Shown here one piece after another: positions 1-41,890 of a stretch of 41,890 nucleotides of DNA; position 1 is the stretch's first letter; every line of letters starts with the position of its first letter. This DNA comes from Methanobrevibacter millerae (GTDB lineage Archaea > Methanobacteriota > Methanobacteria > Methanobacteriales > Methanobacteriaceae): contig NZ_FMXB01000016.1 of the NCBI RefSeq assembly GCF_900103415.1, positions 1 through 41,890 of the forward strand, written 5' to 3'. The notes under the pieces are model-generated. The model saw only the letters and a list, made by a program, of their open reading frames with translations. It was not told the DNA's origin and ran no database searches. A program made the position numbers and the translations under genes.

Positions 1-285
1 CCTTAACAATAAAAATCCTTATAAATCTGACCAATTTTATTAATAAAAAAAATATTCCATCAAAAAATAATCAAAAAAAAAATATCGTGATTAATCACTT
101 TCCTACGATTATTTTATATAAACCAACACCAAAAATGAAAAGTTAATTTGTATACTGAATGTTGATTCCTACTCAAATAATTAATCAAAATAATTCATAT
201 AATCAAAAACGTATTTAAACCGTTTATTACAAACGTATACCAATACTAACACATTATAAAAAAAACACCCCCCCCATTGTGCAAT
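1..285. other. A+T-rich stretch without a gene
   Basis: I see no coding region here. The stretch is very A+T-rich, with a run of eight C at 268-275 beside an A run. It lies downstream of the truncated adhesin-like gene (minus strand) and would have held the rest of that gene if it was once full length. Confidence 0.6.
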
Positions 286-325
286 TCATCCCCAACCTAG
301 AAGAAGTTGGGGTATTCTTGCAATA
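283..325 (-). mobile_element. Possible IS200/IS605-type right end (hairpin)
   Basis: On the minus strand, GAATA is followed by a hairpin with arms CCCCAAC and GTTGGGG (290-312) and then by ATGAATTG. This arrangement resembles the subterminal hairpin at the right end of IS200/IS605 elements. No tnpA or tnpB is present, so this would be a solo end. The last codons of the truncated adhesin frame run through it. The resemblance is judged by eye. Confidence 0.35.
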
Positions 326-1457
326 TTATGATAAATACCATGTTTATCATTATTTTTAAATTCACAACGATAAACTGTTAAAAAAGCCAAATCCACATAG
401 ATTGCTCCGCCATGTTTTAAATTCTCTTCTTTATTTGTTAATTTATTGTCTTTGAAAAGTGTGTTTGTAATGGTTGCTGCTGTTCCGGACATATAAATTG
501 CCGCACCATCGTAACCAGCACGGTTATCACTAAAAGTAGTTTGCCTTATGGTGCTTATACTGTCTAAAATAACTAAAGCCCCGCCAAAGCCTGAAGAACA
601 GTCTTCAAAGAGTGTTTCATAAATCAGTACATTACCATTATCCTCATATAAGAAACCTCCGGCATCTATGAATACCGCACCACCATTATTTGTGGAAGTT
701 GCATTTATAAATGTTGAGTTCATGATAACAACCTCATCCAATTCTTTTATGGCTACGGCACCAGCGCTTTTTATTGCATGCAAATTCATGAATGTTGAAT
801 TGTATATGTATGTTTTTCTATCGTTATATATTGCAGTAGCATATTGTGCAGTCGTATTGGCAAAGGTACAGTAATCTACGAAAATTGTTGATTCAACACC
901 ATATATCATACCCTTAAATGGTGTGTTATCTGTCATGAAAGTTGAATCATAAGTTTTCAGCACTGAGTTTTCACAGCAAATTGAACTGCCTGTTCCCGCA
1001 TAATTATTAATAAAATTAGAATTTTTAACTATAGTGGGGTTTCCAGTGATTAAAGCTCCTCCTGATTGCTTTGCATTATTGCTTATAAAAGTAACGTTAT
1101 TAAGAGTCAGATTCCAGGCAATATTAAAAATTCCTCCACCATTTACATTAAATCCATTGATTATTTTAAGATTGCTGATAGTTATATTTGAACCATATAC
1201 CTCAAGCAATCTGGATTGATTTTTTCCATCGAGCGTGTGTCCCTTTCCGTCAATTACAAAATTTGTTTTATTTACAACAACCCCCTCTTCTAAACCATTA
1301 TCAGTTTGTGAATCAATGCATAATCCTGAGTGAGTATAAGACTGTCAGATTCTTCATTAACTTCCTTCTGGAGTGAAGTGAGATTTCCATCAGCATAAAC
1401 ACAGCCGATTGAAATAAACAGTATTAATAGAATAAGAAATAGTCCAATTTTTTTCAA
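286..1457 (-). pseudogene. Truncated, frameshifted adhesin-like protein
   Basis: A TTG start at 1457 follows a good ribosome binding site (GGAGGT, 7-nt spacing) and begins a signal peptide (MKKIGLFLILLILFIS...CVYADG). The frame reads LTQDYAL and then meets a stop. A one-base deletion near 1312 restores the frame (SQTDNGLEEGVVVNKTNFV), which aligns residue for residue with the N-termini of the two large adhesins at the other end of the window (DYSFYNETDNNTG). The rest, to 286, is a right-handed beta-helix of the pectate-lyase/polymorphic outer membrane type, with repeated GGA and N-x-T-F motifs. It stops after about 390 residues, before any peptidase, lectin-like or Ig-like domain such as those of the intact homologues, and its last codons run into a hairpin. 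I infer a broken surface adhesin. A functional short secreted protein would need the frameshift to be a sequencing error. Confidence 0.8.
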
Positions 1458-1640
1458 AATTTATACCTCCAATATTAAGTGATAGTATTAATTTATTGAA
1501 AATAATATATAAAATTAGTTAAAAAACAAATTATAATTCAACAGCTGTCCGTAAAATCTAATTTTTTGATTTTTTGCCAAAAAAAGCTTTTGAATTATTT
1601 TTTCTCACTTTTAACAAATCATCCTAAAAAAAATCAATAA

Positions 1641-1666
1641 GTCTGCCAAAAACTAATTTTGGCGGA
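1641..1666 (-). terminator. Hairpin plus T-run after the ferredoxin
   Basis: Read on the minus strand, an 11-bp stem (GTCCGCCAAAA / TTTTGGCAGAC, one G-U pair, 5-nt loop) is followed within a few bases by an eight-T run. It lies about 30 bp after the ferredoxin stop, in the right orientation for termination. Confidence 0.6.
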
Positions 1667-1696
1667 CATCCAAATAAGTAAAAAAGAAATTTAGTT

Positions 1697-1876
1697 TTAA
1701 TCGATTGTGATGCATTCATTCGGACAGACGTCAACGCAGGTTTCACAGTAGCTGCATTCGTCCGGATCGTTGATGGTCAGCTTGCCATCTTCAAGAATCA
1801 AAACTTCCATAGGGCATACGTCAGTACAGTCCCCGCAATTATCACATTTATCTCTATTTATTGTTATATCAGCCAT
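1697..1876 (-). CDS. 2x[4Fe-4S] ferredoxin
   Basis: This 59-residue protein begins MADITINRDKCDNCGDC. It has two CxxCxxCxxxC(P) clusters, at about residues 11-21 and 40-51, separated by a short hairpin segment. That is the standard bacterial-type ferredoxin fold binding two [4Fe-4S] clusters, a low-potential electron carrier of the cytoplasm. The second cluster reads C-x2-C-x2-C-x3-CPNEC. Its electron partner cannot be told from the sequence, because neighbouring genes are unrelated and it appears monocistronic, with its own downstream hairpin terminator. The start is the only ATG in frame, and AT-rich promoter sequence lies between it and the divergent DUF2779 gene. Confidence 0.92.
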   Translation of the reverse strand: MADITINRDKCDNCGDCTDVCPMEVLILEDGKLTINDPDECSYCETCVDVCPNECITID

Positions 1877-2010
1877 TTTTTAATCTCCAAATTCATTATT
1901 GATTTTAGGACACATTAAATATTAATGCAATCCAATTGAAACCACTATTAATATTTTGAACTTCAAAACATTTAAATTTTTAAATAATTGGAAATCAATA
2001 ATAATCTAAT

Positions 2011-3507
2011 ATGAACAGGGCATTTATATCGAAGTCAAAGTATTGCCAATGCGTGCAGTGCGAAAAGATTTTCTGGCTGAACAAATATAAGGCGGAAAGT
2101 GCTGCATCAGAAAACAACGAATCCGTTTTTGAAACCGGAAAAAAGGTAGGCGAGCTTGCAAAAGGATTGTTCGGAGATTATGAGGACATACCCTCAGACG
2201 GGACCCTTTTTGAAAGGATTGCAAAAACAAAGATGCTGATGGTTGCTAAAACAAAAATCATCACGGAAGCATCATTTGCCTATAACAACAATTTCTGCAG
2301 CGTTGACATCCTTAAAAACGATTCCGACGGAGTGGAAATCTATGAAGTGAAAAGTTCCACAAAAATCGATGACATATATTTGGATGACGCCGCATTCCAG
2401 TACATGGTATTGTCCGATTTGGGTTTAAACGTCAAAAAAGTAGCAATTGTCTATTTGAACAACGAATACGTGAGAGGTAGTGAGCTTGACATCACCCAGC
2501 TATTCAACATTGAAGACATTACCGATGCCTGTTTGGAAAAGCAGGACGAGATAAGGGCAAACATCGAAATGATTAATGATTACATGGACGTTTACGGCGA
2601 ATATAACGAGCCAGTTAAAGAGATAGGATTGCACTGCTTCAAGCCATACAAATGCCCTTTCTGGCAGTACTGTACACGGAACCTGCCTAAACCGAATGTA
2701 TTTGATATTGCAGGCATGCAGAACCGCACAAAATTCAAGAAATATGATGAGGGCAAAATATCATTCGAAGATTTGAAAAACGAGGACATTAACGAGAAAT
2801 GCCTGGAACAGATTGATTTTGAGCTTAATGACCGCCCGGCAAAGATAGAAAAGGAAGCTGTAATGGAAGTGCTTGATTCGCTTAATTATCCACTTTATTT
2901 CATCGATTATGAATCCTGCCAGCATGCAATACCCGAGCTTGAAGGGACAAAGGCCTATCAGCAGATTCCTTTCCAGTATTCACTGCACATCATCAGAGAG
3001 GAAGGGGCACCCCTGGAACATAAGGAGTTCCTGGCCGAAGCCGACGATGAAAACGTAATCAGGAACTTTGCCGAAAGCATGATTGAGGACATGAGCGAAA
3101 ACGGCAGCGTAATCGTCTACAACAAGACCTTTGAAGCGACCAGAAACCGTGAAATCGGCGAGATGTATCCTGACCTGAAGGAGGAAATGGATCGAATCAA
3201 CTCTAACATCGTTGATTTGATGGTGCCGTTCAGAAACAGAGACTACTATACAAAGGAAATGAAAGGCTCCTATTCAATCAAATACGTTCTGCCGGCATTG
3301 TATCCCAACGATCCGGAACTGGATTACGGTGAGCTTTCATTAATTCACAAGGGCGATGAAGCCTCAAACGCATTTTTAACCCTAAAGGACAAGTCTCCAG
3401 AAGAACAGGAAGAAATAAGAAAAGCGTTGCTTGAATACTGCAGACTGGACACGTACGCAATGGTCAAGATATGGGAGAAATTCAGAGAAGTTGTGAAAAA
3501 TGAGTGA
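2011..3507 (+). CDS. DUF2779 protein: Cas4-like nuclease fused to DEDD exonuclease-like domain
   Basis: The protein has 498 residues. The N-terminal half has a PD-(D/E)xK signature: Asp near residue 98 and Y-E112-V-K114. It also has the Cas4/AddB-type cysteine set: C12/C14/C17 near the N-terminus and C209-x5-C215-x5-C221, which could hold a [4Fe-4S] cluster. The C-terminal half (from about 285) is the DUF2779 region. It shows DEDD-type exonuclease features: D299-Y-E301, an NKTFE segment near 372, and Y476-x3-D480. I infer a DNA- or RNA-processing nuclease with two catalytic centres; the substrate is unknown. The gene stands alone, with no cas genes nearby. There is no close Shine-Dalgarno. 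A TATA-like stretch at 1978-1986 lies about 26 bp upstream, so the transcript may be leaderless. Confidence 0.8.
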   Translation: MNRAFISKSKYCQCVQCEKIFWLNKYKAESAASENNESVFETGKKVGELAKGLFGDYEDIPSDGTLFERIAKTKMLMVAKTKIITEASFAYNNNFCSVDILKNDSDGVEIYEVKSSTKIDDIYLDDAAFQYMVLSDLGLNVKKVAIVYLNNEYVRGSELDITQLFNIEDITDACLEKQDEIRANIEMINDYMDVYGEYNEPVKEIGLHCFKPYKCPFWQYCTRNLPKPNVFDIAGMQNRTKFKKYDEGKISFEDLKNEDINEKCLEQIDFELNDRPAKIEKEAVMEVLDSLNYPLYFIDYESCQHAIPELEGTKAYQQIPFQYSLHIIREEGAPLEHKEFLAEADDENVIRNFAESMIEDMSENGSVIVYNKTFEATRNREIGEMYPDLKEEMDRINSNIVDLMVPFRNRDYYTKEMKGSYSIKYVLPALYPNDPELDYGELSLIHKGDEASNAFLTLKDKSPEEQEEIRKALLEYCRLDTYAMVKIWEKFREVVKNE

Positions 3508-3843
3508 AGAGATTTCAAGGGCGAGCTAAGATGAATCCTTGAAGCCATCATCAATTAAATCAAAACTATTTCTTTTCATTTAATTTAATCGAGTGTATGT
3601 GCAATTAATGCCAAGAATTTCGAAAACCAAATCTCATTTGAAATGAGGATATATATGAAAGCTTTGCCGAAAGCGGTTTTCCAATGGCTTAGGCCTGAAT
3701 TAATTTCAACCTATTGCCGAATCCTGAGAGTGAAATATGACATCACCGCAACCACTTTTGATGAAAAACTCCCCCGATTTTTCAGGGCCAAATTAAAATA
3801 TTATATAATAAATCCTACAAAACTATAAATATTAGGTGATAAA
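3508..3843. other. Intergenic region with dispersed repeat copy and promoter
   Basis: No convincing gene is present. A 61-codon frame at 3643-3828 has no ribosome binding site and lies partly in a repeated sequence. Positions 3605-3661 match 7251-7307. A TATA-like TTATATAAT at about 3798 and the ribosome binding site AGGTGAT at 3836-3842 serve the DUF308 gene. Confidence 0.6.
3605..3661 (+). repeat. Dispersed 57-bp repeat, copy A
   Basis: It starts TTAATGCCA and ends TATATGAAAG. It aligns without gaps to 7251-7307 at roughly 70 % identity by eye. Both copies lie upstream of a TATA box and a plus-strand gene. Confidence 0.55.
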
Positions 3844-4347
3844 ATGGAATTTAGAAAAATACTTGGAATTATTTTTATACTATTAGGTATAATTTTCATA
3901 GTTTACCCTATGTATAGTGCGGCAGCAGTATCCCTTATTGCAGGCATATGTCTAATATGCTTCGGATTTGCTTCCATTGTTAAAGGATTTTCTTTTTGGA
4001 GCATGATGGCTCACGTTTCAGCGCTTGATATACTGATAGGAATTTGTGCAGTACTCTTCGGATTTTTATTTATATATAAAATCGACGCATTGTCTTTCCT
4101 TTCAGCATACCTGTTCTATTTGGTTGCATTCGTGCTGATATTTGTAGGTATCTTCGGAATTTTCTTTGCAATCGATACCACATCAAGACTCATGTCAATA
4201 TTGATTTTAATATTAGGTTTTATAGCAACTTATCTCGCTGCATTTTCAATTGCACAGCCATTATATGTCGCAATTCTAGTTGGAATCGGTTTAATTTTAG
4301 AAGGTTTGAGTTTATTTTTAATCAACCCGGTTATTGATAGAATTTAA
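3844..4347 (+). CDS. DUF308/HdeD-family membrane protein
   Basis: The protein has 167 residues, almost all hydrophobic, with six predicted membrane segments in helical-hairpin pairs (roughly 5-22, 27-46, 58-77, 84-107, 114-133 and 136-160). The repeated G-I-x-L-I-x-x-G-x patterns are typical of the HdeD/DUF308 family. Homologues are small inner-membrane proteins, linked to acid resistance in E. coli; the archaeal role is not known. The start is supported by AGGTGAT 5-6 nt upstream. The UbiB-like gene follows after 16 bp, so the two are probably co-transcribed. Confidence 0.8.
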   Translation: MEFRKILGIIFILLGIIFIVYPMYSAAAVSLIAGICLICFGFASIVKGFSFWSMMAHVSALDILIGICAVLFGFLFIYKIDALSFLSAYLFYLVAFVLIFVGIFGIFFAIDTTSRLMSILILILGFIATYLAAFSIAQPLYVAILVGIGLILEGLSLFLINPVIDRI

Positions 4348-4363
4348 ATTTTAAGTGATAATT

Positions 4364-5959
4364 ATGGATAAAGAGACAAAGGAACGTTTGGGCGAAATCA
4401 GGGCAGCCATGAAAAAATACGGCTTCGACAAGATTTTAGGCCAAACAGCAAAAAGCAAACTACGCCACAAAGAGCTGGATGACGAGGACAATCTTTTGCT
4501 GGACGATGAACTCCCCGTAAAACTGAGACTGATGCTTCAGGAACTGGGAACCACATTCATCAAGTTAGGTCAGCTATTGAGTACAAGACCGGATATTGTC
4601 GGAGAAAAGGTTGCAGCAGAACTTGCCAATTTGCAAGACGACAATCCTGCAATAACATACGAACAGGTAAAGGAAATAGTTGAAAGGGAACTAGAAGGCA
4701 ACATTGATGAACTATATGCAGATTTCAAGCATGAGCACTTAGCGACCGCATCAATCGGTCAGGTTCATGAAGCCACATTAATTACCGGCGAACGTGTTGC
4801 AGTCAAAATCCAAAAGGAAGGCATTACCGATAAGATTGACCTTGATTTAAGGATAATGAAGTATGTCGCAAATCGTGCAGACAAATTCAACTCCGATTTG
4901 AAAAAACTGAACCTGCCGGGAATCATGGAGGAGTTTGACCGTTCCATTCACAAGGAAATCGACTACAACAACGAATTCATGAACATGCAGCGCATTGAAA
5001 TGAATTTCGTGGACAATCCCCAAATTCACATTCCGGCCACATACGCCGAATACTGTACCTCAAAAGTCCTTACCATGGAATTCATTGAAGGTACAAAACT
5101 CAATGACGTTTATGCAAGCACAGGAGACGAATTCGACAAGAAGCTATTGGCAAAAAATGTTCTGGATTCATATCTCCAGCAGCTGTTCATCGACGGATTC
5201 TTCCACGGAGATCCTCACCCAGGAAACATCATGATTTTGGAGGACAACGTAGTATGTTATCTCGATTTGGGTATGATGGGATTCTTTGATGAGGAATTCA
5301 AGCGCAACCTTTCAGAAGTAATGCTTTTATTCGTAGACCAGGACGTTGACGGACTGATCAACCAATTGATGTACATGGACATCCTTGATTATGACATCGA
5401 CACGAAAACATTAAGAAGAGACCTCAATGACCTCTTTGGAAGGTATTTCGGCGTACAGCTTAACCGTTTCGACGGAGTGCTGGAAGCGCTTCTCAGCCTC
5501 ATGCAGGAATATGGAGTAATCATTCCGAATGAAATCGTTACAATGGCAAGAGGACTGTCAATGATTGAAGCCATTGCGCACAATCTCGATCCGCAAATCG
5601 ATGTATTCGCATCAATCAAGCCTATCGCTACGCAGATTGCCAAAAAAAGAGTCAGCCCTAAAGAATTCATAAAAGGCAAAAAAAGCAACCTGATTCTTTA
5701 TGACCATATGGTCAGGAACCTTCCTAAACTTCTTACAAGGATGATTCACAAGATTGATAACGAAGAGTTCCGCTTCCACCTGGAAGTTGACATTACCGAC
5801 AAGGTTTCAATTATCGCACTGGTATCAGCGCTCATAATAGGTTCATCAGTCGTTTCATTTGGACCTAGACTATTCGACATGCCTGCGATTTCCTTAATCG
5901 GATATATAATTGCCATAATCCTAAGCGTTATCGGCATAAAGAAATTCGTTTTAAAATAG
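4364..5959 (+). CDS. UbiB/ABC1/ADCK-family atypical kinase
   Basis: The protein has 531 residues. All family hallmarks are visible: the KxGQ motif (K67-L-G-Q), the A-S-I-G-Q-V-H loop near 129-135, the nucleotide-binding Lys148 in VAVKIQ, the catalytic-loop-like HGDPHPGN (281-288) and the metal-binding D301-L-G. Two membrane segments close the C-terminus (about 487-506 and 511-528), so the kinase domain is tethered to the membrane. UbiB/Coq8 proteins support isoprenoid-quinone synthesis in bacteria and mitochondria. Methanobacteriales are not known to make quinones, so a role in another isoprenoid or lipid process is more likely here. I start at ATG 4364, with AAGTGATA just upstream; the in-frame GTG at 4355 falls inside that binding site. 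Confidence 0.9.
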   Translation: MDKETKERLGEIRAAMKKYGFDKILGQTAKSKLRHKELDDEDNLLLDDELPVKLRLMLQELGTTFIKLGQLLSTRPDIVGEKVAAELANLQDDNPAITYEQVKEIVERELEGNIDELYADFKHEHLATASIGQVHEATLITGERVAVKIQKEGITDKIDLDLRIMKYVANRADKFNSDLKKLNLPGIMEEFDRSIHKEIDYNNEFMNMQRIEMNFVDNPQIHIPATYAEYCTSKVLTMEFIEGTKLNDVYASTGDEFDKKLLAKNVLDSYLQQLFIDGFFHGDPHPGNIMILEDNVVCYLDLGMMGFFDEEFKRNLSEVMLLFVDQDVDGLINQLMYMDILDYDIDTKTLRRDLNDLFGRYFGVQLNRFDGVLEALLSLMQEYGVIIPNEIVTMARGLSMIEAIAHNLDPQIDVFASIKPIATQIAKKRVSPKEFIKGKKSNLILYDHMVRNLPKLLTRMIHKIDNEEFRFHLEVDITDKVSIIALVSALIIGSSVVSFGPRLFDMPAISLIGYIIAIILSVIGIKKFVLK

Positions 5960-5964
5960 ATTTG

Positions 5965-5997
5965 GAGGAATTAATTTTCCTCAACACTTATTTTTTT
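5965..5997 (+). terminator. Hairpin plus T-run after the UbiB-like gene
   Basis: The stem GAGGAA/TTCCTC has a 6-nt loop (5965-5982) and is followed by a seven-T run at 5991-5997. It begins 5 bp after the stop codon and ends just inside the converging TMEM175-like gene. Confidence 0.6.
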
Positions 5998-7150
5998 AAT
6001 TATCGAAATTGATTAATTTAATTTTCTTCATCATGAATATCCATGTCATTGCAATTGAAAGAAGACATGAGAGAATAATAATTGGCGGATAGAAATAGTA
6101 ACCGATAATTATGAAAATCACCGTAAAGCCAATGTTTATAATGTAGTTATTGTAATTCTGGAACGCCATCTGCAGGAATGAATTTGATTCATCTATCTTT
6201 TTCATCTGATATGTTGCGACAATGGAGCATACGTTAATTATAATGAAATCGATACCGTAGACGCACTGAGGCACGAATTCATTGAAATTCATGGCGACAT
6301 ATGTCGTCAAGTAAGGAATCAGTGAAAGGAAGAACAAACCCAGACATATGGCCCAGATTGACTTGTAATTGATCTTGTTGACGATGGAGAACAGGTTATA
6401 GGTAAAGTTCCACACATTAAAGCAGACTATGAAACTGATTGCATATGCTATGAATTCAAGTTTCAGTTCCAGTAGGGCGCCTAAGCTGCCGTTTACTGCA
6501 GTCGGGATTTCAAGCACGATAATCGTTATAATAATAGCTATAATCGCATCAATAAGAGCTTCAAACCTTTCAGTATCTTCAAATTCCTGGCCCTGCATTC
6601 TGTTATAGATTATGCTCAGAACCACTGATATTAAACACATCAGATAAATTCCCGGAACGTATATCGTGTAGGATATGACAAAACCTATCAATATAATGAT
6701 TAAAGGCCCGATGAAATGAATTTTCTTAATGTGGAGTTCCTTTAATTTCTCATTGGACTTGTTTGCTCCGAACACCACAACCACTGAAATGATATGGGAA
6801 ATGTTGGCGAAAAGTATAATCAGTCCAAATATCGTCTCGGCAGTTAATGAATACAGGTTCAGGGAAAGCCATGAGGCGAAATACGGGAAGAGCGTAAAGA
6901 GAAACATTGAAATCCCATATGAAATGAGAACCTTGTTGTTAATGTCATCGATATGCTGGAACAGCTTCTGATTTGTGTACCAGATATTGATGATAGAGAG
7001 AAATACGATGAAATAGGTTGTTATACTAAGCAAATTTGCAAATAGATCCCCCCAGCCGGGACCGAATGGCTGAGGAATCTTTAAAACCAGAATCGTTATA
7101 ACAATCGCCAGAACCGCATCATAAAATGTTTCAAACCTATTCGTATTCAT
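5996..7150 (-). CDS. Tandem TMEM175-type (DUF1211) channel protein
   Basis: The protein has 384 residues and about twelve membrane segments in two homologous halves. Each half opens with the DUF1211/TMEM175 signature: R-F-E-T-F-Y-D-A-V-L-A-I-V-I-T near residue 5 and R-F-E-A-L-I-D-A-I-I-A-I-I-I-T near residue 197. Single-repeat prokaryotic TMEM175 proteins form tetrameric potassium-selective channels, and the human protein has two repeats like this one, so a dimer is the likely assembly. The pore in this family is lined by hydrophobic residues of the first helix, not by a GYG filter. No clear Shine-Dalgarno precedes the ATG. A TATA-like TTTATTAA about 30 bp upstream suggests a near-leaderless transcript. 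The gene converges on the UbiB-like gene. Confidence 0.85.
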   Translation of the reverse strand: MNTNRFETFYDAVLAIVITILVLKIPQPFGPGWGDLFANLLSITTYFIVFLSIINIWYTNQKLFQHIDDINNKVLISYGISMFLFTLFPYFASWLSLNLYSLTAETIFGLIILFANISHIISVVVVFGANKSNEKLKELHIKKIHFIGPLIIILIGFVISYTIYVPGIYLMCLISVVLSIIYNRMQGQEFEDTERFEALIDAIIAIIITIIVLEIPTAVNGSLGALLELKLEFIAYAISFIVCFNVWNFTYNLFSIVNKINYKSIWAICLGLFFLSLIPYLTTYVAMNFNEFVPQCVYGIDFIIINVCSIVATYQMKKIDESNSFLQMAFQNYNNYIINIGFTVIFIIIGYYFYPPIIILSCLLSIAMTWIFMMKKIKLINFDN

Positions 7151-7405
7151 GGTTTAACATTTGTTTTGAAAGTTAATAAATCTTATTTATTCATAACATT
7201 AAATTGAAGCTTTCACCAAAAAAAATGTATTTAAATGAATGACTTTTGCATTAATGCCAGGTATCCGGAAAATCAAAGTGCTTTTTGAATTGGGATGTAT
7301 ATGAAAGAGCTTTCAATTCACAAATTATATAACTTTTACAGTTAATAACTATTAATTAATTGGTAATAATCTTGCCGTTAATTAATGTTAATTGGAGAAG
7401 ATAAC
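7151..7405. promoter_or_regulatory. Divergent promoter region, TMEM175-like gene and pyruvate kinase
   Basis: The region holds the second copy of the dispersed repeat (7251-7307), a TATA-like TTATATAA near 7325 for the pyruvate kinase gene, and GGAG at 7394-7397, which places the start at GTG 7406. Confidence 0.5.
7251..7307 (+). repeat. Dispersed 57-bp repeat, copy B
   Basis: It is the partner of 3605-3661, sharing TTAATGCCA at the start and TATATGAAAG at the end. It lies just upstream of the pyruvate kinase promoter. Confidence 0.55.
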
Positions 7406-8809
7406 GTGAAAAAAACAAAAGTAATATGCAGCATAGGTCCTGCTTCCGATTCCGTTGAGGTAATGAGCGAAATGGTTAATGCAGGAATGGACTGTGCTCG
7501 AATCAATCTCAGCCATGCCACAAAGGAAGGAATAATCAATACGATAGAGGTCATTCGTGAAGTGCGAGAGGCATGCAACGCACATATAGCAATAATGTAC
7601 GACACCAAAGGACCTGAATTCAGAACGCTTAAATTCGAAAACGGCGGCATAACCCTTAAGGCGGGTGACACCATCAGGATGAGCAAGACCTGCACACTTG
7701 GAAACGAAGAGGAATTCGGAGTCAACCACTGCGAAGCGATAGACTTTATCAAAACAGGACACCAAGTGCTGATAGACAATGCCCTTCTTGAACTGGAAGT
7801 AATTGAGAAGAAAGAGGATTATGTGGTATTGAAAGCCCTGGAGGACGGAAAGATTAAAGACAACAAGACAATAAATGTTCCGGGCGTCGATTTAAACCTG
7901 GAATTCATGAGCGAAATCGACAGACAGGACATTACCTTTGCTGCACAGCATTCATGCGATTATCTTGCATTGTCATTTGTTAATTCAAGAGAGGACGTTA
8001 TTGAAGCCCGCAAAATTATTGAAGATGCAGGAGGAGACGCACTTATCATCTCAAAAATCGAAAGCAACAAAGGCCTTGAAAACATTGACGAGATAATCGA
8101 CGAGTCAGACGGCATTATGGTAGCCAGAGGAGATCTGGGAGTGGACGTTCCTTTAGAAGAGCTTCCGATGATTCAAAAAATCATAATCAAAAAATGCCGT
8201 CAGAAGGGCAAGTTCGCCATTGTCGCCACGGAAATGCTTGCTTCAATGTATGAAAGCCCAAGGCCTACACGAGCGGAAGTATCAGACGTTGCAAACGCAG
8301 TACTTGACGGAACGGACTGCGTGATGCTTTCAGGCGAAACCACAATCGGAAAGTTTCCGGTGCAATCCGTTGTAATAATGAGCCGAATATGCGAATACGT
8401 TGAATCAACAATCGACTATACCAAACACGTCGCCTACAAGGGAAACATAGGCATCGGAGATACTATTGCCAAGCTTGTTGTGGACGCCGTTGAATTCAAT
8501 GATATTAAATTAATAGCTACAACGACAATGTCCGGATTTACGGCCAGAAGCATAAGCAATTTCAGGCCGAATTCAATAATCATGGCCTGCTGTCCGTCAA
8601 ACCATATTGCAGAAAAGGTTGCTCTGAACTTCGGCGTCAAGCCCGTGGTAACCGACATTTACGAATCAACAGATAAAATGGTTGAAAACGCAAGAAAAAC
8701 GGCAGAAAAGGAATTCAATTTGAATAAAGGCGATTTGATAGTGGTTACCGGAGGATTTCCATTAGGAAAGGCGAAAAAAACAAATTATCTAAGAATTATG
8801 GAAATCTAA
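7406..8809 (+). CDS. pyk: Pyruvate kinase
   Basis: The protein has 467 residues and transfers phosphate between phosphoenolpyruvate and ADP, giving pyruvate and ATP. Visible marks are the N-terminal KTKVICSIGPASDS and INLSHA (substrate-binding Arg/Asn region), the YDTKGPEFR motif near residue 68, the catalytic ISKIESNKG segment near 219, MVARGDLGVD near 239 and the MLSGETTIGKFP motif. The A-B-C domain order is complete. I start at GTG 7406: GGAG lies 8 nt before it and MKKTKVICSIGP is the usual beginning. The in-frame ATG at 7385 precedes the binding site. The gene ends three bases from the converging transporter gene, with a shared palindrome as terminator. Confidence 0.95.
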   Translation: MKKTKVICSIGPASDSVEVMSEMVNAGMDCARINLSHATKEGIINTIEVIREVREACNAHIAIMYDTKGPEFRTLKFENGGITLKAGDTIRMSKTCTLGNEEEFGVNHCEAIDFIKTGHQVLIDNALLELEVIEKKEDYVVLKALEDGKIKDNKTINVPGVDLNLEFMSEIDRQDITFAAQHSCDYLALSFVNSREDVIEARKIIEDAGGDALIISKIESNKGLENIDEIIDESDGIMVARGDLGVDVPLEELPMIQKIIIKKCRQKGKFAIVATEMLASMYESPRPTRAEVSDVANAVLDGTDCVMLSGETTIGKFPVQSVVIMSRICEYVESTIDYTKHVAYKGNIGIGDTIAKLVVDAVEFNDIKLIATTTMSGFTARSISNFRPNSIIMACCPSNHIAEKVALNFGVKPVVTDIYESTDKMVENARKTAEKEFNLNKGDLIVVTGGFPLGKAKKTNYLRIMEI

Positions 8810-8826
8810 AAATCATGCATTTTTAG
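8806..8826. terminator. Shared palindrome between convergent genes
   Basis: Perfect 8-bp arms CTAAAAAT / ATTTTTAG flank a 5-nt loop. They cover the pyruvate kinase stop and the end of the transporter gene. The arms supply a T-run in either direction, fitting a bidirectional terminator. Confidence 0.5.
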
Positions 8827-10264
8827 GCTTCATTTTTGTAAACAATACTGAAAATCCGACCACCACAAGGGTTATGATGATATCAACAATTATTTCAAGC
8901 ATGTTGGTATCACTAACCAGATCTATAATACCATAAATCCAGATTACAATAAGAAGAATAGGCAATACATATTTGATTGTAAAAACCCATGTCTTTCCAA
9001 CCTTAACCGTGGAAAATTCATTGAGAATGGGAATTACCTTTTCAACGCCATAGAACCATCCGAAAATTATTGCCTGCACACCAATCAAAATCAGTACTCC
9101 AAAGCTGTTTACAAAATTGTCAACAATTTCGACCAGATAACTGCTCAATCCCGTTGAAAAGATAACGGAACAGGCAATTGTTACGATTACAAGAATTGTT
9201 ACTCCCTTGCGACGGCTCCATGCAAACTTGTCACACAATGATGAAAGCAATGGTTCAAATAGGGCCAGTGCTGAGGTAAATCCTGCAAACAATATGGATA
9301 AGAACAATAGAGGACCCATAACCTGACCTACAATACCCATTTCACTAAAAATTTGCGGGAACACTACAAATATCAGTCCCGTTCCTTGGCTAATCAGATT
9401 TTCTATTGGCACTGATGACTTTATTGACATGTATCCGAGTATTGAAAAGACCCCTACGGCGATGAAAATTTCATACAACGTGTTTGTAATGACTACAAGC
9501 AAGACTTCATCGACAAGTTTTGAATTTTTAGGAAGATACGTTGCATATGTGTAAACCATTGCCTGGCCTATGCTTAAAGTGAAAATTGTCTGACCGAACG
9601 CTGCAAGCCAGATGTTAATATTGAAAAGAGCCGACCAGTTCGGCGTAAGCAAGGTTTTCAATCCCAGGACAGAACCTTCCAGCGTGAATGAGTATATAAA
9701 AATTAAAATCATGATAATAAAAAGCATCGGAATTAAAACGGATGATATAGTTCCGATTCCTTTCACGTCATGAGTAGACACTATCCAGAAAAGTATCCAC
9801 AATACTGTTGTACAAAACAGCGTAGGCAAAATCAGCCTTGCTGCATTGGACAAATCACTGCTGCCTCCGACATATGTTGTGAAAAATGAATTGGGATCCG
9901 CTCCCCAGCCAAAGGTAAAGCTATTTAGGAAATATGCAAAATCCCATCCCAAAATGACCATATAATAAATTACAACAATAAATACAAATAAAACCAGCAT
10001 CCAGGCGAAAATCTCAAATTCCGGCCGGATATCATGCATCAGCTTCGAAAAACTCTTTTTTAAACTGAAACCCAAGCCATATTCTAGAATTAAAAAGGGA
10101 ATTCCCATGACCAAAATTGCTATTAAATAAGGTATGAAAAATGAGCCCCCACCATTGGAATAGAGCACATAGCTGAAACGCCAGATGTTTCCGATTCCTA
10201 TCGTAAGGCCTATCATGGCCAAAATAAACGTAAATATTGAACTCCACTGTGAATTCTTATTCAT
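8813..10264 (-). CDS. NSS-family sodium-coupled transporter
   Basis: The protein has 483 residues and about twelve membrane segments. It belongs to the neurotransmitter:sodium symporter family (LeuT, TnaT, MhsT type). The N-terminal signature GIGNIWRFSYV followed by NGGGSFFIPYLI is complete; in relatives this part of TM1 forms the sodium and substrate sites. Substrate is unknown; family members in prokaryotes mostly take up amino acids. The start ATG follows AAGGGGAT at suitable spacing. It is transcribed away from VAT, with which it shares a 475-bp intergenic region. Confidence 0.92.
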   Translation of the reverse strand: MNKNSQWSSIFTFILAMIGLTIGIGNIWRFSYVLYSNGGGSFFIPYLIAILVMGIPFLILEYGLGFSLKKSFSKLMHDIRPEFEIFAWMLVLFVFIVVIYYMVILGWDFAYFLNSFTFGWGADPNSFFTTYVGGSSDLSNAARLILPTLFCTTVLWILFWIVSTHDVKGIGTISSVLIPMLFIIMILIFIYSFTLEGSVLGLKTLLTPNWSALFNINIWLAAFGQTIFTLSIGQAMVYTYATYLPKNSKLVDEVLLVVITNTLYEIFIAVGVFSILGYMSIKSSVPIENLISQGTGLIFVVFPQIFSEMGIVGQVMGPLLFLSILFAGFTSALALFEPLLSSLCDKFAWSRRKGVTILVIVTIACSVIFSTGLSSYLVEIVDNFVNSFGVLILIGVQAIIFGWFYGVEKVIPILNEFSTVKVGKTWVFTIKYVLPILLIVIWIYGIIDLVSDTNMLEIIVDIIITLVVVGFSVLFTKMKPKNA

Positions 10265-10739
10265 TCAATCCCCTTAATATTTTTTAGTAATTGAAATAGG
10301 CATATATTATAATTTTTGGATATGATGATAAAAATAATTATTGTTTTAGCAATTATTTTTTGAACAAAAAATTATTTTTTAAAGAATCATATTGGATTTA
10401 AACTTTAATCTTATCGTGTTTTCCAAAAAATGTTCGTTTCTATACGAACAAATATTAAAGTAATAAAAAGTAATTAAATTTTAAAATCAAATATAATTAG
10501 ATAAAATAAATTAATTAATTAAACACAAAAATTTAATTTTTTAAAAATAAAAAATAATTAAATATCAATTAATATTTGCTAAATAAACTTCTTAAAATCT
10601 TTATTGAAAAATTTTTTTGACCGAAAGGTTTATATAGTAAGACTTACACAGTATATGTGTCAAAGTTAAAATGACCGGTTGGCGAGAAGACAACCGAAAT
10701 TTCTTATCATACTAATTTAATCATACGGAGATGATATCC
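10265..10739. promoter_or_regulatory. Divergent regulatory region, NSS transporter and VAT
   Basis: For VAT there is a BRE-TATA sequence CCGAAAGGTTTATATAG (10621-10637). A near-palindrome ACACA-N5-TGTGT (10646-10660) sits at the expected transcription start. A leader of about 80 nt carries the hairpin CGGTTG-N9-CAACCG (10676-10696). GGAGATGAT (10727-10735) is the ribosome binding site. Towards the transporter, an inverted repeat TGTTCGT-N6-ACGAACA (10431-10450) is followed by six T on the minus strand. The rest is A+T-rich and without a visible gene. Confidence 0.6.
10431..10450 (-). other. Inverted repeat of the TACGAA/TTCGTA type
   Basis: The arms TGTTCGT and ACGAACA are perfect, with a 6-nt spacer. 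Read on the minus strand it is followed by T6 and resembles the terminators at 19431 and 23606, yet no minus-strand gene ends here. It may be a protein-binding site instead. Confidence 0.4.
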
Positions 10740-12935
10740 ATGACTCAAAATGAAAAAACATTGAAAGTTGCTGAAGCCCTTTCCCAAAGGGAAATCGGCC
10801 AAGGCATTGCAAGAGTCGATCCAAACGTAATGTCCGAATTGGAACTTAACGAAAGAGACATAATCGAAATCAACGGTGATAAAAAAACCGCAGCCATTGT
10901 GCTACCTTCACAAACCGACATCGGTCTTGGCATAATCAGGATTGACGGACTGGTTCGTAAGAATTCAGGAGCAACCATAGGCGGCGAAGTTACAATCAAA
11001 AAGGCCAATGCAGTAGAGGCCAAAAAAGTTGTTTTAGCACCGACTGAAGATAACATCCGTGTACAGGGTGACGTGCGCGGTTTATTCATGGGAAAAGTAA
11101 TGATGCAAGGAGACATCATCGGATCTCAAATCAGAGCCCCAAGGCCAAATATGGGATTCAACAGCATATTTGACGAATTGCTGGACTTTACCCCTGCAAT
11201 GAGAGAAATCAGATTCGCAGTATTGTCCACCCAGCCTGGAGGAATCACTGTAGTCGGACAGAACACCGAAGTGGAACTCCACGAATCCCCGGTTGACGTA
11301 AGCAAGCTCGAAGGGGTAACCAACCTTGTGGACGTAAGCTACGAAGACGTCGGCGGTCTTAAGGAAGAAGTCAAAAAAGTAAGGGAAATGATTGAAATCC
11401 CTCTTAAAAGACCGGAATTATTTGAAAAGTTAGGAATAGCTCCTCCAAAAGGTGTGTTAATGCACGGACCACCTGGAACCGGTAAGACCCTCCTTGCAAA
11501 AGCCGTTGCAAGCGAAAGTGACGCCCATTTCATCCTGATTAACGGACCTGAAATCATGAGCAAATACGTCGGAGGATCCGAAGAAAACCTCAGGGAATTC
11601 TTTGAAGAAGCTGAAGCCAACTCCCCTTCAATCATATTCATTGATGAACTGGACGCAATCGCTCCTAAAAGGGAAGAAACCAACGGCGAAGTCGAAAGAA
11701 GAACCGTTGCACAATTGCTGACATTAATGGACGGCCTTAAATCAAGAGGCCAGGTCGTAGTCATAGGTGCAACCAACAGACCTGATTCCCTTGATCCGGC
11801 TTTAAGAAGACCTGGAAGGTTTGACCGTGAAATAGAAATCGGCGTACCTGATGCTGACGAAAGGGAAGAAGTCCTTGAAATCCACACAAGAAACATGCCT
11901 ATAGCAGAAGACGTCGATTTAAAGCAGATTGCAAGCACGACCCACGGATTTGTAGGAGCAGATCTGGAATCATTATGTAAGGAAGCCGCAATGAGGGTAG
12001 TGAGAAGGATTCTGCCTGAAATCAAAAGCGACGATGAAGAGATTCCAGAAGAAGTCCTTAAAAAAATCATAGTAACTAAAGATGACTTCAAATCCGCACA
12101 GAAAGAGATTCAGCCTTCAGCACTCAGGGAAGTCCTCGTGCAGGTGCCTGACGTTGGCTGGGACGATATCGGTGGACTTGATGACGCCAAACAGGAACTG
12201 CAGGAAGCAGTTGAATGGCCTTTAAAATATCCGGAAACCTTCCAAAGATTAGGCGTAAGGCCTCCAAAAGGAACCCTGCTTTACGGAATCCCTGGAACCG
12301 GAAAGACCTTGCTTGCAAAAGCAGTGGCACATGAAAGCGAAGCAAACTTCATTTCAGTCAAAGGCCCTGAATTATTATCAAAATGGGTTGGAGAATCCGA
12401 AAAAGGCGTAAGGGAAGTTTTCAGAAAAGCAAAACAGACCGCTCCAACAGTAATATTCTTCGATGAAATCGATTCCATAGCAAGCACAAGAAGCGGAAAC
12501 GATGGAGATAGTGGTGTGACAAAAAGAGTAGTTAATCAACTGTTAACCGAAATGGACGGATTGGAAGAGCTTGAAGATGTAGCAATCATCGCTGCAACCA
12601 ACAGGCCGGACATTATCGATCCGGGTTTAATGAGACCTGGAAGGTTCGACAGACACATTAAAGTCGATACGCCATCCGAAGAGGCAAGACTCGCAATCTT
12701 TGAAGTCCATACCAAAGGCATGCCATTGGCAAGTGACGTTAACCTTAAAAAATTAGCAAAAAGTACCGACGGATATGTCGGGGCTGATATCGAAGCCGTA
12801 TGTCGTGAAGCAGCAATGCTCACGTTAAGAAACAATTTAGAAGCTTCTGAAATACCAAACGAATATTTCAAAGAAGCAATCGAAAAAATAAAACCTGCAA
12901 ATAAGGCAGATGAACAACTAGTCCAATATATGTAA
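10740..12935 (+). CDS. Cdc48/VAT AAA+ ATPase
   Basis: The protein has 731 residues and is a hexameric unfoldase of the cytoplasm that works with the archaeal proteasome. It shows the Cdc48 N-domain (double-psi barrel, about 5-90; [17 protein letters not shown]), the Cdc48 domain 2 (about 100-185) and two AAA modules. D1 has Walker A GPPGTGKT near 242 and Walker [16 protein letters not shown]2 has Walker A GIPGTGKT near 515, with Ile in place of the usual Pro, and Walker [13 protein letters not shown]. Arginine-finger regions RRPGRFDRE and MRPGRFDRH are present. The C-terminus ends in a hydrophobic-aromatic tail (VQYM) of the kind used for proteasome docking. I start at ATG 10740: the in-frame ATG at 10731 is part of the binding site GGAGATGAT. 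Confidence 0.95.
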
Positions 12936-12972
12936 GGAAGAACCCCACTTCCTTACAACCCTCCATTTTTTT
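12932..12972 (+). terminator. Strong hairpin terminator after VAT
   Basis: A perfect 9-bp stem GTAAGGAAG/CTTCCTTAC with a 7-nt loop overlaps the stop codon. A T7 run follows at about 12965-12971. Confidence 0.7.
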
Positions 12973-13005
12973 CTCCTGCCAAAAAACCATCCCATAAAAA
13001 AAAGA

Positions 13006-13269
13006 TTATTCCATCCATCTTTTAAGTTTAGGAAACATTTCCTCCGACATTTTTCTTGCTTCCTCTTCGCTCATGCCTGTGGCTTCAGCGGTTTTTGGAA
13101 CGCAGAAATCAATCATTTCTTCCATAGTTATGTCGCTTGTAAATTCACCGTTCTGATAGCAGTATTTACAGTAATCTTGGCTTTTGGAACCGTCCTTTTC
13201 AGTTCCGAAATCGTCCTCGCCCATAGGCATGGCGCAGGATTGACAAAAAATCATATCTTCAAAATTCAT
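13006..13269 (-). CDS. Small zinc-ribbon protein (zf-ribbon_2 type)
   Basis: The protein has 87 residues. Cysteines in FCQSCAMPM (C9, C12) and DYCKYCYQNG (C34, C37) form one zinc ribbon, as in the 'putative zinc ribbon domain' family whose hallmark is C-Q-S-C-x-M-P. The rest is a charged helical segment (EEMIDF, MSEEEARKMSEEMFPKLKRW). Function is unknown; homologues are common in methanogens and anaerobic bacteria. The start is set by GGTGAT 5-6 nt upstream. It follows the exonuclease gene by about 66 bp on the same strand and may be its operon partner. Confidence 0.85.
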   Translation of the reverse strand: MNFEDMIFCQSCAMPMGEDDFGTEKDGSKSQDYCKYCYQNGEFTSDITMEEMIDFCVPKTAEATGMSEEEARKMSEEMFPKLKRWME

Positions 13270-13335
13270 ATTTAATCACCAGAGGACTATTTATTTGTGT
13301 TAGAATATAAAAGTTTAGAAAGCATCTGATAAGTA

Positions 13336-13992
13336 TTATTTAAACGGCAAAATGTCATCCTCTGATCGCATGCTTCTTGTATAATACTGTGCCTTGTATT
13401 CGATGAACGGGAATCTGAAGCCGCTGACTCCATATTTAGGGTTGTATCCGAATATGTTGATGTATTCATTTAAATCATCACGTTCATTTCTCAGCTCGCG
13501 AGTTATTTCATAAAGCGCTTTCGTATCATCAATTGCCCTGTGGAAATTAACCTCTTCAACGCCGTAGTAGTGGACTGCATCTATTAACTTATGCGGATAC
13601 TCCTTTCTGTCCTTGAAAACGGTAACAGTATCCAGCCAGTTCAGATTGGACACGATATCGTCGGCCTCTGATGGAAAGTGCCTTTTCAATAAGAAGTAAA
13701 TGAATGACAAGTCAAACTGGGCGTTGTGGGCAACCATCAATGTATCCTCGGTCAGCCTCTCCTTTAAATCATTGGCGACTTTTTCCTCGCTGACGCCCTC
13801 GTTTTTAAGCATTTCATTGGTTATGCTTGTAATTTCAGTGATTCCCGGATGGATGGGTTCGCCGATATTAATGAACTCATCGTATTCCTCGATGATTTCA
13901 CCGTCAACAACAGTAAACATTGCAAGCTCGATTATTTTGCAGTTGATACAATCCAAACCGGACGTTTCAGTGTCAAAAAAGATTATTTTAAT
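13336..13992 (-). CDS. DEDD 3'-5' exonuclease (PolC/DnaQ-like), with ATT start
   Basis: The protein has 218 residues if read from ATT 13992. The RNase-H-like exonuclease family marks are all present: ExoI DTETSG (about 7-12), ExoII HNAQFDLSF, and ExoIII HRAIDDTKALYE, giving a DEDDh catalytic set with the His in HRAIDD. The first motif DTET lies upstream of the first usual start codon (TTG 13956), so that start cannot be right. Upstream in frame there is no ATG, GTG or TTG before a stop. A strong binding site GGAGG lies 7 nt before ATT 13992, which reads IKIIFFDTETSG, the normal start of such proteins. A rare ATT start, or a mutated ATG, is the best reading. The role is probably proofreading or repair of DNA ends. 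Confidence 0.8.
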   Translation of the reverse strand: MKIIFFDTETSGLDCINCKIIELAMFTVVDGEIIEEYDEFINIGEPIHPGITEITSITNEMLKNEGVSEEKVANDLKERLTEDTLMVAHNAQFDLSFIYFLLKRHFPSEADDIVSNLNWLDTVTVFKDRKEYPHKLIDAVHYYGVEEVNFHRAIDDTKALYEITRELRNERDDLNEYINIFGYNPKYGVSGFRFPFIEYKAQYYTRSMRSEDDILPFK

Positions 13993-14160
13993 GAGAATTC
14001 CTCCAAAAATAAATTAATAAAAGGTCGATTATTCACTCCTTTAAGTGATAAAGTAATTTTTATAGCAGTAAATATTTAAATATTTAGAAAAAATCAGCTA
14101 ATTTTTAGATTTGAACCGAATTCTAAAAATTATTTAAGTCTTGGAAAACAAATTCAGAAA

Positions 14161-15045
14161 GTGATGAAAAAACTCTATTATATTTTCGCTATTCTTTCAG
14201 GATTGCTCTTCGGTTCGGGCGGAATATTTGTGAGAACCCTGACCCAAAACGGAATCGATTCAACGACATTACTGTTCCTGAGGTTCTCAATAGCCCTTCC
14301 AGTAATATTAATGGTTATTCTAGTAAGTGACAGAAATCTGTTAAAAATACGATTGAAGGATTTAAAATTGTTCATTGTGACGGGACTGAGTATCATTGCC
14401 CTTAATTTGTGCTATAATACATCAGTGAACTGCGTCAGCTTATCCTTGGCTGCGATACTTTTAAGTTCCGCACCGGTTTTCGTCATCATATTCGCATATG
14501 TGCTTTTTAAGGAGAGGATAACGTCAAAAAAAATCGTTTCAATAGCTCTTGTAATAATGGGCTGCATATTGACAACAGGACTTTTAGAGGGAAACGTTGC
14601 CAATGTATCAGCCATGGGAATCCTCGCAGGAGCAGGTTCTGCAATATTCTGGGCAATCTATACCGTTGCATCCAAGAAATGCCTTGAAGAAGGAATAGAA
14701 ACATATACAATACTTTTTTACTCATTAATTATAATTACGATTGTTCTGCTGCCGGTTACGAGCTTCACCCAGATAAGCACCTTCATTAACCTGAACGTTG
14801 GGCCAAATATCGTATTTCTTATTCTGCATTCACTATTCTGCTTTGCAATGCCATATGTCCTTTTAACGCTTTCCCTTAACCACATCGATTCGGGAAGCGC
14901 CTCAATTCTGACATCAGGCGCCGAGCCATTATCAGCATTAGTCTACGGCATCATCGTTTACAGTGAAATTCCAACGCCATTAATGTTTTTTGGTATGATT
15001 TTGGCAATTATAGCACTTGCAATACTGTCAAAAAGCGAAAGTTAA
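14161..15045 (+). CDS. EamA/DMT-family transporter
   Basis: The protein has 294 residues and ten predicted membrane segments in two EamA repeats (about 5-135 and 152-290). Typical features are GGIFVRTL near the first helix, RFSIALPVILMV, a conserved Ala/Ser-rich helix and C-terminal SGSASILTSGAEPLSALVYG. It exports or exchanges small metabolites across the cytoplasmic membrane; the substrate cannot be told. Starts GTG 14161 and ATG 14164 are adjacent and lie within an AAGTGATG sequence. A TATA-like TTATTTAAG near 14127 is close enough for a leaderless mRNA. The gene lies 38 bp before mmp8, possibly co-transcribed. Confidence 0.88.
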   Translation: MMKKLYYIFAILSGLLFGSGGIFVRTLTQNGIDSTTLLFLRFSIALPVILMVILVSDRNLLKIRLKDLKLFIVTGLSIIALNLCYNTSVNCVSLSLAAILLSSAPVFVIIFAYVLFKERITSKKIVSIALVIMGCILTTGLLEGNVANVSAMGILAGAGSAIFWAIYTVASKKCLEEGIETYTILFYSLIIITIVLLPVTSFTQISTFINLNVGPNIVFLILHSLFCFAMPYVLLTLSLNHIDSGSASILTSGAEPLSALVYGIIVYSEIPTPLMFFGMILAIIALAILSKSES

Positions 15046-15083
15046 TTACAATTAAAATGAAATATTAGTTTAAAGGTGAGAGT

Positions 15084-15932
15084 ATGGCAAAGGACCGTCA
15101 TGTTATAGAAGCGGTTGGAAAGACCGAAGTGGTAATTGAAAATGGTGAAATAACCCATATTGGAGAAACGCTTGTCGATTACTGTCCGATTTATGACAAA
15201 ATCGATAATGCAAAGGAGTTGAATAGAGAATTCATCGAATTCAACATCAACAAGAGAATCCGTGAATTCGGAATGTGCACACCCCAAAGGGTAGTCAGAA
15301 TGCCTGACGTCTTGAGTTTTGGAATTTCCGAAATCCTTAAAACAAACGTGGAATTGGGCCTTATTGACTGCGTTGTCGGAGTCTGCGACGGTGTTGGAAC
15401 ATTATTAATGACCGAAGGAGACCTTATTCAGGGTGTTGGAGGAAGGGTATCCGGACTTGTAAGCACAACACCAATTCCGGAAGTTATCGAGCAGGTCGGT
15501 GTGGAAAATGTTGTAAATCCCGAAACTGCAGAACTGACACCAATTAAAGGGCTTGAAATGGCTGTTGAAAGAGGATTTAAAAACATTGCCATAACAATAC
15601 TTCCGGGAGAAATAATTAAGGAAATCCGTGAATATCCTGTTCCTGAAGACGTTAACGTTTATATTCTGGTGGCGCACGCAACAAATGCGAGCGAAAAGGA
15701 TGTCGAATACGTATTTGAATATGCTGACGTTACAACCGCCTGCGCATCCAAAAAAGTCAGGAAATATGCTGAAGAAAGAGAACTTTACTATTCAGGCTCA
15801 AAAGTTCCGATTTTTGCAATTACAGAAAAGGGAAGGGAATTTTTAGACAACCGTCTTGAAAAAATTGGAAAACCGTTAACTGACAACAATTATCCTTTAA
15901 ACCTCGAACAGCACCCAAATCCGTTGGTTTAA
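15084..15932 (+). CDS. Methanogenesis marker protein 8 (DUF2099)
   Basis: The protein has 282 residues and matches the DUF2099 family known as methanogenesis marker 8, found almost only in methanogens. It is soluble. Recognisable stretches are GKTEVVIENGEITHIGE, REFGMCTPQRVV, VGVCDGVGTLL, GGRVSGLVSTTPIPEVI and the TTACASKKVRKYA segment near the C-terminus. Cysteines at about 34, 66, 99, 104 and 218 are candidates for metal or cluster binding. The reaction is unknown; association with methyl-coenzyme M reductase maturation is a common suggestion for marker proteins. The start is set by AAAGGTGAG 6 nt upstream. ThiC follows 75 bp later. Confidence 0.88.
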   Translation: MAKDRHVIEAVGKTEVVIENGEITHIGETLVDYCPIYDKIDNAKELNREFIEFNINKRIREFGMCTPQRVVRMPDVLSFGISEILKTNVELGLIDCVVGVCDGVGTLLMTEGDLIQGVGGRVSGLVSTTPIPEVIEQVGVENVVNPETAELTPIKGLEMAVERGFKNIAITILPGEIIKEIREYPVPEDVNVYILVAHATNASEKDVEYVFEYADVTTACASKKVRKYAEERELYYSGSKVPIFAITEKGREFLDNRLEKIGKPLTDNNYPLNLEQHPNPLV

Positions 15933-16007
15933 AATTCATCAAAAAATGATTAAATACTTTGATAAACATAATATTTCTAATTAAGTTAATTTAAATGAGG
16001 GAAGATA

Positions 16008-17282
16008 TTGACTCAAAAAAGCGAAGCAGTAAAAGGCAACATTACTCCCGAAATGGAAGAGGTTGCAAAAAATGAAAATATTGACGTTAATAAACTGGCC
16101 AGACTGATAAGTGACGGAAAAGTTGTTATTCCTAAAAACGTTAACAGCCATGCAAAAGCCTGCGGTGTAGGTGAAGGCCTTACAACAAAAATCAATGCAA
16201 ATATAGGCTCTTCATCAAAAATCGATGATTTGGATTTGGAAATCAATAAGGCAAAGCTGGCCGTTGAATACGGTGCTGACGCCATAATGGATTTGTCAAC
16301 GGGTTCTGACTTGAAATTATTCAGACAAAAGATAATGGATGCCGTTGACGTCATTATCGGAACCGTGCCTATTTATGAAGCGGGCGTTGTTACACTGGCT
16401 AAAAACAAAGAAATAATAGAGATGGATCCCGACGACATGTTCAAGGCCATTGAAAATCAGGCCAAGGAAGGAGTGGACTTCATGACCCTTCACTGCGGAA
16501 TTACAAAAGACCTGGTTTCAAAACTTGAAAAGCAGAAACGTATGATGGGAATCGTAAGCCGTGGAGGCACATTCCTTGCATCATGGATCAAGCACAACGA
16601 TTTGGAAAACCCACTATACGAAAATTACGATTATCTTTTGGATTTGGCATTCGAGTATGACATTACCTTGTCATTAGGCGACGGGCTCAGGCCAGGCTGT
16701 CTTGCCGATGCAAGTGACATTCCGCAAATCCAGGAACTGGTTAACTTGGGAGGCCTTGTAAAAAGGGCTCAGGATGCTGACGTTCAGGTTATGGTTGAAG
16801 GGCCGGGACACATGCCTTTAAATCAGATAAAAGCAAATATGGAACTTCAAAAAACCATATGTTACGGAGCTCCGTTTTACGTTTTGGGACCTTTGGTTAC
16901 CGATTTGGCACCCGGATACGACCACATTACCTCAGCAATCGGAGGAGCGATAGCAGCAAGCAGTGGAGCCAACTTTTTATGCTACGTTACCCCTGCAGAG
17001 CATCTCTCACTTCCTTCACTTGAAGACGTTAAGGAGGGAGTCATAGCTTCCAAAATAGCTGCAGAAGCCGCCGACGTTGCACGTGGACTGCCTCAGGCAT
17101 GGATAAGGGAGCGCCAGATGGGAATAGCCAGAAGGGAATTCGACTGGGAAACCCAGTTTAACCTGGCCTTTGACAAATCAAAACCAAGGCAGTACAGGGA
17201 CAAATGCGAACTCGATGACGATGAAATGTGCGCAATGTGCGGAGAATATTGTGCTGTAAAAATAGCAAAAGGCGATTTTTAA
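16008..17282 (+). CDS. thiC: Phosphomethylpyrimidine synthase ThiC
   Basis: The protein has 424 residues. This radical-SAM enzyme rearranges 5-aminoimidazole ribotide to hydroxymethylpyrimidine phosphate for thiamine. Family marks are GEGLTTKINANIG, GADAIMDLSTG, VDFMTLHCG, GDGLRPG, VEGPGHMPL and GPLVTDLAPGYDHITSAIGGA. The cluster-binding tail is C408-x2-C411-x3-C415, one residue shorter in its second gap than the CX2CX4C described for bacterial ThiC. The length is typical of the compact archaeal form without the bacterial N-terminal extension. The start TTG follows GAGGGAAGATA. No thiamine riboswitch is visible in the short 75-bp leader. The stop overlaps the ligase ATG by one base. Confidence 0.95.
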   Translation: MTQKSEAVKGNITPEMEEVAKNENIDVNKLARLISDGKVVIPKNVNSHAKACGVGEGLTTKINANIGSSSKIDDLDLEINKAKLAVEYGADAIMDLSTGSDLKLFRQKIMDAVDVIIGTVPIYEAGVVTLAKNKEIIEMDPDDMFKAIENQAKEGVDFMTLHCGITKDLVSKLEKQKRMMGIVSRGGTFLASWIKHNDLENPLYENYDYLLDLAFEYDITLSLGDGLRPGCLADASDIPQIQELVNLGGLVKRAQDADVQVMVEGPGHMPLNQIKANMELQKTICYGAPFYVLGPLVTDLAPGYDHITSAIGGAIAASSGANFLCYVTPAEHLSLPSLEDVKEGVIASKIAAEAADVARGLPQAWIRERQMGIARREFDWETQFNLAFDKSKPRQYRDKCELDDDEMCAMCGEYCAVKIAKGDF

Positions 17283-18937
17283 TGAAATATCAAGAATTAG
17301 TGGACGTTTACTCAGCTCTTGAAGCCACCACGAAACGTCTGGAAAAGACTGAAATCATATCCGAATACTTAAAGAAACTGGATGCCGATACAATAGGAAA
17401 AGTCGGATTATTGCTCAGAGGAGGAGTCTTTCCGGCATGGAGTTCAGAAGAAATCGGAATCGGCGCCAAATTAGTTGAAAGAGCAGTTGCTGAAGCTGTC
17501 GGAACCACACCGGCCAAAGTGGAAGATGCCGTGCGTGACGAAGGAGATATCGGCCTTGCATGCGTTAAATTATACTCCAACAAGTCCCAGATGACCTTTT
17601 TCTCACAGCCGCTGACAATCGACTTTGTTTTCGCAAGCCTGCAGAAACTCTCCAAGATAAGCGGATCACGCTCCACTAACCGTAAAATATCAATCTTATT
17701 GGAATTATTGTCACAGGCTTCAGCTACGGAAGCCAAATACCTTACACGTACGATTACAGAAGAATTAAGAATCGGCGTTGGCGACGGCGTCGTTCGTGAC
17801 GGAATCGCACAGGCCTTTGATATCGACAAGGCAATTGTCGAGAGGGCGCAGATGCTTACCAATGACTTTTCGGTCGTTGCAAGAACCGCCCTTCTGGAGG
17901 GGGCTGAAGGATTATCCAAACTTAATTTAACCCCTGGAACTCCGGTAAAGCCTATGCTTGCACAGCTTTCACCTCCAATTACTGAAATCATACCGGAAAT
18001 GGGAACGGCAATCTGTGAAACCAAATATGACGGAATACGCCTGCAGGTTCACAGGAATGGTTCGCAAATCAAGATATTCACCCGAAGGCTTGAAAACATC
18101 ACCCACGCGCTTCCCGAAATCGTTGAGCTCTTTGACGAGTACCTGCCGCACGAGGACTATATCGTAGAAGGCGAGGTAATAGCTACACGTGACGGCAAGC
18201 CTCTGCCTTTCCAGAACATCCTTCATAGAGTACGGAGGAAATACAACGTGGAAGAGGCAATGGAAAACGTTCCGTTAAAATTATACCTCTTTGACGTTTT
18301 ATACTATAAGGAACCGATGATTGATGAGCCGCTGATGAAAAGAAGAGAGACATTGGAAAACATTGTCGATACGAGCGTTGATGCAATGAACCTGAGCACA
18401 ATGCTTGTCGGCACGCCTGAAAACATTGATGAAATAGAGGAGCTTTTCAACTCATCAATTGCAGCCCATCACGAAGGAATCATGATTAAGGACGCTTCAG
18501 AACCATACATTCCGGGAATCAGAGGAAAGAAAATGCTTAAATACAAGGCGGAGCCTGAAACCCTGGACATGATAATCATAGGAGGAACCTACGGAATCGG
18601 AAAACGTGGAGATTTCGTCGGATCTTATCTTGTGGCATTAAGGGACGAAGATGACGAGTTCAAAAGCGTCGCATATGCAGCAACCGGCCTTGACGATGCG
18701 ACACTGGAATATTTAACCAAAAAAATGAAGGAGCTTGAAATTTCAACGAAAGGCCGTGAAATCGTTGTTGAGCCTAAGATAGTTCTGGAAATCGCATTTT
18801 CAGAAATCGTCGAATCACCGGAATATGAAACCGGCTATTCATTAAGGTTCCCTGTCGTTAAAAACATAAGAAAAGATAAAGGTCCTAATGATGTCGATAC
18901 CGTTGAAAGGCTGCTTTCGATGTATGACGCGCAATGA
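17282..18937 (+). CDS. lig: ATP-dependent DNA ligase
   Basis: The protein has 551 residues. It is the replicative DNA ligase of archaea, sealing nicks with ATP. The N-terminal DNA-binding domain covers about 1-210. The adenylation domain starts at motif I, K248-Y-D-G-I-R, where Lys248 takes the AMP; EGEVIA (motif III region), EGIMIKD (motif IV) and KYKAE (motif V) follow. The C-terminal OB-fold ends with the region of motif VI, SLRFPVVKNIRKDKG. The start ATG overlaps the thiC stop (TAATG), with AGGCGAT upstream, so translation is coupled; a longer in-frame extension into thiC is unlikely to be used. The zinc-ribbon gene follows after 9 bp. Confidence 0.95.
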   Translation: MKYQELVDVYSALEATTKRLEKTEIISEYLKKLDADTIGKVGLLLRGGVFPAWSSEEIGIGAKLVERAVAEAVGTTPAKVEDAVRDEGDIGLACVKLYSNKSQMTFFSQPLTIDFVFASLQKLSKISGSRSTNRKISILLELLSQASATEAKYLTRTITEELRIGVGDGVVRDGIAQAFDIDKAIVERAQMLTNDFSVVARTALLEGAEGLSKLNLTPGTPVKPMLAQLSPPITEIIPEMGTAICETKYDGIRLQVHRNGSQIKIFTRRLENITHALPEIVELFDEYLPHEDYIVEGEVIATRDGKPLPFQNILHRVRRKYNVEEAMENVPLKLYLFDVLYYKEPMIDEPLMKRRETLENIVDTSVDAMNLSTMLVGTPENIDEIEELFNSSIAAHHEGIMIKDASEPYIPGIRGKKMLKYKAEPETLDMIIIGGTYGIGKRGDFVGSYLVALRDEDDEFKSVAYAATGLDDATLEYLTKKMKELEISTKGREIVVEPKIVLEIAFSEIVESPEYETGYSLRFPVVKNIRKDKGPNDVDTVERLLSMYDAQ

Positions 18938-18946
18938 GGTGATTAA

Positions 18947-19420
18947 ATGGAATGTGTAAACTGCGGCGAAGAGTTTGATGAGGAATTTAATGACGACTGT
19001 CCCTACTGCGGATGCTCTGCAGATGCTGTGATATGTCCGGACTGCGGCTCGGCTGTTGACGACGACATAACCTGCAGCGCATGCGGATACATGCTTAATG
19101 ACCCCTACGAAGACTATTACGCCGAAGACAGTGAAGATGACGATGATTGGGAAGAAGAAGATTTTGACGATGATGAAATCAGATATGGTGGAGAAAATAC
19201 CTGCGCAGACTGCACATACTGGCAGGCTCACCCTTTAGGTTCAGCCCATGGAATGATTTGTCAAAAGACCGGAGCCATTACCGACCCGGACGATTCCTGC
19301 GGCCATTTCGTCAGGATGTTTCACTCTTCAAACTACGGCGACGAAGGCCAGTACAGCTTCACGGACACCGAACAGGAGAAGAAAAGAAAACTAGATATGT
19401 GGCGAACGAGAAGATTTTAG
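18947..19420 (+). CDS. Multi-zinc-ribbon acidic protein
   Basis: The protein has 157 residues. It carries two zinc ribbons at the N-terminus: C3-x2-C6 with C-P-Y-C-G-C near 18-23, then ICPDCGSAV with TCSACGY near 30-50. A strongly acidic Asp/Glu linker (about 55-80) follows. After it comes a third Cys cluster (NTCADCTYWQ, MICQKTG, SCGHFV) in which cysteines and His could bind another metal. Function is not recognised. The ribosome binding site GAGGTGAT overlaps the ligase stop, so it is the last gene of a thiC-ligase-ribbon run. A nucleic-acid or protein-binding role is only a guess from the ribbons. Confidence 0.85.
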   Translation: MECVNCGEEFDEEFNDDCPYCGCSADAVICPDCGSAVDDDITCSACGYMLNDPYEDYYAEDSEDDDDWEEEDFDDDEIRYGGENTCADCTYWQAHPLGSAHGMICQKTGAITDPDDSCGHFVRMFHSSNYGDEGQYSFTDTEQEKKRKLDMWRTRRF

Positions 19421-19430
19421 GTTTTGTTTT

Positions 19431-19453
19431 ATACGAATTGTTCGTATTTTTTT
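19431..19453 (+). terminator. Hairpin terminator ATACGAA-TTG-TTCGTAT plus T-run
   Basis: A 7-bp stem with a 3-nt loop is followed by seven or more T, 10 bp after the zinc-ribbon stop. The same 15-base core recurs at 23607-23621. Confidence 0.6.
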
Positions 19454-19504
19454 CTAATTTTAACTTAATTCTATTTGCGCAATGATGTAAGTTAAACACA
19501 CTCT

Positions 19505-20194
19505 TTAAAATTCAATGCTTTCCATGACATTTGGAATTAATGTTTTAGAGTTTGGAACCAATTTTTCAAATTCCTCAGGGTTCTGTGCAATTGAAGGAAA
19601 TGTATTGTAGTGCATTGGAATAACAAATTTGGGTTTAATCCAGCTAGCTGCAATTGATGCTTCTTTGATGTCCATTGTAAAAATGTTTCCAATAGGTAAT
19701 ATTGCAATATCCGGTTTGTAAATTTCTCCAATTACAAATTTCATATCAGAGAAAAGTCCAGTATCTCCAGCATGAAAAACTTTCAAATTGTTGTCGAAAG
19801 TCAATAAAAAGCTTCCAGGATTCCCTGCATATTTTGTATCAATTTCAAAGTCAAATGTTGAGCTGTGTCTGGCTTCAAGCATTCTGATTTCAACATCCTC
19901 AAATTTAACGGATGCACCATAGTTAATTCCAATGGCATTTACTCCTTTTCTTTGAAGATATATGGAAATTTCATAATTTGTTATAACAATCAAATTTGTA
20001 TTGTTTCTTGATATTTCAATGACATCTCCGAAGTGGTCTGCATGGCCGTGGGTGATGCAGATAATGTCAGGATGCAAATCGCTAATTTTTAGAGGGCATA
20101 CAGGATTTGCCTGAATGAATGGGTCGATTAAAATATTTAATCCTCTATTTGAGGTTAATTCAAATGCCGAATGACCTAACCATTTAAGTTTCAT
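19505..20194 (-). CDS. UPF0173-family metallo-beta-lactamase-fold hydrolase
   Basis: The protein has 229 residues. It starts MKLKWLGHSAFEL, as UPF0173 proteins do, and has the metal-binding motif H49-G-H51-A-D53-H54, then ARHSSTFDFE, the HAGDTGLFSDM Asp/Gly loop and IPMHYNTFP with the last metal His. It is predicted to be a cytoplasmic, metal-dependent hydrolase whose substrate is unknown. The ATG overlaps the stop of the upstream dsbA-like gene by four bases (ATGA), so the two are translationally coupled and belong to the same HxlR-linked cluster. Its base composition is more A+T-rich than the ligase operon beside it. Confidence 0.9.
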   Translation of the reverse strand: MKLKWLGHSAFELTSNRGLNILIDPFIQANPVCPLKISDLHPDIICITHGHADHFGDVIEISRNNTNLIVITNYEISIYLQRKGVNAIGINYGASVKFEDVEIRMLEARHSSTFDFEIDTKYAGNPGSFLLTFDNNLKVFHAGDTGLFSDMKFVIGEIYKPDIAILPIGNIFTMDIKEASIAASWIKPKFVIPMHYNTFPSIAQNPEEFEKLVPNSKTLIPNVMESIEF

Positions 20195-20880
20195 ATTTTA
20201 CAGACCCCATCAGCACAACTGTCTGCGTCCTTATCATCATCAACTTCATTTTCTGCAACAATTTGTGACAGGACACTTTTAAAGTCATCATATGATAATG
20301 CGCCTGGAATTGAGTATTTATTGTCAAATAAATAAAATGGAACACCATGTATTCCTCCGGATAATGCAATATCCTCGTCTTCTTCAACCTGACTGTTGTA
20401 TAAATTACTGTTCAGCACGTCATTTATTTGATTTTCATCCAAACCTGCATCTAAAGCGATTTTAAGTAACACTTCCTTATCTGCCAGCTTAAGGTTTTCA
20501 ACAAAATAAGCATCAAATAGTAATCTGGCCAGTTTTTCCACATTTTCAGGATATTTGTCCTGTGCCAGTTTCATCAGTCTGTGGGCATCACGGGTGTTAG
20601 TGTAAAGTGTTGATTCATATTTAAAATCAATGCCCTCATCACGGCCAAGCCCTGAAATTTGTGCAACCTGCTTTCTAGCGTCTTCAATTGATAGGCCATA
20701 TTTGATGGCAAACCTTTCAACAGTAGTGGATTTGACATCCTTTGGTGCGTTTTGATCAAGCTCAAAAGCACGGATATCAAATTCAACATCCAAATTTAAA
20801 TCATTGATTGCTCTTTTTAATCTGCTATTGCCAATGTAACAGTATGGACAGGCAAAGTCGCTCCAGTATGTAATTTTCAT
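20191..20880 (-). CDS. DsbA-family (FrnE-like) thiol oxidoreductase
   Basis: The protein has 229 residues and the thioredoxin fold with helical insertion seen in FrnE and 2-hydroxychromene-2-carboxylate isomerase-like proteins. The redox site C11-P-Y-C14 sits in WSDFACPYCYIG. GVPFYLFDNKYSIPGA near 175-190 is the cis-Pro region of the fold (substrate contact). A second Cys pair at the very C-terminus (S-C222-A-D-G-V-C227) is not part of the core fold and might relay disulfides, an inference from its position. There is no signal peptide, so it acts in the cytoplasm. The ATG at 20880 is preceded by GAGGAATATT; the in-frame TTG at 20892 overlaps that site. It is divergent from the HxlR regulator and likely controlled by the dyad at 20929-20946. 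Confidence 0.88.
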   Translation of the reverse strand: MKITYWSDFACPYCYIGNSRLKRAINDLNLDVEFDIRAFELDQNAPKDVKSTTVERFAIKYGLSIEDARKQVAQISGLGRDEGIDFKYESTLYTNTRDAHRLMKLAQDKYPENVEKLARLLFDAYFVENLKLADKEVLLKIALDAGLDENQINDVLNSNLYNSQVEEDEDIALSGGIHGVPFYLFDNKYSIPGALSYDDFKSVLSQIVAENEVDDDKDADSCADGVCKI

Positions 20881-20928
20881 AATATTCCTCAAAGAAATAT
20901 TTAAAAAATTTAATTAATAAATAAGTAA

Positions 20929-20946
20929 GTAACTGTATAATTACTT
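20929..20946. promoter_or_regulatory. HxlR-cluster operator 1 (divergent promoter)
   Basis: The sequence GTAA-N8-TTACTT lies between the dsbA-like gene and the HxlR gene, with outer symmetry extending to AAGTAA...TTACTT. It ends 10 bp before the regulator's ATG, where the promoter start is expected, so it could mediate autoregulation. Confidence 0.65.
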
Positions 20947-20956
20947 GGTAGATAAT

Positions 20957-21334
20957 ATGATTAGCAATGATATTTGCCCGATTGGAAATACTTTAGATTT
21001 GTTTAACAGGAAATGGATTTTTTGTATCATGTCAAATATATTCAGGGGAATGACACATTTCAACGAGTTTAAGGATGCAAATCCCACAATCAGTAATCAT
21101 GTGTTGGCACAGACTCTGAAGTATATGGAAGAACAGGAACTAATCACCAAGACAGTTGTTGATGAGCACCATAATAAGACAGAATATGCTTTAACTCCTA
21201 AAGGCCTTAGGGCTAATAGGATACTATATGAAATCACTGAGTATTATTTTGATGAATTGAATTATTCCAATTCTGATGATGTGGAAATTGAAGAACTTTT
21301 GGGTGAATACCGCAAAATTTACAATATCAGGTAA
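20957..21334 (+). CDS. HxlR-family transcriptional regulator
   Basis: The protein has 125 residues and a winged helix. The usual HxlR opening C-P-x-x-x-T-L-x-x-x-x-x-K-W is seen as C7-PIGNTLDLFNRKW. The recognition region TISNHVLAQTLKYMEEQELITK and the wing with H-H-N-K-T-E-Y-A-L-T-P-K-G are intact. In YodB, HypR and HxlR itself, members bind palindromic DNA as dimers, and several sense electrophiles or disulfide stress through the N-terminal Cys. Cys7 and Cys23 here could do the same, which is inference. I place the start at ATG 20957, with GGTAGAT upstream; TTG 20945 would fall in the operator. The stop codon lies inside operator 2 of the next gene. Confidence 0.88.
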   Translation: MISNDICPIGNTLDLFNRKWIFCIMSNIFRGMTHFNEFKDANPTISNHVLAQTLKYMEEQELITKTVVDEHHNKTEYALTPKGLRANRILYEITEYYFDELNYSNSDDVEIEELLGEYRKIYNIR

Positions 21335-21348
21335 GTTTATAATTACTT
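21331..21348 (+). promoter_or_regulatory. HxlR-cluster operator 2 (before OYE gene 1)
   Basis: The same GTAA-N8-TTACTT dyad overlaps the regulator's stop codon and is followed at once by a TATA element (CTTTTTATA, about 21352-21360). The ATG at 21385 lies about 25-30 bp past the TATA with no ribosome binding site, so the mRNA is probably leaderless. Confidence 0.65.
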
Positions 21349-21384
21349 ATTTCTTTTTATACTATTTTTTACTAATTACTTTTT

Positions 21385-22377
21385 ATGAAATCCATATTTG
21401 ATAAATGTAAATTCGGTGACTTAATACTTAACAGCAGAATCATCAGAACAGGTTTATGGGAATCCCAACAAGATGATTTAAACGCAATTTATGATAGATA
21501 TGAAAAAATAGCCTCAAGCGGGGTTGGTCTAATTACTTCTGAGCTGTATTCAATATATCCTAATGATAAGTTTAGTGAACATTCCTTTAAAATGAGCAAT
21601 CGGAATTTCATGACTGTGGCAAGAAAATTGGCTGAAATTTGCCATAGTTATGGGGTTGCAATTTTAGGGCAAGTTGAATTCATCAAATTCAACCGTGGAA
21701 TTGACTTGGATATTTCAGTCAATGATTTAACTGTTGAAGATATTCGTAAAATACAGGCAGATATTATTTCTGCAGCTCAACAGTTGCAATTTGCAGGATT
21801 TGACGGGATTCAATTGTCAATAGGTAATAATTTTTACCTATCTAAATTCATCAATCCATATTATAATCAAAGGGAAGATAATTATGGTGGAAATTTATTT
21901 AATAGGTCACGTTTGGTTTTGGAATTGGTTAAAGTAATGAAAGATAACTTGGATTTACATATTTCCTGCAAAATCAACACTTTTGATGAGAGGAAAAATG
22001 GATTTAATTCAACTGAAAGTTTTAAAGCTTGTAAATTACTTGAAAAAGTTGGAGTTGACAGTCTTCAGTTAACACGACCTCTTTCACCTTTGTATTTCAC
22101 CAACAAAGTATCTGGAGAAGATGAACTAATAGATTATACTTCTAAACTAATAGATTCTGTTGACATTCCTGTCATTGTTGGTGGGGGATTTAATGATATG
22201 ATTCATATGAATGAATTGCTGAACAGTACTAATATTGAATTCATGTCAATGTACAGGCCTTTTGTTGCGAAGGAAGATTTTTTAAATAATTGGAAAATCA
22301 ATGGTGAAGGTAAATCCAAATGTTTGAAATGCAATAATTGTTATAGGACAAAGACCAGCACATGTTACCATTATTAG
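21385..22377 (+). CDS. Old-Yellow-Enzyme-like NADH:flavin oxidoreductase, variant 1
   Basis: The protein has 330 residues and is a TIM barrel of the OYE / NADH:flavin oxidoreductase family. Recognisable parts are NSRIIRTGLWESQ, the AGFDGIQL strand, NPYYNQREDNYGGN (flavin/phosphate region) and VGGGF with the RPFV loop. Two departures stand out. The usual H-G-A-H-G-Y-L substrate motif is S-I-G-N-N-F-Y-L, so both catalytic His are missing. The protein ends with C313-x2-C316-x2-C319-x7-C327, a compact Cys set like the [4Fe-4S] site of dienoyl-CoA-reductase-type members, but without their FAD/NAD domains. The substrate is unknown. There is an own operator and TATA directly upstream. Confidence 0.82.
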   Translation: MKSIFDKCKFGDLILNSRIIRTGLWESQQDDLNAIYDRYEKIASSGVGLITSELYSIYPNDKFSEHSFKMSNRNFMTVARKLAEICHSYGVAILGQVEFIKFNRGIDLDISVNDLTVEDIRKIQADIISAAQQLQFAGFDGIQLSIGNNFYLSKFINPYYNQREDNYGGNLFNRSRLVLELVKVMKDNLDLHISCKINTFDERKNGFNSTESFKACKLLEKVGVDSLQLTRPLSPLYFTNKVSGEDELIDYTSKLIDSVDIPVIVGGGFNDMIHMNELLNSTNIEFMSMYRPFVAKEDFLNNWKINGEGKSKCLKCNNCYRTKTSTCYHY

Positions 22378-22430
22378 GGTAATTTAAGGAAGCAAAAGTT
22401 GAGATTAATTATTGAATCAGTTAATTTTAG

Positions 22431-22448
22431 GTAATTTGTGAATTACTT
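22431..22448 (+). promoter_or_regulatory. HxlR-cluster operator 3 (before OYE gene 2)
   Basis: The sequence is GTAA-N8-TTACTT with a perfect inner dyad (GTAATT-TGTG-AATTAC), followed by TATA CTTTTTATA at about 22453-22462. The spacing from operator to TATA is the same as before OYE gene 1. Confidence 0.65.
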
Positions 22449-22484
22449 TCTCCTTTTTATATTCCTTTTATCTAATATGTAACT

Positions 22485-23478
22485 ATGAAAAGTATATTTG
22501 ACAACACTAAATTCGGCAGTCTTGAGGTTTCCAGTCGTATAATAAGAAATGGGTTGTGGGAATCCCAAAACGATTCCAGTAAAAATCTGTCTCAGGATGT
22601 ATTTGACAGATATGAAAAATTATCAAAAAATAATGTTGGCGTAATAGTCTCCGAGTTGATTTCATTATATAGTCATGACAGATTCAGTGATTTTACTGAT
22701 TATATTAATGCTCCTTCATTCATACGGGACTTTAAAGAGGTTACCAGCATAGCCCATGAAAATAATACTCCAATTCTTGCCCAAATAGGCTTTGTCAACT
22801 GTAATGTAAATGGGAAACAGATGATGGAAGTCAATGATTTGACTTTGGAGGATATAAAGACAATTCAGGCGGATTATATTGTTGCAGCAAAAAAGATAAT
22901 GTTTGCAGGATTTGATGGAATAGAATTATGCATAGGCAATAATTTTTATTTATCACGTGTCATGAATCCTTTTGAAAATACACGCAGTGACAATTATGGT
23001 GGAAATACTTACAATCGTGAGAATGGTTTTGGAGATAATTAAATTGATTAAAAAAACAACAGGATTGCATGTTCACTGTAAGGTTAATTTGTATCAGGAT
23101 GAAGAGGATTCTCTGGAAATTTGCAAAATTCTTGCTGAAAACGGTGCAGATAGCTTACAGATTACTAAATTCTTATCTCCACAATACTTTAGAAAAGGTC
23201 AATCAAATCAAGACATGTTAGTGAGCTTTGCGGATAAAGTTGCAAAGAATGTTTCCATCCCCGTTGTTTTAGGTGGGGGAAGGTCAGATATGGATAAAAT
23301 CATCGAATTGTTAAATAATACTGATATTGACTTTATTTCAATGCAAAGACCCTTTGTAAAAGATCCTACTTTTTTAACTCAATGGAAAATTGATGGATAT
23401 GGCAAATCTGAATGTAAAACTTGTAACAACTGCTATTGGAAAAAACAGAGTGTTTGTTTGATAGAATATAGTGATTAA
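22485..23478 (+). pseudogene. OYE-like oxidoreductase, variant 2, frameshifted
   Basis: This is a paralogue of the gene just upstream and begins MKSIFDNTKFGSLEVSSRIIRNGLWESQ. The frame is open to 23042, but from about 23019 the homologous sequence continues in another frame (RMVLEIIKLIKKTTGLH...), to a stop at 23478. Compared with the paralogue (GGNLFNRSRLVLE), two bases are missing, or one is extra, at NR/RMVLE. Without this the protein would have about 331 residues. It shares the altered active-site motif (C-I-G-N-N-F-Y-L) and the C-terminal C-x2-C-x2-C-x7-C. The rest shows no decay, so a recent mutation, a sequencing error or programmed slippage are all possible. Operator and promoter are intact. 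Confidence 0.82.
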
Positions 23479-23853
23479 TCATCATTTTTTTTAAAGATAT
23501 CTGCAATTAAAATAGTTTCATGAAATTTGGTCTAATGAGAGTATTATCGCATCTAAAAATTATTATGTTGCAAAATGAGAGTGTCGAAACTTTTTTATAA
23601 GTTTCATACGAATTGTTCGTAGTTTTTTCAAAATAATTTGTCTAATTAATTAAATTTTGTTGGTAATGTACGGTGTATGCAATGTTTCCAATTATAATTG
23701 ATTTATGGATTACTTTTGTTATTAATCTTTTATAATTTCGTTTCCTTTTTTTTAGTAATGATTATATGTGCTGAAATAAATATATTTTATCGAAATTCAA
23801 TTAATAAATGTGATGTGCTTGCTTGAAGAATTAATTAAAAATATTAGTAAGGA
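23479..23853. other. Intergenic region with terminator and promoter
   Basis: A hairpin terminator lies at 23606-23628. A TATA-like TATATTTTAT near 23781 would serve the next gene. An 18-codon frame starting at ATG 23813 overlaps the beginning of that gene. Nothing else is recognised. Confidence 0.5.
23606..23628 (+). terminator. Hairpin terminator TACGAA-TTG-TTCGTA plus T-run
   Basis: It has the same 15-base core as at 19432-19446, followed by GTTTTTT. It lies about 130 bp after the second OYE gene. Confidence 0.5.
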
Positions 23854-24612
23854 TTGGTCTACTTTATAGATAAAAATGAATTGAAATCTTATATGATTTC
23901 AGGATCTATTTTTTTAGAACTAATTGGACTTGTTATATCCTTAGTGTTATTCTTAATCGTAGATTTACGCACCTCATTTGTAATTAATATTATCATCGGT
24001 TTTACAATACTTACATTATTATCAGCAATTATCGTTTATAATCGTGATTATCTTGATGGAAAATATGGATTATTTTATGAAGAATATAAAGGCCTATCTT
24101 ATCAGGGAGTAGTTTTATTTTTCATTCCTGCAAGTATTGCATTTGCTTTTATTATTTATCCAATTGCTTCACATCAAGGAGGAATCTATTCTGCCATTGG
24201 ATTTTGTTTAGCAGCATTATACCCTGCATTTTTCATGTTTTTAAGAATTAACGTTTATAAAAATGAGAACAGTCACAAATTAGTAACTGAAGATAAAAAT
24301 GGAAATATAATAATAGAATATGTTATCGGATATCATCCTGCTATTTATTATATTTTTGGAAGTCTTATAAGTTGCCATCTCATTGGATTTTCATTAATGA
24401 AAGTTATATCAGGTATTGCAGAAAGTAACTTAGACATATGTTACTTAATCTACTTTATTTCCTCATTACTAATTGTTTCATTTATATTATCTCCAGACAT
24501 AGCAAATAAAATTCTACCATTCGAATTAAAAGAAAAGAATGGTTTAACAAAATTTTTAATAATTGGAATAATACTTATGGCAATAATGGGTTCATTATTT
24601 GTAAATTGGTAA
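23854..24612 (+). CDS. Unrecognised multi-pass membrane protein
   Basis: The protein has 252 residues if read from TTG 23854. About seven hydrophobic segments are visible (roughly 18-40, 43-62, 86-103, 110-130, 165-185, 196-215 and 233-250), with a short charged cytoplasmic loop, YKNENSHKLVTEDKNGN. I recognise no family. The start is uncertain: AAGGA directly abuts the TTG, which is too close. ATG 23893 is another choice but has no binding site. A third option is ATG 23813, placed about 25 bp after a TATA-like stretch. It reads MCLLEELIKNISKDWST and would join this frame (FIDKNELKSYM) if one base were restored near 23860. Composition is A+T-rich like the neighbouring accessory genes. Confidence 0.65.
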   Translation: MVYFIDKNELKSYMISGSIFLELIGLVISLVLFLIVDLRTSFVINIIIGFTILTLLSAIIVYNRDYLDGKYGLFYEEYKGLSYQGVVLFFIPASIAFAFIIYPIASHQGGIYSAIGFCLAALYPAFFMFLRINVYKNENSHKLVTEDKNGNIIIEYVIGYHPAIYYIFGSLISCHLIGFSLMKVISGIAESNLDICYLIYFISSLLIVSFILSPDIANKILPFELKEKNGLTKFLIIGIILMAIMGSLFVNW

Positions 24613-24839
24613 ACTAAAATTTCAGATTAATTATTGATTGGGTATATGATATTCCCATAATATTGTTTCCAATAGTATTCTCTTATTTTTAAAAATTTCT
24701 TTTATCAAATTGCTCTACTTTTGTAAAATTGCTTTAACTTTATAATTTTGTATTTATTTAAAACAAAAAGCTTATAAAATTTGTAATTAAATATAATATT
24801 GAATTATATTTTTTAAAATAAAAAAATAAATGTTTTAAA

Positions 24840-24980
24840 ATGATTGATTATTCAATTGAAATAATTAATTCCTGTGGTGAATTCTTTGTGCCTGATACTA
24901 AACATTTTGGTGTTAAGAATATTCAAAGAATTGGAGATTTTGACTTAATCTTTGAAACATTCTTACACAATCCACAATGA
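24840..24980 (+). CDS. Possible small protein or gene fragment, 46 aa
   Basis: The frame is ATG to TGA, beginning MIDYSIEIINSCGEFFVP, with ordinary-looking amino-acid use. There is no clear ribosome binding site and no recognised family. It may be the remnant of a longer gene. Confidence 0.25.
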   Translation: MIDYSIEIINSCGEFFVPDTKHFGVKNIQRIGDFDLIFETFLHNPQ

Positions 24981-25032
24981 GTATTATCAAACAAGATTTC
25001 AATAACATAAAGATTAAATGTAATGAAAAATA

Positions 25033-25102
25033 CATTATATTACAATATATAATGAAAAATTAATTATATAATTAAAACTACATTATGTTACAATACATAA
25101 TG
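25033..25102. promoter_or_regulatory. Two direct copies of a 22-bp dyad before the AAA ATPase gene
   Basis: Copies at 25033-25054 and 25081-25102 both read CATTATR-N8-YATAATG with the same central TTACAATA. They are 48 bp apart start to start. Each is an inverted repeat with 7-bp arms. They sit 27-96 bp before the ATG, in operator position. Confidence 0.6.
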
Positions 25103-25128
25103 CAAATTACATTACATGAGGGTTAAAC

Positions 25129-26316
25129 ATGGATGAAATTGCAAGCATTACAGATACAAATTTAACTGAAACACAATTCTACAACAGGGCAGATGAAATT
25201 AATATGCTGTCAAGTCTATTAGGAACCACGGAATTCAATTCATCCCCCACTATACTATTGACTGGAATTAGGGGAGTAGGAAAGACAGCACTCATCAAAA
25301 AAATTAAACATAAATTTGATAAGGAATATCTGGTAGTAGATATTGATCTGTCAAGAAGTAATGCATACCAACAAAAAAAGCTAAGTCGAGGCAGCATAAT
25401 CAAAATAATCTATGATGCAATAATAAAAGCTTCGAAAGAATTCGGCTTAAGAACACTTGACAAGAAAATAGAAAAATACTTTAAAACAAATAAATTCAAG
25501 ATAGATAAGATTTTATCTTATGAACACATTCCAGTACCAGTATTTGAAAGTGAGGAGAATTATGCAAGATTAGCTGATTTTGTAATGGAATTGCCCCAAA
25601 AAATTTACGAAGACAATAGTGACAAATTAAAAGGAGTATTCATTTTCATTGATGAAATCCAATTGATTAAAGATTTAGACAATGTAGACAAATTTTTATG
25701 GTATATGCGTAGTTTCATTCAAAACCAAAAAAATGTTGCATACCTATTTTGTGGAAGTATGAGTTTGAAAGACAGTTTAATCAATGATTTAAATGGAAAG
25801 GAAGGTGCATTTGGAGGAAGAATGCTAACAATTGAAATCCATCCATTTTCAAAACAAACAACAAGGGAATACATCGAATCAATTCCAAGAAACATATTGC
25901 TGGATGATGGGGGATTTGAAAGATTTTACAAATGCACTCGAGGAATACCTTATTACATCAACATATTTGCAAAAATTCTTCCAGAAAACATAACCTTAAC
26001 AGAAAATAACATTATTGAGTTATTTAAGGATTCGATTGATTATCTTGCAGTACATTTTATATTCATGTGGTCTAAATTAACATTTCAAGAACAAAAAATA
26101 ATCATTTCTTTACTTGGAAACCCTAAAAGGAGAATTGAAATAGCAAACACTTTAGAGGTTACTAGCGGATCACTTAATAGGCCATTGAATCGCCTGCTTG
26201 ATTTTGACTTAATTGAATATGTAAATGACAAATACCAAATTACTGACCCAATACTCACCTACTGGCTTCAAAATAGTCATGAAAAGAATGGAATATATCC
26301 ATTTAGAAGTATTTAA
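25129..26316 (+). CDS. Archaeal STAND/AAA ATPase with C-terminal winged helix
   Basis: The protein has 395 residues of the archaeal ATPase_2 type. Walker A is G46-IRGVGK52-T, Walker B VFIFIDEIQ near 180-188, and sensor 1 LFCGSMS near 206-212. After the helical lid (FSKQTTREYIESIP, RGIPYYINIFAKIL) comes a winged-helix domain (about 310-375) ending in the usual ITDPILTYWL motif of this family. Such proteins are frequent in archaeal genomes, often next to mobile or defence genes; their targets are mostly unknown. The start is supported by GAGGGTTAA 5-6 nt upstream. The twin dyads upstream suggest binding by this protein itself or another regulator. There is no partner gene on the same strand. 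Confidence 0.85.
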   Translation: MDEIASITDTNLTETQFYNRADEINMLSSLLGTTEFNSSPTILLTGIRGVGKTALIKKIKHKFDKEYLVVDIDLSRSNAYQQKKLSRGSIIKIIYDAIIKASKEFGLRTLDKKIEKYFKTNKFKIDKILSYEHIPVPVFESEENYARLADFVMELPQKIYEDNSDKLKGVFIFIDEIQLIKDLDNVDKFLWYMRSFIQNQKNVAYLFCGSMSLKDSLINDLNGKEGAFGGRMLTIEIHPFSKQTTREYIESIPRNILLDDGGFERFYKCTRGIPYYINIFAKILPENITLTENNIIELFKDSIDYLAVHFIFMWSKLTFQEQKIIISLLGNPKRRIEIANTLEVTSGSLNRPLNRLLDFDLIEYVNDKYQITDPILTYWLQNSHEKNGIYPFRSI

Positions 26317-26589
26317 TTAGCATTAGTTTTGGATTTGCTTTCAAAAGTTTTTTAATTATTACAAAATAAAGTATCCTAGAGTTCAGAGGTGTTAAAAGAT
26401 AAGCATGCGAACTTATCATACGTTTTATAGAAACTAAACTTTTTATTAATTAAAAAAGCGAGTGAAAATTGAGAATATAAGAACGGTTGGTCAAACAATA
26501 AATGGGTCAAATATGATTAAATATTTATACTAAAAAATGCATAATAGTTAAAGTCCAATACCTAGATTACTTTTTCAGATATTTCTTTT

Positions 26590-26673
26590 AGGCGTGTATC
26601 CGAGTGGTCAAAGGAGTAAGATTCAGGGTCTTATGCATTAGTTGCTACGTGGGTTCGAATCCCACCGCGCCTA
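26590..26673 (+). tRNA. tRNA-Leu (anticodon CAG)
   Basis: The acceptor arms AGGCGTG and CGCGCCT pair with one G-U. The anticodon stem TAAGA/TCTTA holds the loop TTCAGGG with anticodon CAG. A long class II variable arm follows, then the T-arm GTGGG-TTCGAAT-CCCAC and discriminator A. CCA is not encoded. A TATA-like TTTATAC lies near 26523. The tRNA marks one edge of a gene-poor, relic-rich stretch. Confidence 0.92.
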
Positions 26674-26780
26674 TGTTTTCTTATTTAAAGTAAATACAAT
26701 CATTAAATTAATATTTGCTTAATCATATAGTTTTTTAATTAATTAGAAGCATATAATTCCTAATTTTTAAATCAAAAAAG

Positions 26781-27063
26781 ATATATACAGATTTTTATAT
26801 GGTACATCTTAATGTACTTTTGAAGTCTTTAAAACTTCATAATTATTGCTATTGCCCAGAGGAGATTTATCCTCTCTCGGTAAATAATATAATAGTGCAT
26901 TAGATGCTTGAATATGTTATTATACTTTTAACTAATGCAATAAGATTATTGAATGGTTTTTAGTTAACCACCTATTTTACATATACTAAAATATTTCCCT
27001 AAATGAAGAGTTTAAGGGAGATTCATTCTCTCTTAATCCACAATACATGTTTATTTATTTTTT
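26781..27063 (+). ncRNA. Candidate structured RNA of unknown class
   Basis: This is an open region of about 280 bp without a reading frame but with a TATA-like element (ATATATAC, 26781-26788) and a series of hairpins. These are GTACAT-CTTA-ATGTAC (26802-26817), TGAAGT-N7-ACTTCA (26821-26839), AGAGGA-N6-TCCTCT (26858-26875) and a long-range pair GCATTAG/CTAATGC (26897-26903 with 26932-26938). The last is TTAAGGGAGA with TCTCTCTTAA (about 27011-27036, one G-U). GCAT at 26897 can also pair with ATGC at 26904, giving two exclusive folds. A T-rich end follows at 27050-27063. No known RNA family is recognised. Confidence 0.4.
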
Positions 27064-28080
27064 ACCTTCCAACCGTTTAATGGATTTAATTAGATTATCA
27101 AAATCAGATTCATAATTTCTATCTTGTGTTACTCTAAATTCTTTATATTCATTATTGCATGAGTTTTAGCTTCAATAGATGAAACTTTACCCTTTCCTTC
27201 CAATAAAGGCAATTGGCTTAATTCAAGATATCCGTTAAGTAATGATTTCCGGTCTTTCATGAATCTTGGTTTTTGAGAATTTGCTCTTGTTTCTGCCAAT
27301 GTTAAAAAACCATCAACCAGCGTATTCAATGAATCCAATTCCATCTCGTTTAAATAGTTTTTTGAAATTACCACATCTGCTTGTAAAATTTTTCCATGAG
27401 GTGCATCCCATGTTGTCAATCCCATGTTAAGTTTATTTTTGTCCTGCGAGATTTTATGATTTCAGCGGCAGTTTGACCGGTTATAGCGAACAGTAACATG
27501 TTCTGTACTGCGGCAAAGAAATCTTTTGTTTCATCGGCATCCCCATTGTAATCGGCACTTGTTGCATATAAATCTGTAATTTTTTGATTAATCTTCTCTC
27601 TGAAGCACGTATTTCTCGAATTCTGGAAAGCAAATGGTCAAAGTAATCTTTTCCAAATCTGCTGCCTTTTTTCAATAATTCGTCATCCAATGCAAAACCT
27701 TTTACAATATATTCTCTAAGCACACTTGTCGCCCATTTACGAAAGTGTGTTGCCTGTTTACTGTTTACGCGATAACCAACTGAGATTATGGCATCCAGAT
27801 TGTATAATATTGGTTGTGTTTTCGCATCAGGGCTAATAATAACGATTCCACCATTAGTGGAATCGTTCGGATTGAAGGTAACTTCTGATTTTACCAATTC
27901 TCCAGACTCAAAAATATTAGTTAAATGTTTACTTATGGTTTTGATATTTTTACCGAATAATTCAGCCATGGTTTTTTGTGTAGTCCACATAATGTCATTT
28001 TCCAAATCAATAATTACATTTATGGCTACTGCTCCGTCTTCACTGACATATAATAATGTTTTTACAACATCATTATTCAT
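27055..28080 (-). pseudogene. RhuM-family protein, three frameshifts
   Basis: ATG 28080 follows GGGAG with 7-nt spacing. The N-terminal part is intact: TTQKTMAELFGKNIKTISKHL (DNA-binding-like), YNLDAIISVGYRVNSKQATHFRKWATSVLREY and the coiled RIREIRASERR, all typical of RhuM (Fic-associated/virulence RhuM) proteins. The frame is lost near 27588, near 27445 and near 27155. One restored base at each site recovers the family sequence: QKITDLYATSADYNGDA..., then DKNKLNMGLTTWDAPHG..., then NEYKEFRVTQDRNYESDF, to a stop at 27055. All three lesions look like single-base losses. The role of intact RhuM proteins is not firmly known; they often sit in mobile or defence islands. This gene is most likely dead. 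Confidence 0.85.
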
Positions 28081-28269
28081 ATTCAAGCTCCCGCATATCT
28101 AAAATTGCTATAATAATAAGTAGATTTATAATGTATATAAAAGATTAGAGAGAGCATTTGCAAAGTAATATTTTGCATATCTTAAGCCAGTTCACTACAA
28201 TTTCATTCTATTTAAAGAAACATGTATCGATATCACTAAAACCTGAAATCCTTGAAAAATTTCAACAAA

Positions 28270-28385
28270 GTAACTGACTGCCATTCACCAGATCATTAAA
28301 GGCATGATACTTCTTGCGACACCGCCGGCAAAGCGCAATTCCATTTTCCAAATCCAGACGAATAGATATAAATGAAACGGATTAG
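28270..28385 (-). pseudogene. HNH endonuclease C-terminal relic
   Basis: On the minus strand one frame reads RLDLENGIALCRRCRKKYHA and runs on through FNDLVNGSQLL to a stop. This is the end of an HNH endonuclease (normally NGIxLCxxCHxxFH). The His after the second Cys is replaced by Arg, no start or N-terminal half is present, and the continuation (TLLKFFKDF) lies in another frame. I infer a decayed homing-type or phage endonuclease. Confidence 0.5.
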
Positions 28386-28422
28386 TGATGAAAAATCAAT
28401 AAGTATTGCAACTATTTCACAC

Positions 28423-28458
28423 GTTTTTCATGAACATTTTTTGAAAAACATGAAAAAC
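28423..28458. repeat. Perfect 10-bp inverted repeat
   Basis: The arms GTTTTTCATG and CATGAAAAAC are separated by 16 bp. It is not attached to any gene end. Confidence 0.5.
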
Positions 28459-28918
28459 ATGAATTGAGTATACCCAATAATTCAATTTTTAGATATGATT
28501 TTGAAATATTGGCTTGGCCATTTGAGGCTTGGGGCACACATTTACAGCCGAAATTACACTTCGACAATATTTTAAAAAAACAGATATTTTTTTGACTGCA
28601 TTCTAATTAAAAGAATGGTTGATTATTTTGTGTTTTAGAATATGATTGTTGTTTTTAATTAATTGGTTTTTTGTTTAAATGAAGTATACATTTAATTTTT
28701 CATGAATTTTTTGGATGTCATGTAGGTAATGTTTTTATTTTTCAGTTTTTTTCACAACCAATTTCCGATTAGTTTTTGGAAATCACTCGCATTTATCAGC
28801 AATCAAAAATTGTGCTTCGTTTAAACGGGATCTTTCAGGATATTTGCAATCAACCTTTATTTTGCACAATAATTAACTTTTTAAACATCATAAAATAAAG
28901 AACATATAGTATATTTCA

Positions 28919-28955
28919 AAAAAAAAAGAAAAAATTATTTAGGGGAAACCCCCAT
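28919..28955 (-). terminator. GGGG/CCCC hairpin with long T-run after the AIM24 gene
   Basis: Read on the minus strand, TTATGGGGG-TTT-CCCCTAA is followed by a T-rich run of about 20 bases, roughly 15 bp past the stop. Confidence 0.6.
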
Positions 28956-28968
28956 AAACTCATTTTAA

Positions 28969-29649
28969 TTAGTCAGATCGTTCTGGTAAGAATGGAATTA
29001 TTGATTGAGCCAATTTGGATATCGGCATTGTTTGAATCCATACTTTGCCCGGTCCGGTTAATCTTGAGAAGAACAATCCTTCTCCGAATAATATATTTTT
29101 AGCTCCTTTAACTCTTTCAATGTCAAATTCAACGCTTTCTTCCATTGCAGCAATGTGACCCGGATCAACTAATATTTTTTCTCCAGGTGCCAAGTCCTTT
29201 TCAATGACCTCTCCATCAATTTCTAAAAATACCATGCCGTTTCCGGTGAATTTTTGAAGAATAAAACCTTCACCACCAAATATTCCGGTTCCAAGCTTAT
29301 TTCTAAAGTATATGTCAACCTCGACACTTTCTTCAGCTGCTAAAAAGGCATTTTTCTGACCGATAATTGTATTTGATCCATCCAGTCTTATAGGCATGAT
29401 TTTTCCTGGAGTGCATGATGAAAATCCAATTTGTTCTCCGTCAGATTCTGCAGTAAAGAAATTTAAAAATACTGTATCTCCGGCCAATGCTCTTCCAATT
29501 CCTTTCAATAAGCCACCGCCGGTATTGGTATCCATATTCATGCCTGATGTCATGAATGCCATTGCGCCAGTTTCATTTTTCATTGTTTCGCCCTTTCGTA
29601 ATGTGCAGATTACAATAGGAAAAGAACCTCCACTTATTTCATATTCCAT
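28969..29649 (-). CDS. AIM24/TIGR00266-family protein
   Basis: The protein has 226 residues, all beta, without membrane segments. It matches the AIM24 (PF01987) family. Typical runs are GGSFPIVICTLRKGET at the start, TGAMAFMTSGMNMDT, GEQIGFSSCTPGKIMPI, LAPGEKILVDPGHIAAME and the C-terminal LTGPGKVWIQTMPI. The fold resembles a double-stranded beta-helix trimer. Prokaryotic function is unknown (the yeast homologue is mitochondrial and affects inner-membrane organisation). The start is supported by AGGTGATTT upstream. It is a lone gene with its own terminator. Confidence 0.92.
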   Translation of the reverse strand: MEYEISGGSFPIVICTLRKGETMKNETGAMAFMTSGMNMDTNTGGGLLKGIGRALAGDTVFLNFFTAESDGEQIGFSSCTPGKIMPIRLDGSNTIIGQKNAFLAAEESVEVDIYFRNKLGTGIFGGEGFILQKFTGNGMVFLEIDGEVIEKDLAPGEKILVDPGHIAAMEESVEFDIERVKGAKNILFGEGLFFSRLTGPGKVWIQTMPISKLAQSIIPFLPERSD

Positions 29650-29925
29650 TTTAAATCACCTAAAATATTTCCTTATCAATGACAGTTTCATATAAACATG
29701 TTAATTGCCATCAACATTAACAACATTTTTTATTTCTATCATCAGCCATGCTGACTGCTGATACAGGAGAAATAATCTACGGGAATGTTGCAGTCCCAAT
29801 TATTAACCTTTAATCAAATATTTTTTATATTAAAGACATTAAATATTTATCTCACTTGCTTTTTAAATAATTATTTATTTTTTTTTAATTCATAATGTTA
29901 ATACTGACCTACCATAGAAAATTAA

Positions 29926-30087
29926 TTAAAGATTAATTTCACTGAAATATTCTGTTGAAACATACATCACATCAGTTAAAGGTTTTTCTTGACAATCCAA
30001 AACTGTTATATTGAATTTTAATCCGTATTTACACCTTATAACCAAATCATCCGCATTTAAAGTTGGAAAAAGTGTAATGATATTACT
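29926..30087 (-). pseudogene. Relic of an adhesin Ig-like repeat
   Basis: About 53 codons read NIITLFPTLNADDLVIRCK, then FNITVLDCQEKPLTDVM, to a stop. This matches the repeat of the large adhesins in this window (NITVLPTLEAEDLEMTYK ... FNVTVLDGQGNPLAGVS) in order and spacing. There is no start or signal peptide and the frame is closed about 40 bp upstream. It is a leftover of an adhesin-like gene. Confidence 0.6.
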
Positions 30088-30242
30088 AAACAAAAAAGCA
30101 AGAATTTTAGATTAAAAGAGAATTTTATTCACCAAATTTTTATTTGATTCATATCAAAATCTTTTAAAAAAATTCTTTAATAAATCATGCACATAAATCA
30201 TATATTTTCCACTTTTCAACTAAAATAAATCAAAATTTTATC

Positions 30243-30303
30243 AAAAGGTTTATATTTAATTAGTAATAAAAGTATTAATACTCAAAAGTTGAGTTTTATT
30301 AAT
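30243..30303 (+). promoter_or_regulatory. Promoter and leader dyad of the DUF4013 gene
   Basis: BRE-TATA AAAAGGTTTATATTT lies at 30243-30257. At the expected start there is an inverted repeat ATTAATA-CTCAA-AAG-TTGAG-(TTT)-TATTAAT (30274-30303). It could be an operator or a 5' mRNA hairpin. Confidence 0.55.
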
Positions 30304-30328
30304 ATAAATCAAAGAAAGGTGAAATTTT

Positions 30329-31045
30329 ATGAGTATAGGTGAAATTATTGGAGATGCAATAGCATATCCATTTAAAAATATTAAAGCATTAGTATTGTAT
30401 GTAATTCTAGCTATCATCGCCGCATTCATCGGTGGTGCAGCAGTACTCAGTCTTGCAGCTACATACACCTCAAAAGGTTTAGGTGCATATGCATTTGGTG
30501 GACTAAGTATTGTTGGAATCATTGTTTTTGTCCTTGTATTGTTATTGATTGACGGATACGGATTAGACATTGTAAAATATGGTATTGAAAGAAGGGCTGA
30601 CGGTCCTGGAATAGACATTGGAAGACAAATCTCAAACGCTGTTAAATTAATTGTTGTTAACATTGTTTACTACATTATTCCTGCAATTATCATTTTAGTT
30701 TTAGGTCTTTTCCTCAGAGACTGGATACTTACCATAATCAGCATAATCTTAATTATCGTATTTGCTTTAGCTAACTTTATGGCTAAATGTAGATTAGCAA
30801 AATCAGACAGTTTAGGTGACGCTTTAGCTATTGGAGAAGCTATGGGAGACATTTCCAGAGTAGGTATCGGTAAAATCATAGGTACTGTTATTGTTATTGC
30901 TATTATTTTAATAGTCGTTGCAATTATCATTGCATACTTATATAAACTGAACAGTACTATCGGCAGTGTTTTATTAGGTATTTTCTCAGTTTACTTTATA
31001 TTCTTCTACAATAGAGCTATTGGTTTATTATACTCTGACGCATAA
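30329..31045 (+). CDS. DUF4013 membrane protein
   Basis: The protein has 238 residues with about six membrane helices (roughly 18-45, 58-80, 113-135, 138-155, 186-208 and 211-230). It opens with MSIGEIIGDAIAYPFKNIKAL, the usual start of DUF4013 proteins, which are abundant in Methanobacteriales. GYGLDIVKYGIERRADGPGID between helices 2 and 3 is the conserved family loop. Function is unknown. A strong promoter and AAAGGTGA ribosome binding site suggest good expression. A T-rich tract after the stop (31060-31080) may end the transcript. Confidence 0.85.
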   Translation: MSIGEIIGDAIAYPFKNIKALVLYVILAIIAAFIGGAAVLSLAATYTSKGLGAYAFGGLSIVGIIVFVLVLLLIDGYGLDIVKYGIERRADGPGIDIGRQISNAVKLIVVNIVYYIIPAIIILVLGLFLRDWILTIISIILIIVFALANFMAKCRLAKSDSLGDALAIGEAMGDISRVGIGKIIGTVIVIAIILIVVAIIIAYLYKLNSTIGSVLLGIFSVYFIFFYNRAIGLLYSDA

Positions 31046-31159
31046 TTAAACCAATTCTTTTTTTCTTTTTTTTATTATCCACAATCCTTTTAAACAAATA
31101 ATTATTTTTCCTAAAATATTAATAATAATCAATTATATACAATTAATTGGTGAAGATTT

Positions 31160-31939
31160 GTGGAAATATGGGCTGAAACGTTGATTCAATTTGCTATTAT
31201 AATTACTGTTTTTTTAGTTTTAACCTTTTTAGGCGGATTTATACATAAAATATTAAAAAATAAATATTTTAATTCCATAAATATGAATGAATTGTTGCCT
31301 GAAGATGAAGTTCATAGTTTAAAACAGATTTTTTATTTAATTTTGATGGCCTTGTGTATTGTAGATATTTTCTATTGTTTCGTAGGTTTTGAGATGGAAT
31401 ATAACTTTTATTTCGCGATATTTGATATTGCACTTTCACTATATTTCGCAATCATGTTAGACAAGAGTTCTGCAAAAAACAAGTTCATATTGCTCATATT
31501 AATTCCATTCGAGTCCATGTCATATGTGCCATTTGATCTTGGTTTAATACTTTGTTTGGAGATAATTCACATTATAGCTTTAGCATACTTTGCAAAAGTT
31601 AATTTCGACAAATTCATGGAATACACCAATTCAAACGGTCTGGGAATAACGATAATATTATTATTTGTAATAATTTTCAGTAGTTTTTTTATAACCCAAT
31701 ATGCAGAAGGCGTCACTGCTTTAGACTCACTTCTGATGATTTCTAATGAATTTACAGGTAACGGATATGGCGTTTTCGGTCATTCCATTTCAGGCAAACT
31801 CAATAGCTTATTGTTGGTTTGGGGAGGATATGTGATTTCCGGAGTAGGTGCCGCAACATTAACAGCAACAATTTTAAATAAACGTTTCAATAAGAGATTT
31901 GCCGAATTAGAGAAATTGATTGAAGGGGATGATGAATAA
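31160..31939 (+). CDS. 6TM ion-channel-like protein with TGNGYG filter
   Basis: The protein has 259 residues. About five hydrophobic helices are followed by a short re-entrant segment, TALDSLLMISNEF, then T-G-N-G-Y-G and a last helix LLLVWGGYVISGVGAATL with glycines. This order (S5, pore helix, filter, S6) is that of tetrameric potassium-type channels, and TGNGYG resembles the TVGYG filter. No charged S4 is seen. The C-terminus is acidic (LIEGDDE). The start GTG follows GGTGA with 6-nt spacing. The next gene, a paralogue, overlaps it by one base (TAATG). The channel assignment rests on my own alignment, so treat it as a strong suggestion. Confidence 0.6.
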   Translation: MEIWAETLIQFAIIITVFLVLTFLGGFIHKILKNKYFNSINMNELLPEDEVHSLKQIFYLILMALCIVDIFYCFVGFEMEYNFYFAIFDIALSLYFAIMLDKSSAKNKFILLILIPFESMSYVPFDLGLILCLEIIHIIALAYFAKVNFDKFMEYTNSNGLGITIILLFVIIFSSFFITQYAEGVTALDSLLMISNEFTGNGYGVFGHSISGKLNSLLLVWGGYVISGVGAATLTATILNKRFNKRFAELEKLIEGDDE

Positions 31940-32739
31940 TGGACGAGGCAATATTATTCTATATTTTACAGTTTTTGGTCGCAATAGCATTTTTTGCCCT
32001 TCTTTATTATATTGCCAAACGTATTGCTAATAGCGATAAATTAATGAACGGTTTTAAAAATTCAAGGTTTTTAAATCCTTTAGAATATCTGCCATCTGAA
32101 GAAATATCCTCTTTAAAACAAGTTTTTTTCCTGATAATGATATTGATTTTTGTTGTGATAATTCTGTATCTGATATTCGATTGGAATGACGGCCTATACT
32201 TCATATCCATTTTGGATACCATTATTTCATTATATCTTGCTGTCACCATGGGCAAGGATCAACTTAAAGATAAAATATTATTATTTTTATTAATTCCGTT
32301 TGGTTCCATAAATATAATATTGTTTGGGACTACAATCGGGTGGCACGATATATTGCATATTTTTGCATACTTATATTTCATCAAAGTTTACTATCGCAAA
32401 TTCGTGCAATATACTGAAAATCACGATTTGGGAATAACGATAATACTGTTATTTTCAATAATATTGGTTAGTTTTTTATTTACTATTCTGGTTGAAGAGG
32501 TTTCCCCTATGGATTCAATCACTATAGTTTCAAATGCATTTACAAGCAACAGTTTTGAAGTTTCAGGAAAGACAATGGCTGGGAAACTTGACTCATTATT
32601 ATTGGCATGGGGAGGATTTATTTTATCCGGTGTCGGTACAGCCACTTTAGCGGTTTCAATGGTAATGAGACGTGCCGATAATCAATTTGATAGACTTGAA
32701 GATTTAATTAAAAATAAGAAAAAAGAAAAAAAGGATTAA
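31939..32739 (+). CDS. Paralogous 6TM channel-like protein with degenerate filter
   Basis: The protein has 266 residues and aligns along its whole length with the preceding one (LPxEEISSLKQVFFL, NHDLGITIILLFSIILVSF, AGKLDSLLLAWGGFILSGVGTATL). In the pore, TGNGYG is replaced by TSNSFE, so the backbone site for potassium should not form. The C-terminus is strongly basic (KNKKKEKKD), opposite in charge to that of its partner. Translation is coupled through the TAATG overlap. A regulatory subunit in a mixed tetramer is my inference; an unrelated function is possible. Confidence 0.6.
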   Translation: MDEAILFYILQFLVAIAFFALLYYIAKRIANSDKLMNGFKNSRFLNPLEYLPSEEISSLKQVFFLIMILIFVVIILYLIFDWNDGLYFISILDTIISLYLAVTMGKDQLKDKILLFLLIPFGSINIILFGTTIGWHDILHIFAYLYFIKVYYRKFVQYTENHDLGITIILLFSIILVSFLFTILVEEVSPMDSITIVSNAFTSNSFEVSGKTMAGKLDSLLLAWGGFILSGVGTATLAVSMVMRRADNQFDRLEDLIKNKKKEKKD

Positions 32740-32748
32740 TTAATCCTT
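32731..32748. terminator. 18-bp palindrome at convergent gene ends
   Basis: AAGGATTAATTAATCCTT is a perfect palindrome covering the stop codons of the channel-like gene (plus strand) and the adhesin gene (minus strand). It is flanked by an A-rich run on the left. Confidence 0.45.
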
Positions 32749-35700
32749 TATTGTAATTGTGTTTGAAATTCTTAAGTCATCATACTCTGAAGTGATGATG
32801 TACTCGCCGGCCATTAGGTTAATGTTTAACCTTGCTATTCCGTTGGAATCTGTAGTGCGGTTATAGAACACACCATTGATATTGAAAGTTACTGAAACTC
32901 CAGCCAACGGATTACCCTGACCATCTAAGACAGTAACATTAAATGTTGAACCATCCTTGTAGGTCATTTCCAAATCCTCAGCTTCCAAAGTTGGCAATAC
33001 CGTGATGTTGTATGACATCTGAAGGCCCGTTAACGGATCTAAAGCCGTTAGGATGTACTCGCCAGGGTTCAGGTTGATGTTCAAGCGAGCAGTACCGTTT
33101 TCGTTGGTCACTCTGGTGTAAAATACGCCGTTGATGTTCATGGTAATGTTCTTGCCAGCCACAGGATTACCTTGACCGTCAATTAATGTAACGTAGAACT
33201 GAGAGGCGTTTCTGAAGTATTTAACCAGGTTTTCAGCAATTAACGTAGGCAATACAGTAATAGTATTTTCAACTGTCGTGCCGTTGAAAGTGGTTTTTAT
33301 CGTGTAGTTGCCCGGATTTAAGTTAATGGCTATTGAAGCAGTTCCGTTTTCATCACTGATTCTGTTATATGTTCCACCATTGATTTCAAACGTAACGGTT
33401 TGGTTGGCAACGCCGATATTAGCCTCAAATTTGGAATCGTTTTTATAGATTTTTACCAAATCCTGAGTGTAGATAGGTAAATCCACAGTGTAGACTTTTA
33501 AACAAGCCAATATTCCATCATCATATGCATCACCCCAATTTACACCATCAAGAGATATGAAAGAAAGATTTTGAGTATAATGTACTCTCTCATCAGCTAT
33601 TGCAATGAAAGGAATGGTATTTGAAAGTATTTTAGCTTTGAAAACATCCCCTTTTTTGATTGGTATGTAACTGTCTAATTTGATTGTGTGGTAACCGCAA
33701 TATGGAGACACACCCTCCTGAGTTAATTTCAATTCGTCGTTTACATAAATTTCAACCGTATAATTGACATTGGCCTTATTGAAGTATGTTCCAACAGCTG
33801 CAATCGCATCATTGTCTTGTGCTTCATACTGATTGAAATAACCCCTATTTCCTTCACCCTGCAGAAAAGAGCCTGCCCAGGCAATATCATATTGATAGTT
33901 CTTATTATACGGCACAGTATTCTCAAATATTATTGCAGTCGCATATTCAGTTAATGAACCGGATGCAACAAAGGATTTATCATAATATGAAACGTAGAGG
34001 TATCCATTGTCTCCCCAGCCAGATCCCCAGCTGTTTTTGATAATCCATGCGCCATCGCCCGGAGGCGTAATCAGGAAGTTTTCTTTCGGATAATTGTCAT
34101 CCCATCCAACAACTGAAACTTCATGATTTGATGGTGTGGACACATTAACGTACTGTGCATTGGTTTCTGGATTGAAGTAAGGATTTGCCTGGTCAAATGT
34201 GGACTGTCCGAAATAACCCACATCCAAAGCGCCATATTTGATTATAGCCTCTTTCATTTGTGTACCGTTAGGGACTTCATTAGGAACGAACATCACATCC
34301 TGAACATGAACATCCTGCAAAGTTGAGATATGCGGTGAAATCTTTCCCATTTCATCAAACGGATTTGCATCTTCTATGAATGCACCAAGCCAGCTTACCA
34401 GATAAGCTGCAGCAGCTGCATTATATGCTCCCTCATAAAGGTCTTTAGACCCCCAAACTGAATATTTTAGCAGGGCGTTTCGCATGCTGTTTTCTGAAAG
34501 ATCAGAGAGAATGCCTGTAGCTTTTAATAATGATGATTCTAAAGCACTTGTCATTCCGAATGTCCAGCAGGCACCGATCCATCCTTGATTTTTAACTGGA
34601 GACACCCATCCCCAATCACGTAAATCGAATCTGGACGGAAGAGTGTTAACATTAATGCTATTGTTAAGCAATGTCAATTGCAGACCCGGAGTACCCATTA
34701 TTGTTGCAAAATACGTATTGTTGGTTGAGATATTATCATCATTGATGAAAGTGTTGTTTTCGCTTATATTGGATTCTCCATCGAAAAAGGTGTAGATAGG
34801 ATTTATATTGTTTTCAAATAGGGAATTCTTAATGTCATATGATGTATCATATGCATAGACTGCGCTTCCTGCACTTGCAGTGTTATTGATAAAGTTAACA
34901 TGATTAATACTTATTGTACTCATGTCAAAGAATACTGCACCGCCATAGGTCGGATAATCCTGGTCATTCAATTTAACACCATTTGAAGTGAAATTACAAT
35001 TATTGATTTCAGTGTCTGTGTATGAAAGATATACTGCACCCCCATTGAAGGTGGCGTGACTGTTAATGAACTCGGAATTGCTTAGCAAAAATTTTCCGCC
35101 TAACTGGACATATGCTCCGCCAAATCCTGAATATGTGTCCCTAAATACGCTGTCAATTAATGTTACATTGCCATCTGATTCATCTTCCCCGATAATATCT
35201 GCAAAAACTGCTCCGCCATTGTTGGTGGAAGTAGTGTTTGTAAATTCACAGTTTTCAATATATAATTCACCACCATTTCTAAGACCTACAGCACCGGCAG
35301 TCAAATTGGCGTTTAAATTAATGAATTTGGAATTCCTGATTGTTGCTGATTTAACATTTTTAAAGAATAATGCAGCAGCATAAGAAGAGCTACTATTACT
35401 AAAAGTAACGTTTTCAACGTAGATTATGGAATTTTTAAAAGCAACAATTTGTGAATACCTATTGAAGACATTTGAACTTAAATCACTATTGTAAATGTTT
35501 AGTTTACCTTTCTCAACAAATATTGATGAACCTGCATCGGCATAATTGTCAATGAAAAGAGAATCATTACAGTTAAGGGTTACATCCCCGTAAAGCCCTA
35601 CAGCTCCACCTTGTTTAGATGCATAATTGTCAGAGAAAGTAACATTGTTTAATATTAATGATCCGGCAGCATAGATTGCTCCGCCTTTTTCAGCATTACC

Positions 35701-36060
35701 TCCGGTTAAAACTAAATTGCTTAATGTTACGTTGTTTGCAGTGATGTTGAATATTCTTGATTGGTTTTTTGCGTCAATTGTGCGGCCGTTACCGTTAAGG
35801 ACAAAATTATCCTTAGCAATAACAATTCCAGTATTGTTGTCAGTTGCATTGTTGAAGGCATAGTCCCTGGTTAAATCCAAAGTCATGCCCGCATTTTCTA
35901 TTTCATCGGCCAAATCTGTGAATGAAGCTTCATCCACCATATATATGTCTTCCTGAGCATCATTACTTATAATCTCCTCGGAAATGTCGTCTGCTGCACA
36001 AACAGCCCCCACCGATATGATTAAAATAAGCATGACGATTATAATCTTTAAGACCTTCAT
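32740..36060 (-). CDS. Adhesin-like protein with C1 (papain) peptidase domain
   Basis: The protein has 1106 residues and is secreted: MKVLKIIIVMLILIISVGAV then CAADD is a signal peptide. A right-handed beta-helix covers about 60-460 (repeats of GGAVF, NSEF, NCNFTSN). A papain-like peptidase follows (about 475-700): FDLRDWGWVSPVKNQGWIG, catalytic C498-W-T-F, His near 645 in NHEVSVVGWDD, Asn near 677 in KNSWGSGWGD. Next comes a lectin-like beta region (VPYNKNYQYD..., VEIYVNDELKLTQEGVSPY). Last are three Ig-like repeats of about 85 residues (each with FxVTLxDGQGNP and NING-x-F/Y-xR). No membrane anchor or sorting signal is visible at the end, so attachment to the cell is unexplained. Start ATG 36060 follows TGTGATA. 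It probably acts outside the cell in adhesion or cleavage of host or partner proteins. Confidence 0.9.
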   Translation of the reverse strand: MKVLKIIIVMLILIISVGAVCAADDISEEIISNDAQEDIYMVDEASFTDLADEIENAGMTLDLTRDYAFNNATDNNTGIVIAKDNFVLNGNGRTIDAKNQSRIFNITANNVTLSNLVLTGGNAEKGGAIYAAGSLILNNVTFSDNYASKQGGAVGLYGDVTLNCNDSLFIDNYADAGSSIFVEKGKLNIYNSDLSSNVFNRYSQIVAFKNSIIYVENVTFSNSSSSYAAALFFKNVKSATIRNSKFINLNANLTAGAVGLRNGGELYIENCEFTNTTSTNNGGAVFADIIGEDESDGNVTLIDSVFRDTYSGFGGAYVQLGGKFLLSNSEFINSHATFNGGAVYLSYTDTEINNCNFTSNGVKLNDQDYPTYGGAVFFDMSTISINHVNFINNTASAGSAVYAYDTSYDIKNSLFENNINPIYTFFDGESNISENNTFINDDNISTNNTYFATIMGTPGLQLTLLNNSINVNTLPSRFDLRDWGWVSPVKNQGWIGACWTFGMTSALESSLLKATGILSDLSENSMRNALLKYSVWGSKDLYEGAYNAAAAAYLVSWLGAFIEDANPFDEMGKISPHISTLQDVHVQDVMFVPNEVPNGTQMKEAIIKYGALDVGYFGQSTFDQANPYFNPETNAQYVNVSTPSNHEVSVVGWDDNYPKENFLITPPGDGAWIIKNSWGSGWGDNGYLYVSYYDKSFVASGSLTEYATAIIFENTVPYNKNYQYDIAWAGSFLQGEGNRGYFNQYEAQDNDAIAAVGTYFNKANVNYTVEIYVNDELKLTQEGVSPYCGYHTIKLDSYIPIKKGDVFKAKILSNTIPFIAIADERVHYTQNLSFISLDGVNWGDAYDDGILACLKVYTVDLPIYTQDLVKIYKNDSKFEANIGVANQTVTFEINGGTYNRISDENGTASIAINLNPGNYTIKTTFNGTTVENTITVLPTLIAENLVKYFRNASQFYVTLIDGQGNPVAGKNITMNINGVFYTRVTNENGTARLNINLNPGEYILTALDPLTGLQMSYNITVLPTLEAEDLEMTYKDGSTFNVTVLDGQGNPLAGVSVTFNINGVFYNRTTDSNGIARLNINLMAGEYIITSEYDDLRISNTITIKD

Positions 36061-36175
36061 AATTATCACAATATAAATTTATGTAAAAAATCAGTATTTA
36101 AGTATTTATATTTGGATTTCAGTGATTAATATGTATTAAATTATTAAAAAAAGAAAAAGAAAGGATTAAAATTAA

Positions 36176-39100
36176 TTAACCCTTGATTGTTATTGTATTT
36201 GAAATTTTTAAGTCATCATACTCGGAAGTAATGATGTACTCGCCAGCCATCAGGTTGATGTTTAATCTGGCTATTCCGTTGGAATCTGTTGTACGGTTGT
36301 AGAACACACCGTTGATGTTGAAAGTTACTGAAACTCCAGCCAATGGATTGCCTTGACCATCCAGAACGGTTACGTTGAATGTTGAGCCGTCCTTGTAGTT
36401 CATTTCCAAATCATCAGCTTCCAATATGGATAAAACCGTGATGTTATAGGACATCTGAAGACCAGTTAAAGGATCAATAGCTGTCAGGATGTACTCGCCA
36501 GGGTTCAGGTTGATGTTCAAGCGAGCAGTACCGTTTTCATTGGTCACTCTGGTGTAGAACACACCGTTGATGTTCATGGTAACGTTTTGTCCTGCTACAG
36601 GATTACCTTGACCATCAATTAATGTAACGTAGAACTGTGAAGCGTTCCTGAAGTATTTAACCAGATTGTCAGCAATTAATGTAGGCAATACAGTAATGCT
36701 ATTTTCAACAGTCGTGCCGTTGAATGTAGTTTTTATCGTGTATTCGCCAGGGTTTAAGTTAATAGCTATTCTGGCAGTTCCGTTTTCATCACTGGTTCTG
36801 TTATAGGTTCCGCCATTAACCTCAAACGTAACGGTTTGGTTGGCAACACCGATATTAGCCTCAAATTTGGAATCGTTTTTATAGATTTTTACCAGATCTT
36901 CAGTGTAGAACGGTATAGCAACAGTGTAGACTTTCAGAGATGCGATATAACCTAAGTCATAAGCGTCTTCCCATGTTTCCCCATCCTTACAGACATATGA
37001 CATGCCATTAGTGAAATGGACTCTAGTATCATCCAAGAGGATGTATGGCACCCAATTTGAAGTTATTTTTGCTTTGAAGATATCTCCTGCTTTGATTGGA
37101 ATGTACTCATCCAGTTTGATTGTGTGGTAACCCAGATATGGAGATACTCCTTCCTGAGTTAATTTTAACACATCATTTACATAGATTTCAACGGTATAAT
37201 TGATACCGCTTCCATTGAAGTATGTTCCGACAGCTGCAATTGCATCGGTTTCCAGTGCTTCAAAGACATTCATATAACTTATAGTTCCATTTCCCGCTTC
37301 AGAATTGGAAATCCATACCAAATCATATTGATAATTTTTATTGTACGGAACGGTATTTTCAATTATCGGTACAGCAGCATAGTTTGCAATCATTCCAGGA
37401 GTATATGCGAGGAGTGACTGGTCATAATATGAAACATACATGCAACCGTGGTCTCCGAAATCAGGACCCCAGCTGTTTTTAATAATCCATGCGCCATCTC
37501 CAGGAGGAGTAACCAGGAATTTTTCTTTTGGGAAATTGTCGTCCCATCCAATAATGGCAACTTCATGGTTTGCACTTTCAGGCACATTTACATATTGTGC
37601 ATATGTTTCTTCATTATAATAAGGGGATTCCTCATCATATGAGGATTGTCCGAAATAAGACACGTCCAGAGAACCGTATTTCAAAACAGCTTTTTTAATT
37701 TCTGTACCGTTAGGGATTTCATTATTAGGTACGAATATGAGGTCTTGAACATGGATGTTTGGACCTGTTAAGTTTACTGCTGTAATTTTACCGAGTTCGT
37801 CATAGGTATCTGCATCATATGGGATTGCTCCAAGCCAGCTTAACAGGTAACTTACGGAAGCAAGATTGTATCCTCCTTCAAATACTTCGTAAATACCGTA
37901 AGGTGAATATTTCATCACGAGTTTCATGTTATTCATTGAAGTATCATATTTAACATCTGTAGCTTTCAGCAATGCTGATTCCAGGCTACCCGTCATTCCA
38001 AATGTCCAGCAAGCATTCATCCATCCCTGGTCTCTGACTGTTGACACCCATCCCCAGTCACGTAAATCAAATTTGGATGGAAGAGCAGCAACATTAATGG
38101 TATTGTTATGCAATGTTAATTCAATGCCTTCTCCAACCACTACCGTCAGATAATACGTATTGTTGGTTGAGATGTCGTCATTTACAAGAGTATTGTTTTC
38201 TAAACTGCATTCCTTATCGAAAACAGAATAAATGGCATTTGTATTGTTTTCAAATAATGTGTTCTTAATGTTATATGACGTATCGTATGCATATATTGCA
38301 TTACCGTCGGCTGCGAGGTTATTTATAAATCTGGAATCGGTTATGTTTAATGTACTGATATCACTGTATATTGCTCCACCGTAGGTTGGATAATCATCAA
38401 TCAATTCAACGCCATCTGAATCGAAAGTACAATTGCTGATTGCGCTGTCTACAAATGAAAGATAAATTGCTCCTCCATAATATTTGGCGTGAGTGTTTAT
38501 GAATTGGGTATTGTTTAGCCAGAATTTTCCTGCCAATTGGATATATGCTCCACCAAATTCGGAATATGTGTCCTTAAATACGCTGTCAAGTATGGTCACA
38601 TTACCTTCGGAAAGAGCTGATCCTGCGATGTCCACATAAACGGCTCCCGCATTTTTAGAGGAGGTAGTGTTTATGAATTCACAATTTTCAATATAGAGTT
38701 CACCGCCATCCCTAAGGCTCACTGCACCTGCACTCTTATTGGCTTTCAGATTATTAAATTTGGAATTCAATATTCTGGCTTTAGCACCCGTAAGATATAC
38801 TGCCGGTGAATAGTCTGTAATAATATTTTCAAAAGTAGCATTATCTATATAAACAGATGAACCGGTGTGACCGTAAATTTGACCTGCTTTGGCAAATCTT
38901 TGTGAAGTTAAGTATGCATTGTAAAGGTCCAGCTCACCTTTCTGAACAAATATTGCGCCTCTCTCACCGGCATTGTCAATGAATTTTGAATTGTTACAGA
39001 CAAGAGTTGAATCCCCGTAAAGCCCTATGGCTCCACCGATACTTCCATTATTGTTAATGAAAGTAAAATTGTCAAATATTAATGATGAACCGGTGGCATA

Positions 39101-41890
39101 TATCGCTCCGCCTTTTTGAGCATTACCGTTGATTAAAACCAAATCCTTTAATGTAACGTTGTTTGCTGTAATGTTGAATATTCTTGATAGGTTTTTTGCG
39201 TCAAGTATGTGGCCGTTACCGTTAAGGACAAAATTATCCTTGTTGATTAAAACTCCAGTATTATTATCGGTTTCATTGTAGAATGAATAATCGTCGTCCA
39301 GAGTCAGATATTGTCCTGCCGCATTAATGAGTCTTTCCAATTCCGTAAATGTATTGTTTTTGTTTGAATCCGCAACAGTGTAGACTTTTAGACATACAAT
39401 ATAACCTGAGTCATAGGTATCTTTCATAGATTCTCCGTCGAAGGATATGAATGAGAGATTTTGAGTGTAATGTGGCCTGACATCAGTTAAGTTAACGGTT
39501 GGTGCGACATTTGAAGTTATTGCTGCTTTGAAAACATCACCTTCTTTAATTGGTATGTATTCATTTAACTTGATTGTGTGGTAACCGTAGTATGGTGACA
39601 CCCCGGTTTGAGTCAGTTTCAATTCGTCGTTTACATAAATTTCAACCGTATAATCGTTGCCTTCCTTATTGAAGTATGTTCCGACAGCCGCAATCAAATC
39701 ATCGTCCAATGCTTCAAATACATTCATATAACTTACATTTTGATTGCCGGATTTGAACTCTGTTCCCCACATGAGACTATATTGATAGTTTTTATTGTAT
39801 GGTTCGGTATTTTCAATAATTATTGAAGTGGCATAATTTGACACGTCTTTAGAATTCATTAATGTCTTATCGTAATATGAAACATAGAGGAATCCATTGT
39901 CTCCCCATTCTGTACTATAACTGTTTTTTACAATCCATGCGCCGTTGCCCGGAGGCGTGATTAGGAAGTTGCTTGCATTATAATTATCATCCCATCCTAC
40001 AATTGAAACATCATGATTTGGACCTTCAGGCGTGTCGACATATTGTGCATGGGTTTCTGGATTATAATAAGGATTTACTTCATCATATGTTGATTGACCG
40101 AAAAAGGACACATCTATGGAACCGTATTTCATGATTGCCAATTTGAGCTGTGTGCCGTTTGGTATCTCAATGTTCGGTGTAAACATCACATCCTGAACAT
40201 GGACATCATTCAGGGTTGTGATTACAGGTGAAATTTTTCCAACTTCATCATAGGTATCCGCATCCTGTGTGAATGCTCCAAGCCAGCTTAACAAATAAGC
40301 TGTGGAAAGAATGTTGGCTCCAAATTCTCCTGTTCCGCCGCAACCGTAAATTGAATATTGGATCATGGTATTCTGCATGTTATTTTCTGAAAAATCAGTT
40401 GTGATGTTTGCAGCTTTCAGTAATGCTGATTCCAAGGTACCAATCATTCCGAATGTCCAGCAGGCACCCATCCAACCCTGATTTTTAACGGATGAAACCC
40501 ATCCATAATCACGTAAATCAAATTTATCTGGAATGTCAGTGATATTGATGGTATTGTTAAGCAATACCAATTGCATGCCTTGTCCAATTATTATTGTTTC
40601 ATAATATGTGTTGTTTAGTGAGAGATTACCGTCATTAACATAATCATTGTTTTCTAAAACAGATTCTCCATCGAAAACAGTGTAGATAGGGTTCGTATTG
40701 TTTTCAAATGTTGAATTTCTGATGTTGTATGATGTATCGTATGCATATATTGCGCTTCCTGCACTTGCCCCATTATTGAAAAATTTAGAATCATTTATAT
40801 TTAGTGTGCTCTTATCAGAGAATATTGCACCGCCATATGTCAGATATCCTTCAATAATGCTGACTCCATTTGAATCAAAGGTACAATTATTGATTTCAGT
40901 ATTTGTATATGAAAGGTAAATCACACCTCCATTATATTCAGCATGAGAGTTTATGAATTCAGTATTCTTTAACACGAAATCTCCGCTCAATTGGACATAT
41001 GCTCCACCAAATTCAGAATAGGTGTCCTTAAATTTGGTACCGATTATGGTCACATTACCTGCATATTCCTTATCTCCAGCAACATCAGCAAAAATGGCAC
41101 CTCCATTTTTAGAAGAAGTAACATTTTCGAATTCACAATTTTCAATATATATTTCTCCGCCGGATTTAGTAGCAATTGCACCTGCAGTAATATTGGCTTT
41201 CAAATCAATGAATTTGGAATTGACTATTGAAGCTTTTTTAGCATATTTAATATATATCGCCGGTGCATAAGATGCAGTAATATTGGTAAAAGTAGTGTTT
41301 TCTATATAAACTTCAGCATGTGAAAAGTCAATTTGGGAACCTTTAGCGGAATTTTTTGAGGTAAAACTTGAATTGTAAAGTTTCACTTCACTACTCTCAG
41401 CAACAATGGATGAACCACTTTCGGCAAAATTATCAATAAATATACAATTAGAAATAATAAATGCACCTTCCCTAATTCCTAAAGCTCCCCCCTCTTTGTT
41501 TGCATGATTGCTAATGAAGGTAACATTATTTAATGTTAGTGTTCCAACAGCACGTATTCCACCACAATTTGCGGAATTACCGTTGATTAAAATCAAATCA
41601 TTTAATGTTATGTTATTTCCGTTAATGGTGAATAGTCTTGATTGATTGTTTCCATCTATTGTGCGGCCGTTACCGTTAAGGACAAAATTATCCTTAGCAA
41701 TAACAATACCATTACTGTCATCAGTCGCATTGTTGAAGGCATAGTCCTTGGTTAAATCCAAAGTCGTGCCAGTATTATTTATTTCATCAGTCAAATCGGT
41801 GAATGAAGCTTCATCCACCATATACATGTCTTCCTGACCGTCATCACTTATAATCTCATCGGAAATGTCGTCTGCTGCGCAGACTGCCCC
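36176..41890 (-). CDS. Adhesin-like protein with two C1 peptidase modules (5' end beyond window)
   Basis: There are 1904 codons in the window, and the frame is open at the edge. The first residues, GAVCAADDISDEI, match the end of the neighbour's signal peptide, so only about 20 residues are missing. The order is beta-helix, C1 peptidase, lectin-like region, then the same three again, then three Ig-like repeats. Peptidase 1 has its Cys near base 40,460, His in PNHDVSIVGWDD and Asn in KNSYS. Peptidase 2 has its Cys near base 38,010, His in ANHEVAIIGWDD and Asn in KNSWG. Both seem complete. Helix 2 restarts abruptly with FTELERLINAAGQYLTLDDD, the point of duplication. The Ig-like part is nearly identical to that of the gene downstream. 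It ends TITIKG without an anchor. Confidence 0.9.
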   Translation of the reverse strand, partial: GAVCAADDISDEIISDDGQEDMYMVDEASFTDLTDEINNTGTTLDLTKDYAFNNATDDSNGIVIAKDNFVLNGNGRTIDGNNQSRLFTINGNNITLNDLILINGNSANCGGIRAVGTLTLNNVTFISNHANKEGGALGIREGAFIISNCIFIDNFAESGSSIVAESSEVKLYNSSFTSKNSAKGSQIDFSHAEVYIENTTFTNITASYAPAIYIKYAKKASIVNSKFIDLKANITAGAIATKSGGEIYIENCEFENVTSSKNGGAIFADVAGDKEYAGNVTIIGTKFKDTYSEFGGAYVQLSGDFVLKNTEFINSHAEYNGGVIYLSYTNTEINNCTFDSNGVSIIEGYLTYGGAIFSDKSTLNINDSKFFNNGASAGSAIYAYDTSYNIRNSTFENNTNPIYTVFDGESVLENNDYVNDGNLSLNNTYYETIIIGQGMQLVLLNNTINITDIPDKFDLRDYGWVSSVKNQGWMGACWTFGMIGTLESALLKAANITTDFSENNMQNTMIQYSIYGCGGTGEFGANILSTAYLLSWLGAFTQDADTYDEVGKISPVITTLNDVHVQDVMFTPNIEIPNGTQLKLAIMKYGSIDVSFFGQSTYDEVNPYYNPETHAQYVDTPEGPNHDVSIVGWDDNYNASNFLITPPGNGAWIVKNSYSTEWGDNGFLYVSYYDKTLMNSKDVSNYATSIIIENTEPYNKNYQYSLMWGTEFKSGNQNVSYMNVFEALDDDLIAAVGTYFNKEGNDYTVEIYVNDELKLTQTGVSPYYGYHTIKLNEYIPIKEGDVFKAAITSNVAPTVNLTDVRPHYTQNLSFISFDGESMKDTYDSGYIVCLKVYTVADSNKNNTFTELERLINAAGQYLTLDDDYSFYNETDNNTGVLINKDNFVLNGNGHILDAKNLSRIFNITANNVTLKDLVLINGNAQKGGAIYATGSSLIFDNFTFINNNGSIGGAIGLYGDSTLVCNNSKFIDNAGERGAIFVQKGELDLYNAYLTSQRFAKAGQIYGHTGSSVYIDNATFENIITDYSPAVYLTGAKARILNSKFNNLKANKSAGAVSLRDGGELYIENCEFINTTSSKNAGAVYVDIAGSALSEGNVTILDSVFKDTYSEFGGAYIQLAGKFWLNNTQFINTHAKYYGGAIYLSFVDSAISNCTFDSDGVELIDDYPTYGGAIYSDISTLNITDSRFINNLAADGNAIYAYDTSYNIKNTLFENNTNAIYSVFDKECSLENNTLVNDDISTNNTYYLTVVVGEGIELTLHNNTINVAALPSKFDLRDWGWVSTVRDQGWMNACWTFGMTGSLESALLKATDVKYDTSMNNMKLVMKYSPYGIYEVFEGGYNLASVSYLLSWLGAIPYDADTYDELGKITAVNLTGPNIHVQDLIFVPNNEIPNGTEIKKAVLKYGSLDVSYFGQSSYDEESPYYNEETYAQYVNVPESANHEVAIIGWDDNFPKEKFLVTPPGDGAWIIKNSWGPDFGDHGCMYVSYYDQSLLAYTPGMIANYAAVPIIENTVPYNKNYQYDLVWISNSEAGNGTISYMNVFEALETDAIAAVGTYFNGSGINYTVEIYVNDVLKLTQEGVSPYLGYHTIKLDEYIPIKAGDIFKAKITSNWVPYILLDDTRVHFTNGMSYVCKDGETWEDAYDLGYIASLKVYTVAIPFYTEDLVKIYKNDSKFEANIGVANQTVTFEVNGGTYNRTSDENGTARIAINLNPGEYTIKTTFNGTTVENSITVLPTLIADNLVKYFRNASQFYVTLIDGQGNPVAGQNVTMNINGVFYTRVTNENGTARLNINLNPGEYILTAIDPLTGLQMSYNITVLSILEADDLEMNYKDGSTFNVTVLDGQGNPLAGVSVTFNINGVFYNRTTDSNGIARLNINLMAGEYIITSEYDDLKISNTITIKG

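Follow-up and report, generated by a model that had tools for sequence, protein, structure and literature searches.

How are two adjacent archaeal genes to be read when their products resemble each other and a tetrameric cation channel but carry different residues in the selectivity filter? The pair lies in a 41,890-nucleotide stretch of Methanobrevibacter millerae DNA (contig NZ_FMXB01000016.1, positions 1 to 41,890; hereafter the window). The original prediction, made from the letters of the DNA, took the products for a conducting and a modulatory subunit of one mixed tetramer. The features of the two genes, called A and B, are as follows.

31160-31939, forward strand: gene A, first subunit, 259 residues (open reading frame with GTG start at 31160).
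31718-31753, forward strand: pore helix of A, residues 187-198, ending N-E-F (DSSP of the AF2 model).
31754-31771, forward strand: filter place of A, TGNGYG, residues 199-204 (alignment with the relatives L122, L123 and L125; class table).
31787-31885, forward strand: inner (S6) helix of A, residues 210-242 (AF2 model; invariant columns).
31916-31936, forward strand: acidic tail of A, LIEGDDE (net charge of the last 12 residues).
31937-31941, forward strand: TAATG stop/start overlap of A and B (read directly from the sequence).
31939-32739, forward strand: gene B, second subunit, 266 residues (open reading frame with ATG start at 31939).
32506-32544, forward strand: pore helix of B, residues 190-202 (AF2 model).
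32542-32559, forward strand: filter place of B, TSNSFE, residues 202-207 (class table, 23/23 of class IB).
32575-32733, forward strand: inner helix of B, continued as a long C-terminal helix, residues 213-265 (AF2 model).
32701-32736, forward strand: basic tail of B, DLIKNKKKEKKD (net charge of the last 12 residues).

The last base of the gene A stop codon (31937-31939) is the first base of the gene B ATG, an arrangement that makes translational coupling of the two genes likely. The products can be aligned along their whole length, with 42% identity and 63% positives over 252 residues (BLASTP, E = 3e-57), a value that rules out a chance likeness. The original prediction was accurate in this kinship, in the overlapping codons, in both filter strings and in the opposite charge of the C-termini, that of B being the basic KNKKKEKKD.

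AF2 models built from 90 family sequences give A (pLDDT 86, pTM 0.78) and B (pLDDT 90.4, pTM 0.84) the same architecture of seven predicted membrane helices and a pore loop. The helices of A are predicted at residues 2-37, 48-78, 82-99, 105-125 (broken), 131-155 and 159-183 (AF2/DSSP), and are followed by the pore helix, a loop at 199-209 and the inner helix, which starts just ahead of an invariant GK (212-213); the layout of B corresponds, up to its pore and inner helices. The re-entrant pore loop, whose absence would have told against the original prediction, is present in both models, as part of a module of S5, pore helix, re-entrant loop and S6. Fold matches of the models in the PDB are channels of the K+/NaK type (probability 1.00), and comparison of the pore modules with those of KcsA and NaK gives TM-scores, normalised by target length, of about 0.63-0.73. 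The best fold matches of B are NaK structures, and the whole chain of A matches Kv, HCN and SthK with low TM-scores and modest E-values; the E-values of the fold search are weak, the best being 3.6e-3 and 0.14. The sequence speaks against a voltage-gated channel of Kv type, as the S4-equivalent helix holds few charges, among them two mostly conserved lysines (146 and 151), and shows neither regularly spaced Arg/Lys nor an arginine ladder.

Sequence searches of Pfam, NCBIfam and the PDB gave no match above noise for A or B, and none of A, B and the six further members scanned showed the Ion_trans_2 domain (PF07885), even with the threshold relaxed to E = 10. As these libraries offer no direct assignment, homology was derived from distant relatives and from folds. 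In whole-genome searches the family profile finds proteins in sister genera (E 4e-10 to 2e-7) that themselves match PF07885 (E 4e-13 to 4e-15) and whose filter reads TTTGYGD or TTTGFGD. In the background comparison it scores canonical channels at up to 47 bits, against 3.2 bits for the best non-channel membrane ORF; two top "background" matches, at 12 and 4 bits, proved on reading to be channels. A profile search against ion-channel families thus leaves Pfam and NCBIfam silent, but the family's own profile does match potassium channels with TTTGYGD. These results support A and B as P-loop channel-like proteins, and both appear, by sequence homology and predicted fold, to belong to the P-loop (tetrameric) cation channel superfamily.

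Three canonical Ion_trans_2 channels of the Methanobacteriaceae (L122, L123 and L125) are homologous to the family from about S1 to S6, share the NGLG stretch before S5 and have their filter in register, TGNGYG of A lying against their TTTGYG. They differ in reading TTTGYGD or TTTGFGD where the A/B family has T[SG]N[GS][YF]x without the aspartate position; they are single genes where seen, and an extra N-terminal helix occurs only in the A/B family. Few parts of the family are conserved as strongly as the filter place (consensus TSNGY[ATS]); N196, F198, T199, N201, G207, G212 and K213 are invariant throughout, and TSNGYA aligns with TTTGYG through a one-column deletion at the aspartate. Such single-glycine filters might conceivably be related to the pore loops of the Trk/Ktr type.

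The source genome (2.72 Mb in 48 contigs) contains six family members: two pairs, the first in the window and the second on contig 30, and two single genes whose filters read FTSNGYTVLG and FTSNGYAVLG. The second pair follows the same A/B scheme, with FTGNGYSVFG in A2, FTSNSFDASG in B2, and acidic and basic tails. Three matches to canonical PF07885 channels are found as well, so that the A/B family adds to the ordinary channels of this genome and does not substitute for them. A family match occurs in 90 of 139 Methanobacteriaceae genomes, a few of the weakest being canonical relatives, and in 88 of 152 genomes of the phylum, all of them within the Methanobacteriaceae. Members outside the Methanobacteriaceae were found neither in these 152 genomes nor among the best 80 loci of a scan of 84,980 species by peptide patterns, which distant members may escape; the named loci among those 80 belong to Methanobrevibacter and Methanosphaera, many from rumen or gut. 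The search for conserved neighbours around the 80 loci found no strongly linked partner gene, and the gene neighbourhood gives no clue to function. A DUF4013 membrane protein is encoded directly upstream of the window pair (30329-31045, forward strand), and a DUF4013-like gene is near 11 of the 80 related loci, six of them with pairs.

The 216 loci were reduced to 154 distinct members. Single genes account for the most members (70), followed by 23 IA, 23 IB, 18 IIA and 18 IIB, and the remaining two are third copies that lie upstream of a pair; these counts include near-duplicate genomes and become 51 single, 13 IA, 14 IB, 17 IIA and 18 IIB at <80% identity. In the family tree, A falls into class IA and B into class IB. 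The filter residues are fixed by class across the 154 members (numbering of A). Position 197 is E or Q in 23/23 IA, residues near absent elsewhere, where most members have A or S; position 200 is G in 23/23 IA and S in all other classes; N at 201 is invariant; position 202 is S in 23/23 IB and G in all other classes; position 204 is mainly A, T or S, with D or E in 23/23 IB; and position 206 is F in 23/23 IA, S or A in IB and L in nearly all others. In TSNSFE of B, a serine replaces the conserved filter glycine and an acidic residue follows next but one.

The claim that only A keeps a potassium-type filter needs revision. A does read TGNGYG, but the second-glycine position is S in 10, G in 7, A in 5 and T in 1 of the 23 IA members, and a glycine there is seen only in IA, never in the single genes. 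The invariant part of the IA filter is no more than FT-x-N-G-[YF], and every subunit of the single genes and type II pairs reads TSNGY followed by A, T, S or V. Because the single genes themselves have no canonical filter, A is not "the normal one" of the two. The potassium-selective signature (TxGYG, GFG or GLG, with both glycines and normally an Asp thereafter) is a feature neither of the family, nor of class IA, nor of B, and A should not be labelled potassium-selective. The fixation of both filters within their classes rather suggests that both subunits line the pore.

We inspected 40 pairs at the junction, 22 of them type I. FTGNG[YF] in the first gene goes with FTSNS[FY][DE] in the second in 22/22 type I pairs, 21 of which have the one-base overlap of stop and ATG; type II junctions are variable, either overlapping or abutting or nearly so. 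Over the last 12 residues, the tails of the first products have a net charge of -2 to -7 (mean about -4) and those of the second 0 to +5 (mean about +2); the A tail is the more acidic in 40/40 pairs, the second product being basic or neutral, and single-copy tails are intermediate (mean -1.7). The second-type gene always follows a first-type gene, its lone case being at a contig edge, and the unpaired IA (L023) and IB (L201) genes each lie at a contig end. The original prediction had staked itself on homologues that do not stand singly with unrelated filter residues, and it is not refuted here: contig edge aside, second-type homologues are always paired, and SNS[FY][DE] is conserved in the window's subtype. 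Throughout the 40 pairs, which appear to have a single origin, the paralogues are encoded together and each keeps conserved features of its own. Evolutionary distances of A and B correlate at r = 0.91, against a shuffled maximum of 0.31, a correlation that linked genes in one species tree could produce by themselves. The median dN/dS is 0.23 for IB and 0.16 for IA, which indicates purifying selection on B. Intact reading frames, the fixed motif and dN/dS rule out B as a pseudogene. Some genomes have a third, divergent member just upstream of the pair (L039, 2117-2914; L030, 2402-3199), with the tail LLKEYKK, the locus being a three-gene cluster.

The order of events can be read from the tree, which was computed by a quick search with the filter columns excluded and SH-aLRT support. 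The second genes all fall into one clade (100) and the first genes all into another (99), which also takes in one lone gene; support is 93 for IA and 98 for IB. One clade per gene position means, in the simplest view, a single origin of pairing. Both type II subunits keep TSNGY, so pairing preceded the filter difference and does not imply a division into conducting and modulatory subunits. The filter difference would most simply have arisen once, after pairing and in both partners. The lone gene of the A clade (L184, genome G007, contig 30) is sister to IA and has the ancestral TSNGYA filter and a tail that is not acidic; either it has lost its partner or it preserves the condition that preceded the filter change. 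Pairing, the tail rule and the filter change of type I each seem to have had a single origin, so that the counts of 40 and 22 reflect one event that has been kept, not independent ones.

Based on these observations, we propose that A and B probably build the pore of a single P-loop cation channel, an obligate heterotetramer in which they would most likely alternate as A-B-A-B. The opposite tails, the co-divergence and the overlapping junction together favour a mixed oligomer, whose assembly, stoichiometry, conduction and selectivity we infer. Each subunit would contribute a six-helix core, made of a voltage-sensor-like S1-S4 bundle with an S4 that has not the usual arginines, S5, the pore loop and S6, flanked by the extra helix at the N-terminus and by another helix at the C-terminus. 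Coupling through TAATG would yield similar amounts of A and B, made side by side, and below the pore the tails, acidic in A and basic in B, would promote mixed contacts over contacts between like subunits. The filter may be regarded as a remodelled potassium-channel filter, in which TTTGYGD became TSNGYA with deletion of the aspartate position. In type I the filter would then be asymmetric: one layer would lack a side chain in A, where S gave way to G, and B would have exchanged the filter glycine for S and acquired a carboxylate close to the outer mouth, where this acid could shape cation preference by analogy with CNG channels. The mixed charges of the single-copy tail would have been split between A and B, and the filter glycine and side chains jointly redistributed. 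The likely result would be a cation pore that is weakly selective or non-classical and works only with both subunits. On the fuller picture, an obligate heterotetramer with redistributed filter roles, a two-fold symmetric filter bearing two carboxylates and a selectivity unlike that of canonical potassium channels, our judgement is evenly poised.

What remains of the original prediction is the mixed oligomer; its roles of conductor and modulator find no more than partial support and are not implied by the type II pairs, which keep TSNGY in both subunits. The view that A forms a pore selective for potassium, which B as a silent subunit would dilute or gate, as Kv silent subunits do with Kv2, strikes us as unlikely. 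It could appeal to the TGNGYG that A can read, to the missing filter glycine of B in 23/23 and to the silent-subunit heteromers well known in eukaryotes (PMC12113274). Yet the second glycine is found in just 7/23 A orthologues, the TSNGY followed by A, T, S or V of single genes and type II pairs marks the A filter as not that of a canonical K+ channel, and the B filter is fixed and under purifying selection, unlike a relaxed segment that does not line the pore.

Two separate homotetrameric channels from tandem duplicates that are merely co-transcribed would be quite unlikely. Tandem duplicates are common, single-copy members are presumably homomers and type II genes share one filter, but opposite tail charges in 40/40 pairs and a joint filter change are hard to explain if the subunits make no contact, and the second-type gene is never alone away from a contig edge, nor would separate channels account for the near-strict one-base overlap of type I. 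The single-glycine filters across the family leave conduction itself less than certain, and channel-derived proteins that no longer conduct, such as sensors or scaffolds, would agree with the lack of canonical TxGYGD throughout a family that keeps one filter glycine, with the few S4 charges and with the silence of all profile libraries. We give this reading only a slight chance, since the filter place is highly conserved, as expected if ions are still handled, and conduction is known from channels whose filters are altered: TbIRK, with GGYVG, is even K+ selective (PMC5429665), and NaKTs is non-selective with a proline-rich filter (PMC5052707). By this analogy, an altered filter alone would be no bar to conduction by the A/B tetramer that we favour.

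The window holds another kind of non-canonical potassium channel, a TMEM175-type protein with two repeats (5996-7150, reverse strand; PF06736, E = 1e-34). Beyond the pair, at 32740-36069 and 36176-41827 (reverse strand), lie two very large adhesin-like proteins, each of which combines Ig-like and lectin-like domains with a papain-family peptidase; in the larger one the peptidase and lectin-like modules are repeated twice. An NADH:flavin oxidoreductase-like gene (22485-23478, forward strand) is split into two overlapping ORFs by an apparent frameshift and adjoins an intact paralogue at 21385-22377.

In the A/B genes, which belong to gut and rumen methanogens, single-gene, same-filter-pair and different-filter-pair stages coexist in living relatives, so that the steps from homomer to heteromer can be tested. 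The TSNGYA filter, which has a single glycine and lacks the aspartate position, also probes which parts of the potassium signature conduction needs.

To our knowledge, homotetramers make up the overwhelming majority of the tetrameric channels so far studied in prokaryotes, and we found no prokaryotic channel pair of the A/B kind in the open-access literature searched; a two-subunit design is known mainly from animals and plants. The bacterial non-selective channels NaK and NaKTs, which are homotetramers with two membrane helices, share with A and B a prokaryotic setting, the pore fold and non-canonical filters, but differ in filter sequence and have no partner gene. The NaK filter is TVGDGN and non-selective (PMC9822992). 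Kv silent subunits (PMC12113274) are not functional alone and modify a related subunit in a mixed tetramer, and the assembly proposed here would likewise join a non-autonomous subunit to a related one; they are, however, eukaryotic and voltage-gated, whereas in A/B the filter itself has diverged, and in both partners. The best-studied parallel is the vertebrate CNG channel, in which paralogous pore subunits bring different filters, TIGE from CNGA and TIGG from CNGB, into one shared filter whose ring of acids sets divalent block, and whose B subunits have no function alone (PMC10761061). That channel is eukaryotic, assembles 3:1 and bears cyclic-nucleotide domains; the A/B pair would place the acid on the second subunit, and its two paralogues come from a single overlapping gene pair with no ligand domain.
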